A stretch of DNA of 64,000 nucleotides from Aquila chrysaetos chrysaetos (taxonomy: Eukaryota; Chordata; Aves; Accipitriformes; Accipitridae). Location: positions 26,115,606 through 26,179,605 of the forward strand of contig NC_044012.1 of assembly GCF_900496995.4 (NCBI RefSeq), in the 5' to 3' direction. Numbering within the stretch: the first letter of the stretch is position 1; each line of letters opens with the position of its first letter. A program made the translations under genes and the position numbers. The notes beneath the pieces were generated by a model, which searched no databases, was not told where the DNA came from, and saw nothing but the letters and a program-made list of their open reading frames with translations. Below, piece after piece: positions 1 to 64,000 of the stretch.

Positions 1-3000
1 TTCTCACGCAAATCCCTGGGTTTTGTACATTTTTTTATTTCCTCTGGTTCTAGATCTCGGTGCGGTCATTTTTACCTGCGCGGAGGCAGGTAGTGCATCC
101 CCACCGCCCGATGCGTCTGCCACCTCCATCACTCCCAGACATGCAACGGGATTGAAATGCCGGGTGAAAGGCTGGGCTTTGTCCTGTAGTCGCACAGTGG
201 GACTTCCCCACTGGAGGAAACTTGGTAGGGACCAAGCGCTTGAGGGACTGGACGTTCCTGTGGATATTGTAACAATCCCAAGTGATCGTAATTAAAGCTG
301 GCAGTTTGGAAGGGATATTAAACCTTCTGCATCCAAGCTGACGCTGAGCAATTTGAGAGCAGAATGAGACCCCATGGGGGAGTTGGATTAAGCCACTCGG
401 GCTTCCCATGGGCCTTTCCCGCGTCCCTCTGAAGCGCCCGGTCGTGCCAACGGACCAAAGAGCTGGAAGTTTGCAGATTCCTCCCAGCAGCGGCATCTCC
501 CAGGGCTGGGGCTGGAGTGGCAGCAGCAGCGGGGGGCCCGGGGCGGCCACTTTCCCAGCCTGACACAGGGGGACTCGGCTGCGGAAGGAACGGAGCAGCC
601 TCCGGGTTGAGGGACATGCCACAAGCTCATTGTGAAGCCTCAGCTCTGCCAGGTGAGAGGAGCTGCGGGGCTGGATACGACCCGTGGAGAAGAGAAGGAA
701 AATTGTTGGTGTTTGTGCTTCTGGAAGGGGGTGCAAACAGGGGGAGGGCAGTGAATTGCCTTGGTGGCCTCTCCCCAGCTCCTCGGTAGGTGATGCATGG
801 CCAGTGCTTGGGGCTTGAATAGACATGGTGGTAGGGGATCTGCTTTGACCCCCCAGCTCCTGCTTGGGGAGCCCATCTCCCCCCCCCCCCCCCCCCCATC
901 CAAGCAGAAGCACCCCTGGGGTTTTTCCCTCACCGTGCACCCAACCTTCTGCTCTTTCCGGGTCACCTGTGGATGCCCAGCTCTTGGTGCTGGCAGCCTA
1001 TTTGGTGCATATATGAAATATGGCCACTGCTCCATTCCCCCCTCTACCACCTCCCACTTCCCCGGCAGCGCGGGGCTTGAGGGGCCAGTGGCTGGCGGGG
1101 GAGCACGGTGGTTGCCAGCCAGGGAAGGCGTCTATTGTGCGGAGGCAGCAAGGCGTGTTTGCGTAGCCAAGCAAGCAAATGTGCTGGGCGCTTGGCTCAG
1201 CAGACCCATGTGCTGGGGCCGGGATGTGCCTCCCATTCCCAGACTGGTTTCGGAGGTGTGCCGGCGGCATCCCCACCGTGGGCATCGCTACTCCAGGGGT
1301 CCCCGGGCCAACCTCCCTGGTGTCGGCGTGGTGAGGGAAGACAGCCCAAAAATTATGGTGTGAGGCAGGGCTGAGGCTCGTGTTAGGTTTTCTGCCTGTT
1401 CATAAACAGCTATGGACTCCGGCTTGCTGTGTGCCGCAGTTTCCCCATCTCTGTCATGGGCAGAGCCATGCTTCCAGCCCTCCCAGGCTTATTGGGAGGA
1501 TAAACAGCGGTGGAGTCATGTGCCGGGAATCCAGGACCCCGGGGTCCACCTGGCTCGCTCTGTGACTCAGTTTCCCAGTCACCGTGATGCTTGTTGAGTC
1601 AAGCAGGAAAACACCTGCCCAGATGTGGCTGATGGTTCCTTCTGCTCCTGCTTGGCCCCAGTGGTGGGAAGCCAGTGATCATTGGTGTGCGAAGGGCTGC
1701 GTTCACACCCCTCTCATAGCCACATTAGAGCATCCTGACTTAATGCTGGTATTTATTCAATTGATCTAGATTTGCAGATGCTGGAAAAAGAGCACCGCTG
1801 GCATAAATTGCTGAGCTCTGGCGTGGGAGCAGGTGGATGCTCGCCGATCCGCTCCAGTGCGAAGGCAACCAGTTTGGTTCCAACCCTCTTGGCCAGGACA
1901 GAAGTTGTTCGGCTGCCGATTTCTCCCTCTGCCCTTCACTCAAAGTGGGTTTTTCTCAAGCAAATGTCATGCCTGGCTCTCGCGAGGTCTTGGCACTGAA
2001 TAAAGCTGGGAGAGAGCCACGCGGTGTGGGTTTGTGCTACCTGGTCCAAGGGGCATGCTGCCTCGCCGGGGATGGGAGGAGAGGATTTCCCTCTTAGGAT
2101 TTGCCCTGCAGCTGTTTGAAATAGGAAAGCTTTCTCATCTAGAAACGCTTGGATCTATGTTTTTTTGAGCATTTGAATGCAAAAGATAGTTTGTGTTTGA
2201 GGTTCATGGACTCAAAGGCAGGAGAGACAGCGGCAGCGGCTTTTCTGACCACCCCGAAGCCCCAGCCGAGCTCTCTCTGCTTTGAACCCTGTGATGTGCT
2301 CCAGCATCATCCCGAGAAGCCATCCAGTCTGGACTTGAAGATGTCAAGAGATGGCAAATCCTCTCCTCCCCTGGGGAGTTTGTTCTGATGGTTAATCACC
2401 TGGCTATTAAAAATGCGAGTTTTCCTCCTCGTTTACATGCATCTGGCTCTCGCTCCCAGCCCTTGGCGGTCGCTCCGTGTCTCCACGGCCTCGCTAAGTT
2501 GAAGCCACTTCTCCTCCTGGAGACGAGGCATCCATTTCTAGCCTTTCCACCTGAGCACCTTGTGCTCCCGATCTGGCTTTCCCCACTCTGCCAGGCAAAC
2601 CATCCAAAAAAAAAAAATCCCTCTCTTCCCCGCTGGAGCGGCCAAGTTGCTCCGCTGGCACTGGAGTGGCTGCGGGACAGGAGGACAAGGAGCTCCTGGC
2701 TCCAGTGACCTGCGGGATGGCTGCTTGATTTACAAATTAACCTTACAAAACCACTGGGTTGGGGGTTATTCCACCCACCAGCCTTTGCTGGGGAGAATGT
2801 TCAGTTGTTTTGGTACAGGCAAGACAGAGGGTCCTCATCGGCCAGAGCTGAGCCCTGGTCCGGATGCGGAGGTTGCCCATGGTTCATCTGTGGATCGTGC
2901 CAGAGCAAACCGTCCCACGCCGCTGCTCTGCTCTGGGAAAGCACCCCAAAACCTGCCCGTAACCTCTGCCCCTTCACCAGCTTGTGATTGAAGGGCTGGG

Positions 3001-5768
3001 CTTGCTGCAGCCCTCTGCAGCCATTCCCATGGCTTGTTGCTCGCTCCCCTTGGAAATGCGTGCCTTGTTCTCCCTCTGAATGGATCGACCTTCATCTCCC
3101 AGCTCTGGCTTTGCTTTTGGGAACTGGATGGCCCCAGGGTCCCCACACCACCGGTGCAGCCGTAGGGACCCCTGACCCAGGGGTGGACTTGAAGTGTGGC
3201 TGCTGGTCACGGGATTGTGGTGGCCGAGGAGCGTTAAATCCACAGGCTGGTGCCTTGAATGACTGAGATGCATTGGAAAACCCCATCTTGATTTCGGCTG
3301 ATAAATCAGCTGCACCTCTCCAGGAGTGCCTGGCTCTGGCTGGAGTGGGGAGGCATGGGAGCAGTGCTCAGCCTGGCTTGGGACACTTCAGGGAGGGTCG
3401 CATCCAGCAGCAGACAGCCACGTGGTGCCGGGGTATGGGCCAGGGTGCCAGTGTGGTGTGGAGGTGAAGCCTGGGCAGGTTTTGGGCTGTAGTGGTGTCT
3501 GGGGGGTTTTCCAGCCCACCCTCATTTTCCTCCCCTGCCCATTGGGTGCTCACCGGGGGTCAAGGTGAAGCGAGGAGCTCTCATGGGGCGGATGCCCCCG
3601 GAGGGAACCAGAGTGGGTGACCTGCAGGACAAGGAATTTGGCTGATGGTGCCCAGTGTGCCCAGTGTGACGTGCTGCAGCTGTCCCCCAAACACGTGGCT
3701 GGGTGGCTGCCATGGCACACGCATGGTCCCGGTCCCCGGGGAGGGGATGCCCCAAAGGATGCCTGGCTCCTGATTTCCTTCTTTCTTGCTTCCCCCAGCT
3801 TGACAGCAGACCCCCAACAGGGCCACCCTTCCTGTGAGCGGCCCCCCCCCATGCGCAGCCCCCCTCCAGCGCCCGCCAGCTGGATGCCGTCCCCACCGGA
3901 GGCTGAGGATGCCTCAAGTGCCTCGGTGACCACCGGGACGGCGGAGAGCACCCGCCTGCAGCCACCCGCCTGCAGCCACCTCGCCTCAACTTCCCACACT
4001 GCCCTGCCGGTGAGTCCCTGGGGGTCTGTCCCCTGCCCCAGTGTCAACCTCCTAATGGTGTTAATGGGACCAGACTGGGGACAAGCCAGTCCTCAGCCCC
4101 CCTGTGCCGAGACCCCGGCATTGTTCCCAGCAGAAACCTGATCCCTGCCTGCAAACAAAGCCCAGAAGAGGGGGGGCTGGCAGGGGCTGGGGGGGGTGCA
4201 CAGGGGGGTCCTTTCTCTCTCAGTCCCTTCCCCTTCCCCCATCGCTCGCTGGGGATGCCGGGAACAGTTCCCGGTCCTGTTGCCATCTCCTAGACAACCA
4301 GCGTTGGGGGGGGGCTTTTGTTTCCATAGTGATAAATGTGTGAGCATCCAGCATCTGGGACAAAAGGATCACCACCCCTCCCTCCCTTTTTGCCTCCTCG
4401 ACCCCATCTCCCCCTCTTTGAGGCCTTGGAAAAGAGGCCAAAAGACATTTGGGTTTTATTTGGTCGAAATGGCATTTCCGTGGTAACCCAGCATGGGCTT
4501 ACCCCCAAACACAGCTGCCGTGACCCGCCCCCAGCATGCGGTACTGCCTGGGAAGCGGGGTTTGGGGCTCTGGGGGATGCCTAATGCCCGCAGCCCCCCA
4601 GAACCCTTAGGGTGAGGGCAGGAGGATTTGGCAGGACCCCTCCAACGGGCTCCAGCATCCCCTGACATGGGTCAGGCAGCCCAGTGTCTGCGATGGCTCC
4701 CATCTGTGTCCGGGTCCCCTCCCCAGTGGGATCACAGACCCAGGCAAGCCAGCACCGAACCTGCATCAGGTCTGTAAGCGGCTTGGGAGTCCCCAAAACC
4801 AGCAGGGTGACCCAGACCGGTACCCCAGGAGACCACCGACAGAGACCCCGGCTCCTGCCAGCATCCTGTCAGCCTTTGCCTGAGGTCCTGGTGCCCAGCT
4901 GGGATCTCAGCCAGGTGTTCTTTTTCCCAACCCAGCAAAGATCCGACACCATAAGTAGGTGTAGGTGGGAATCATGTGCATGTGTGTATATATTTATATA
5001 TGTGTGCATCTACAAATGGCTGTAATGGGAGTTTGGGGTTGGCTAATAACGACATGGCAGCCGTGAGTCAGCGTGGGGTGATGGTATCTGCTCCAAGCCA
5101 GCCTTGCGATGGTGGACCGGTCCTTGGATGCTGTCGGGGTGGCCCAGGCCAGTGGTTCCATCCTCAGAGCCACCGCGGTGGCATCTGGCAGCCTGGGAGC
5201 CCCCCGATTCCCCCGGTCCCAGCAATCCTGAGCTCTCCCCGGCTCAGGCTGCTGCTGCAAGGGGAGCTGGAGCCAGTGCAAAGCGATGCTCCTCGAGAAA
5301 CCGGGACTCCCGCGCCTATCTCCTGGGTGTAAGATCCCGGCTCCACACTGGGAAACGTGTCCGGGCAGAGCCCCGTGCTGCAAGATGGGCCTGAAACATT
5401 GCCTGCACCCAATTATTCATTCCTTTTTTTTTTTTTTTTTTGGCCCCCACCCTAGGCACTCAAAATAACTATCGCGGTATTAATTAAAGTGTAAATCTCC
5501 CAAAACAGAAGCTAATCCTGCAGTATCATTAATAAAGGGGAAGGTGACCATCCCGGGCCCAGCTTGGGCATGGGATAAAATAGAAAATGCCCCAAAGTGA
5601 CCCAAATACCCTTTCTCTGCTGAAGTCCCATCCCCATTTGCCACCAGGGCTGGAGCTGCAGTGGTGCAGGGACAGTGGGCGAGGGGATCCTCACCAGTGG
5701 CCAGGACCCCCAGGGGATTGCCGGGATGCTGTTGTGCCACTGGTGACCCTTCCCCTTCGCCTCCGCAG
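1..5768. other. VANGL2 5' flank / intron, no coding exon recognised
   Basis: No reading frame in this stretch looks like a conserved protein, and the open frames are short and overlapping on both strands. The sequence is mixed GC-rich DNA with a C19 tract at about 879-898. A donor-like site follows a weakly GC-rich patch near 651, which could be an untranslated VANGL2 exon, but nothing proves it. An old CR1 fragment is listed separately. Mammalian VANGL2 has upstream non-coding exons, so this is most simply 5' UTR intron sequence. Confidence 0.5.
2180..2520 (-). mobile_element. Ancient CR1 LINE fragment (degenerate)
   Basis: The stretch resembles, in reverse complement, the 3' part of old CR1 elements. 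Recognisable pieces are a 'catccagtctggacttgaag' block, the 'ggttaatcacctggctatta' block with a following run of A, and a 'gctaagttgaagccacttct' block, in the order known for CR1. It is diverged and truncated, so ends are approximate. No protein-coding part is preserved. Confidence 0.6.
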
Positions 5769-5965
5769 GTGGGCAAGCTGTTTTCTCCTGAGACGAGCCC
5801 AACCAAGTGATCAAAATAGAGTCCCTCAAGGTGACGGTCGACTTCTTGAAGGTGCCCCTGGGCCTGAAGAAGCCCCCTCTGAAGGAGGCCCTGGCCGCTG
5901 TCCCGGGGCCGGGGAGACCCAAGCCCCTTGGCGTGGAGCGGCACAAGCTCCAGCACTCTGACACC

Positions 5966-8900
5966 ATGGACAATGAGTCGCAATACTCGGGATATTCCTA
6001 CAAGTCCGGGCATTCCCGCAGCTCCCGCAAGCACAGGTGAGGGGTCAGTGCCTGCCTGGGGAGGGGTCCCCTGGCCCCAATGGGTGCTGCCACCCAGGTG
6101 CACCCACCCTGCTCCCCTTTTTTGCCTTTCAGGGATCGGCGGGACCGGCATCGCTCGAAAAGCCGGGACGGGAGCCGCGGGGACAAGTCGGTGACCATCC
6201 AAGCACCAGGCGAGCCCTTGTTGGACAATGAGTCGACCCGGGGGGATGAGAGGGTGAGTTGGGCAGGGGGAGGAATAGGGTTGGCATCTCTGCCCCGTCG
6301 TGGGGATGCTGCCGAGGGTGGGAGCCACTGGCGGGGCGCGGGGGCTCCCGGCATGCCTGGTGCTCCCCGGCAGAGCGGTTGAGCCGGTTGGGCTGGCCCT
6401 TGGCTGGCAGACGGGCTTCTGTGAGTGCTGTGGCAGAGCCAGCGGGGAGGGCAGACGGGCGGCATGGGTGCAAATGAAAGGGGACCGGCTGTCGCGGCAC
6501 CCTGGGGAAGCAGCTGGGTTGGGCACGGGCTGCCCGAGGGTGGAAGACACCCTGGAGATCCACTCCCTGGGGATCCACTCCCTAGGGATTAGCTTCAGCT
6601 CCTCGCTCAGCGAGATCCTCCTGCAGGCGATGCCGGCTCGGCCATGCCAAGGCGTAATAACCCCAGCCCAGCTCCCAGCAGGATCACACCGGCGAGCGGG
6701 TTGGTGCAGAGGAGGGTCCCACGCTGCATCCCCCCACTGGCTACCCGTCCCATGGGGGTCCCTCGCCATGAGCGGCAGTGGGGGCAGAGCTGCTGTGCCC
6801 CCCACACTGGGTGCCGGCACTCCTCCGGCCGCCGCAGAGCCTGGTCCCTGGCTTTAATCATCTCCCAGCCACCTACGCAGGCGGCTCCAGCTCTTTTCAT
6901 CTTCCCCCACCGAGAAGTCGGCACCGGCAGAGGCCGGGGTTTGCGGTGGCCAGGACGCCGGCGGCTGAGCCTGCCCGGTCCAGCTGTGGCCAGAGCAAGC
7001 CGATGGCAGCGTGGGTTCACCTGGGGATGGGCTGGGACATGGACTGGTCCTCCTGGACCCTCCTCTGCTTCCCATCCCTCTGGAAAGCCCCAGGCTGTGG
7101 CTTTATTTTGTTGTTTGGAATGAAATTGCTGGCTTTCCTGCAGAAATTTGGGGGGGAAAAATAAGATACGATAAACCCCCAAGTTTCAGGGATGCCAAAG
7201 TGCAGTAAAACAGAATGCACAAGTCTGAGTGAGAGGACAGACAGATGGACAGACCCGTGGCTGCTCCAAGGTGGTGTTTTCAGCGCCTGCGGTGCAACAC
7301 CTTCTCCCTCCACTAAAACCCCACGTTTTAGCTGGGAAGGAATCAAATGGGGACAGGTCGTTTCCGCACCCCTCTGGCTGGAGGAGGGGTCTTCTTGGAG
7401 GCAATGGGAATCCCGTCCGGTGCAGTGAGCTGCCAGATTGCCGGACACTTTGTCCTGCCCAGTGCAGTGCTGGAGGAGGCAGCACCCGCCCGCTCGGCAG
7501 CAGCGAGGGTGTGTTGGGACGGCAGCTGGGCATGTTCCTTCTGGCCCCGCTAATGAGGGGGTTTGCCTGGAAGCAGGATGCTTCCCACTTCCAAAGCTGC
7601 TCTCACCAGTGCCGGAGAGGTGAAGCACGGCACAGAGCCGCCGACGGGGGTTTCCTAGAGGGTCCCAGCCAAATTGCTGCATTCCCCTACCCCAGGCTGA
7701 GGTTTCCACTGTCTAAATGGGGGTGATGGCGCCAGGCAGCGCACCGGGCTTTGAGGTTTGGTGGATGGGAGATGCTGGAGCTGGGTTGGGGTGGGGGTCC
7801 AGTGCAGCTGGCAGCCCCCTGGGGTGCTGGGGACGGGGAAGGGGGGACACGGAGCCATCCCCTGTGTAACCCTCCCATCCGCCCTTCCCAGGATGACAAC
7901 TGGGGCGAGACCACCACAGTGGTGACGGGGACGTCAGAGCACAGCATCTCACACGATGACATCACCCGCATCACCAAGGACATGGAGGACAGTGCCCACC
8001 TGGACTGCTCCCGGCACCTGGGCGTCTCGCTGGCCGGGGCGCTGGCACTGCTTGCCTTCCTCACACCCCTCGCCTTCATGCTCCTACCCCAGCTGCTGTG
8101 GCGGGAGGAGCTGGAGCCCTGCGGGACACCCTGCGAGGGGCTTTTCATCTCCGTGGCCTTCAAACTCCTCATCCTCCTGCTGGGCAGCTGGGCTCTCTTC
8201 TTCCGTCGCCCCAAAGCCTTCTTCCCTCGCATCTTCGTCTTCCGAGCGTTGCTCATGGTGCTTGTCTTCCTCCTTGTCGTCTCCTACTGGCTTTTCTATG
8301 GTGTACGGATCCTGGACTCGCGGGACCGCAACTACCAGGGGGTGGTGCAGTATGCCGTCTCGCTGGTGGACGCCTTGCTCTTCGTGCACTACCTGGCCGT
8401 GGTGCTGCTGGAGCTGCGCCAGCTCCAGCCCCAGTTCACCCTCAAAGCCGTCCGCTCTGCTGATGGAGCCAGTCGTTTCTACAACGTTGGCCATCTCAGG
8501 TATGGGGGTGCTGGGGGGGGTTGCTGCCGCAGTGGGTTCCCCTCTTTGTGTGTGTGCATGAGGTGTGTGTGTCTGCTGGTTGCTCCTGGGTGTTTGTGCA
8601 GTCCTGTGTGTGCATTCCCATGCACGTGTACATGTGTGCACGTGCATTGGTGCATGTGCAGGTGCACATGTGTACTCACAAGTGGTTGTGCCCACGCCGC
8701 TGCCCTCCACGGCACCCCAGCATCAACCGGCTGGAGGAGCTGCAAGCGTGCCCCGCAGCGGGTATAGCCCCGCTCCATCCATGGGATGAGACAGAGTCCC
8801 CACAGTGCCGCACGCTGTCCATCCCTCCCTCCCTCTTTGTCCTGCCCCGGCTGTGTGTGCCTCCCACCCTTGGCACGGTGCTAACTGGCTCTCTGTGCCC

Positions 8901-10551
8901 CCCATGCCTGGCTGTGTCTCCCTGCAGCATCCAGCGAGCAGCCGTGTGGATCCTGGAGAACTATTACCATGATTTCCCGGTCTACAACCCTGCCCTCCTC
9001 AACCTGCCAAAATCCGTCCTGTCCAAGAAAATGTCCGGGTTTAAAGTCTATTCCCTCGGCGAGGGTGAGCTCCCCTTCCCTTGGCTTCTCCTCTCGTTCT
9101 CTCTCCTCCTTCCCTTTCCCATCCCTGTGTTTTCCTCTCCGGAGGCTCCTCTTGGCTCCAGAGAGCCTGGAGCGGGATCGCTGCAGCCTGACTGTGGGGC
9201 AGGGGGAGTGTGGGGCACCAACCCCTCTCTAACCTCGCCCTTTTCCCTGCAGAAAACACAACGAACAACTCCACGGGCCAGTCCCGGGCTGTCATTGCGG
9301 CAGCTGCCCGGAGGCGCGACAACAGCCACAACGAGTATTACTATGAGGAGGCAGAGCACGAGCGCAGGGTGCGGAAACGCCGAGCCAGGTACGGGGCCGG
9401 TGGTGGGGACTGGGCTGCGTGCCGCATTGGGTGCTGCACTGCTGTGTGTCCCATGGGGTGCCCATCCCAGGATCCCCCGTGAGGACCTGGGCAGTGCTGG
9501 CAGGAGGGAGTGGGTGCTCCTGGGGTCACCTCCAGCCCCCCAAGACGAGGTTTCCCTGCTCTTGGGGAAGCGCATCCCAAGCCCAGCTGTTGCGTGGCAC
9601 AGCCAGATCTCCCCCAAAACTGTTTTGGGGTAGAAGCTGGGTTCCTGCCAGCAGCAAGTGGCTCCCCCCCCCAACCCCAGGGGATCTCCTGCCCGTGGCT
9701 GGACTCTGCCCTGTTGCAGCCACATCCATGGCTTTCCTCCCAACAGGCTGGTGGTGGCGGTGGAAGAAGCCTTTACCCACATCAAGCGGCTGCAGGAGGA
9801 AGACCAGAAGAACCCACGGGAGATCATGGACCCGCGGGAGGCGGCTCAGGCCATCTTTGCCTCCATGGCCCGGGCCATGCAGAAGTACCTGCGCACCACG
9901 AAGCAGCAGCCCTACCACACCATGGAGAGCATCCTGCAGCACCTTGAGTTCTGCATCACCCATGACATGACGCCCAAGGTGCATGGAGGAAGGGCATGGC
10001 GAGGTGGGACGGGTCCACGGGTTTGCCCAAGGGCTTGGTCCAGATCGTGAGGACTTGGGGGGGGGGGGGTTCCCCACCATGTGAGAGCATCCCCCTGGGA
10101 GGACAAGAGATTGGGGGATACAGCCAGAAAAGTGGGTGTAACCCCAAGGGAGCAACACACAGTGATGGGAACCAGCTCCCCGGGGATGTTTTTCCTGCAG
10201 GACCTGCTGAGCAGCTTGAGGCTGCAAAAAAAAAAAAAATAGGCTGAGCCATGGGAAGGTGGCGTTCACATGTCTTTTCCCTCCTCCAAGGCATTCCTTG
10301 AGCGGTACCTGATGGCAGGGCCCACCATCCAGTACCACAAGGACCGCTGGCTGGCCAAGCAGTGGACACTGGTCAGCGAGGAGCCGGTGACGAATGGCCT
10401 GAAAGATGGGGTGGTCTTTGTGCTGAAGCGCCAGGACTTCAGCCTCGTGGTGAGCACCAAGAAGATCCCTTTCTTCAAGCTCTCAGAGGAGTTCGTGGAC
10501 CCCAAGTCACACAAGTTCGTCATGAGGCTGCAGTCAGAGACCTCCGTGTGA
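5966..10551 (+). CDS. VANGL2: VANGL2, Van Gogh-like planar cell polarity protein
   Basis: Core planar-cell-polarity membrane protein that forms complexes with Prickle and Frizzled/Celsr at cell junctions. Coding exons are 5966-6036, 6133-6253, 7892-8499, 8928-9064, 9253-9388, 9747-9978 and 10291-10551. All have GT/AG borders and matching phases, and together give 521 codons plus stop, the length of human VANGL2. The N-terminus reads [18 protein letters not shown], followed by the Arg/Ser-rich cytosolic segment. Four hydrophobic segments lie in the 7892 exon, including a [13 protein letters not shown] block. A large C-terminal cytosolic domain follows and ends in the PDZ ligand ETSV. The start was chosen because [11 protein letters not shown] is the family start; the frame is open further upstream but that part is not conserved in type. 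Nearly every residue matches the mammalian protein from memory. The gene is intact. Confidence 0.98.
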
Positions 10552-12455
10552 GCTGAAGAGGGATGGTGAGGGGTCGGGGGGGGAGACCCTCTCCGCACCC
10601 CTCCGTCTCATCCTCGCCATCTCCGACGGGGCTCAGGGAGGCCACGGCTCGAGGGCAGAACTGCAGCAGGCGCCAGGAAGCAGCACCTATGCCCGGCTCC
10701 ATCACCTACCTGTGAGCACTCACCCTCAGCCTCGGCTTGGCCCCCGTTGGGGTGGGCTGAGCCCCTTCCTCTTCCTCCTCCTCCTCCTCCCCGAAACCCA
10801 GGTCCTTGTAGCAACCCCCCAGAAGGCACAGCCGGCGGAGGACAGTGGCACGGCCAGGAAGGAGACAGTGTTTCGGTGCCATAACTCAAGGGCTAACTCT
10901 ACATGTTCTTCACCAGCGTCTTCAAGAACCATCAGGTCCCCAGGACCTTCTGCGCTTGCACGTTTTCTACCTGGCAACTGTCCTGGCTCTGGCCTTAAAC
11001 TACTGCCTGGCATCTGGGGCTGGTTTTTAATCCTAGAGATTTTGGAGGGGGAGTATTTTGCAAACACCTCCGCGATCCGTGGCTGCTATGAAAACCTCCC
11101 CCAGCATCCAAGACACCGGAGTGGCGATGCTCCTGGCTGTAGGAATGTCCTCCTCGCCTCTCTGCTGATGGTTTCTGTGCTCAGCTCTTAACAAAAGCAA
11201 GTGAAAATCTGGTTTGTAAGAGAAGCAGAAGGTTTTTTTTTATATGGTTTCCCTGCTCCCGAGGTGACCCATGTCCCTGGTCCCAACAGCATCTCCATGG
11301 GGCTTCCCCACACCGGTTGGAGCTATGGCCGTGGGTTGCAGGCACAGCAGCTTGAAATGTCTCTCAGGGTCCAATCCTGGCCCTGGAGCCAGCGGGGTGA
11401 ATGAAACGAGGAGTTCCTGATGAGGGTGATGAAGGCTTGTGGCTCAGTGAAGGTCCTTCACATCCCATGGTGGCAGGTGGCCTATGGTGGTCCCACAAGC
11501 AGGGGCTGGGGCTGGCTCGCCATCAGGGATGCAAAACCTTTTGCCTTCCCTTGGTTTTGTTAAGGTCGCAAATACCTCATGGATTATCCCCCCCCCCCCC
11601 CCCCCCCCCCGGATCCTATCATCCGGCCACGCTGTGCCGGGTCGGGGGGCTTGTGTGGTCCCGGCGGGGGGGTTGTGGCTGGTTTGGTCATGGGAGCTGC
11701 CAAATTTCATCCCAGGGAGGCGTGAGGTTGGATTTGATTTTGGTTTATTTTGTCCTAAGCACTAAAAGGGGTGTGATTTCAGGGCAGGGGCAACGATGCC
11801 GCTTGGGCCATGGCACGCTGGCCACATGTGCCACCCCAGAGGGGCTGGAGGCTTCCCCAGTAAGTACCAGTAGCAAAATTAAGATGCTGGAGGGGTTCCG
11901 TGGGGTCTGTCCCCATCCAGGCACCGCACTGCTCGGGGCTGGCTTTCCCAATTTGCAGGAAATCGCCATTTTTGGGGAGATTCTAACCCCTCCCTGCTGC
12001 TCCCCTCGTCTTCCAGCTTCTTGAGGCTGAAGGACCTGGGTTTCACCCCCCTGGTCCTCCCAGCTCCATCAGTGTGGCTGCTGCTGGGAGCCTGTTTTGG
12101 GGTGTTTTACTGCAAAAGAGACTTCAGTGAGTACGAGCAGATGGGGTCGACCGGGGAGGGGGGGTTTTCCACTTGGGAGTTTAAGAAGAATAAACCCTTT
12201 TTCATTCGTTTTTGGTTTTGGTTTGGTTTTTTTTTTTTCCACAGAGCCGAGACCTTGTGCATGCGTGTAGAAAATTGTAAAATGTAAAATTGTTTTTTAA
12301 TATATAAAAAGCTTGTTTTTACAGTTTGCAGTGGATCGAAGCATTACGGCAGTGGTAGGAAGTTTTGTTGGTTGTTTTGGGTTTTTTTTTTTCATAGAGC
12401 AACTAAAATTGTACAAATTTTTTTTTTTTTATAAAATAAACCCATTTTGACTTTT
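10552..12455 (+). other. VANGL2: VANGL2 3' untranslated region
   Basis: Sequence after the VANGL2 stop has no conserved frame. It contains a C23 homopolymer (11588-11610) and becomes A/T-rich from about 12.2 kb. Two canonical AATAAA signals occur at 12189-12194 and 12435-12440, the second in a very T/A-rich tail, which suits the distal cleavage site. Length of about 1.9 kb is an inference from these signals. Confidence 0.6.
12435..12440 (+). terminator. VANGL2: Polyadenylation signal, likely VANGL2 distal
   Basis: An AATAAA hexamer sits in a T/A-rich run before a T-rich stretch. An alternative AATAAA lies at 12189-12194. Confidence 0.55.
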
Positions 12456-12659
12456 TTTTTTTTTCTCCTTCATCTTCCTGCACCCAGTGCTTTGGGGTGA
12501 GGCAGCAGTTTTAGGTCCCAGCTCTGCTCCTGCCCAGTCTGGGTAGCTCAGAGATGCTGCAGTGGCAGGATGTGGCCTCAAGGGAGCACTCGGAGAGAAA
12601 CACATCCTGCCCTTGGAGGATCCTCGGTGCAGGACAAGGGCTTGGGGTTGGTGGGGGGC

Positions 12660-13105
12660 CATGGATTTAGGGTCTATAGGGCCAAGGGGGTGGGGTTTGA
12701 GGGGCCAAAGATTTGGGGTTTATGGGGTCCAAGGGTTTAGAGTTTGAGGGGTCCAAGGATTTGGGGTCTCTGGGGCCAAGAGTTTGGGCTTTACGGAGCC
12801 AAGGGTTTGGGATCTGTGAGGTCAGGGGGTTGGCGTCTATGGGCCAAGGATTTGGAATTTATGGGACAAACAGCTTGGAGTCTAATGGGGCCAAGGCTTC
12901 GTGATTTGTGGGGCCAAGGGTTTAGAGTTTGAGGGGTCCGAGGATTTGGGGTTTGTAGGGCCAAGGATTTGGGCTTTATGGAGCCAAGGGTTTGGGATCT
13001 GTGAGGTCAGGGGGTTGGGGTTTATAGGCCAAGGACTTGGAATTTATGGGGGCCCAGGGGTTTGGGGGACCAAGGGATTTGGGGTTTATGGGGGTGAAGG
13101 GCTTC
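12660..13105. repeat. G-rich minisatellite (about 20-25 bp units)
   Basis: About 20 imperfect tandem copies of a unit like ggggccaagggtttggggtt, with variants reading 'ggtctatggg' or 'gagtttgagg'. Guanine is strongly biased to the + strand, in runs of three to four. It begins about 220 bp after the VANGL2 poly(A) signal. The open frames across it are repeat artefacts. Confidence 0.9.
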
Positions 13106-14095
13106 GGATGAGCAGAGGGGAGCAGGGGCTGCTGCTCTACCTCCCCCCAGTGCAGATGGGAGAAATGCCCAAACCCTCCCCGGGGCAGGGAGGGGGGGGC
13201 AAGACCCAACCCCTTTGCTGGGGGGAACAAGTGCCCCCCATGCACAGCTCCCCGGGGCAGGGGCTGCTCCCAGCCTGCAGAGCCTCCACCTGCCCCGCGG
13301 CTGCTGCTGCCTGCAATCCCCTCACTGTGGCAATCGAGGTGGCGGATGTTTGGGCTCCTGCACACCCCCTCCAGCACCCACCTGCACACCCCCCCCAGCC
13401 ACCCCTGGGCCCCTGCACCCCTGCTTGTGGGGGGTCCCTCATGCAGCAATGGCACCACTGATTCACTGGGACCCAGCATCAGCGTTTCCTTTGGCTTTTA
13501 CACCTTTTCTCCCCTCATCTGAGCCCTGGGCTGCCCCCCACACACACACACACGCTGTGCCCCGCTCCTTGCAGGAGGATGTTTGCCGTGGGTGGGGGGA
13601 GCAGAGCAAGGGGAAACTGAGGCAGTGCAACTGCAGCCCTGTCTCCAGCACAAGGGACACAAGCTGGGGTGGAGGGGGTGCTAGCCCCCCTGCCAGGCTG
13701 TGCTGGGGCTCATGGACCCCCCCCCCAGCTCTTCATTTTCCTGGGGACATTCTTGCTTCTCCAAAGGTGTGTTACCCACAGGGGCATTGGGGCTCCCTGG
13801 GGTGATTATTTCCTGCCCTATCTTTGCCCTGTGATGAGTTCAACAGTCATCTGACAAGCTGCTGGCCCCAGGGTGGGGAGGGCGGGTTATTTCAGTCCTG
13901 TGTGGTTTTTTTTCCTTTCCGTGACTAACGGAGGCAGCACAAGAAACTCCTTCCCCCAGCCATCTCGGAGTGAGCTGGCTGCCAGCCGCCTCTGATCCGT
14001 TCCCAGACACGGGGGAAAAAGTGACGGCTGGGCTGGGCAGGGGGGGCTGCCTGTCCCAGCAGAGAAAGTTCAGGGGTTTTGGGGTGAAATCCTGC

Positions 14096-14101
14096 TTTAT
14101 T
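14096..14101 (-). terminator. Polyadenylation signal of the mucin-like gene
   Basis: AATAAA on the minus strand, about 550 bases beyond the proposed stop of the minus-strand gene that starts at 17091. Confidence 0.45.
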
Positions 14102-14653
14102 GGCTTGGCCATGCCCAGCACAGACACCCTGAGCCTCTGTCCTTGCACGTCGGGCACAGCAATAACGGCACACACACGCCCACATCCCACGCAGTTCCCT
14201 GTCCCACGCTGGTCCCCATTCCCACCAGGATTTGGGCACACGCTCGAGTATCCGTAGGAAGGGCTGAGGAGGCACGTGATGCTTGTAGCACCCCGGTCGC
14301 CACGTGGCCTCTGGCCGGGAGCATCATCCTGGCTCAGTCCCCTTGGGGGTGGTCTCGTGGTCCCTGGGGGTGTCTGGAAGCCACTGGGATCCCGTGGGTG
14401 CCCTCAGACAGCACCAGGCTCCCCGGAGCAGCAGGGACCACCAGCGACTGTGGGTGTATCAGGCTGGGAAGAAGCAAAATCAGGTGCTGGGGGGGGCTAC
14501 AAACCCTCCCCAGGGACCTGCATGGGCTGGAGGGGCTGGGACTCAGCTAGCAGCACACCCCCCTGCCAGGCACTGGGGTTCAGTGCATTGGGATGAAATA
14601 CCTGGGGTGGCAGTGGTTGGGACGGTGGGGGATCCGGCTCGCAGAAGGTGGTT

Positions 14654-17091
14654 TCAGTGTGCTCTGGGGGTTTCTCTGGCCCCTTCTTCTCCTCCTGCAA
14701 GAGAGGCAGTGGCTGCTTGAGGAGCTTCACCACGTCGGTTGCGGTGGATGGGGAAACTGATGCACGGGCTTGGGCTTGCCCAAAGCCATGCAGTGGCTGG
14801 AAAACAGCTCTCAGCCCTCACAGCTCACGTGTTGCTGGCAAGAAAATCCCCATCAGCTGGGCTCACCTGGGAAGTAGGGATTATCGGGGTGGTGTCCTGG
14901 ATAGGGAGATGGTCCAGGGCTCCCAAATCTGCAATGCAAGAGCTGGGATGTGAATCACGGCACTGAGACCAGGTCAGCGATGGTATAACGAGATGCCCCA
15001 GCCTCACGGGGCTCAGGCTGACCACGTCTTACCTGAAGAGTCGCTAGCGGGGGTGGCTTGGTCCTGGGTCCCTGCGGGCCAGGGCAGACACAGGCATTAC
15101 AACAGTGAGGCCAAATGGGCTTTGCAAAAAGCTGAGCAAGACCCTCCTGGGAAGAGGGCAGCAGTGGGGGATGAGCTGGTGAGCTTTAGGTTTTGATTTC
15201 CAGGAGGAAAAAAAACCTTGAGCTTCAAGTTTGTGTTAAAGCAGGGAAGGAGAAGCTGTGGGGAGAGATGGCAGAGCTGGCACGGAGAGATGCAAAATTG
15301 AGCAGAAAAGGGAATTATGGGTTAAACTTCTGGACTTTTAAAGCCAGATCTGAGCAAGGGGGAACACTCACCATAGGGCTAAGCTGTGGCCAAAGGGGTT
15401 TCTGGCTGGTGCAAGGGCCTGATCCTGCCCCCCACCCCAGCACGAAGCCAGACCCCCCCCTCACCGAGCTGTACCAGAATAACTGACTTTTTGCAGCACT
15501 TCTCAATGCTTTGAGGATGTGGGCTGCAAGATGTCTGTCACCCTTTCCTGCTAACCCAGCATGCAACTGAGGGAAGGGGGGAGATGCTGGCACCCCGGTG
15601 GGGGAGCTCACCTTCCCCCTTGGTCCGCCGGTATGTGAAGAAGAGCACGAGCAGAGCAACCACTACAAAAATGGCCGGGGACCAGTACCTGATGGGAACA
15701 GCCGATGTATTTTCTACAGGAAGAGAGAGGAGATGTGGGCATGCTGCCCGCAAAGGTGGCTGGGGGTGGTGCCAGGCACTGGGGGGTTTCTGGGGGGGTG
15801 CAGGACCCTCCAAGGGTGGTGGCACATCCCCAAGTCACATCTCTTCCTTTCTCTGTGGGACTCACGGGTTTTGTTCCCCACGGCACCTGCTCTTGTCGGC
15901 ATGGATGTGGTGATGGTGTCTGTGGTCCAAGGAGGCATTGGGGTAGCCGTTGGCCACCTTGTCAGCTTGTCCACATCCTCAGCGGTTGTGGTGGGTTCTC
16001 CCATGTGCTCCAGGACGTCATCACTCTGCGTGGTGCTTTGATGCCCTGGCTCCTCTTTTTTGAGGATGAGAGCTGGGAACAAGTGTCATTAATTCACGTT
16101 AATGGCTCCCCAAACCAGAACTGCCCCCAAGGATCAGGAACGCAGCTGCAGAGCTGGGAGCTGCACCGGCCCCACCATGGTCCTGCACCGGCAGCTCAGC
16201 CTGCACTGCAGCACTGTAGCTTAGGAAAAGGCAAGGCAGGAGCAAGAAACAGCTAACCCACATCCCTCTGGCCTCAGGTGACTTGGGACAGAGGTGTGGG
16301 GCTGGGGGGCCATCGCCTGAGCGGGCGAGCGGATGCCAGCAAAGCAGCGGGTGCTGCCGTCCCACATCCTGCCAGGGCGGCGAGCAGCCGGGTTCACACG
16401 GTTCTGCTGCACGGCTCCACCAAGACAAACCCCCGCTAACAAAGAAGGTGCTAAATGGCGGCTGTGCCGTGGTGAATGCTGGAGAGACCAAGCCGAAGGC
16501 TTGTTGGAAGTCATGCACGGCCACATGCTGCCGAGCAGCATCACGTTGACACAGCCCCCATGGAGCTGCCGGAAGTTGGGCAATTGGTAGCGGTGCCAGC
16601 ATGGATGGGTGCTCTGCGGTGGCAAAACAGGCTCCCCAAGCAAACCAGCCCATGGCCGCTACGGTCCCGGACGTGAAAGGGGCTGGATGGTCAGAGAGCA
16701 TCCCTGCTGCTTGGCCAGCAAAGGGCTGGGCAGGTGTGAGGAAACCCAGGGTGTAGGTTTGTGGCACAGCCCGGCACTGGCACAGCCCAGGAAACCCCAG
16801 CCCTTCCCCTGCACACAAGCCAGACCCAAGCCAAGCAATAAAGCAGTCAACCTGAGCCTTACCCCTGTGAAACAGCCAGGCAAGCGTCCTGCCCTGCTGC
16901 AGAAGGTCCCCTGGGAAGGCATTGGGGCCCGCTGCCTTCACACCACCTCTTCTTCCTCCTCCTCCTCCCTCCAGCCCCAGAGACAGGGGGGAGCCCCCAG
17001 ACCCCACTCTGCCACCCCAGTCCCACTCACCAGCTCCACAACAGAGCACTGCGATGCAGAGCCACCCCGTCCTGATGCCTCTTGGCTCCAT
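14654..17091 (-). CDS. Unrecognised small mucin-like type I membrane protein
   Basis: I do not recognise this gene. Proposed exons are 17031-17091, 15866-16072, 15612-15713, 15033-15071, 14867-14896 and 14694 down to a stop at 14654, for about 159 codons. The first three joins are all phase 1 with good GT/AG sites. Exon 1 encodes a signal peptide (MEPRGIRTGWLCIAVLCCGA). Exon 2 is a Thr/Pro-rich stalk with many TT and TxxP steps, suited to O-glycosylation, and no Ig fold. Exon 3 holds the membrane span (PAIFVVVALLVLFFTY) followed by basic RRTK. The tail exons are tentative, carry no ITSM, and the last frame is uncertain. It occupies the SLAMF6 position of the mammalian map and keeps the phase-1 exon plan, so it could be a SLAM gene that lost its Ig exons, or an unrelated sialomucin. 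An ETS-type site lies just upstream of the start. Confidence 0.6.
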
Positions 17092-17169
17092 CCTCCTCTG
17101 CCCCACCAAGCCTTCCACTGCCGCTCCCTCTCTTGCAATGTCTTCCTTCCCCTTTCTGCCCAACCAACA

Positions 17170-17178
17170 GCTTCCTGT
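17170..17178 (-). promoter_or_regulatory. ETS-type site upstream of the mucin-like gene
   Basis: On the minus strand this reads ACAGGAAGC, a consensus ETS core, about 80 bases upstream of the start codon. A run of GGGAAAGGGGAAGGAAG lies between it and the start. No TATA box is evident. Leukocyte expression is an inference. Confidence 0.35.
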
Positions 17179-17628
17179 GAGCTCAAAGGTGTTGGCACTG
17201 AAATAGGGTGATTAATGGCCAGAAACCATGCTGGGGGGTCATTTCTGGGGCTGTGCCCAGGGTTAAGGGATAGAGCCCCGTCAGCTGTCGGCATGGGCGA
17301 AGGTGGTGATGCTCCAGCGCTGCCCTGGCTCCCTTCAGGCCAGTCCCTGGTACCATCACTGCTGTTTTAAGCCCTGTCCAGGCTGGGGATAGGAGTTACA
17401 AGGACAGATTTGGTGCCACACAGATGAATCCCTTGGTAAAATGCATGACCCACTGAGGTATATATTTTTTAATTGATCGGCATGGATTTGAAGAACTCAA
17501 AAACAAGCCTGTCATATACTGTGAAAATGCAGAGAACAAACAAATTACTCCACAGGCTCGTCAATAATGGACTGTTTTCACCCAAAATAATATGCAGACA
17601 GAAATTGAGCTCAGATGTGTCTTGCATT

Positions 17629-17634
17629 TTTATT
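17629..17634 (-). terminator. Candidate polyadenylation signal of the CD84/SLAMF6-like gene
   Basis: AATAAA on the minus strand, about 1.3 kb beyond the stop at 18946. It lies in the 1.9-kb stretch between this gene and the mucin-like gene, which holds no other recognisable coding exon. Confidence 0.35.
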
Positions 17635-18945
17635 CCAGCAGCTCCTAGAAGGCTCTCCTGTGCCAGGCACTTCAAAGAAATCTCCGGTTTCATCCCTGAA
17701 TAATTTACTATCAGCACAGACAAGACAAAGAGCAGGGGGGAGCAGCACGCACGGGAAGAGGCTTCCCAGCGCGGGCAGCATCTGTCTGTCCGGCAGCACT
17801 GGAAAATTGGTGCCAATGTGCGCGTTTCACGCAGTTGCTGGTTCTGGGTGGGCTTGGGGAGCAGGAAGGGTGGGGACATGCCCTGTGCCCTGCTCACTGG
17901 GCACCCAGTTCCCCTTAAGTCCCAGCTCAGGGTGAACCCACTCAGACCCTGCTGCAGGACATGCATTCTGGTGGGATGCAGCCGCTACCACGCCATGCAG
18001 CATCCCTGCATCACTCAGGGCTTGGAGAGCTGCTCTCCTCCCTAAAGCTCTGCTGGGAAGCTGCCTAACTCCACAGACACAACACTTCACATAAAAATAT
18101 TTCATCCAAGAATAAAAACCTCATATACAAACACGTCAAAGGAATGGAGCAGAACAGCATCAGCCACGTTCCTTGTCCTGTTTTCGCCCAGGCCCAGACC
18201 ACCTCGTGCTCCTGGACCTCGGCACAGCCCTGCAGCATCTCAGGGGACTTAAAGCAGCTCGCTGGCAGCATAAAGTGATGCTGAGCATGGTGCTGGGGTG
18301 CTGCAAGGTTTGGAAGGTCCCCGGCAGGCACTGGGGAAACAGCCGGCACCGAAACTGCAGCAGCCTGGATGTGTTTGCCGTGGCAAAGGCACACGTGTTT
18401 CTATATTCAGCTTTCTACCAAGTGTTATTTTTGCTTTCTCTTGGTTTAGCAACCAAAGGAAGCAGCCAAAGTATTTGCCAAGTTTAAAAGTATAGCAAAA
18501 AAAAAAAAGGGCTTTAAGAGGCTCCTCAAATCTTCCTGTCCTCTTGTCCTGAGGCTCTGAACTGCCAGGTGCTGCAGGACAAATCCCAGGAGCATCAGTT
18601 CATGTCCTTGCACTGGGACGACTGGACTTGCAGCCCCAGTTTTGGTCCATGTTCCTTGGTCTCGTCAGAGAGGGCAGAAAAAGAAGCCCAAACCCCACGC
18701 GGATGCCAAAACATGGGCAGAGCTCCTGTGCCAGATGAGCCTGCACTTACGCGGCACTTGCATCCTCACATCGATGGCTGGGGACCGCTTGCCGACAGGC
18801 AAATCGGAGGCAGCAGTGATGGGGAGGGAAGGGGAGGATGCTGCAGCCCCATGGGCCAGGGCTGGGCAGAGAGGAGCACCATGCTCAGAGCAGGCTTATG
18901 GGTGCACCGGAGGGAGCTGTGTCGGGGCTGCATCACAGGGTCTGT

Positions 18946-21900
18946 CTAGCTGACCGACGAGTAGACACTTTTCTCATCCTGCTCCTGGCACCCCACCATA
19001 CCGTTGCCCATCTTCTCATCATCCGTCTGCAACTGTGAAGAGACAAAAGCTTTGCTTGGCCTCGTGGGAGCTGATTCCTCCATTGGTGAGAGAGAGGGGA
19101 CCCACAGGGTTGGCTTGGAGCTCTAGACCCTGAGAAAGCCCAGTGAAGACCCATCTGTCTGTGCCCCTTGCTCCAGGGAGCACATCTCTCACCCTGGGGT
19201 CTTGCCCATCTCCTTGCTCAGCACTGGAACCCCTGCAGGGGAGATGGCCATGAGCCTGGATGGTGAAATAGATGGTTTTGGAGGTCTCCACGCTGGCATT
19301 CGGCATCTTCTTTGGATCATCTTTCTGTGCCTTAGAGAAATTCTGCAGGTGCACCTGGGGAAAAGGTTTTAAAAAGTGTTTCCAGAGTTCGGAGCTGGCA
19401 AAGGGATTTCAAAGCCTGGGTGAGACAGAGGCCCTGGTCATGCACTGGGAAGTGCAGGCAGGTGGCTGTGGCCATCCTGGCTGCTCTTGGGCCAGCCCCA
19501 GCACTGACATGTCCCCCTTCAGGTTCCCAGGAGGAACTAACAGACAAAGCCAGGGGTTGTCCAGCTACTGTCCTTCCATCCCATCCCCACCACGTGGCCC
19601 CCAGGCCGTCCCTGTCCTGTGCAGGGACCCCCCAGCTGCGCAGCCCGGTCCAGCCACACACTGGGAGGACAGCAATGAGCCTGCATGGACTCACCTGCTG
19701 TGAAGGGCCGACTTGGGCGTACACAGTCATGTACTCTGCTCCGGCCTCTGCAAGGAGAAAAAAGTGGAAGGTCACCGAGGGAATGGGTTGCTGCAGCTGG
19801 GAAGGGGCTGTAATGGATCTTCCTGCTTGACCCATGATGTTGCTGGGATGCTCCTCGCTGAGGGCTGGAGGGAATCTCAGCTTAAAGTGTGCCAGGCTCA
19901 GGCAAAAGCTTAGCCATGCAGGAGCTGCAGCACCCAGCAGCCCCTTGGAGCTGATGGAGGTGTTTGCTGTGGGTCTGGGTGGAGGTGAGCATCGCTTCTC
20001 ATCCCACTGACCCTCCTGCCCTGGCCGCTGCAGGAGCAGGGAGCTTTCTTCCGGTTCAAAGGACAGCAGTTGAAGGGACTTGCCAGTGAAAATCAGTGCT
20101 TTTTTATTTAAATACAAGATCCCAGGCTGCTTTTGGAGGGTGATATGCATTTGTCTCTCCTTCATATGTTGCCACCATTGAAGCAATTGTTAGTGTCGTC
20201 TTGTTCTTTGGCTCATCAAACAGAGGTGGGGAGAGAGGATTTAAATCCTTCATAATCCCTGTTTTGGTTCAAAATGTCAGTGCCTCCCATTTGAAGCGCT
20301 GCTGCCAGCCCCGCAGAGGAACAGCCATGCAGGCTTCAGCCCATGCAGAGAGGAGCGCTTCGGGGAGAGGTTTTGCCCATGGTTCCCGAGGAATGAGCTG
20401 GATCCAAATTATGGGTTGGGAGGAGCCCGTGGTCCTGGTGCTGGGTGCACCCCAATGTCCCGCTTGGGCACATTCAAATGCAAAATACAAGGCAGGAACT
20501 CCCCCATTCGTGTCAGCTTTATTTCAGCTTACAGAAACAACAAAACACACACATAAAAAAAGAAAAAAGTCAGCAAGATCTTTGCTGGGCATTGGCTCAG
20601 AAGTAGCAGTGATGGGCACAGCACGTCCCGTCACAAAACAGCCCTGAATGTCAGGGAGAGGAGATGAGAACTGGTCCAGTGGTCTCTTCTTCCACCAGGT
20701 CTCTTGGCTGGACTTATATCCTGAACCCCTGAGTCTAGCAGAGCTGATCCCAAAGCAACATGAAGGGCATGCTTCAGTCCCTGCAGCCGCCGTTGTGGGA
20801 AACCAGGCAATGGCTGTTTAAGGCAGCAATTTCAGGCAGCAATTGCAGGCAGCAATTGCAGGCAGTGGTTGCTTGAGTTGCATGTAGTGCTGCAGGGGAG
20901 TTGTTTCTGGTCATGGGGCACACGACACCTCATTGCTTGTCTCTGACCCCCAGTTGTCTCTTGCCAGCTTTTCCCAAAAATCCTTCTTGCTTTGGTGATC
21001 TCACGGCTGTGCTCCCAGCTCCTTCTTGGTGGGCTGGCAGGAAGTTTTCCAGCAAGAGACTGGGGGAGAGCACAGCTTTAGCCACCGCGATATCACCTGG
21101 GATCATCCCCTTTCACTCGCCTTTGTGGGTGCAGGGTGGGGGCATAGGGAGGTATCAGGGTCCTGCGAGCTGGGGTATGCTGTGTTACCAAGCCACAGTG
21201 GTGGATGATTTCCCTCCTGATCTTAAATGCGACTAGGCTATTCCCACCAGGAAAAAGGGGAAGGAGGGAAGTGCCTGGGGGAGCCCCAAAGTCCTACCTG
21301 TGTTCATAGCCTCGGCTGTGGGCAAATGGAAGATCCTCCAGCCTGGGGGAGAAGCAACACAGGGCTCCCATCAGCAGCGGCAACACAAGCAAACCCCATG
21401 CAGCATCTTCAGATCTGGCTGTTGCAGCCCCCCCTGGATGCCTGGGCACTGGGGTTGGCTGTATCCTCCCCTCTCAGGTCCTATCTCCTGCTTGCCAGGT
21501 CTGCAGGCATGGTTACCCACAGGGGAAGCAGCTCACCTTTGGATTTACAGTAGATTACAAAGATAACCACTGCTAAAAGCACTCCGGCTCCAATCACCAA
21601 TGCAGCCATGATTCCAGCCTGCCTGCTGGAGTAGGTGCCTTGAAAGAGAAGAAGGTCCAGTAACAACATCCCCAAAATAAATCTGTCTCTTTCTGGCATC
21701 AGAGAGGGGGGAAATATAGGCACGTCTCCGCTTCAACACCCCACTGAGCCCTTCCCTGCTTCACAGGGACCCTTATTTCACAATGACGTGGTACAAGACA
21801 GAAAAGAGGTGACACGCTGCATGAGGACAAGTGGCTTTGCAAACAGAGCAGCAGCTGGGAGACTCCCGCCCCAGCCCCTCCATGGCCACGGCTGCCCCTG

Positions 21901-24900
21901 CTGGTGCCCCTTTGCCCTCCAGGGACTTCACAGGTGGCTTTTTGAGGGGAGGAACCCCACGTGGGCTGGGGGCAGCAGCTGCACACAGAGTCACACTCCC
22001 ACCTCCAGCCCACCCTTGGCTCTGCCTCTCCGTTGCATGAACTGATTTAATGTTCCCATCCCAAGCCAGGACTTTTTGGGGGACACCCCCCTCTCCCCAA
22101 ATTCCCCAGGTGACAAAGCACATGGATGCTAAGGGCACAGCCCAGAAAGCCTGAATATCCCCCCGTGAGCTGTTTTGGGAGAAGATGGACTGTGCTGGCC
22201 TCAGGCTCCCCATCTCTCCCCTCCCCAGGCGTGGGGGTCCGGCGCGGCCGGATGCTGTTAGCTAGCTTGGGCACACTCAGACATTTAGGAGCGAGGCCAG
22301 ACACGGACACGCAGTTTGGCATCTCACCAGTGGTGGGAGGGTGGCTTGTGTTTTCTGGTGGCACAAGCAACACGGCGAGGGGAAAGAACAGGGAGAGAAG
22401 TAAATGCCTCTGCCAGGGGTCTGCGTTTCTCACTTTGCACACCAAGGCACAGCTCAGGGGAAAGCTGGAGCCACCAGGAGCAGGATATGGCCCATCCCTG
22501 CCACCCACCCATGCGTATTTCCATGGCTGTTACCTGCACAGAGGGCAGAAGGCGAGATGACGGTGATATTGCGGCTGCTGACAGGGTTTTGTGCCGTGCA
22601 CGTGAGCGGGATGAGTGGCTTGTCCAGGGGTGACTCCTCCACCAGCACTGTGGGCCCCTCCTGCCATGACAAGCCCCCAGTGCTCCAGTTGTAGGAGATG
22701 TTGCCAGAGCCGGAGCCCAACGTGGTGCAGTGCAGGGTGTAGATGCAGCCACCAGCTGAGCAGTTCTGCGCCACACAGGTCACCGTCGGCATTGTCAGCT
22801 CCCCTGTGGGAAGAGGGGGGCTGTCAGGAAATCCCCAATCCCCCCATTTAGTACAAAGCATTAAAAAAAAAAAAAAGTCAACACTAAAAGGCACTTACTG
22901 TACACATGTAGGGTGAAGGTGGCTTTTACCCCCGAGGTCTTTGCGGTGTAGGTACCAGCATCATCCATCCTCAGCTGGGAGATGGTGAGCGCACTGCCGT
23001 TCTTGGGGAAGGCCAAGCGTGGCTTGTAGTTGTCGTCAAAAAACGTGGCTTCAGGAGGATTGCCGAATTTCACGGTCACTATGACATCGTTGTGAAAGCT
23101 CCAGGCTGTGGCTTTTCTACCCAGGTTCTTGAGGTGGAAGGTGACAGACCTGCCCACGGCCCCAGTCAGCTCTGCCCCATCGCTGGTGCATGCTGGAGAG
23201 AGAAGCCGGGCTGGAGTCGGTGTGCCCAGGGAGAGGATGCACAGCAAGCTTGGGGGCTGGCTGGTGGAGAAGGCAGGAGGGCTTGGGGAAGGGTCCTTGG
23301 CCAAAAAGAAGAGCTTCAGCCGAAAAGAAGAGCCTCACCCTGCTGCAATCACACAGCATGATGCCATGGACAGGCTGATCTATAGGGGCCAGAGCCCCCT
23401 GTGCTATCGCGCACACAGTACCTCTGTTCAGCTGCGGGTAAAGTCATAGAATGGTTTGGGTTGGAAGGCACCTTTAAAGGTCACCTAGTCTGACCCACCC
23501 ACCATGAGCAGGGACATCTCCCACTCGATTGGGTTGCTCAGAGCCCCGTCCAACCCGACCTCGAATGTCTCCAGTGATGGGGCATCGACCACTTCTCTGC
23601 GTACCCTGGGCCAGTGCCTCACCACCCGCAGCATAAAACATTTCTTCCTGACATCTGGTCTGAATCTCCCCTCTTTTAGTTTAAAACCATCACCCCTTGT
23701 CCTATCGCTACAGGCCCTACTAAAAAGTCTGTCCCCACCTTTCTTATAAGTATTGAAAGGCCGCAGTGAGGTCTCCCTGGAGCCTTCTCTTCTCCCAGCT
23801 CTCTCAGCCTCTCTCCATAGCAGAGGTGTTCCAGCCCTTGGATCATTTTTGTGGGCCTCCTCTGGACCCAATCCAACAGGTCCGTGCCTTTCCTGCGCTG
23901 AGGATCCCAGAGCTGGACGCAGTACTGCAGGTGGGGTCTCACCAGAGCGGAGCAGAGGGGCAGAATCTCCTCCCTCAACCTGCCGGCCACACTTATCTCT
24001 ATGCACCCCAGGACATAATTGGTTTTCTGCGGTGCAGGCACGCATTGCTGGCTTACCCAAACTCTCTGGGGCATCCCTGGGGACAAGGATGCATGCTGGA
24101 TCACTGACACTGGATATGGAGAGCACTGAGGAACCACTCCATTGCGGGGTGATTGCAGGAATTAGGGGATTCCTTTTTATTTTAAATAAACTAATTGCCT
24201 CTGAGGCTCTGGGCTGAGGAGGACCTGTGCTTTCGCATACCCGAAGAGCTTGTGAAGTGAGCAGCACCAGCTTCCCCTGCAGCTACTGGACACCCACGCT
24301 TCTTCCCACGTGCAAAGGGGGTGCAAGGGACAGACCCTTGAGGTGCAAAATGAAAGTGCAAGAGGGAGTTTGCAATGGCTCAGAAAGGTCAGGCTGGTTC
24401 CCTTTCATCACCGGTCCAAAAGGCAAAGCTCACCTACATCGGCAGGCAAGAAAACAGATAACCTCTTCCCCAAATGTGCAGCTGCTTCTTCCCTCTTCTG
24501 AGGAAGACGACTTTTCCCTTATTTTGTCTACTTCCCATTTTAAAAATCAGTGCTGCCCAGTCTGGACTGGGGACAAAAGTTTTCTCCCCAGCTCCTGGAA
24601 AGGGAACTGATCCTGGCTTAGCCAGGCAGCCAGACCCCGAGGTTGTCACCTCTCCCCAGGGCTCTGCATTTCTGCTCACCACTGCCTAACCCCATGGGGA
24701 TGCCTCCAGAACATTGAGAGCAGGCATCTCTTGACCACATGGAAGGAAGAGCTGGTCGGGGAGGATAAACTTGCAGAAGGAAATTCAGCTAAAACAGCAG
24801 ATGAGGACTCATCCGGTGGTAAAACCCTCCTTGAGACTGCAGGGAGGGGGCCGGGGCAGAGCCAGCGTCTGCCCATTTCCCTCTTGCCTGAAAAAAGGCA

Positions 24901-25389
24901 GAAAGTGTCTCCTGTTCCAAACAGTCCTAAATACCCCACAATGAAACCACAGGAACATAGAAAACTCAGAGATGACACGGTGGGGACAGACCCTGAACAA
25001 GGAGCAGATCGGTAAACTTGGTGGCTGGTGCACATCTGGCAGCAGCTGGACAGAGGCTGGGCTGGAGCTGAGACCTGATGCATTCCCTCATTAGCAGAAG
25101 GGGACCACACGAGAGCAAGAGGCCAGCACCGGGTTGCGCTGGGCGTCTTTCACCCTGGTTTGCCCAACATCCTTGGGACAAACTCCATCACCGCAGAGCT
25201 GCACCTGCACTTTGCACCGCTGGTCCCACACATGCCAGCCCTGTCCCTGCTCTCCCAGGAGTCCCTAAAACCACCCCAAGCCCCCTGTGGGCTCCTTCCC
25301 TTCCACCACTAAGGGAAAATGAGCACCTTGTACTTACTTGCTTGGTGGAGGAGGAGGAGGGCGAGCAGCAGGCACCAAAACACGTCCAT
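18946..25389 (-). CDS. SLAM-family receptor, CD84/SLAMF6/LY9-like
   Basis: Leukocyte SLAM-family receptor. Exons are 25338-25389 (signal MDVFWCLLLALLLLHQA), 22899-23192 (V domain, with ISQLRMDDAGTYTAK), 22534-22803 (C2 domain, with ISYNWS and TCTAQNPVSSRN), 22328-22354, 21537-21638 (TM, AALVIGAGVLLAVVIFVIYC), 21298-21342, 19695-19747, 19193-19354 and 18946-19032. Phases agree throughout, giving 363 residues. The tail has ITSMs TVYAQV and TIYFTI, and a terminal SVYSSV. The V and C2 motifs resemble CD84, and the position between VANGL2 and SLAMF1 fits CD84 or SLAMF6. The spacing of the two main ITSMs also resembles SLAMF6 and LY9, so I give no symbol. The first intron holds a CR1 element. The gene looks intact. 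Confidence 0.88.
20823..20869. repeat. Short tandem repeat, 14-bp unit
   Basis: About three and a half copies of a 14-base unit (aggcagcaattgca with one variant) in an intron of the CD84/SLAMF6-like gene. Confidence 0.8.
23446..24055 (-). mobile_element. CR1 LINE, 5'-truncated 3' end
   Basis: The + strand begins with tcatagaatggtttgggttg, the reverse complement of the CR1 3' terminus, so the element lies on the minus strand. Going upward, the reverse complement matches the CR1 3' UTR and the last part of the ORF2 product, including translated motifs LVRPHLQYCVQLWDPQ and GLEHLCYGERLRELG. It is truncated near 24.05 kb, as is normal for CR1, and its ORF is interrupted. It sits in intron 1 of the CD84/SLAMF6-like gene, in the same orientation. 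Confidence 0.92.
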
Positions 25390-26073
25390 TGCCTCACGGC
25401 ACACGGAGAGCGGCTCACCGCACACAGCATCTACTACAGATCATGCATGATAGCAAGAGGAAGACGTATGCGCCTGCACCCACACAGCTTCCGCTCCAGT
25501 GGCTGATCACCAGTGACATCAGGCAGTGTCATCATTGCAGTGACGTGACAGACATACCCTGTCTGGTACCAGAAGGGGTATGACAAGAAGGAAAATCCCA
25601 CATGCATAATAAAAACTTGAGCTGAAAAACTCCATTTTGAAGGAAAGATGAGTGTGGCAGCTGGGACAAAGAGAATCATCATGGCCATGTGTGACAAGTG
25701 TCCCAGCTCTTCTATGGGAACCAGCTCTAAGAGAGGGGTGTCGTGGAGACCATCGCAGGTCAGTGCCCAGGAGCACACTGGTGCCCATGGACCAATATCA
25801 CCAAGGGCATCCTTCATAAGGGATGCTGAGATCCAAACTCTCCCATCCCCTCAAACTCCATCCCCCCTAGACAGGACAGCTGAATGACAACTGCAGGGAA
25901 ACCAGCCACTTCCCTAATTCAGATTATTCTGGGAAGTAGCATGACACCGGTGTCATACTGAAATTCAGGTGGGGGAAGCGTGCTGGACAAGCTGGGGGAT
26001 GTCAGGCTTTAAAATATCCCTGGTTCCTCTACCCAGCGAGGAAGTGGGGGCTGCTGTTGCCCTTCAGTACTGT

Positions 26074-26137
26074 GGCAGGGGCTGCCTCCCCCTCTCAGCC
26101 AGAAATTCAGCTTTAAATAGTCCACTTGGAAGATCCT
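26074..26137. repeat. 64-bp direct repeat, copy 1
   Basis: This 64-base stretch, starting ggcaggggctgcctccccct, is repeated exactly at 26981-27044, 907 bases away. It matches no transposon I know. Confidence 0.92.
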
Positions 26138-26980
26138 GAACTCCTAAAAGCAGCTTGTGTTTCACAACACCCTGGCAGGGAGGCTGAGATGAGAGGCACA
26201 AAGAGACGCTCTGAGGGATGAGCTACCCCATAACCCCCCTTTGCCACCTCCAACCACCACCTGGGAGCTGGGGGGGGGGGGGTGTCTGTGGCATTGTGTC
26301 TCAGTGCTCCTCTGCAATGGCAATATTAGCGGTTTTATTTGAACTTTTCCCCATATTGAGCATCTGATGACCCCTTGGAGCCATGGGGTGGGCTGCAATG
26401 AGTGCACACATGCCTGGGCTGTGCGTTGCAGGGTCAGGCACCTTCCCCATTATTCTGCAAGGACCAACACAGGTAGTGCTGGGCTCCATCCTGCGCAAGT
26501 GCCAGGCACAGAATTTGGGGCTTTTGCACCATTTTAGAGGCAGAAGGGCAAGCGTGACCTTGCCCTCTCCTGGACCCCCCCAAGCTCCTTGGGGAAGCGG
26601 TTGCTTTGCGGGTGGACTTTTCCAAGGAAGCCGCTCAGCTGGTTTTCTGTTGCAATGAAAAAAGGAAGCTAGGGAGGTGCAAAAATGCTGATTTCTCTTC
26701 CCCCTAAAGCCTGATGCAGCATCTGACACACTCCTCCAGCAAACCTTTCCAAAACACTTTACTATAAATTTATTTTCCTTTCCCTTAGCAGCGGCACACA
26801 AGATCAGACCTACTGTACGAGCTGAGTTATGTTTGGATTATAAAATAGCTCGGACTCAGCGGGGAGTTGGAAAGATTTTACAGCCTTGGTCCCTCATCCA
26901 GGCCATCTCCAGCATCCCCACACCAGATATTTCTGTAGGGAGGTCAGGAGCTGCTGCAGGCAGGGGGTGGCCAAGGCACA

Positions 26981-27044
26981 GGCAGGGGCTGCCTCCCCCT
27001 CTCAGCCAGAAATTCAGCTTTAAATAGTCCACTTGGAAGATCCT
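26981..27044. repeat. 64-bp direct repeat, copy 2
   Basis: Exact second copy of 26074-26137 in the same orientation. Flanks differ on both sides. The rest of 25390-27851, between the CD84/SLAMF6-like start and the SLAMF1 stop, shows nothing else I recognise. Confidence 0.92.
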
Positions 27045-27851
27045 CGCCTGTTCCCGTAGTCATCAGTGGAAAAGGATGGGGATGGAAAAGTGCAGTGGGA
27101 CGCAGCTGCTTCCCCAAGCACGGGCATGGGCTGCCGGTGTCCCCAGTGCAGGAGGCAGCTGGGGCTGGGCAGGCACCGGGCAGGGCTCAGCCCCAAGGGG
27201 ACTGCAAAACTTTCTTCAGTGCTTGGACCAAAACCCAGGCATTTTGTAACCAGTTGCTGAGCAGAGGTCAAAAAACAAAACTCGTTTCTGATTTTTTTCT
27301 CCGCTGCCATTGAACCCACATCCCTGCACATCACCAGTGTCACTAGCTGCCAGGAGCTGGGGGCTCCCTCTAGTGAAGCCAGGGGCCACAGGATGAGGCC
27401 ATAGGGTGAAAACCCATGGGGCCGGGATGAGATTGGGATGCAAACCTGCTCTGGCCACGCTTCCCAGTGCTGCCTCACTGTGCTAACAAGGCTGACCCTT
27501 CCCCTCTGAGGCACCGATTCTCTCTCCCTCGCTTATGCCCAGCTGCAGGGTTGTATCCAGAGCCCCTCGACCCCCTCCCGGTGCTTTAGCATCTTGCCGG
27601 CCACCCTTAGCCACAGCCTGGGGAGATTTCTTGCCTGTCTTCAACCCTGCTCTTTGCTCCACCGTCCTTCACCTCCGCGGCCACCATTGCAGCCCCAGCT
27701 TGGCTGCAGTGGGGGGTCAGTGTGTGCCAGAGGGTTTTGCCCCGATTCCCTAGGGACGAGCGGAGTATCCTCCAGTCGGGAACGTGGATGTCAGTGCCCA
27801 GCGAGCAGAGGCGGAGGCTGGGCTCGGCTGCTGCCCACTGCCTGGAGAGGC

Positions 27852-30800
27852 TCAGGCCATGGGCATCATCACGCTGGCGTAAACTGTCATAGGCTCCTTG
27901 TCGGGGCTCTGCAGCAAGGATCAGGGAAGCAAAGGGGTCAGCAAGGTGCCTGAGCTGAGGAGGGGAGGCTGTGGGTTGCCCCATGGTGATGCCCAGCCAG
28001 GGTGAGGACCTGGTGGGGGGCAGCCACCCTTACCTGCGAGAGGGATGGGTAGCCCTGTGGGGCAGACGGCTCTGCCGGGCGGCTGTGTGGGGGTCGTGGG
28101 GCTCTGCCGGGGGCTGGGACTGTGTCCGGAGGCAGGCCAGTGGCTGCAGCGTAGATGGTGGTGCAGGAGGGGTGCTCGGCGGCAGGGACCCCTTTCTGCT
28201 TCTGTTTGGAGAGTGAAGGATGAGCAGCGGTAGGCAGCTTGCCACAGGGGCCCTTCCCTCCCTCCACCCTACATGGACCCACTGTTTCCTCCTCAGTTTG
28301 CGCTGAGCAGGACTCAGGGAGGGGGGAAAACCACACAGTCTGGCCCCAAAGCCACCCTGGGCTGCTGGGGGCTGGGGAAGTTGCAGCACCCAACCTTATT
28401 CCCAGCAATTCCTAAATTAATGGTGACTGGGCTGACTCCTGGAATGGCAGGGATGGGTGAGTCCAGGGAGCCCGTGGCCACCCCAGTGTCCCCCCCACCC
28501 CGCTCGCAATTTCACTTTCTCCCTTGCCAGCCACAGGGCTGTGTTGACACCCAGTGGTCAAAGCCCATCAGAGGGTGCCGCAGACCAGCTAGGAGGCACC
28601 CAGCAATGACCCAGAGCTTTGGGTGCTGCTGCTGCCCAAAGCCAAGCTGCCGCTGTCCAAGACCCCCACCCAAGAAACCCTGGCAGGGTCATGCCCGCGC
28701 TCCCCACCGGCTGCAGCATTCGGGGTCCTATTACTAAAGGAGCATTTCCATCACTAATGGAGCATTTTTCCACCCAGGTGCTGAGGCCGGCTGGGGTCAT
28801 GCTGGTCATGGCTCACCTCCACCCGCTGCACTTGGGAGTAGATGGTGTGCACTGCATTGTCCTCGGCGAGTGGCAAGTGCTCCTGCTCCTGCTCCTGGCT
28901 GGCTGCGGGGGGATAAGCAAGTCACCAAGATGCAAGGGGAGCAGGACTGGGGGGGACCCCAGCGCTTTGCAAGCCACATCCTGCTCCTGTGCTCCAAGGC
29001 ACAGCAAGGGTGAGCCCATGCTGGATTCATCCCCAGCATGATGCCCGCTGGCTGGACCCGGCTGCATCCATATCGCTGTAGCCACCCGGCCGCAGTCGGA
29101 GGATTTCTGGCTGCCACAGGTCAGCTTTGCAAATCTGTCATTACACAGGGAATGGGAAGGGGGAGCACGGCCCGGATGAGGCACTCATAGAGATAAGGCG
29201 CTCTCTAATTTGGGCTGGGATCATTCAAATCCCCTTGAGACTGTGCAACATGAGCTTAGAAGCCCATCATCTGGGTAGAGTGTTGGATATCATGTGCAGG
29301 TTCATTTCTTTTTTTTTTCTTTTTTCTTTTTTTTCTTTTTTCTTTTTTTTCTTTTTTTTAAGCTCATTTCCTTCCTGCCTTTTACTCTGTGCTTCAAGAG
29401 AAACAGGTTTCACTCATCCCAAGGGCCAGGGTACTCGGTAAACAAGGTGCCCGCAGGAATCAGCCCCTTGGTCCATTCACTAGGGCTGGCTGCGGGCAGC
29501 TTCTGTCCCCCCACAAGGCTCACCCCACTCATGGACCACCAACTGCCCCAGCACCCCTCCCTTGTGGCACTCACCGATTGGCATGGCCAAATAGGCAGCC
29601 ACAAACACCCCAGTGATGACCATCACTGCAGCGATGGGCACCGCCACCATCAGCACGAGATGCTCTGTCCTCAGCTCGGCACTGCCTGGTATGGGGGGCA
29701 GAGAGAGGAGGGGGTCAGCCACTGGCCCTGGGGCCCAGGGTCACCTAGAGCTGAGCAGAACAGGCTGCTAAAATCTTTCTTCATCTCACCACCTAATTTT
29801 GGGCTGATGATTTCGGTAGAACAGGAAACAAGGGGCAGGAAGTGCTTCTCTTGAGCAAAGCTCTCTTTAATCACCTCCAGACAGCAAAAGTCAGCAAAAA
29901 AACTGCTGAGGGCCAGACAAAGCCCTCAAAACATCGCTGGTGGCTTTACGGAGGCCTGCGGGGAGGCAGCCCCTTTGTATAATGCCCTTGCATTGCAGGT
30001 GTGTGAGAAAGAGGGCCCTGGGACGGAGCTCTGCAGCTCCAGCTGCCAGCTGGGCTCCCACTGCCGGGAGGCACCCAGAGTGGCCCCGCTCCTGGATCAC
30101 TAACGGTGACACCATGCAGGGGTGTCCCACAGTGTAAGGGGTTATGGGGCAAGGCGGGTTGAGAAACAAGCCCGAAACCCTCCTGGAGCATCTCATTTCA
30201 GCACCTCCTTTTCCTAAGCAAAAGTCCTGACCTTTTTTCCCATGGGGATGTTTTCTCAGCACAGGTCACTGAGAGAGCCCCAGCAGAGGTGTGACTTCAC
30301 CTCTGGGTCCCCAGGGAAAGGGGCAGCCACCATGCTTCCCAGCCCCGGCAAAAGTCCCCCATGTCACAAGGGAGTGCTAGAAAATCCCAGTGAGACAGAG
30401 CGTGACTTTTGCCCCGAGAGCCTCTGAAGGGGAAGTTGTCACCGAGGTTTTTATCCTCCCCACATCACCCGGCGTATGAGTCTCATGCATTTAAAATGAG
30501 CCTCGAGCACTGGGGCACAGCGAGTGCAGTGGCCTGGCTGACCGGGGAGGCAGGTGGGACCTGCAGCTCTGCGACCGGCATTTACAGGAAGACTCAGCAA
30601 CCCTGGGCAGGTGACACGGCAGCCACTTTTCTTGCAAAAGGCTCCTTTGAGGCTGCCTAAAGCAGCATGCAAAAGAAGTCCCCTGCAAAGCAAGAGCAGG
30701 ACTAGGAGGCTGGAAAGAGCCACATCAGCAACTGGGGACTTACTTACCCCCTTGCTCATAGCTGCACTCGGAGAAGTTGAAGGCAACAACCCGGCTGCTG

Positions 30801-33800
30801 ACTGGGTTGCTGGCCGTGCAGGTGCAGGGGATGCTTGTGTTCTGCAGGGGGTAGGAGAGGTGCAGGAGGCTGCCATTGCGGGAGCAGAGCCCCAAGGTGC
30901 TTGTGTCCCAGCTGCCCCAGCTGTAGGAGACTTTGTCCCCTTGCTCCGCCGTGCAGTTGAGGGTGACAGTGCAGCTGCCATTGGCCAGCACCCAGCTGAG
31001 GATCTGGATGCTGGGATCAGACACCGGCTCTGGAGAGAGGGAGGGAGGGAAGGGGTAAAAGTTTGTGTCTGGGAAAGGATGCAAATGTTGCCTTGGCCCC
31101 TGCCTGGGAAATCCTGCTGGCCTCTCCTAAATCCCTGGGAGATGGAGAGGAACCGGTCTGGCCCCAGAACCACTGCAAACAGCATTAGGGAGGGACATGG
31201 TCTGTACGTACCCAAAGGCTCCTGAGGGTACCCAGATGGGGCTGAAAGACTCACTGCAGCACCTTGACATCAGGGTGGGCATCTCCCACACCTCCTTGAC
31301 CACCACCCACCTCCCAAACCTGCTCCCAGCACCACGAGAGGCTGGGAGCACCCAGCACTGTCCTCCCAAAGCAGCATGTCTCACCATACACCTCCAGCTG
31401 TATCTGCCAGACTTTCTCCTCCGGCCCCTTGCTGACTATGTATTCATAGAGCTGCCTGTCCTGCCGCTTGGTGTTCAGGATCTCCAGGGAGAAGTCCAAC
31501 TTGTGGAAGCGAGTTCGTCCCTGCATGTAGTTGGTGTAGTTGCCATCTGAGTACTTGAGCAGGACAAGCTTCCTCTGTGGGTCCTCTGTGTCCCGCTTCC
31601 AGACGGCTGCCCCAAAGCGCAGGGTGAGCTCCTGGAGTTCAGGGGGGATCCGCAACATTGTCGCCTTCCCCAAGGTGCCCAGCACAGTCTCCCTCGCCCC
31701 ACGGCCCATGCCTGGCAGGAGACCAGAGAGAACGGCTGAGACAGGCAGGGAGGCACAGGACGGCTCAGAACAACCACATCCCCCGCCCCCCGCCCCCCAT
31801 CCCGGCTCTGCTGGAGGAGGGCGGATGCCCGCAGAGCTGCGGTAGCCAGCGATGGCTTTGGACCCACCCTGGTAATCCACAGATTGGGGACAGCTTGGGT
31901 TGCGTGAGACAAATGGGTCAAAAATTGAACAGATTATTGAACCACATTTTCAAGCTCTGGATTATCCAGCACATCCTGCACCAGTGATTGCCAGCAGGTG
32001 GGAACATGAGTTGCGCTGTAAATCAGGGCTCAGTACGAGCTCTGCCCCATGCCCACCTCACAGGACCATCCCCAGAACCAAAGGAGCGACCCCCAGCCCT
32101 TGGCCCCACATCTTTGACCCTGAAGGATGTGGGTTGAGGGCTTGGCTCAGGAGCCGGAGGGGAAGCATTGCCTTCCTCTGCTCCTCTCCTGGAGCAAGGC
32201 GAGAGTCTTTATCTGCATCAGCCTCAGCATTCTCCTGCATCAGGCACCGCTGTGCACGATGGCCGAATCCTGGTTTAAGGCTCTGGACTTTCTGTTGGCA
32301 CAACAGCAGCCAGCCAGAACAGTGAAACATCACCCCATGGAGTGGGGCTGCCTCAAGCAGGGGAAGGCGCTTGTGGTCCCAGTCTGGTGGGGATGCTGGT
32401 CCTGGGAGAAGGGTGCTGGCTGTGGTGGGACCAGCCTGGAGAAGTCCCAGTGACACCAGGGCAGTCCAGAGGGAAGCGATGCTCAGTGGTTCTTGGCCAA
32501 AGCCTGCAGTTGGGTGCATGTCATGGCACCCACCTCCCTCAAGCACCTCAGTGCCAGAAACCTTCAGCGGGACTTTTCTTGTAGAAATTGCAAGAATTTG
32601 GAGGTGGGCTCAGGTGTAAATCCCAGGTTGTCCTTCTGGTCGAGGTGGTCCCAGGTGCATTTCTTGGTGGCCACAGAAAAGTGCTCTTAAGAAGAGTGCA
32701 AGCATCTCCCACGTGTCCTGAAGCATCTGAATCACCCGGATTTCCTGGAAGGCATGCAGGAGGATCTTCTCCCCCAAACCCTTTCCTGTCTTTTGCTGCA
32801 AGGCAGTGATTACCCACACCCCTGAGCAAACAAGTTTGTTTGCATAGGAAACAGCGTGGGGAGAAGTGCCAGCTCACCATTGCTGCCAGCCACCCTGAAC
32901 ATGGAAGGGACCCCACCGTGTCACCTCCACATTTCCTATCGACTTCTTTCCATTGGGGCAAGGCTTTGCCCCAGAGCAGAAAAGAAAAGACGAGGAGCTA
33001 CCCCAGAAGAACAGGTCTAGAAAGGCCCAGGTAAGCCCAGTATCTGCCTCTCCTGCGGCACATATGGTTCCAGTAAAAACTACAGAGCAAACACTCCCTG
33101 CCGCCATCCCAAGTGAGTGGCATTACTTCTTTTTGGCCCTTCCATGGCATGAAACACAGTAGTTTCTGAGCTGTCCCTGTGGACTGCATCTCCCCAGCAT
33201 TGAAGCAGCCATGTGGACATGGTCGTCATCCCCCAGAAGCCCCACAGTCTGTCTGACCTAGTACCTCATACATTTTTTGCTGATACATTTATTGTAAAGC
33301 CCAGCATGCAGACGGATGGTGTATTTTCTCAGAAACATGTGTTTTTGACACACAGCAGTTAGGCTCCTCATTAATTACCAAATGGAAAAGCCCTTTTTAC
33401 ATCACATTAGAAAAACCCTCTACCCCAGAGAGAAGCATCTCCTTTGCGGGGAAGACGACTCATCTGAAGCAAGACTGCAGGAGGAGGGATGTAAAGAGGT
33501 CTGAAACCATCTGTACTGAAGCCCAAATGGAGGAAGGTAAGCAATCCACCCCAGCACAGCACTAGGTCCAGAGCAGCCCTCGCATCAGGTATTGGGTTCA
33601 TGGGACTTTCAGCGTGCTGGCTAGGCAGAAAACCCCGGGGGGATTTTAAAAGCAGGTATTCTAGTAACAGTGAGCCAGCAGAGCTGAGGAGAAGCCCCAG
33701 CTCTGCCAAGGTTACTGGTTTTCTGGCCAAGCCCTTCGTTTGATACCCCATAATTACACAGATGCAGTGGCAGAGGGCTGACGGGGCTGCAAGGACACAC

Positions 33801-34667
33801 AGCATCCCCAGGGAAGGGGAACAGACATCACGCTGGGACCAAGAAGAGCATCAGGATTAGTCACATCTCCCTTTGCTCTGCTCTGCTCAGGGGCCCCAAC
33901 TCACCCGAGTGCTTTTGCGCAGGCTCACTACCACGGAAACCAATTTTGCAACATCCTCCCGTAACTGCTGACGAGCTGGGAGGAGAGGACTCAGGAGCCC
34001 TGGTGGGTCCGGGTGGTCCTCACTTCCTGACCAGCTGGTCTGGGGGGAATTTTGACTTGTCTGGGACACCATCATCCCCAGGACACCATCCACAGCCAGC
34101 CAGAGCTCTTTGGGCACCCAGAAAACAACCATTGCCCCGCTGCCAGTCCCTTTCCACTTGGCTTATACACATTTTATTGCTTGGGTACCGTCTCCCAGCC
34201 CACTGGCACCTCTTGATCTGAGGCACCTGGTATCGCAGAGTGAGACAATCCACCAAGGACCTTCATCTCAAGTATCTCAATTCACAACTGGTACTAAATT
34301 ATTTGCTCAGTGCTATTAATACCCCATTAAAACACACAGTAGAGTGCTTCACTATTGCAGCTACACTTTGTCCATCACCATCTTTGTTCATCATCTTTCA
34401 TTCTCTCCTCCCTCAGCCTGACTAGTAGGAGCATATTAGGGATGCACCACACATCCAGCTTGGAGTTGCAAGCCATTTATCTTTTATATGCATATTTATA
34501 CTCAATCTGCCCATCTGCCTGGCACACAGCTCATGATTTCTAAAGGTCTTAATATCTGACAAAAATCCCCAAACAATCCAACCCAAGTATTGCACGGAGA
34601 GGAAAATATACATACCCCAAACACGGCCAAGAGAGATCAGCAGCCAGAGACACACACTGCAGCCCAT
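27852..34667 (-). CDS. SLAMF1: SLAMF1 (CD150), SLAM receptor
   Basis: Homophilic co-stimulatory receptor of lymphocytes and macrophages. Exons are 34616-34667 (signal MGCSVCLWLLISLGRVW), 31385-31711 (V domain), 30748-31029 (C2 domain), 29575-29685 (TM, LVLMVAVPIAAVMVITGVFV), 28817-28902, 28034-28201 and 27852-27908, giving 360 residues (human 335). The V exon follows SLAM through FHKLDFSLEILNTKRQDRQL and lacks the canonical Ig disulfide, as in the family. The C2 exon has KVSYSW and CTASNPVSS. The tail decides identity: HTIYSQVQ, then CTTIYAAAT, then MTVYASV near the end. This is the same series as human SLAMF1, including a middle motif that lacks the final V/I. Position next to CD48 agrees. 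No break was seen. Intron 1 (31712-34615) shows no other gene. Confidence 0.93.
29307..29361. repeat. Polypyrimidine (T/C) tract
   Basis: Long T-rich run with scattered C in the intron between the SLAMF1 membrane exon and its first tail exon. Confidence 0.8.
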
Positions 34668-37600
34668 GCCTTGGTTCACAGAGCCTCTGCTGCAGTGGAG
34701 TTAATATCTACTGCCGAGCTCATTATAAGGACAGGTGTACTCAAATCAGAGACGATGCCTTGGGCCATGTGTTTCCTGTTTTTGGCTGAATAACCCTTCT
34801 CTTTTTTTTTTCTTCAGTGGAAAGTATTCAAAGCGCTGATTCGTGCTGCTGAACGCTTCACCAGAGTCAGCCCAAGAGACCTGCAGAAGGAAGCAGAGCA
34901 TCAATTTATAGTTTGTGCCAGAACAGCATCATCCTGCCACAGGTCCTTAACCCAACGGCAAAAGAAGAGGAAACGACCAGCAAGTTAATAATTTCACATA
35001 CAGTAACAGCTTCCCGGGGCTGTACAGAGCCTTCAAACCCTGCTACCACAGCGGGGGCGGGCGGCCGCTCCCCCCACGTGGCATCGTCCCAACCGCTGCT
35101 GTTCAATCCCAGTGCCGTGGGGCCGGTACCCAGCACGAAGCTCACCCAGAGAGACGGTGTGCACTTGTGCTCGTAGCCACAATGCCTACCGGTGCAGGAA
35201 AACCCCAAATATTCTGGGATAAACCCATACCCCTACTTTGGGCTGCACGGGATCTACAGCAAGGAGGAGTACAGGTGGTCTTCAGAAACTCACCGAGGAA
35301 AAGCCCAATCCTTGTTCTCAGGCTGAGTGCTCAGGGAGGTGACCTGGACTTTAATTTGCCATCGTTCAACGCCATAGTGGGTGCTCAGGGACGGGGACAG
35401 TCACCCGTCCTGCTGGTGTCCCCCTCCGGGTGGGCATGGAGAGGGGACTGCACCCTCCCGCACTCAACGGAGAGCTGGGGATGGGGAGCGCAGGGAAAAC
35501 ACCGCTCACTTGTTCCACTGCTGAAAAGGGGTGAGAAAAGCTTGGTTGTTTTTCTGGTTTTAGTGGAATGAATTATTCATCTCTGTCGGTGCTCAGCCCG
35601 CACAGCTTTAAAATAGGAGAATGTTTTTTTCCTATTGCTTTCTTCAAGTTTTCATTGCTTTATTTGGCTTTGAGAAAAGAGCAGAGGCAACAGCACAAAG
35701 CAGGAATTCCTCCGCTGTTTTAAACCAAATTTGAGTGCCACAAGGAAATAAAGGGTGATCTTGCAGCCCACTGCTTTTCAGTGGAGACAAGCTCCAAGAG
35801 TTTTGTTGCCATTAAATTATTTCTAATGATAAAAACCCTAAAACCACCCCAGCATCCTACTAGGCCGCTCCTTTCCTGCTCAGAAAGCATCTGGCTGAGA
35901 AAAGAAAAAAAAAAAAAAACCAAACCAAAAAACGCAAGCCATTTCCCAATAATCAGCAGTTTGCTGAAGGGAAGAGCTCCACAGAGGCCTGAAAAAGAAA
36001 GGATGAGTAAGAGCAGTACGAAGGGACTCAGCTCCTTCTCTTGCCACATGCACACAAGGAGCTTCAACTCAGCTGAAACATGGCGGTGGTTCCTACCAGA
36101 GGCAGCCAGCTCCCAGACCGAATGGCCAGATGGTAGAGGGGCAAAGACATCGCCTTGGGCTATTTTGCAGAGCAGCAAGCTTCCCCGGCACAAATCCCAC
36201 CTGAAAAGTTGGTGGTCAGGACAGGGGTCTCCAGTGGATGGGGTCCTTCAGCTCAGCCCCCCAGGTAGGGCAGCAGGATGGTCCCCAACCTTCCCCTTGC
36301 CACAGACAGGCGCCCTGCACTTGGGTACAGGCTGTGCCGGCATGGAGAAGACTGTTGATGGCAACCTAGTCCAGGAAAACTATAAAATGCCAGTATCACC
36401 CATGGGGCCCTACCACAGCATCATGCCCCAGGCTGGGCTGGCACCAGCCAGGAGAAATGGGAAAAATTATTTAATAAGCAAAACTGTCAAGGAAAAAAAT
36501 CCTTCCAGGAGGCACCTAGGGGCACAAAAAACATACAGGCAGTCACAGAAAAACCTCCTTTAACTGAAAATAATGATCCTAAATGCCTTTACTTTCCCCT
36601 TCAGCTCAGGCTGAAGTCTCCTGGCTAGAAAGATGACTGAGGCACAGCACCAGGCTCTGTATTTATTCATCACAGGAGGTTTTATGATGATGCTGTTGCT
36701 CAGCGGTCATCTTGGATTTTGTCAGAGGCAGAAAAGCCCCAAACCTCCATATGGGAATGGACCAAGACCCAAGCAAATATTTTCAAGGGGGAAGATTTCT
36801 GCAAAAATATACATTGGTGCTAAAACCATCAGCCACATGGCAGGAATTACCCCGAGCTGCTCATTAGACCCAGGAGCTGGAACAACTGGTGCTCATTATT
36901 GATTTTTCAAATGAGCCAGCAAGGTCCCTGTTGACCCTTTGATGAATCTGCCCTTAGGAGTCTTTGCTTAAAGATGGCTCTGGAAGGTGATGCTTCTTGG
37001 GTTTTACAGAGAGTAGAGCCCGGTTCTCCCTTTTCTTGGGCTGGTGTGCTGGAACTGGCAGGAGCAGCAGCATCCCAGGGCTGCAGTGGCCCTGAAACAT
37101 GTCCCCGTCCCTCCTTGCAGGTTGAGGGACCGTCTCCACTGCTCACAAGACACATCCTCCCACACCAATGGGCCTGTGTCCCACCATCCAGAGCCAGCTC
37201 CTCCTATGGGGGACAACTGTGGAAGGGCTTCTGTCCCCAGCAAGGGTGTTGGGGAGGGAAAGTGGGTCCCTCCGTCACCTCCCCAGTCCCTGAGCACCCT
37301 CTGTGGCCAACCCCAACCCAGAGGAGAATGCAGAACAGGCACCTAAAAAGGTGGTGTTTAAGGTTAAAATTAATTTAATGTATACACAGACACATTTCTG
37401 AAGGCAGAGGCCATACTTGCCCTGCTGAATACTCCCTTGCAGAGAAAGCCATCTTAGCTCTGCCCCCTCAAGATGTTCTGGTGCTCCAGACCTGGAGGTC
37501 AGGCAGCACCCAGTTGCATCCATGCCGGTGTCACAGGTTTCAGGCTAAACACGTCATGTACTGTCCTGCACCATCACGCTGCTCATCAGCACCATAAAGG

Positions 37601-38055
37601 GCATCATCAACAGCAGGCAATGGCCAAGGATCCCTCCAAGTCCATGGGCACCCCTGGGAAAGGCTCAGATTGGGTCTCCCCACAGATCTCAGGGCTGGGG
37701 AGAGGAGGATTTCCAAGAAGTTAACCATGAACTTAACAATTTAGATTGCCAGGGTTCTTGAAACACCATTGCAACAGTGTTCATCCCAGTTTTGTTCAGA
37801 TCTGGAGAACATGACCTCTGATTGAAGCAAAGTAGAAAAGGTGAGGAGGGAAAGTGAAGCACAGAACTACCCTGAAGGCAGCGGCAGAGAGGCCAGAGCC
37901 TGGGCTGGTGGGAAGCAGGTGGGTGCTGGTGTAACAGACACTGGTTATAATGGTTCCCTTGAGCAACCGCATCATTCTGCATCCAGCCAGTTTAGGGACC
38001 TCATCCAGGCACTGAGGGTGATGAGATGAGGAGAGATGTCAACCACAGAGCATCC
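34668..38055. other. Intergenic DNA between SLAMF1 and CD48
   Basis: No conserved coding exon was recognised. An ETS/PU.1-like core (ACAGGAAA on the minus strand, 34772-34779) lies about 105 bases upstream of the SLAMF1 start codon. An ATTAAA variant signal on the minus strand at 37374-37379 could end CD48 transcripts, about 680 bases after its stop. Confidence 0.4.
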
Positions 38056-39692
38056 TTAAGCCAGACTGAGGAGCAAGAAGAGGGGGAGGAGGTGTCCCAG
38101 GACCACCAGCGTGCTGGTGGTGGTGCAGGCTGCAGCAGCGGAGGACTCACCTGGAAGCAAAGAGAGACCTGGGACATGGAGAGGGCTGTGGGCTGTCCAG
38201 CCCTGGCAGGGGACCCCCCCCGATCCCCTCCCCAGCTGGGCTCCTGCCACCCACCAGCCCACGGTGCAGGGGGAAAAGGCACCCACCACTCCTGACCCAT
38301 GGGCCACCTTCAGCCTTGCAGGGACTCACTGTCCTCAGGGTCATCACCACTGCTCTGGGGACCCTCCAAAGCCAAGGCCACCTTGCAGCCCATCCCACCC
38401 AAGTTTTGCCATTTCATGTGTGCACCGCAGGCAGTACCTGTCCAGGAGCAAGGGTGCCTGTAGGTCAGTGAGGCATTGTTGGAGGAGACAGGGTTGCTGA
38501 CTTTGCAGGTGTAGGTTTCTATCAAGGGGTCAAAGGAGACATGCTGCTCAGAGGCACCCACATCCTCCAGCGGGAGCTTGCTGGGGGGGATCCACTCGTA
38601 GGTCACCCCTTCGAGCCCCACTGAGCACTCCAGGGTGGCTTTGCACCATGTCGAGTCACCCCTGATCACGTTGGCGTTCACAGTGGGCTTCGGGACCAGC
38701 TCTGCAAGAGGCAGCGGGATGTCACAGCCACCCTGTCCCCCCACGGGGTGCTGGGACAACCCTCCCATTCTCCCAGCTCACCGTACACTGTCAGAAGGAT
38801 GTTTTCAATGTGCTCCTTGCCCACCTCATCCTCCAGGTACACCTGGTACATGCTGCTGTCATTTTTCTGCAGGCAGCTGATTTTTAGGGTGTTGTTGTTG
38901 GGGAAGAGCTCCAGGCGTCCCTTGTAGGTGCTGTTGGCATACCAGACCTTCCCCCTGCTGTCCCAGCTGGCGATCTTCACCGAGTTGTTGCGCCGCCAGT
39001 GGATTTGGTGATAGGAGGTCTGGGTTTGCAGTCTGGGGCTGAGATATGCCACCCCATGAACAGCCCCTACCACCTCCAATGGACCGTGTTGTGCCCAGGC
39101 TGCTGAGAAAGCAGAGACCGGTACTGCTTGGCCAGCCAGACACAGCCCACTCTTCCCTGGAACTCATCCCCAGGGACCTCCATTCCTCCCAGACACATAA
39201 AAAATGCAAATAACCCATTTGCTTACTAATTCCTAACAGCTTTGCGCTCTCTTGGCCTTGGAGGCATGTGGCATGAACAAGCCCTACAGCTGGTGGCGGA
39301 ATTTCCACCTCTCCACCCTGAGCATGCAACCACCCAGATGCCCCGGTGGTTTTTTTTTCTTTCCCCTCTTTGCTTTCATTTTTGGGGTCCTTTCACCGCT
39401 CCAGGCTCACCCAGAGCAGCCCCTCAACCCTCAGCTTGGTGGTGGTGATGCCAGGGGCTCCCGCAGGAAGGGAGCCGGTGGGTCACACCTTGGGCCCTGT
39501 GCTGGAATGGGAAAAGCCAGGGGAGAGAGCGGGGACAGGGAGGGTTTACCTGCAGGCACATCCCCAAGGTCCCCCACCATCCCCAAAGCCATCTCCCCCC
39601 CAACCCAGCACCCTCACCCCCAGAGAACCCACCGCCATACTTTGCCTGATGAAGAAGAGGAAGAGGAACACCCTTGTAAGCCCCATCATCAT
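38056..39692 (-). CDS. CD48: CD48, GPI-anchored SLAM-family ligand
   Basis: CD48 is the GPI-linked ligand of CD244 (and CD2 in some mammals). Exons are 39641-39692 (signal MMMGLTRVFLFLFFIRQ), 38782-39102 (V domain), 38438-38701 (C2 domain) and 38056-38150, giving 243 residues as in human CD48. Cleavage fits after TAWA. The V domain shows IASWDSRGKVWY and YKGRLELFPNNNTLKIS, close to human CD48, with the LQKNDSSMYQVYL step. The C2 domain has VTYEW, YTCKVSNPVSS and HPCSW. The last exon encodes a small-residue patch (ESSAAAACTTTS), a hydrophobic end (LVVLGHLLPLFLLLSLA) and no tail, the classic GPI signal. It is only about 1.6 kb from start to stop. The acceptor of the last exon is directly followed by GTGAGT. 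Confidence 0.93.
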
Positions 39693-39872
39693 CTTCTCTC
39701 TGCGTCTGCACCCAAACCCCAGAGTGGAAATCCTCCTCACCAGGCAGCTGCTCACCGAAGACACCCCGAGTCTGCAGCCCCTTGCCACCGTCCCTAAACC
39801 CAGGGCCAGGAGGGGGGCCTCTGCAGGAAGGGGGCTGGCTGTGCGGCCATGCAGCTGGGAGGTGACGAACCC

Positions 39873-39896
39873 ACCACACTTCCTCCACCACTTCCG
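39873..39896 (-). promoter_or_regulatory. RUNX / PU.1 / ETS motif cluster upstream of CD48
   Basis: On the minus strand, a CGGAAGT ETS core (39890-39896), a GAGGAAGTG PU.1-like site (39877-39885) and a TGTGGT RUNX core (39873-39878) sit within 25 bases. The cluster is about 190 bases upstream of the CD48 start codon. Such a combination is typical of leukocyte promoters. Function is inferred from motifs alone. Confidence 0.5.
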
Positions 39897-42505
39897 TCTC
39901 CCTTAAGGGAAGTCACCCACGCGGGGTTTGGGGGAGGTTTGTGACGCCGTCCAGTGGGCGGCCAGTGAGAACAGGCACTGCACCCCTGACCCTCCTTGAG
40001 GAAACCACGCACAGGACCCCATGGACCCCTGAGCCTCCTTGGGGACACCACGCACTGCACCCCATGGATCCCTGACACCCCCACCCCCCATCAGAGTCGC
40101 CCCGCTATCCTGACAGTAAATGAAAAGCAGACCCCAAGGGTCACATCTCCCCTTTACAGCTGCTATAACTAACCCACAGGGTTCCCATTTGTCCACATGC
40201 AAACCCAGGTCTGTTTCCTCATCAAGGTCTGGCCCCTGGACATGCATTGAGCAGCCCCAGCTTGAGTGGGGACCACTGGCACCAGCCTTCAGGGTGTCCC
40301 CATGATCCTGGTTTGCAGGTGGGAAAGAGATGGGAGGAATGACTTGCTGATGCTAAAGCACATGCCACAGCCCAGCATGCTGGCCTCTGACCAGGGCAGA
40401 TGCTTAAAATGATTTTAATTACAACCTGGATTCCTTTCTGAAAGACAACATTTCAGGCCCTTTGTTTGGCACCGGCCGAGGGATATGTGGGGCAGCGAAG
40501 CCAGCACAGCCCCCACGTCGGGGGCAAACAGCTGCCGGCATCTTCCCACGCACCACCCCAGCCACAAGTAAGGACTACAGGGGCCGACCCCAGCCGTGAA
40601 CAAAGGGCGACAGCAGCACCCGCTGAGCCCTGACCCAGTTTAATTTCAGCCCTGAGCGGTCCCCGTCCATCGGAGAGGAGATCCGATGTCAGCACAGGGA
40701 GACATTAGTATAAGCACGTCAGCAGGCACGCAATGATGCTATGGCCGGATCACTGGCACCGAGTCAGTGGCACTGCGGTGCCGAGCACCCACTGGCTTGT
40801 CCCCACGCCTGATTACACCATGCTGATAGAAACAAATGGAGATGGGAAAGCAAACTTCCCTGGCAGGGAGCAAAGTGCTGCCTCAGCGCTTGCAGCAAGT
40901 GCTGCAAATTATCTCCAATATGCAAAAGCAGGTCATTAGCATAAATTACAGCCCCGTGATGGAGCGTGGCTTCAGCAGGAACCCTACATGTTGATGGATG
41001 CGGCAGCTCCCAGGCTCTGTGCTGTCGCCTTCAGGCATTTCTGCTCGTCAGGAGCATGGGGACCAGATGTTTTGGGCTGCAAAGGGGCTGAGTTGTGGCT
41101 CCTGCTTTAGCCCCTGCTCCCAGGCAGCAGCCACAGCCCAGCAAGGACGGCCACCACATCCCCAGCACCTGTGCTAAAGGACTTCCATCCCCTCCATCAT
41201 GCCTGAACTTTTCCCACTGAATTCAGCCGGCCACAGGCCCCACTGCCACCTGCCACATGCAGAGGGGAATGCCCTTACAGTGCAAGAAGTATTTGACTCA
41301 CACCTGCACATTGTGAAAAGCAGAGCATAGGGCTTGGGATGTTGTAAACCAGCCCAACTCTGGTGGCAGTGCCGGCATGCTGAGACTGAGTCCCCATCCA
41401 TGCCAGCCCAGCCCCCTAAATTCCCTTGTTGTGGCAGCCAGACACCCCCTCCCTCCCTGTGCCAGCCTCCTAGCGCAGCTCCGGTTAATGATCCCAATTA
41501 ATGCTTGTTTCACAGGGAGCAGCCACAAAGCTATTTTGATCCAGGGACTCGGGCAGGAGAGGAGCATTGCGGAGCCACCATTACTCCCCATGCTGCCATC
41601 AAAGTGCCACGTTTCATTTTCATCCCAAAGAAAAGCCCTTGATCTTGCCTTTGGGAAGATCTTTGAAGCCAGAGCCCTTCTTCACCTCCTCCTCCCATGG
41701 CCACTCATGTTGTAGGAGCATGGGATAACTTAGGTGGGAAGGGACATGGCAGCGTCTCTGGTCTCAGCTCACCATGGGGCATCCGGGGCCGTGCCCAGCC
41801 AATGTAGGCAGGGACCATCCTGCCCAGGGCCACCTCTCCCCTACCCGACACACGTGGCTGAAACTCTGCAAAGTGCATCTGTGCACAAGATTCTGATCAC
41901 TTCAGAGGGTCCCGAGCCACAAACAAGACAATTCCCACTTCCTCCCTGAGCCCGAGGTACACTTCAGGCTATAAATAGCCAATTAAGCTAATTAAACAAG
42001 CACCATAATGCCTCATACAGTTCAGCTTATATTAGCGCCTAAAAATAAATTCCCAAGGTCTATCAAACCTGTCAAGACCTATAAAAACCCACAAGATCAC
42101 ACACTGGCACTAAACACATACACATCACATGTGTCCTCTTCCCCCACAACCCCATCTGTCCAATTTCACATCCATCTCCTCCGAAGACAGGTTTCCATCA
42201 CCAAGTCTTTCCTCCTTCCCTCACAGGAAAGCCTCCAAGGCACAGCTGGGGTTTGCATCCTTGCAAAAACCCGCGTCTGACCATTCCCATTCCGAGCAAG
42301 CCCCCGGCTTTCCTGGTTGGGGTCCTGGTGCGTGCTGGAGGTCTCTGTGTGATCCTGGAGAAGAGGCCTGTAGGGAAGGGAAGGTCTTGCTGAGGCAGCT
42401 GGGGCACTAGGAATGGTGGTGGCCAGCAGGAGCCAGGGGCGATGTCTGCAACGGGGGACACCAGCTTCTAGAACCTGCCGTAGCCTGCAAGGAAATGGGT
42501 GAGGT
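39897..42505. other. Intergenic DNA between CD48 and CD244
   Basis: No coding exon was recognised. Around 41.94-42.13 kb the sequence becomes unusually A/T-rich (ATTAAGCTAATTAAAC and similar), unlike its surroundings. A stretch near 41.72-41.83 kb weakly resembles an old CR1 3' end. Confidence 0.4.
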
Positions 42506-45500
42506 TTAGCACGCCACAGCCCCAAAAAGCTGATGAGCTTTGGAGATACCCAGGTCTTGTCTTCCCACTGGTCCAGTGCCTGTTACCTCTACGTAGGCAG
42601 TGGAAACCAAAGCTGGGTCCAGCCTCTTCTTCTTGAGAGAAGACGACTGCGGAGCAGAGCAAAAACCTGCCGTTAGGCAACGCACGAGCAGGACAGTGAA
42701 CCCAGCACCTGGTTGATGAACCGAGGGGACCTGGGTTTCAGTGCCACTGCGGAGGGGCCGGGGTCACAGTGGGGCAACTTCACCTTCCTGTTGGGCTGAA
42801 CCGTGGAATAGATGGTGTAGCTTTTGGGCTCCTGAGGGTGGCTGGGTCCCTGCCAGGGAAAAACGGTCAAGATGCGCAAAGAAAAACAAATTTTGGGCAA
42901 AAGGGGTCATCTTGACAGTTGTTATAGATGCAATCAGCACAGGGGCTGCGCAGCCAAGCCCACAAGGCAGCTCCAATCCCCCCTCACCAGCACAGGACTG
43001 ACCCTACCTGCATTTTGGTGCAGATGACAGCGTAGATGGTGTTTCCTCCCATGGTGGCCTCACTGGTCCCATTCTGGGGGACAAAGCAACCCCAGACTGG
43101 TTAAAGGATGCAGCCTGGGGTGACAGACATTTCCAAACAGAGGTTCCATCCCTCCAGGCAGTGTGGGGAAGGGATGCCCAGGGACAGCCCTGGCACTTAC
43201 AGGGTTTTGGCCAGTTTGGGCTTTGCCCACCTCCTCGTAGACAGTCAGCATCTGCTCAACTTGTCCTGGGGGAGTTTGAAGGGTCAGTTTAAGACAGCTG
43301 ACATGTTAGAGCCCCCAGACTGGGGGGGTTCAGCCCTCAAGCAAAGCAAAGTCCCTTGGCAACTGGGAGGTTTTACTTTGTTGGCACCTGGCAGGGGCTG
43401 GGGAGGGATGGGCCAACTCAGAATAAAATGAATATCCAAACCCAAACAGTCCTCTAGACCCCATGGGACAAGGCCTCCAGGTTTGGGCACCAATGCTTGG
43501 GCTGCTGGGATACTTCATCTAGCTCATCAACCTGGACCACCCTGCATCAGCAGGGATGGGCAAAGACTTCATGCCTTGTGCAGCACCTGGCAGGGGGGTG
43601 ACAGTGCCCAGTGGCTTATCAGGCACCAGCCCCAGGACTGGAGAAGGAGAACCCCAGGGCCAGCACAGAGAGCATTAGGAGTGTCACAGCAGTCAGGAGG
43701 AGAGCAGGGGCTGCAAAGCCAAAAGCCCATGGCTGCCCATCCCACCAGCTACTGCACCAACCCCAGGGACAAACCTGCCAGGGGGTCCTTTGCTCGCTTC
43801 CTCCGCCAGTTGCAGGTGACAATGAGGGCTATGGAGATGGCCAGTGCCAGCCCCAGGGACACAGCCACTGCCCACCATGGAATGATGCTGGAATGCCCTG
43901 GGGAGGAAGGAAAGGAGAAGGGGACATCTTCGATGCAGGGCAGAGCCTTGAGCCATTTCTAAACACAGTCTCCATCACAGATCACAGCACAAGGGGAAGA
44001 GACCTGGCCAGGAAACCTCAGCCCCGGTTCTTTCCCAGGAGAGGAAGCTGGGCACATTTTGGCGTCAGTGTGACAGCCTCCATGGTTTCACTGGCCCAGG
44101 CAGGGAGATGAAGGGCCCCGAGAGAGGACTGGAAGCAGTGCGGCTTGCACGCCCCCTAAATCCTGCTTTTGCAGAGCTGAGGCTAATTGTCCCTGGGCAC
44201 CAAGGCTGGGTTGGGTGCCAGGTTGGATGCACAGGCTCAGAGCACTTGCGCGATCAATCCTGCCACATCCCCACCGCTGCCAGCTACGGTTCACAGCCAC
44301 GCAGCACCTTCCACGCTAGCTGCGCGCTGCACCGCGGCCCCAGCCCATGGCTACATCTCCCGCCTACTCATCCCAAACGGATTTAAGTCCCAAATCTCAT
44401 TTTGGAGCTGGAGGGGCAGAAACTCCCCCCCCCCAAACATTTGTCTCACAAACCTGAGGCCACGGCTTGGCAGGAAGCTACCGTGATGTTGGTGCTGTCT
44501 GTGCTCCAGCTCACCGGGTTGCTCACGTTGCAGCGGCAGATGGTGGGGCCAGCATCCCCATGGACCTCCAGGTGCAGCCAGGACTGGTGCTCCAGGGCTC
44601 CCCGGGGATCCCCACTGCAGGACCAGCTGTAGGAGACGTTGCCAGCACCAGACACAGTGCAGACCAGTGAGAGGTTGCACCAGCCCTGTTCCCGGTCCAG
44701 AACATGTGTCTCCAGGTGCAGCGAGTGGACGGGCTCTACGGGGACAGAGCTGGTGAGAGGGGACAGGAGGAACAGGCTGACGGGGTGATGGGGACCTGGC
44801 TACTCACCCCACACCGACACACGGAAGCACCGGGTAGTCAAGGTGCCTGATGTGTCCTCAAATTCTGCCTCATAGACCCCACTGTCTGCTGTGCTAACTG
44901 GGCTGATCTGCAGGGAGAAGGTCTCCTGCTGGAAAACAGCTCTCCCAAAAAAAGTACTGTTGGAGAATAGGTCAGCTTTATTCTTCTCAACCGTCAGGAT
45001 CCGCTGCTGGTATCCTGCATCCAGTCTCACTCTCCATGTGACCTTTGTCCATCCCTGCGGGGGTTTCTCCGGCTGCAGGTGCAGCGCTCCGTTGGCAGAC
45101 ACGGCTTGTTCCCAGCACTCCAGGGGTCCTAAAGCAGAAAGGCATGAGCGAGGGCTTGCAGCCCTGGGAGATGCTCCATGGCTGGGGAGGAGGCACAGCT
45201 GCTGGAGGCCACCTGTGTCCCCAGCACAGCCCCTCCTGCTCCTCAGGGGTGAGCTCAGCCTGATTCTCCATCATCATCCCCAAGATGGTGGTACCCTTTG
45301 CTCTGCACCAGCCCAGGTTGGTTGTGTGTCTGACTGCAGCAGCTGCTCTGGCCATGCATTGCAGATGCTCACGCAATAGCCTCTGCCCTGCCCTGAGCAG
45401 GGATGGTTGCAGACCCTCTAATCATAGCATCTGGTTGCTTGTTTGTGCCTCAGCTCCTTCCTTGCCCATCCAGCCTGGGGAACAGCAGGAATTTTGCCCG

Positions 45501-47477
45501 CTGGACCTTTTTTCTTGAGTTTCTGTGCTTGCCTCCCTCTTTTCAGTGCAGCCCCGGATGTCAAGGGCTCTGGCAGAGGCGAGATAAAAAAGCCCCTAAA
45601 ACAAACGAACACCCATGGCTGCCGGGGCCAAGTGTGCACACAACCTCATGGCTTCCTCACGGCTGCATGTGGTCAGAGCAGTGCCGGGAGCTGCCTCAGC
45701 CGTGGGTAGACTTTGTCCAGTACAGCCCCACACAATCACCTGCCTTGCAGCCCTCAGCAAAGCCCGGCTTGCACAGCCATCAAGGCAAGCATCAGCCTTC
45801 AGCGCTTGGCTTAGCCCACCCAGCCCACAGCCCCCGGCAAGGCTTTGTCTCCATGCAAGCGGTCCGAACACCGAGCCATGCTTGGAGGACACCTGTGGAG
45901 CCACCAGCTTTGCTATCTCCTGGCATAGCCAAAAGACCCCAAGCAGCTCCAGCTTAAACCTTGTCTTTGCAAAGCCGCAGGCATGAGGACTCCTGCCCTC
46001 ACCAGACCCTGGGGTGTAGAGAAGACATCCCCATACTCAACGGATCTAGGAATACAATCAGCCAGAGCAAGCAAAGGCAGAAACAGCCTCCCCTGGAGAA
46101 ATGAAGGGGCAGGCTCTATTTATCAGTTCCCACCCCTGATGGCTCACACCTGGGACCTGCAGCTCATTACAAAGGGGGCCCTTCCCACCACCCCAGGTAC
46201 TAAACAGCCTGCAAGAAATAGGGGTTATTACTTATTACTGTTTTGCAGGCATCTAAAACTGCAAGAAAGATGTAAGGGCACCTTAATGCCCTCATCCTAG
46301 GCTCCTGGAGCTGCCCTGGAGGGAGGGTGCTAGGGCAGTGGGTGTGCAGAGTCAGGGAACAAACAATGCAAAAACACACCCTGCAACCTGGAGGTGTGAT
46401 TGTAACCCACTGCCTACAGCTGGCATAAGTGCTGGGGTCAGGCCGGTGCAGCACGCTGCGGGTTAACCACGCCAGCACCTGCAAGGAGGTTTTGCAGCTC
46501 AGCTGAGCCTGTGCCTGCTGTGGGCTTTACTGCTTTAAGCAAGCAACACCCCATCTTGTGCACCCACCCCTGAGCAGCGAGTGCCCCCCAGCCCTGCACC
46601 ATCAGGGTGGGCAATGGGGTTGGGAGACGCATCTTAGGGTGCTGAGAGAGGGAAGGTGGAGGTGATACTTGCCTGCTCTCCCCATGAACAGGGAAGGGTG
46701 GCATGATGGGGGATACAGAAATGCAGCCAGGAGATGCTCCAGGCATCAAGCTGGCCCCCGAAATTGAGCGTTTGTCTGTTCCCCTCATGCAGGAGTTGCT
46801 GGTTTTAGGAAGAAGACCCTCAGCCACCACCAGCTCCACTGAAATCGTGGGGGAAAGGTGCCGTGTTTGTTCAGTGGAGAGACCTGGCCTTGAAAAGCTG
46901 CATTTCTGGGTGCAGGAAAGGTCAGGGCCGGCCACGGGGTGTGGGCTCAGCTCTGTCAGGGAAGTGACTTCTTTCAAGCAAACCCTGCATGGTGCAGGCA
47001 GCAATGCTGCCTGTGAAGGGGAATCGGCGCTGCCTGAAAGCTGTCCTGGTTCTACCTGCTCTGGGCAGGACTGGACACAGAAAACTGAAGAAAAGCCAAA
47101 AAAAACCCAAGCTAGCCCCACTCCATCTCCCGAGGGACCCCAAGCCCGGCTCACTGCCCATGACCCCGCAGCCCTCCCTGGCCTGAGTTCCTGTGGATGC
47201 CTTCACGCCAGCAGCACAGTCAGCCTTTCTCCAGCACCCAGCTCCCTGGGGCAGGCAGCGGCAACACCTTCCCATCCGTGCATCCCTCCTGCCCTGCCTG
47301 CGAATGCTGCCAGCACCCAGGCAGCGAGCCCCCATCCTCCCAGTGAGCACCCATCCTCCCAGCGAGCCTAGCACCGCGTTCCCCTTCCTCACCTTGGCCG
47401 CTGGCCGCAGCCAGCAGCACCAGGCAGAGCAGCACCGACGGTGCCAGTGGGCACCAGGGATCCCGATCCCAGTGCAT
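42506..47477 (-). CDS. CD244: CD244 (2B4, SLAMF4), receptor for CD48
   Basis: NK- and T-cell receptor for CD48. Exons are 47393-47477 (signal, APSVLLCLVLLAAASGQ), 44808-45128 (V domain), 44454-44735 (C2 domain), 43775-43897 (TM, WWAVAVSLGLALAISIALIV, then RRKR), 43201-43265, 43008-43073, 42784-42849 and 42646 down to a TAA at 42506. That is 382 residues (human 370). The C2 domain has NVSYSW and CNVSNPVSW as in human CD244. Each tail exon carries one ITSM: TVYEEV, TIYAVI, TIYSTV and TAYVEV, matching the four of human CD244 in number and order. The last exon could instead splice at GAG/GTAACA (about 42589) to a further exon near 42488. The Ig exons lie in an inverted duplication shared with 48980-49951. 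Confidence 0.93.
44195..45195. repeat. Inverted duplication, left arm
   Basis: These 1001 bases pair in inverted orientation with 48980-49951. By eye I count about six substitutions and one 29-base gap, in introns and exons alike. The arm runs from CD244 intron 1 to intron 3 and contains both Ig exons. The spacer between arms is 3784 bases. Confidence 0.93.
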
Positions 47478-48142
47478 CTTCAAATGGCACCCGAGCGAGC
47501 TGCCTTGCAGCCAGAGAGGTGCAAAACCCCTCAGAGCTGGCGACTGTCCCACAGCAACTTCCTCTCCCGCCTGCGGTTCCTTTGCACCCTCCGCCTCTAT
47601 GTGTTATCCTCCACACGGCCACTCTTGACCCCACTGTCACACCCTCCCAAGCCCAACTCTCCCCTGTGGTGGACGCCAGCATGGATGCCAGGGTACCCCG
47701 AGTCCCCGTGGGGCAGAACACAGTGGGGAAGGATGGGCTGCTGGCTGCCCCGGCAAGTTCGGCTACAGGGCTGGGTGGCTGCAAACCTCAGAGGAAACTA
47801 ATTTTAATTACCCAAGGGGGTGGGGGCAGGTTTGAGGCGTTTTGCTTTCCCTTTGCAGCTTGACTTTGGAGCTGCACGGCAGCACTTTGTAATGTGCGGA
47901 TGTGTCCAGCACCCTGACGGCAGGCCAGGGACAGCCCTGAGCAGCAGGATTCGGCCCATTGGGTAGCAGTGGTCAGCCCAAAAACCTGTGTGCCTTGTGG
48001 TCAGGGAGTTGGGGAGCAGTGCAGCCCAGCCGGGGGGGCTCCCAGGAGATGTGGGGGGCAGCGGATGCGGAGCGGGGGCTGATCCTCCCCCTGTGCCTGC
48101 CCTGATCTCCAACCCCAATTCCCACCTTTCCCTGGCACAGCA
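47478..48142. promoter_or_regulatory. Divergent promoter region of CD244 and its opposite-facing partner
   Basis: Only 665 bases separate the two start codons. Near the CD244 side are an ETS/PU.1 core (ACTTCCTC, 47557-47564) and a RUNX core (TGCGGT, 47572-47577), 8 bases apart. No TATA box is evident. A shared bidirectional promoter is an inference from spacing and motifs. Confidence 0.45.
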
Positions 48143-50155
48143 ATGGAGCATATCATCCTTCTCCTCTTCATCTCCCTCTTCTTCCTCTGCCGAGCCCAAG
48201 GTAAGCGTGGGTGGGTGGCCCCCAGCTCTGCCACGGGAGCTGCAATGAGTTGTGTCCAGCCTCTGTGCCAGGCATCCACATGGGGCTGGTATGTTCCTTG
48301 GGAAACTGCTTTTAAAAGCATGCCCAGGGTCAGTGCTTGCTCTGGGTTGGTTTTTGGGTTTTTTTCCTTGTGCAAACTAGCAAGCAAACAGCTTGTCATG
48401 AGATCAGAGCAGTCTCTCAGGTTGTCAGGTGAGGGAAAAAAAAACAAACCCACAAACCGAAGCCAAAAGCAAAAAGCTCTTTTTGAGCATCAGAAAACCT
48501 CAGCACTACAGGTATCACTTAAATTGGGCCATTGAGAAGGAATTTTTATGAAAAATTGTCCATTTTTTTAAGAAAAGGCTGCGTGTCTAGGAAAAAATGC
48601 TCTGCTTGTGAGGATTTGACTTGCTGTAGGAGGCACGGGGGAGGGCAGTGAGCGAGAGCTTTGTCAGTGCTTCCCCTGTCTTTGGAAAATGGAATCCCCT
48701 TTATGTTAGCCTTAGATAACAAATATATATTGGGAGAAAATAACCCCCACATGCACTGTTTGGAGTAGCTGTTTCTTACCAACCAAAGGTAAGCAGAGGC
48801 GGAGGATGAGAGAGAAGGAGGAACTGAAAACAGCTTGCCAAACTGTGCTCAGCCGCACCAGGGGCAACCAAGGGATGGCTGAAGGCGCACAATGCCAGAG
48901 GCTTTGAGCCCCAGATCACCAGGGACGGACAGAGCCGGGCTGTGCCAGGTGTGGGACCCCACAGTGGTGGCGGTGACCATGCCCCCTCCCCAGCCATGGA
49001 GCATCTCCCAGGGCTGCAAGCCCTCGCTCATGCCTTTCTGCTTTAGGACCCCTGGAGTGCTGGGAACAAGCCGTGTCTGCCAACGGAGCGCTGCACCTGC
49101 AGCCGGAGAAACCCCCGCAGGGATGGACAAAGGTCACATGGAGAGTGAGACTGGATGCAGGATACCAGCAGCGGATCCTGACGGTTGAGAAGAATAAAGC
49201 TGACCTATTCTCCAACAGTACTTTTTTTGGGAGAGCTGTTTTCCAGCAGGAGACCTTCTCCCTGCGGATCAGCCCGGTTAGAATTTGAGGACACATCAGG
49301 CACCTTGACTACCCGGTGCTTCCGTGTGTCGGTGTGGGGTGAGTAGCCAGGTCCCCATCACCCCGTCAGCCTGTTCCTCCTGTCCCCTCTCACCAGCTCT
49401 GTCCCCGTAGAGCCCGTCCACTCGCTGCACCTGGAGACACATGTCCTGGACCGGGAACAGGGCTGGTGCAACCTCTCACTGGTCTGCACTGTGTCTGGTG
49501 CTGGCAACGTCTCCTACAGCTGGTCCTGCAGTGGGGATCCCCGGGGAGCCCTGGAGCACCAGTCCTGGCTGCACCTGGAGGTCCATGGGGATGCTGGCCC
49601 CACCATCTGCCGCTGCAACGTGAGCAACCCGGTGAGCTGGAGCACAGACAGCACCAACATCACGGTAGCTTCCTGCCAAGCCGTGGCCTCAGGTTTGTGA
49701 GACAAATGTTTGGGGGGGGGGAGTTTCTGCCCCTCCAGCTCCAAAATGAGATTTGGGACTTAAATCCGTTTGGGATGAGTAGGCGGGAGATGTAGCCATG
49801 GGCTGGGGCCGCGGTGCAGCGCGCAGCTAGCGTGGAAGGTGCTGCGTGGCTGTGAACCGTAGCTGGCAGCGGTGGGGATGTGGCAGGATTGATCGCGCAA
49901 GTGCTCTGAGCCTGTGCATCCAACCTGGCACCCAACCCAGCCTCGGTGCCCCCCGGGGGGGGCAGGGGATGTCCCCCCCATCCCCAGCGTCTCTCTCTAT
50001 TTGCAGGTGTTTCCTTGTCCTACTGCAGAGTGAAAGGGCTCCTCTGGCTGCTGCTGCTGGGCAGCCTGGTCGCAGCCGTGGCCATCACACACGTCCTTGT
50101 CTGGCAGCAAGAACCCCCTTCCCACCTTGCTCCCGGCTCTTTGGGTACTGGGTAG
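48143..50155 (+). pseudogene. CD244-like partner gene, chimeric, probably disabled
   Basis: Exon 1 (48143-48200) encodes its own signal peptide (MEHIILLLFISLFFLCRAQ), unlike that of CD244. The V exon (49047-49338) and C2 exon (49411-49692) are almost identical to those of CD244. The V exon lacks 29 bases relative to CD244, between 49280 and 49281. The loss removes the DSGVY strand-F region, shifts the frame and gives an early TGA. The last exon (50007-50155) encodes a membrane span (GLLWLLLLGSLVAAVAITHV) and a tail of about 18 residues with no ITSM. An ATTAAA signal lies at 50289-50294. All exons keep phase 1, so skipping the V exon would leave a C2-only protein in frame. The original receptor class is unknown. 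It could have been a CD244-like receptor with a short tail, or a decoy. Confidence 0.7.
48980..49951. repeat. Inverted duplication, right arm
   Basis: These 972 bases are the reverse complement of 44195-45195 apart from a few substitutions and the 29-base gap, which accounts exactly for the length difference. The borders fall in introns 1 and 3 of the host gene, so its first and last exons lie outside the arm. Confidence 0.93.
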
Positions 50156-50689
50156 GACCCCTCAAAGGGGGAGCCTGCAAAGCAGCCACCGGACCCCACC
50201 CCACTTTGTGCATCACATCAGGCCTCAAAACTCCCCAACAAATGAGCTGCTTTTAACTGCAGAGAGCTGTTAACCCACCTGAGCATGGATTAAAGAAAAA
50301 TCTGCTTCTTTTTTTTTCCCCCAGTATTCTGTATTTTGGGTTCATGAACAAGTTCTGGGCTGTTCTGTGGAGAGGACAGATCAAATTGGCTGCGGGGGTT
50401 TTCACCCCAAAAGATGAGGCTCCCCTCCAACAGCCCAGGGCAAAGCTTCCCCCCACCCCAGAAGAGACCCCAGGGGTGGTGTTGTCCCTCCGGTTTTGAG
50501 CAAACAGGGACACACTCCCCTCCCTACCGTCCTGCCAGACTCCTCGCTCTGGGATGGAGCCATCCCGATGGGATCGGGATGCAGGGACTGAGGAGCATTA
50601 CCCCACCCCAGCCTTGCGTTAACTCTCCTTCCCATCCTTTAACAAAGCAGCTCGGCGTGTCACCCACTCATCGCCGGAGGTTTATTCCC

Positions 50690-50880
50690 TCTCCCAAATA
50701 TCTTAACTCCAGATCTGACACGTTTAGATAAACCGCAGATGGGGCGCCTTGTGGAAGGAGTATCATGTTATCTGGGCGCAGCAGCAGTTTGTTTGTCCCT
50801 TATCTAGCCCCGGCCAACAGATACCACCTCGTTAAATCGCTGGTAGATGTTAATGAGCTTGTCCTGAGAGTGGTTTTGCT
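50690..50880. promoter_or_regulatory. Candidate haematopoietic enhancer (GATA/RUNX cluster)
   Basis: Within about 110 bases are three GATA sites: AGATAA at 50726-50731, TTATCT at 50768-50773 and TTATCT at 50800-50805. A RUNX core (ACCGCA, 50732-50737) abuts the first. A further GATACCACC follows at about 50819. The block is less GC-rich than its surroundings and has no coding signal. The role is inferred from motif density and location inside the SLAM cluster. Confidence 0.4.
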
Positions 50881-53273
50881 AGGATCCAGCAGCAGTCTCG
50901 GCTTTTCCTTGGGATATCAGGGATGCCCAAGCCCAGCACGGCCCTGCTGAGGCCACGCTTCCCCAATGTCCACACCATCCCCTGCCCAGCAGCATCATTT
51001 GGGGCCAGTGGGTTGCAGGCAGCCGCGGTGCCACTGGAAGAGAGCAAGAGGCGCAGGGGCCAGCAGCCCCTAATCCGATCGCCCCAGCGTCTGCTTCTGC
51101 CCTCTGATCCATGCCACTAATCACCTTATGGTAAGCTCATTGCCTCTGCGGTGGCCCCGAGCCATTCCCCGGCTCCAATGCCGGGTTGGATGCCGGCAGG
51201 GAAACCGTGGCTGGGAACTGGGTGATGCATGGGATGAGTTGGGGAGCAGGGGTCCCCGCTGCGAAACAGCCACACCGAGAAGGGGCCGTTGGCTGGTTCT
51301 GCTGGGAACTGGGCGAACAGGTGGGAAAGGGGCAGATTCCCAGCAAAAGTCTTGGAAAAAGGCTGTGGCACGGGGATCAGAGAGAGATGGGATCAGCTCA
51401 GCCTCTCCAGCAGCTGGAGCGGGTTCCTGCAAGCCTGAAACCCACCAGCATGCCCACCCAAGGATGCACAAGCCAATGGGTCCCCGCTCCATCACCCAGC
51501 AGTGACCACAGTGCAATGGCTTCAACTCCGCCGGTGGGGGAAACTGAGGCACGGCCTGACCCCACAAGCCCAGACAGAGACGGGGCTTTCCTTCCCCCTG
51601 TGGTGCCCCGGCAGTGACGTGGGACACACTGGATCCCACGGCCCCTTCCTCCCCCTTGCAGGCAGAGGAGCAAAAAAACTAATTAAGGCTACAAAGGGAA
51701 AAGCAGCGTTTTGCAAGGTTGAAAACCTCCGCTCCAGAGAAGGGGCTGAGCCGATTAATTAGAGCTTTTGTCTGCGGCTCCATTCAACATGTAGGGAACA
51801 ATTTACATCAAGGGGACCTTCCTTGGGCTGGAAGAGCTTTGCCCAGGGAGTGCGAGAGGGGGGAAAAAAAGGGGGGAGGGAATGAAAGGGGAACATTTAC
51901 CATCTTTCACATACCACGTTGAGGAGGAAGGGAAGATGCTGCATACTTGAAGCACCGCATTGCAGAGGGTGTTTTTATTCAGCGCATCATCCGCGGTTTC
52001 TCATTCCCCTTCCAGCTAAATTTGGCCCAGGAGATGCGCAGGCGAGGAGGCCGGCGGAGGGCTGGGGGGGGTCTGCACAGGCAGAGCTGCTCTTGTGGTG
52101 GCGACAACTCGGGGATGCGTGGCTGCTTTCCTGGTTCCAGCATCCCTCTGGTGTTCAGAAACGCAGCCGGTACAGCCAAAACAGCTGCAGGATGGGAGCG
52201 GGAAGTGGGCGGCCATCCTGTATGAAGCTTTTACACGGATGCCACTGTCGGGGTCCCCATGGGGACCCTCACAGCCCCCACACATACACTTCTCAGAGAG
52301 GCAGGTTTTAAATGCTTTTTCTGTTTTAATGGGCCTGCAGCCCATCCCCGCAGCATTCTACCTGCGCTCCGCTTCTAAACCACGGAGGGAGGAAAAGCTA
52401 CTTTTTTTTTTTTTTTTTTTAACCAAAATACTCTCTCCCAGGCCGGAGCGTGGCTCTGCCCGAGAGGTGGCAGCATGCGACCGCGCTCGGTGGCAGCCAG
52501 GCTGGGCTTGTCCCTGGGGGGCCTAGGCCTGGCCCTGGGTGGGGGTCCCTGACCCCCCACCCCCCACCCCCAGCATCGACCCCACAGGAGCTGAGCCCTG
52601 GTTCTGTACGCTGATCCCAAATCACTTGGGAAAGAGATAACTGGGTGGAAACCTTCACTTTTGAGTGGGACAGGGATGGAGGATGGGACTGCATCCAGGG
52701 GAAAGCAGCTTTCCACCCAGAGCATTTTATAGAGCACCTGAGCATCCCCCAGCCCCAGCTAAAATTCACCTGTCCTGGGGGGCAGCCCCTGCAGCCGTGT
52801 CCCCCTTCCCAGCTGGTTCCGGTGGGAAAAAGGCCGGGATGCGCAGGGGAAGGACCCCAGCCCCAGCTCTGCCTGTAGCCCCGGGCTGGTCATACCCAGC
52901 AAGCAGGATCTTAAACCTCTGCCTCCCCTCTGCCTCTGGTCCCATCACCTCTGCCGGGTTATTCATCATCCGCACAAGACTGGTGAAGTGGGAGCAGCCC
53001 CTTGCTCTCCTGCCTGTCCCAGGGCAGAGTCAGGCCCTGGTACATCCTGGCAAACACCAGCTGCCACCACATCCTCCATGAAGCCCATCCCACCCACCAA
53101 GTCACCACTTCCCTTGCCCCACAAAAACCCATGTCCTTCCCGGTAGCAAGCCTTGTGCAATCCCTCTCTGCCAGCGTTGTCACCAGCCCTAGGGGGTTTC
53201 CTGGCCCTGGGGGGGGGCTCAGCCCCATGTGTTGGGGGCCACAGCATCTGCTCAGCCCCCCCCAGCCAGCCCC
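50881..53273. other. Intergenic DNA, no gene recognised
   Basis: No exon resembling a known family was seen. A T20 run lies at about 52401-52420 with no element I can identify around it. Confidence 0.4.
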
Positions 53274-54494
53274 ATGCAAGGAGGGGACATGGTTGGAGCC
53301 AGGGTCACACTTCTTTGCTGCATGCTGCTAGCTGCAGATGGGGGTAAGGATGCTCCTAGAGCTGGGGTGGGCAGTTTGCCGCAGGCAGGGCTGGGATGCT
53401 GGGACAGGTGGGCTGGAGCACCCTGGGATGCTTCAGGGTTTTGGGGTGTTTTTTTCTGGGGGGGGGGTGGAGACCACCCTTGCCCTTACAATCGCCACTG
53501 CTGTGGTCATGTCCCCCCCGCAACCGTCTCGTGGCACCCGGTGCCTTGCAGGTCTGTGTCTCTGTTGCGATATTGAGTTGCTGAAGGGCCTGAAGGGATA
53601 GTCCCTGTCCTTCCCGGCCCTGCACCCCTTCTTTGCAGATATCACACGGGTCACCTGGAGGTCCCAGGGGACCCACATCACTGAGGCCAAGCCCAAGGAG
53701 AAGAGGTTCACCATCGACTACGTGCCCAGGTTCTGTGGCCGGCTGTTCATCCACCCCACCAATCTGTCACTGGAGATCGGACCACTGAAGCTGGGGGACA
53801 GCGGAAAGTACGAGGTGGTCATGGACACCTTGTCTGACCCCACCAAACCAAAGACATTTTCCTACTTATTGAGGGTTCATGGTAAGTCCAAGGATGGAGG
53901 GAGGAGGGTTGTGGGGACCAGGCTTGGGTTCAGTCCACCCTGGGCATGTCCCCATGGGGGTGGGCTTTCCCACTGTGTAAGGCCCCCAGCCCTGAGCCCA
54001 CCCATCCCATGACATCTCCCCCTTGACCATGCAGAGGAGCCCAGGATGAGCATGGTCAGTGGAGAAATTCCCCTTCCTCTTTCGGTGCCTGCGCTCATCC
54101 GCTGCACCCACTGCACCCAGCCCCGGTGACACCCAGCCCCCCCCCCAAGGTGGGGGTCGGTCCTTGGTCCCCAAAACAGCCACTGGCCCCATGGCTCATG
54201 CCATGCCCTGTGCCCGTAGGAGGCTTGCCCATGACGCCAGCCGGGACCAGTGACACGGGAGCACAGAGCAGGAGCACCGTGGGACCTAGGGGAGTGACCG
54301 AGCCTGATGCAGGAGATACCGGGACACAGGGCAGAGGTGGGGGGCAGCCCCCAGGCGGCAGCAGTGGGCCGGAGGCATGTGGGGTGCAGGACTACAACTG
54401 TGTGGTGAAAGGGTATCTCATGGCCACCGTCTTCGGGCTACTGCTGATGCTGGTAGCCACTGTTCACATCGTGACCAGGGACAAAGGCACCTAG
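53274..54494 (+). pseudogene. SLAMF8-like V-domain gene, probably degenerate
   Basis: Exon 1 (53274-53343) encodes a signal peptide (MVGARVTLLCCMLLAADG), phase 1. The full-length V exon would be 53552-53881 (330 bases, the family size). It reads through DITRVTWRSQGTHI and CGRLFIHPTNLSLEIGPL, then GDSGKYEVVM, which best matches SLAMF8 (GRAQLHSNLSLELGPL in human). It has an in-frame TAG at 53599-53601. A second acceptor at 53638 keeps phase and skips the stop, but would remove the first strands of the domain. At 54035 a possible C2 remnant opens with EEPRMSMVSGEIP and soon stops. The last exon (54220-54494) encodes a Gly/Thr stalk, a span (YLMATVFGLLLMLVATVHIV) and TRDKGT. AATAAA follows at 54660-54665. 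Either a fading gene or a remodelled one-domain receptor. Confidence 0.65.
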
Positions 54495-54659
54495 CTGGGG
54501 GATGAGGTCTCAGTGGGGCCGAGAGTGGGGTCTGAGCCCCTCAGCATCACTGCTCCACAGGGATTGTCCCCATGGCAGCGATGAGCCCGTATTCGGGGCT
54601 CCGGGTGTGGTGGCTCCCCTGCCTCCGTTTCCCCAGCCAGGGAAAGCCAAGATTGCTCT

Positions 54660-54665
54660 AATAAA
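54660..54665 (+). terminator. Polyadenylation signal of the SLAMF8-like gene
   Basis: AATAAA, 165 bases after the stop codon of the last exon. Confidence 0.5.
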
Positions 54666-54929
54666 GGCCCCTCAAGGATGCGAAGTGAAACCCAGTTTCC
54701 TCATTTGTTGCACAAGCAGCTGCCCCAAAATGCAGCAATGCCTATTCCTTCCAGAGGCCACAGCAGCCCATGGGGTGCTCGGCAGCTCCCCGGCACCCGG
54801 CAGGACCAAAACACATCCTGGTGCAGCCCCTGCACTGAGCATGCAACAGCATGGGGTCTCAGCACACCTGATCCAGGGACACCTCTGTTACTGGGACATC
54901 ATCGGTTTCATATTTACGGCCCCAAATCC

Positions 54930-55200
54930 AGTGCGAGATAATAATTCAGCATTTCATAAAACCTTCTATAGTTTATAATAAGTGAATTATTTACTGGTGA
55001 CCCTGACTAAATGCTGCGTGGCATAAATTATTGAGTGGCAGATCTGTCAAAAAGTTCTCATAAATAAGTTATCTGGTGCCGTCTTAATGTTCCCAGTAAA
55101 TTACTCATTCAATCTCCCGTCTAAATGCTCTCCTGGGGAAATTACTCGTGCCTGCTGATTTATGAATTAGGCCTGGGCAAATAAGGACGATTAGGAAGGA
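54930..55200. other. AT-rich island, candidate conserved non-coding element
   Basis: About 270 bases rich in AATTATT, ATAAATTATT and TTATGAATTA steps, in sharp contrast to the GC-rich flanks. No open frame of note and no repeat structure. Confidence 0.35.
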
Positions 55201-55395
55201 GAGCCCTGCCAGGACACCCGAGGGTTTTGCTTCACCGTGACGTTTCATCCCGAATGCATCCCCGGTGCTGCCCCGTCCCAACAGCCGCTGGCTGGGTACC
55301 AGGCAGGACAGATCCTGGTCTGCCCTATGCACTGGTCCCAGGGGGACTGTCCCCACCCTGGGGTGTTCAGCACCCTCCTTCCAGCTACAGGCACC

Positions 55396-55757
55396 AGTCA
55401 GGCAGCCATCCAGGGTCAAGCACCGATCCCGGGGTCCCACAGTGATCCCGGAGTCAGGCAGCAATCCCAGGCTCAAGCAGGAATCCCAGGGTCCCTCAGC
55501 AATCCCAAGGTCAAGCAGCAATCCCGTGGTCCCGCAGTGATCCCAGGGTCGGGCAGTGATCCCAGGGTCAAGCAGCAATCCTGGGGTCAGGCAGCGATCC
55601 CGGGGTCAGGCAGCGATCCCAGGGTCAGGCAGTGATTCCGGTGTCAGGCAGTGATCCCGGGGTCAGGCAGTGATCCCCGGGGTCCCACACTGATCCCAGG
55701 GACAGGCAGCGATCCCAGGGTCAGGCAGTGATCCCAGGGTCAGGCAGTGATCCCAGC
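55396..55757. repeat. Minisatellite, 19-bp unit
   Basis: About 19 imperfect copies of a unit like gatcccagggtcaggcagt, with variants 'caagcagcaatcc' and 'cccacagtgatcc'. Open frames here are repeat artefacts. Confidence 0.95.
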
Positions 55758-55759
55758 GG

Positions 55760-58700
55760 TGGACAGCTTCCTGCAGCAATGCCTGAGGAAGCAGCACTCA
55801 CTCCCAGCCGTGCTCCGCTATTCCCCATTGCAGGAGGGAGTCAGTGGGGCTCCCCCAAATCCACAAGCGTTCCCCCCAGCACCCCAGTCACCTCAAGCAA
55901 CCCCGCGGCAGCCCTGGGCTCATTACCTGTGCTTTATTGCCTGCAGGCTATGGCACACTGCACTGGCCATATGTTTTATTGCCATTATAATCATCGCCCG
56001 GCAAGCATGCATTTCCATCTCCCCCAACAAGCCTAAATCCTCCCTGCCAGCAGCCCAGGGTTGCTCTCGATGTCTCGAGCACACCAAGAACCATATTTCT
56101 ACCAGGTCCTGGGCATAATTAAAGCATCACCCAAGGAGCTTGACAGCTGCAACCCCAATGCAGAGGCAAAGCACAAAGTCGCGAGCCCCGGGAGGGGATT
56201 CCTCCACTTTTACCATCCCTCTCCCCGCCACTAGTACGTGGGAACTGCAGCCGCTTTCGATGAATCTCTTTGCTCTGCCTTTTATTCCAGGAGTGGAGCT
56301 GATTAAAATAATACATTAAGCACAGCTCGACCTCGTGGGGTGATGGGGTGGGGAAGTGCCTTCCCTGTGACGAGGCACAGCCTGTGATGGAGGCAATTAA
56401 ATCAATCATGGAAGATGATGAGTTGGGGAGGGGGGGGTGAGGCAGGAGAGAAGAAAATTCACGTGTGAGAGCTGGGGGTTTAATGGGCGACCAGGATGCT
56501 GCACAGTTATCCGCAGTGGGAGAACTGGATTTGCCCCCGCAGAGAGGGGATCGGAATGGGGATGGGTCTCCCTGGGGATGCTCCTGCATCCGCTTCAGCG
56601 CAAAAGCCACCCTGGCCACTCCGCTGGGTCCCCATGGGAGCCCTGCTTGGCCATCACCCATGCATCAGGCCTGCACCAGTGTTTGCTTTAATAATTGAAT
56701 GCCGGTTTGGGGGACAATTATTTATTTAAAGGAAACAGCATGTTAACAAGAACACAATCTAATCCCCGGTGACAGATGTCTGCTTTATTAGCACCTCTGT
56801 CCGAGAGCCGAGCCTGGGAGGCAAACAAACAAACACAACAAATAAAACCCTCGTTAGAAGATGTAAGCACACGCCAGAAATTAGTGTGAGGGGGAAAAAA
56901 TAAATATTAAAAGGCGACGGCACTCCTGAGATGGCTGCTCATGCTGGGTGAAGTAGAGGGAGGTGATGCTCGGACCTGGGGCTGGACCAGCGCCGGGGTG
57001 ATGCTGGAGGCTGCGTTTCAGCTAAATCCCCTGCTAGATGGCACCTGGCTGTCCCTGGGGCCCTGCACCGAGGGGTGCAACCAGAGCTGCTGGGTGAGAT
57101 TGTGTTCCCTTTTCACCCCGTGACACCCAAATCTGCTCTCCTTGCCTGAGCCCAGCATCAGGGAGCAGCAGGATTTGGGAGATGGGGAAACTGAGGCACG
57201 GAGGGGCAAAGGGATGCGTCCATGGCGCCCAAGGGAGACTCATCTCGAGGAGCCCTTTGTGGAGGAAACCCTGGTTGCGGTGACGGGGAGCAGCCGGGGA
57301 AGGACAGGCAGCACAGGCAGCGGGTTACAGAGACAGATTAGTGCTGGCAAAACAGGCTCAGTCTTCGGCCACCGTCTGGGGCCAGGAGGAAGGAGAGCAG
57401 ATTTTCCCCCCGTGTAGGATTAGTCCAAGGAACTGTTGGGGGGTGGCTGGCCAAGCGCTTTGGGGTGCTGGGGATGGGGTACTGATGCCAGGGCAGGGCT
57501 GGGTCACCATCACCTGCTGCCTGCGGCCGGATCCAGGGCACTGCCCCCCCCCCCCCCGCCCGACTGCCTTCATCCCGGCTCAGCTGAGAACGGCGGTGAT
57601 CGAGGCAGTGGTGGATGCCACAGCACGCCGGCCCTGCGGGGGCTCTCCGGCACATCCCCATCTGTTTGGTGTCCGTTTAGCAAATGCCTCTGTGAGGACC
57701 AGCTGTGAGCTGGCACCCAGCACCCGGGTGGCACCCAGCACCCGCTGGCACCCAGCATCCACCCTGAAACCAACTGGGGAAGCCAGAGCGGCTGGTCCCC
57801 CGGGCTGGAGTTCCCTCTCAACCATTTCTCCCTGGGACTCATCTGTGCTCCAAAAAATAAAGGAATTAAAGAAAAAACGACATCAGCGAGTTGTGGAGGG
57901 TTTGGTGCCTGGCTTCCTGCAGCACCTGGTGGGGATGCTCTGATGTCTAATATAGGGCTGAACCCACTGAGTGCAGCCCCAACAGCTCCCACCTCCCCAG
58001 CCCCCTTCTCATCCCATCTGCTTTATCCCTGTGACTTTGACCCACTTGTGAAATTTGTTTTAAATCAGCCAAGGAGTTGAGGAGTTATTGGCAGGGGGAA
58101 GGAGGCCAGAGAAGCGAGAGGAGCTGCCTTTCCTTAGGAAATCAAGTTTCCTGCAGCTCTTTGCAAATCACCATCCGCCAAGCAGGCAGGAGCTGGGCAA
58201 GCAGTGCCCGCCACAGCCCCTCCTGGAAGGCAGTTAATTACCATGGAATAGAGGTCATGCCAGCAGGAGCATACGAGCACAGCAAAGAGGCTTCCTCGTA
58301 ATTGCTTTTGAAAAAAAAAAAATAATAATAGTAAAGAGACCTAACGCAGGTCTGAAGGGCTGAGGTATAGACTTCTTCAGCCTGGCCACTTATCTAAGCA
58401 AGGAATTCACCTGCCTTTCCCCGCCAAGGTGCTTTTCATAAGCCAAAAAATATCTCAAACTATTTTTTTCTGCTCTCTGGCCTTGTCTCCTGGCAAGTGG
58501 GAAGCAAAATCCCTTACCCTGCATCCCACCTCAGCCGCAGTGGGAGCATCAGGCATTGCAACTCCCCGGAGACCCCCGGGTCCTGACCCAGCACGGACTG
58601 GGGACGGCTAACGAGCGACTTCGTTAGCCATTCCGCTCCAGTGCATCGTTCGTAATGAGGAAAGGCGAGCGGCTGCTTCCAAATGGGTTCTGGAAGCTGC

Positions 58701-60280
58701 TCGGAGACATTAGACTCTGTATAAATATCATTATGATTGTTATTATTATTGGCGCAGATGGGCTTTCATGGCCCGCCGCGCACTGCGGGAGATCCTGTTC
58801 TGCCTCCGGTGCTCGGCGAGTGGGAGAAAACAAATTGCCGATGCCAGTCCCAGCTCTGTACGGTGCTGGGCGGGGGGGGTCATGTACCCCCCTGCCCCGA
58901 TCTGGCTGCTCCCCCCCTCAGTCTTCCACCCCAGCCTGAGTAGTGTGGTGGGATGGCACGGGAGGAAGGACCTCTCACCTGGCACCGTGGGGACCGTGCC
59001 ACCAAGGATGTCCCCAGGGCTGCGATGGCCGGTGCTCACCACAAGGATGGGCTTGCTCAACCCGCTCCGATGCCGGGGTTGATGGGCCTAACGCCAAGTT
59101 GGTTGAGCCGTGCTGTCCTATGGGGACTTTGCCCCCCAATCTGCCAAGCTTTTGGGGCCTTGGAGGTCCAACACTGCCTTTGCTGCTCCCCCTGACCTCC
59201 CAGCCCAGCCCCGTTCCCAGAGGAACGCAGTCCCGGACCCTGGCCATCCCCAGTCCTGAGCAGCGAACACGATGGCGCTCTCCTCTCCTCCTGTCAGCAA
59301 ATTCCCAGCCGCCGTCACTGCTCCTCCCTGACCTCTCTCCCCTTTCTCCATGCTGGACAAACTCCTTCATATTTCTCTCCACTCCGCAGCCATCTCCTCT
59401 CCTACTCAAATTCCTCCGAGTGGCTGGGGGGGGTGAGGGGGGGGTAGTTCTGCGGGGCCGCCCGTCCCCTGGGAGACCCTCCAGTGCTGAGGGAAGAGTT
59501 TGGCTGGATTTGGGGTAGGAGAAGCCAACAGACATGGCAGTGCCTGGGGACAGCATGGCCACAGTCCTCCCATCGACACCTCCCATCCCCCCTGTGCCGA
59601 TCCGGACACAACCTGCATCGCCCACCAGCTGCCTCCCGAGAAGAGCTGCTGTTATTACTTTTAATAAAACATCCTTTATTATCATCCCTTTTTATTGCAA
59701 TCATCTGTCTCAGCTGCTTCAGAACCCACGAAGGTTCCTGGTGCCCCTGGGGGCTGTGCTGGGAGGGGCTTGGGGGTCCCCAGCTCTATCTGGGGGGGGG
59801 GGTCTCTGGGTGTCACTCCCCATCCAGGAGCAGCGGGTCCCTGGAGAAAAGCTGCAGCTGAAGGAAGTCCCTGAGGAAGAGGAGAGAGCCTGGAGTCCCC
59901 CAGGCAGGGAACTCAGGGGGAGGCCGGTGCCCGGTGTGTCAGCTGAGAGCCACCTCCTGCGTCACACCAGGGATGCCGGCGACGTGCCAAATCACAGCCT
60001 CCGGGCAGGGGTGCAAGACCCCAGCCCAGCCTGGGGGCGAGAAATCCCTTCTAGAAATCCCCATCAGAGCCAAAAAATTTGGACTTTTTGCTGTCACATG
60101 TGGCAGTTCAGCAGCCTTAACTCCTGCCCCGAATCAATCCCGCGGCCGGGCAGCATTGGTCTCCTACCCCCTTGGCAAAGCCGGCAGCCGCCGGCGAAGC
60201 GCGGGAGATGCCTGCTGACTCAGGCGCTGGTTCTCATTTGCAATGTTTTCTCTAAAACCCTCAGGGCTAGAAATTCTATT
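55760..60280. other. Intergenic DNA, no gene recognised
   Basis: No coding exon was recognised. AT-rich, repeat-free patches at about 56.37-56.42, 56.69-56.90 and 58.68-58.76 kb stand out from GC-rich surroundings and could be regulatory. Short GC-rich tandem copies of 'gctggcacccagcacccg' occur at about 57.71-57.76 kb. Confidence 0.4.
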
Positions 60281-60283
60281 TAA

Positions 60284-60395
60284 GAAGGGAAAAGAAAAGA
60301 AAAGAAAAGAAAAGAGAAAAGAAAAGAAAAGAAAAGAAAAGAAAAGAAAAGAAAAGAAAAGAAAAGAAAAGAAAAGAAAAGAAAAGAAAAGAAAG
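60284..60395. repeat. (AAAAG)n microsatellite
   Basis: About 22 near-perfect copies of a 5-base purine unit (aaaag), followed by A-rich sequence. Confidence 0.97.
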
Positions 60396-60799
60396 AAACC
60401 CAACAACAACAAGAAAAAAAAAGCACCAAAAAAACCCCAACCCCACCATGAAAGCTGAAGCTTCTGCCTCCACCAAGAGCTTAGCTTGTTCTACTCAACT
60501 TGGAAAGCTTCCCTTCCCAGGAGCCTGCGGGCAAGAGGATTTTTGGAGGCGCGGATATCCAGGGCCTTTAGCTGGAGCTTAGGAAGTTTTCCAAAGAGCA
60601 ATAGCAAGAGGAAAAGCTGAAAGCGTGTGCAGTGCGGGGAGGGGAGAGGAACGTGCCTGGGACACGGGACGAGAGGGCGAGGGCGAGGGTGAGGGCGAGG
60701 GGTGCAGCACAGGCACCCGCGTGCTCTGCCCTGGGAGTGCTGGGGGGGGCCACACACCCAGCCAGCCACAGCGTGCACTGGCCCCAGTGTGCACACACA

Positions 60800-61545
60800 T
60801 ACTCACAGAGACATGCACACTTCCCCCAACACGCATGCACAGATGCACACACACATGGATGCACACAGAAGCACAAACCCAGCCCGGCATGCTCATGTAC
60901 GTGTAGACACCCCAACATGGACACGCACGCATGCACACCAGCGTGCGACCATGTGCACGCACACAGGCGTGCCAACGGGCACACACAAAAAGCCCCCAAC
61001 ATACAAACACACGAACACAGACACCCCGACATGCATGCACACATGCACACACATGCAAGCACCCCGGCGTGCAAAAGAACATGTGGATGCACACCCCAAC
61101 GTGCATGCATGCACACCCCAACATGCACACACATGCAAGCACACACCCCAACATACGTGTATGCACCACAACACACATGTACACACCCCGACATGCACAC
61201 CCACGCAAATGCACATCCCAACATGCATGTACGCACCCCAACATGCATATATGCACCCCAACATGCACACCCAAGCAAACGCACACCCCAACATGCATGT
61301 ACGCACCCCAACATGCATGTATGTACCCCAACATATGCGTACACACCCCGACATGTATGTACGCGCCCCAACATGCATGTACGCACCCCAACATGTATGT
61401 ACACATGCCAACATGCATATATGCACCCCGACATGCATGTACGTACCCCAACATGCATGTACACACCCCGACATGCATGTACACACCCCGACATGCATGC
61501 ACCCCCCCACGCGCGCGCACACACACACAAATTCACCCCCCAACA
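60800..61545. repeat. Minisatellite of the caccccaacatgcatgtacg type
   Basis: More than 25 imperfect copies, most clearly at 61080-61500, of a unit of about 20-24 bases that pairs 'accccaacatgc' with a TGTACGCA/ACACGCA-like alternating purine-pyrimidine step. The long open frames on both strands here arise from the repeat and are not genes. Confidence 0.95.
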
Positions 61546-61559
61546 TGCACGCGTAGAGC

Positions 61560-62260
61560 CCCCCCCCACCCCCCCTCCCCCCCCAGAAGCCCGCCTCCGC
61601 CCTCTCCCCCACTCCCCCCCAGCCGTCCCGAGTTGCCGCCCCCTGCCCCTCCCCGCCCCGCCCCGCCCCGCCGGCAGCAGCGCACTCCGGAGCTCGGCGC
61701 GGAGCGGTGCGGAGCCTGTGGCCCTTCTCCGGTTCCATCCCCTGTTCCCGGTCCCGAGTTCTGCCCGGCCGGGTCATGCTCTAGCGGTGCCGGTGCCGGT
61801 ACCGGGGCGCGGGGCCGAGCGGGGCGGAGGAGCGGAGCGGGGCAGCGGGCCCCCCCCCCCCTCGCGCCCCCTGCCCGGAGCGCGGCCGGGACGGGAGCAT
61901 GCGGATCCTCTTCCTCTGCCTTCTGACTCTCGCTGATACCCACGGACAAGGTGGGTACCGGGCAGTACCGAATAGCGGCAGCGCGGGGCCGCCCCAAGTA
62001 CGACTCCCAACTCCGCGGGCAGCGCTCCAGCCCCGGCCGGGTTCGGGCAACGGCTCCGCTCCCATCCGGTGCCCCCCCACTCCCCGTTCCCGGTGGGATA
62101 AAAGCGGGTTCGAGCGGGGAAGGCGGTGGTTTCGTCCGCCGGGAACCGGCGGTTTGGTCTGGGCGGGGGGGGGCGGATCCTGGTGTCGGTGCGACCCCAG
62201 GCCCCGGCCCGGGTGCTTGTACCCCGGGTCCGGTCCTCGTGGACCAACCCCCTCCGTTAC
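61560..62260. promoter_or_regulatory. CpG-island promoter
   Basis: Very dense CG dinucleotides, tandem GC boxes (ccgccccgccccgccccg at about 61.65 kb) and no TATA box. It surrounds the start codon at 61899. A broad, constitutive promoter is the expected class. Confidence 0.75.
61899..61950 (+). CDS. First coding exon of a membrane/secreted protein, possibly F11R (JAM-A)
   Basis: The ATG opens a signal-peptide frame (MRILFLCLLTLADTHGQ) of 52 bases that ends in phase 1 at a GTGGGT donor, inside a CpG island. The length and phase match the signal exons of the SLAM genes here. In mammals F11R is the next Ig-superfamily gene on this side of the cluster and has a CpG promoter, so F11R is the leading guess. 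Rest of the gene is outside the window, and homology cannot be tested from 17 residues. Confidence 0.5.
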
Positions 62261-64000
62261 TGGGGGAGTCGTGATGGAGCCGGGTCGGGTTCTCCTCCTG
62301 CCACCCCGGGGCTGTGTCTGTTCCCCCGGGTCTGGTCCTGTTGGATGCCCCGGTCTGGGGTCAAGGTCTTGTGTGTCCCCCCTGTGTCATCATGTGTCCC
62401 CTCCCACCCCACATCTGGGTCCTGGTCCCCCCCAGCCTGGTCGCACGGGGGTCCCCAGGCCCGGTGCTGCCGGAGCCGGGGAGGTCGTGGTGAGGCTGGA
62501 GAAGTCGGGGTATGGGGTGGGCAGCAGTGGCGGAATGTGGGAAGTTGTGGATGTTGGGAAGCCAGGGCAGGTGGGGAGGGGGGACCCAGGGTCAGTAGGG
62601 TGCCCCAGCAGTGGGGACCCAGCTCTGGGCACCCCAGGTGCTGGGGGGGAGCCAGGGCTGTGAGGGTGACAGGGGCACCCGGCCTGGACATGGCGATGCT
62701 GGCGGGGAGCTGAGTGGGGGCTGTTGTCTGTCCATCCGTCTATCCGCAGGGAGTGAAGGGGGTATCTCTGGGGAACAGTCAGGACCCCCGGCTCCTGACC
62801 TGGGCAGCCCTTGGGAGAGGGGCTGGGGGGAGCATGGGGCACCCTTCCTCCCCCCCCATGCTTGCTTTCCAGGGCTTGCTGTAAGCCGGGGAACAGCCTG
62901 AGCCCCCCCCCCCCCCCCCCAAGTCCCTGTCTGACCCCCAAAGGACTGCAAGGTGCCCTCTTGAGGAAACTGAGGCACGGGGAGTTGCTCGGCCAAGGTC
63001 ACGCAGACCAAGAGAAGCAGAGTGGGGGGACAGCCCCGCTGCCCCCCATCCCCCAGGGCCTCCCTGATGCTCAGCCTCCCTGCCCCGCTGTGCGAGGGGA
63101 GTGGGGAAGCACGCCATGCATGCAGCGAGCTCGCGAGGTCTCAGCTGGCTTGTCCCTCCACAGGGCTGGAGCCGGGCATTGCCCTGCACTGAAGCAGCCC
63201 CTGCACGGCCTCCGGTTCCTTCCCTGCTGCAAAATCCAATCTAATTTTTAATTAAGGGGGCGGCGTTGCTAAGATGCCAGGAGGAGGGAAAAAAATTGAG
63301 TTGACCCGGGGTTTAAAAGGAGCGTGCAAAGCCTCTTAGGGGGCCGGGGGCGGGGGGGCAGATCCCAGGCTCCCCTGCGCAGGGCTGGGGGAAACACCGC
63401 GGGACTCCGCTGCCCTCCCAGGAACAAAAGCGCCCGCTCTCCCGCCCGGTGCCATGTGGATCTCATCGGCGAGAGGGGCCCAGCTCCAGCATCGGCAGAG
63501 GAAAGAGTCAGGTGGTTGGGCCCAGGGCTCTGGTGGGAGGGGAGGTTGGTCACATCGCTGGGCGAGGGACCCGGTGACCCCCCGGTCCCTCCTGAGCAGC
63601 CCCGTCCCACGGCAGTCCCCACTGTCTAAGTTTTGCTCTAGCCTCGGAGAAGAGCCTTGCTCTAAATGGGGGTGCAGGAGGGGGAGGATCCTGCTTTTGT
63701 TGGGGGACAAAATTTGGGGTTCCCTCCCCCTGGAGCCGGGGCCGTGCTAGCCGGCATGTGCACGCGTGTGGGGGGGGCCGGTGCCATTCATGTCCTTGCA
63801 CACAAAGATGTTGAATGGGTTTCATCACTCTTCATTTCTCACTAAATAATTTTCTGTATCTTATCTAAATGAAACCCATTATTCTTCCCCCCATTTCAAT
63901 CACTCACCGTGATTGCGCCTCAAATTGAAATATTTATTCATTTTCTGGGCGATTCTTTCTCTCTGTGGTTCCCCCCCCCCCCCCTTCCCTCTCAAAAGCT
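61951..64000. other. Intron 1 of the gene starting at 61899
   Basis: GC-rich sequence with poly-C tracts (for example about 62907-62920) and no recognisable second exon. From about 63.79 kb the DNA turns AT-rich and repeat-free to near 63.97 kb, which might be a conserved element. Confidence 0.4.

Follow-up and report, generated by a model that had tools for sequence, protein, structure and literature searches.

The SIGLEC11 and SIGLEC16 (SIGLEC16P) genes of primates lie head to head about 9 kb apart, and their binding-domain exons have been homogenised by gene conversion; the SIGLEC16P allele carries a 4-base deletion in exon 2 and yields a very short product, if any (PMC5701461). Reptilian CEACAM1 and its putative decoys likewise face in opposite directions and have an alike binding exon, accompanied in some species by alike flanking introns, which is explained by gene conversion (PMC13278318, preprint); the abstract of that study reports no decoy receptors for birds (PMC13278318). 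CD244 is part of a third described case, the Itln locus of 129 mice, where it has undergone tandem and inverted duplications, with most of the duplicates non-functional and one predicted to be a soluble variant (PMC3048546).

The locus described here lies in a window of 64,000 nucleotides of the golden eagle genome, numbered from its first letter, and consists of a CD244-type gene and an opposite-facing neighbour, the latter a chimeric and probably non-functional partner in what reads as a head-to-head immune receptor pair. We regard SIGLEC11/SIGLEC16P as the closest precedent: both pairs are head to head with alike binding exons, and in both the partner lacks signalling motifs and carries a small deletion (PMC5701461). 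The primate genes differ from the eagle pair in that they encode Siglecs, in that conversion was shown across several primates, and in that functional alleles are described (PMC5701461). The eagle neighbour, compared with SIGLEC16, belongs to the SLAM family, is known from one genome, and has a membrane exon without an evident adaptor-pairing residue. The opposite-facing orientation and the alike binding exon are shared with reptilian CEACAM1 and its putative decoys, which unlike the eagle genes are CEACAM family members with endocytic motifs or membrane exon read-through in the putative decoys (PMC13278318). The 129 mouse locus shares with the eagle an inverted duplication involving CD244 and a copy that is non-functional or, in the eagle, probably so, but its duplicated segments carry Itln genes together with CD244, expand the locus by about 433 kbp and involve no swap confined to the V and C2 exons (PMC3048546). 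Among the matches listed from the open-licence literature, none is a report of this avian chimera.

Two arms of an inverted repeat, at positions 44195-45195 and 48980-49951 and separated by a spacer of 3784 bases, form the core of the locus. The left arm, on the minus strand, comprises CD244-type V and C2 exons together with intron 2, the last part of intron 1 and the beginning of intron 3, while the right arm is a near-identical plus-strand copy, 29 bases shorter, within the opposite-facing gene. In a global alignment the arms differ by five substitutions in 972 aligned bases and by one gap of 29 bases. The arm edges are sharp in this alignment, and the sequences flanking the arms differ. The earlier note on this DNA had given the same arm lengths, coordinates and gap, which stand, whereas its count of about six differing positions is revised to five substitutions; its further observations, that introns and exons are equally affected (two substitutions in 398 and three in 574 aligned bases, respectively) and that the repeat has its borders in introns 1 and 3 of each gene, agree with the alignment and with both splice models. 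A DNA search of the whole assembly (1.23 Gb, 144 contigs) located the block at two places, the second with E = 0 and 97% identity over 1001 bases, and retrieved no third copy, counts from this search being lower bounds for repeats. Since the block was found at just these two places, the second at E = 0, chance similarity of the arms was rejected.

The divergence between the arms amounts to 0.51% (Poisson range 0.17-1.2%), and a value of about 0.5% points to copying, or a last homogenisation, in recent times. At an avian substitution rate of 1.9e-9 per site per year, the copy would date to approximately 1.4 million years ago (0.4-3.2); rates of 1.2e-9 and 2.5e-9 would give 2.1 and 1.0 million years, all of these dates being rough. 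Each of the five differences is a transition that has A/T on the CD244 side and G/C on the neighbour's, and two of them lie within 15 bases of the 29-base gap. A base bias between left and right arm was considered and dropped, as the two-sided value of 0.06 with five sites is not significant.

The gene containing the left arm is modelled on the minus strand with a signal peptide exon (exon 1, 47393-47477), an open V exon (44808-45128), an open C2 exon (44454-44735) and a transmembrane exon (43775-43897). Beyond the transmembrane exon, a cytoplasmic region whose exon borders were not modelled (42584-43245) encodes four ITSM-like motifs of the form TxYxxV/I, namely TVYEEV, TIYAVI, TIYSTV and TAYVEV, with first bases at 43245, 43040, 42816 and 42601, respectively; four ITSMs are typical of CD244. 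A Pfam scan of five SLAM-like V exons with the Receptor_2B4 profile (PF11465) placed the left V exon alone above the cut-off of 21, at 28.6 bits, the others scoring 15.4 and 12.9 or, in two cases, giving no match. Because only the left V exon passes, the repeat block is taken to be of CD244 type, and on these sequence features the left gene is CD244-like (SLAMF4). A PDB sequence search gave weak matches, led by SLAMF6 (E 6.4e-5) and followed mostly by antibody chains; 2B4 was represented by two sequences, at E 0.1 and 0.11.

The neighbour lies head to head with the CD244-type gene and is modelled on the plus strand with in-phase splice sites and with signal and membrane exons of its own. Exon 1 (48143-48200, phase 1) encodes a signal-peptide-like sequence, MEHIILLLFISLFFLCRAQ; it is followed by the V exon (49047-49338), an intact C2 exon identical at the protein level to that of CD244 (49411-49692), and a membrane exon with a short tail and a stop but without an ITSM (50007-50155). 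A possible polyA signal, ATTAAA, is located at 50289. No ITSM-like motif was detected on the plus strand past the V exon among ORFs of 25 residues or more.

The 29-base gap between the arms sits in the neighbour's V exon, where it shows 2 bases of microhomology. Its length is not divisible by three, and a TGA (49286-49288) comes directly after it, 50 bases short of the exon end; the exon is closed in all three frames. The missing segment encodes the F-strand motif (DSGxY-like), and since the left V exon has this motif and it can still be recognised in all three paralogous V exons of the alignment, the loss is on the right copy's side. The Pfam 2B4 match of the left copy is gone as well: with E values up to 1 admitted, neither of the two V fragments of the right copy matches any Pfam family. 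The frameshift and stop would leave a V domain without its last part and place everything downstream, including the membrane exon, out of frame. The TGA precedes two further exon junctions, and a transcript with a premature stop of this kind is expected to undergo nonsense-mediated decay.

The earlier note had seen in the locus a recent inverted duplication, by which the V and C2 exons of CD244 came to lie in a gene that faces the other way, has no ITSM and differs in its signal and membrane exons; the alignment, splice models and motif scan bear this out. Its proposal that the neighbour thereby gained the CD48-binding face of CD244 is not supported, because the V exon carries the frameshifting deletion and premature stop; as assembled, the neighbour is predicted to be incapable of displaying this face. 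The combination of shared binding exons with a different signalling part is present at the DNA level and absent at the protein level. Unlike a CD244 gene, the neighbour as assembled shows neither an intact 2B4-type V domain nor ITSMs, and in the 29-base deletion and TGA it has the disabling lesion of a pseudogene. The decoy or paired receptor suggested in the note is therefore broken in this assembly and would need an intact allele elsewhere in the population or an assembly error in those 29 bases. From its predicted exons, the best reading of the neighbour is a chimeric gene of recent origin that the deletion in the copied V exon has made a pseudogene or null allele.

Further along the plus strand lies a third ITSM-free SLAM-like gene (53274-54494; ends and exons assigned by eye), whose membrane exon is possibly related to that of the neighbour. 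By eye it seems to be without a normal C2 exon, showing about 30 open residues past the V exon and a stop before the membrane exon. The membrane exons of the neighbour and the third gene align without gaps over 31 residues with a score of 50, reached by 0/500 shuffles, whereas neighbour and CD244 score 27, reached by 93/500. At the DNA level the membrane exons of neighbour and third gene score 19.5 against 12.5 +/- 2.3 for shuffles, 3/300 of which reach this value; those of neighbour and CD244 are not clearly alike (7/200 plain shuffles). With the third gene's exon as the query, that of the neighbour ranked top of the other 1553 ORFs of the window (score 50, the next 34; phmmer E 0.047). In the reverse search the third gene's exon was the third non-self ORF by score (54, 52, 50) and the second by phmmer (E 0.14), after another ORF at E 0.045, and it was absent from the results of a whole-assembly search that used the neighbour's membrane exon as query. 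Given the weak reverse search and the missing whole-assembly match, kinship of the neighbour's membrane exon with the third gene's rather than with CD244's is suggestive. As the exon is closer to the third gene's than to CD244's, the CD244 ectodomain seems to have been pasted into an older gene, and the simplest reading would be an old ITSM-free gene with its V and C2 exons overwritten by those of CD244.

The pair is part of a SLAM-family cluster spanning window positions 19-54 kb, in which minus-strand V/C2 exons are followed by CD244 and then by the two plus-strand ITSM-free genes. The minus-strand exons are located at 22.5-23.3 kb, 30.7-31.9 kb and 38.3-39.2 kb. ITSM-like motifs occur at 19.3 and 19.7 kb, listed with the first of these exon groups, and at 28.8 kb, listed with the second, as candidate gene pairings. 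The last group has a GPI-type end and belongs to a gene adjoining CD244 (38056-39692, minus strand) that, with its ends and name assigned by inspection and inference, is CD48-like and a candidate ligand of CD244. Going by the title of a 2014 paper by Straub et al., chicken SLAMF4 reportedly binds SLAMF2. Outside the window, at about 26207.7-26216.4 kb of the contig, weak matches with E values from 0.15 to 3.4 mark additional plus-strand SLAM-like V and C2 exons; the ITSM-like motif TVYEQI occurs in one of these regions. The window also contains imperfect direct self-similarity resembling tandem arrays at 12632-13109, 55397-55756 and 60899-61549, and an exact 64-base direct repeat (26074-26137 and 26981-27044) about 0.9 kb apart.

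The history that we consider probable is that an inverted copy of the CD244 V-C2 block took the place of the V and C2 exons of an older gene, and that a deletion then turned the product into a pseudogene or null allele. Under this scenario, inverted-repeat gene conversion or templated break repair would have carried a 1-kb block with the CD244 V and C2 exons into an older SLAM-like gene, head to head with CD244 and free of ITSMs, at the expense of the recipient's own V and C2 exons. The direction, from CD244 to the neighbour, we infer from one Pfam profile. The 29-base deletion, with its microhomology, would then have broken the copied V exon in the assembled haplotype, so that the neighbour's transcript is presumably lost to nonsense-mediated decay or gives at most a C2-only protein through skipping of the V exon. 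This last outcome, a C2-only membrane protein, has in its favour that the V-skipped model joins phase 1 to phase 1 and stays in frame, with 162 open residues before it reaches a stop in the membrane exon; against it, ligand binding in the SLAM family is recognised as the role of the V domain, and we consider such a product very improbable.

A whole-gene inverted duplicate of CD244 was rejected, as the signal exons (38/200 plain shuffles), the promoter stretches (16/200) and the rest of intron 3 (55/100) are not clearly alike. A less probable but serious reading, overlapping with the preferred one, is that the two genes are old head-to-head paralogs whose V-C2 block has been kept alike by repeated gene conversion, much as in SIGLEC11/SIGLEC16, the frameshift being one recent loss. 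Opposite orientation and the 3784-base spacer suit intrachromosomal conversion, and weak collinear similarity extends over about 130 bases directly upstream of the arms. Plain shuffles gave higher standings to the upstream flank (2/200), the whole of intron 1 (3/100) and the downstream flank (11/200); dinucleotide shuffles over 800 bases removed the flank signals, and the nearest 150 upstream bases kept theirs (27.5 against 16.3 +/- 2.9, reached by 1/300). This upstream score was matched by 2/1725 random pairs and by 2/1100 and 4/846 GC-matched segments of the window, the query's own overlapping segments being among those counted; a separate anchored test gave 0-5 of 257-470 null pairs under two scoring schemes. 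A third, stricter scheme nevertheless returned a score of 0 and no signal, the upstream comparison over 800 bases is ordinary (144/300 dinucleotide shuffles reach it), and the downstream flank has no signal over either 800 (182/300) or 150 bases (298/300). The signal exons, the rest of intron 3 and the membrane exon protein likewise retain no recognisable likeness to CD244, and the sharp arm edges also count against conversion between old paralogs.

The remaining readings turn on the deletion, which could instead be present in heterozygous form or stem from an error of assembly. If an intact neighbour allele exists, it would present the V-C2 face of CD244 without ITSMs as a functional decoy or paired receptor, and the assembled haplotype would be a segregating null; the neighbour's gene model is open apart from the deletion, and for SIGLEC16 both functional and 4-base-deleted alleles are described (PMC5701461). 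The sole haplotype seen is broken, though, and by inspection the membrane segment contains a histidine and no lysine or arginine, which argues against an activating partner but not against a decoy; this reading is unlikely. Membrane lysine or arginine residues pair with ITAM adaptors. We would be similarly surprised to find the bolder form of the idea, a segregating CD244-domain "clone" on the ITSM-free gene that acts in some haplotypes as a CD48-binding decoy, in the vicinity of both CD244 and the ligand gene, and is null here, an avian counterpart of SIGLEC16/SIGLEC16P. Still less likely is an assembly artefact, in which the deletion or the high arm identity would be a consensus or polishing error caused by misplacing reads from one arm onto the other. 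Near-identical arms may indeed be mixed by short-read polishing, but the flanks of the arms differ, the window contains no N, and 29 bases with clean 2-base microhomology are unlike the usual consensus errors of 1-2 bases.

Inverted copying followed by deletion remains our preferred history. The locus looks like a clear recent transfer of ligand-binding exons between head-to-head immune receptor genes, in which the probable ligand gene lies close by and the recipient has been silenced by a small deletion. In practice, annotation or short-read RNA mapping could credit the neighbour with reads from CD244, although as assembled this gene is unable to make the protein. Together with the SIGLEC11/16 and CEACAM pairs, the eagle pair is in keeping with the notion that genes in opposite orientation are prone to repeated exon swaps, a frameshifted partner being one outcome.
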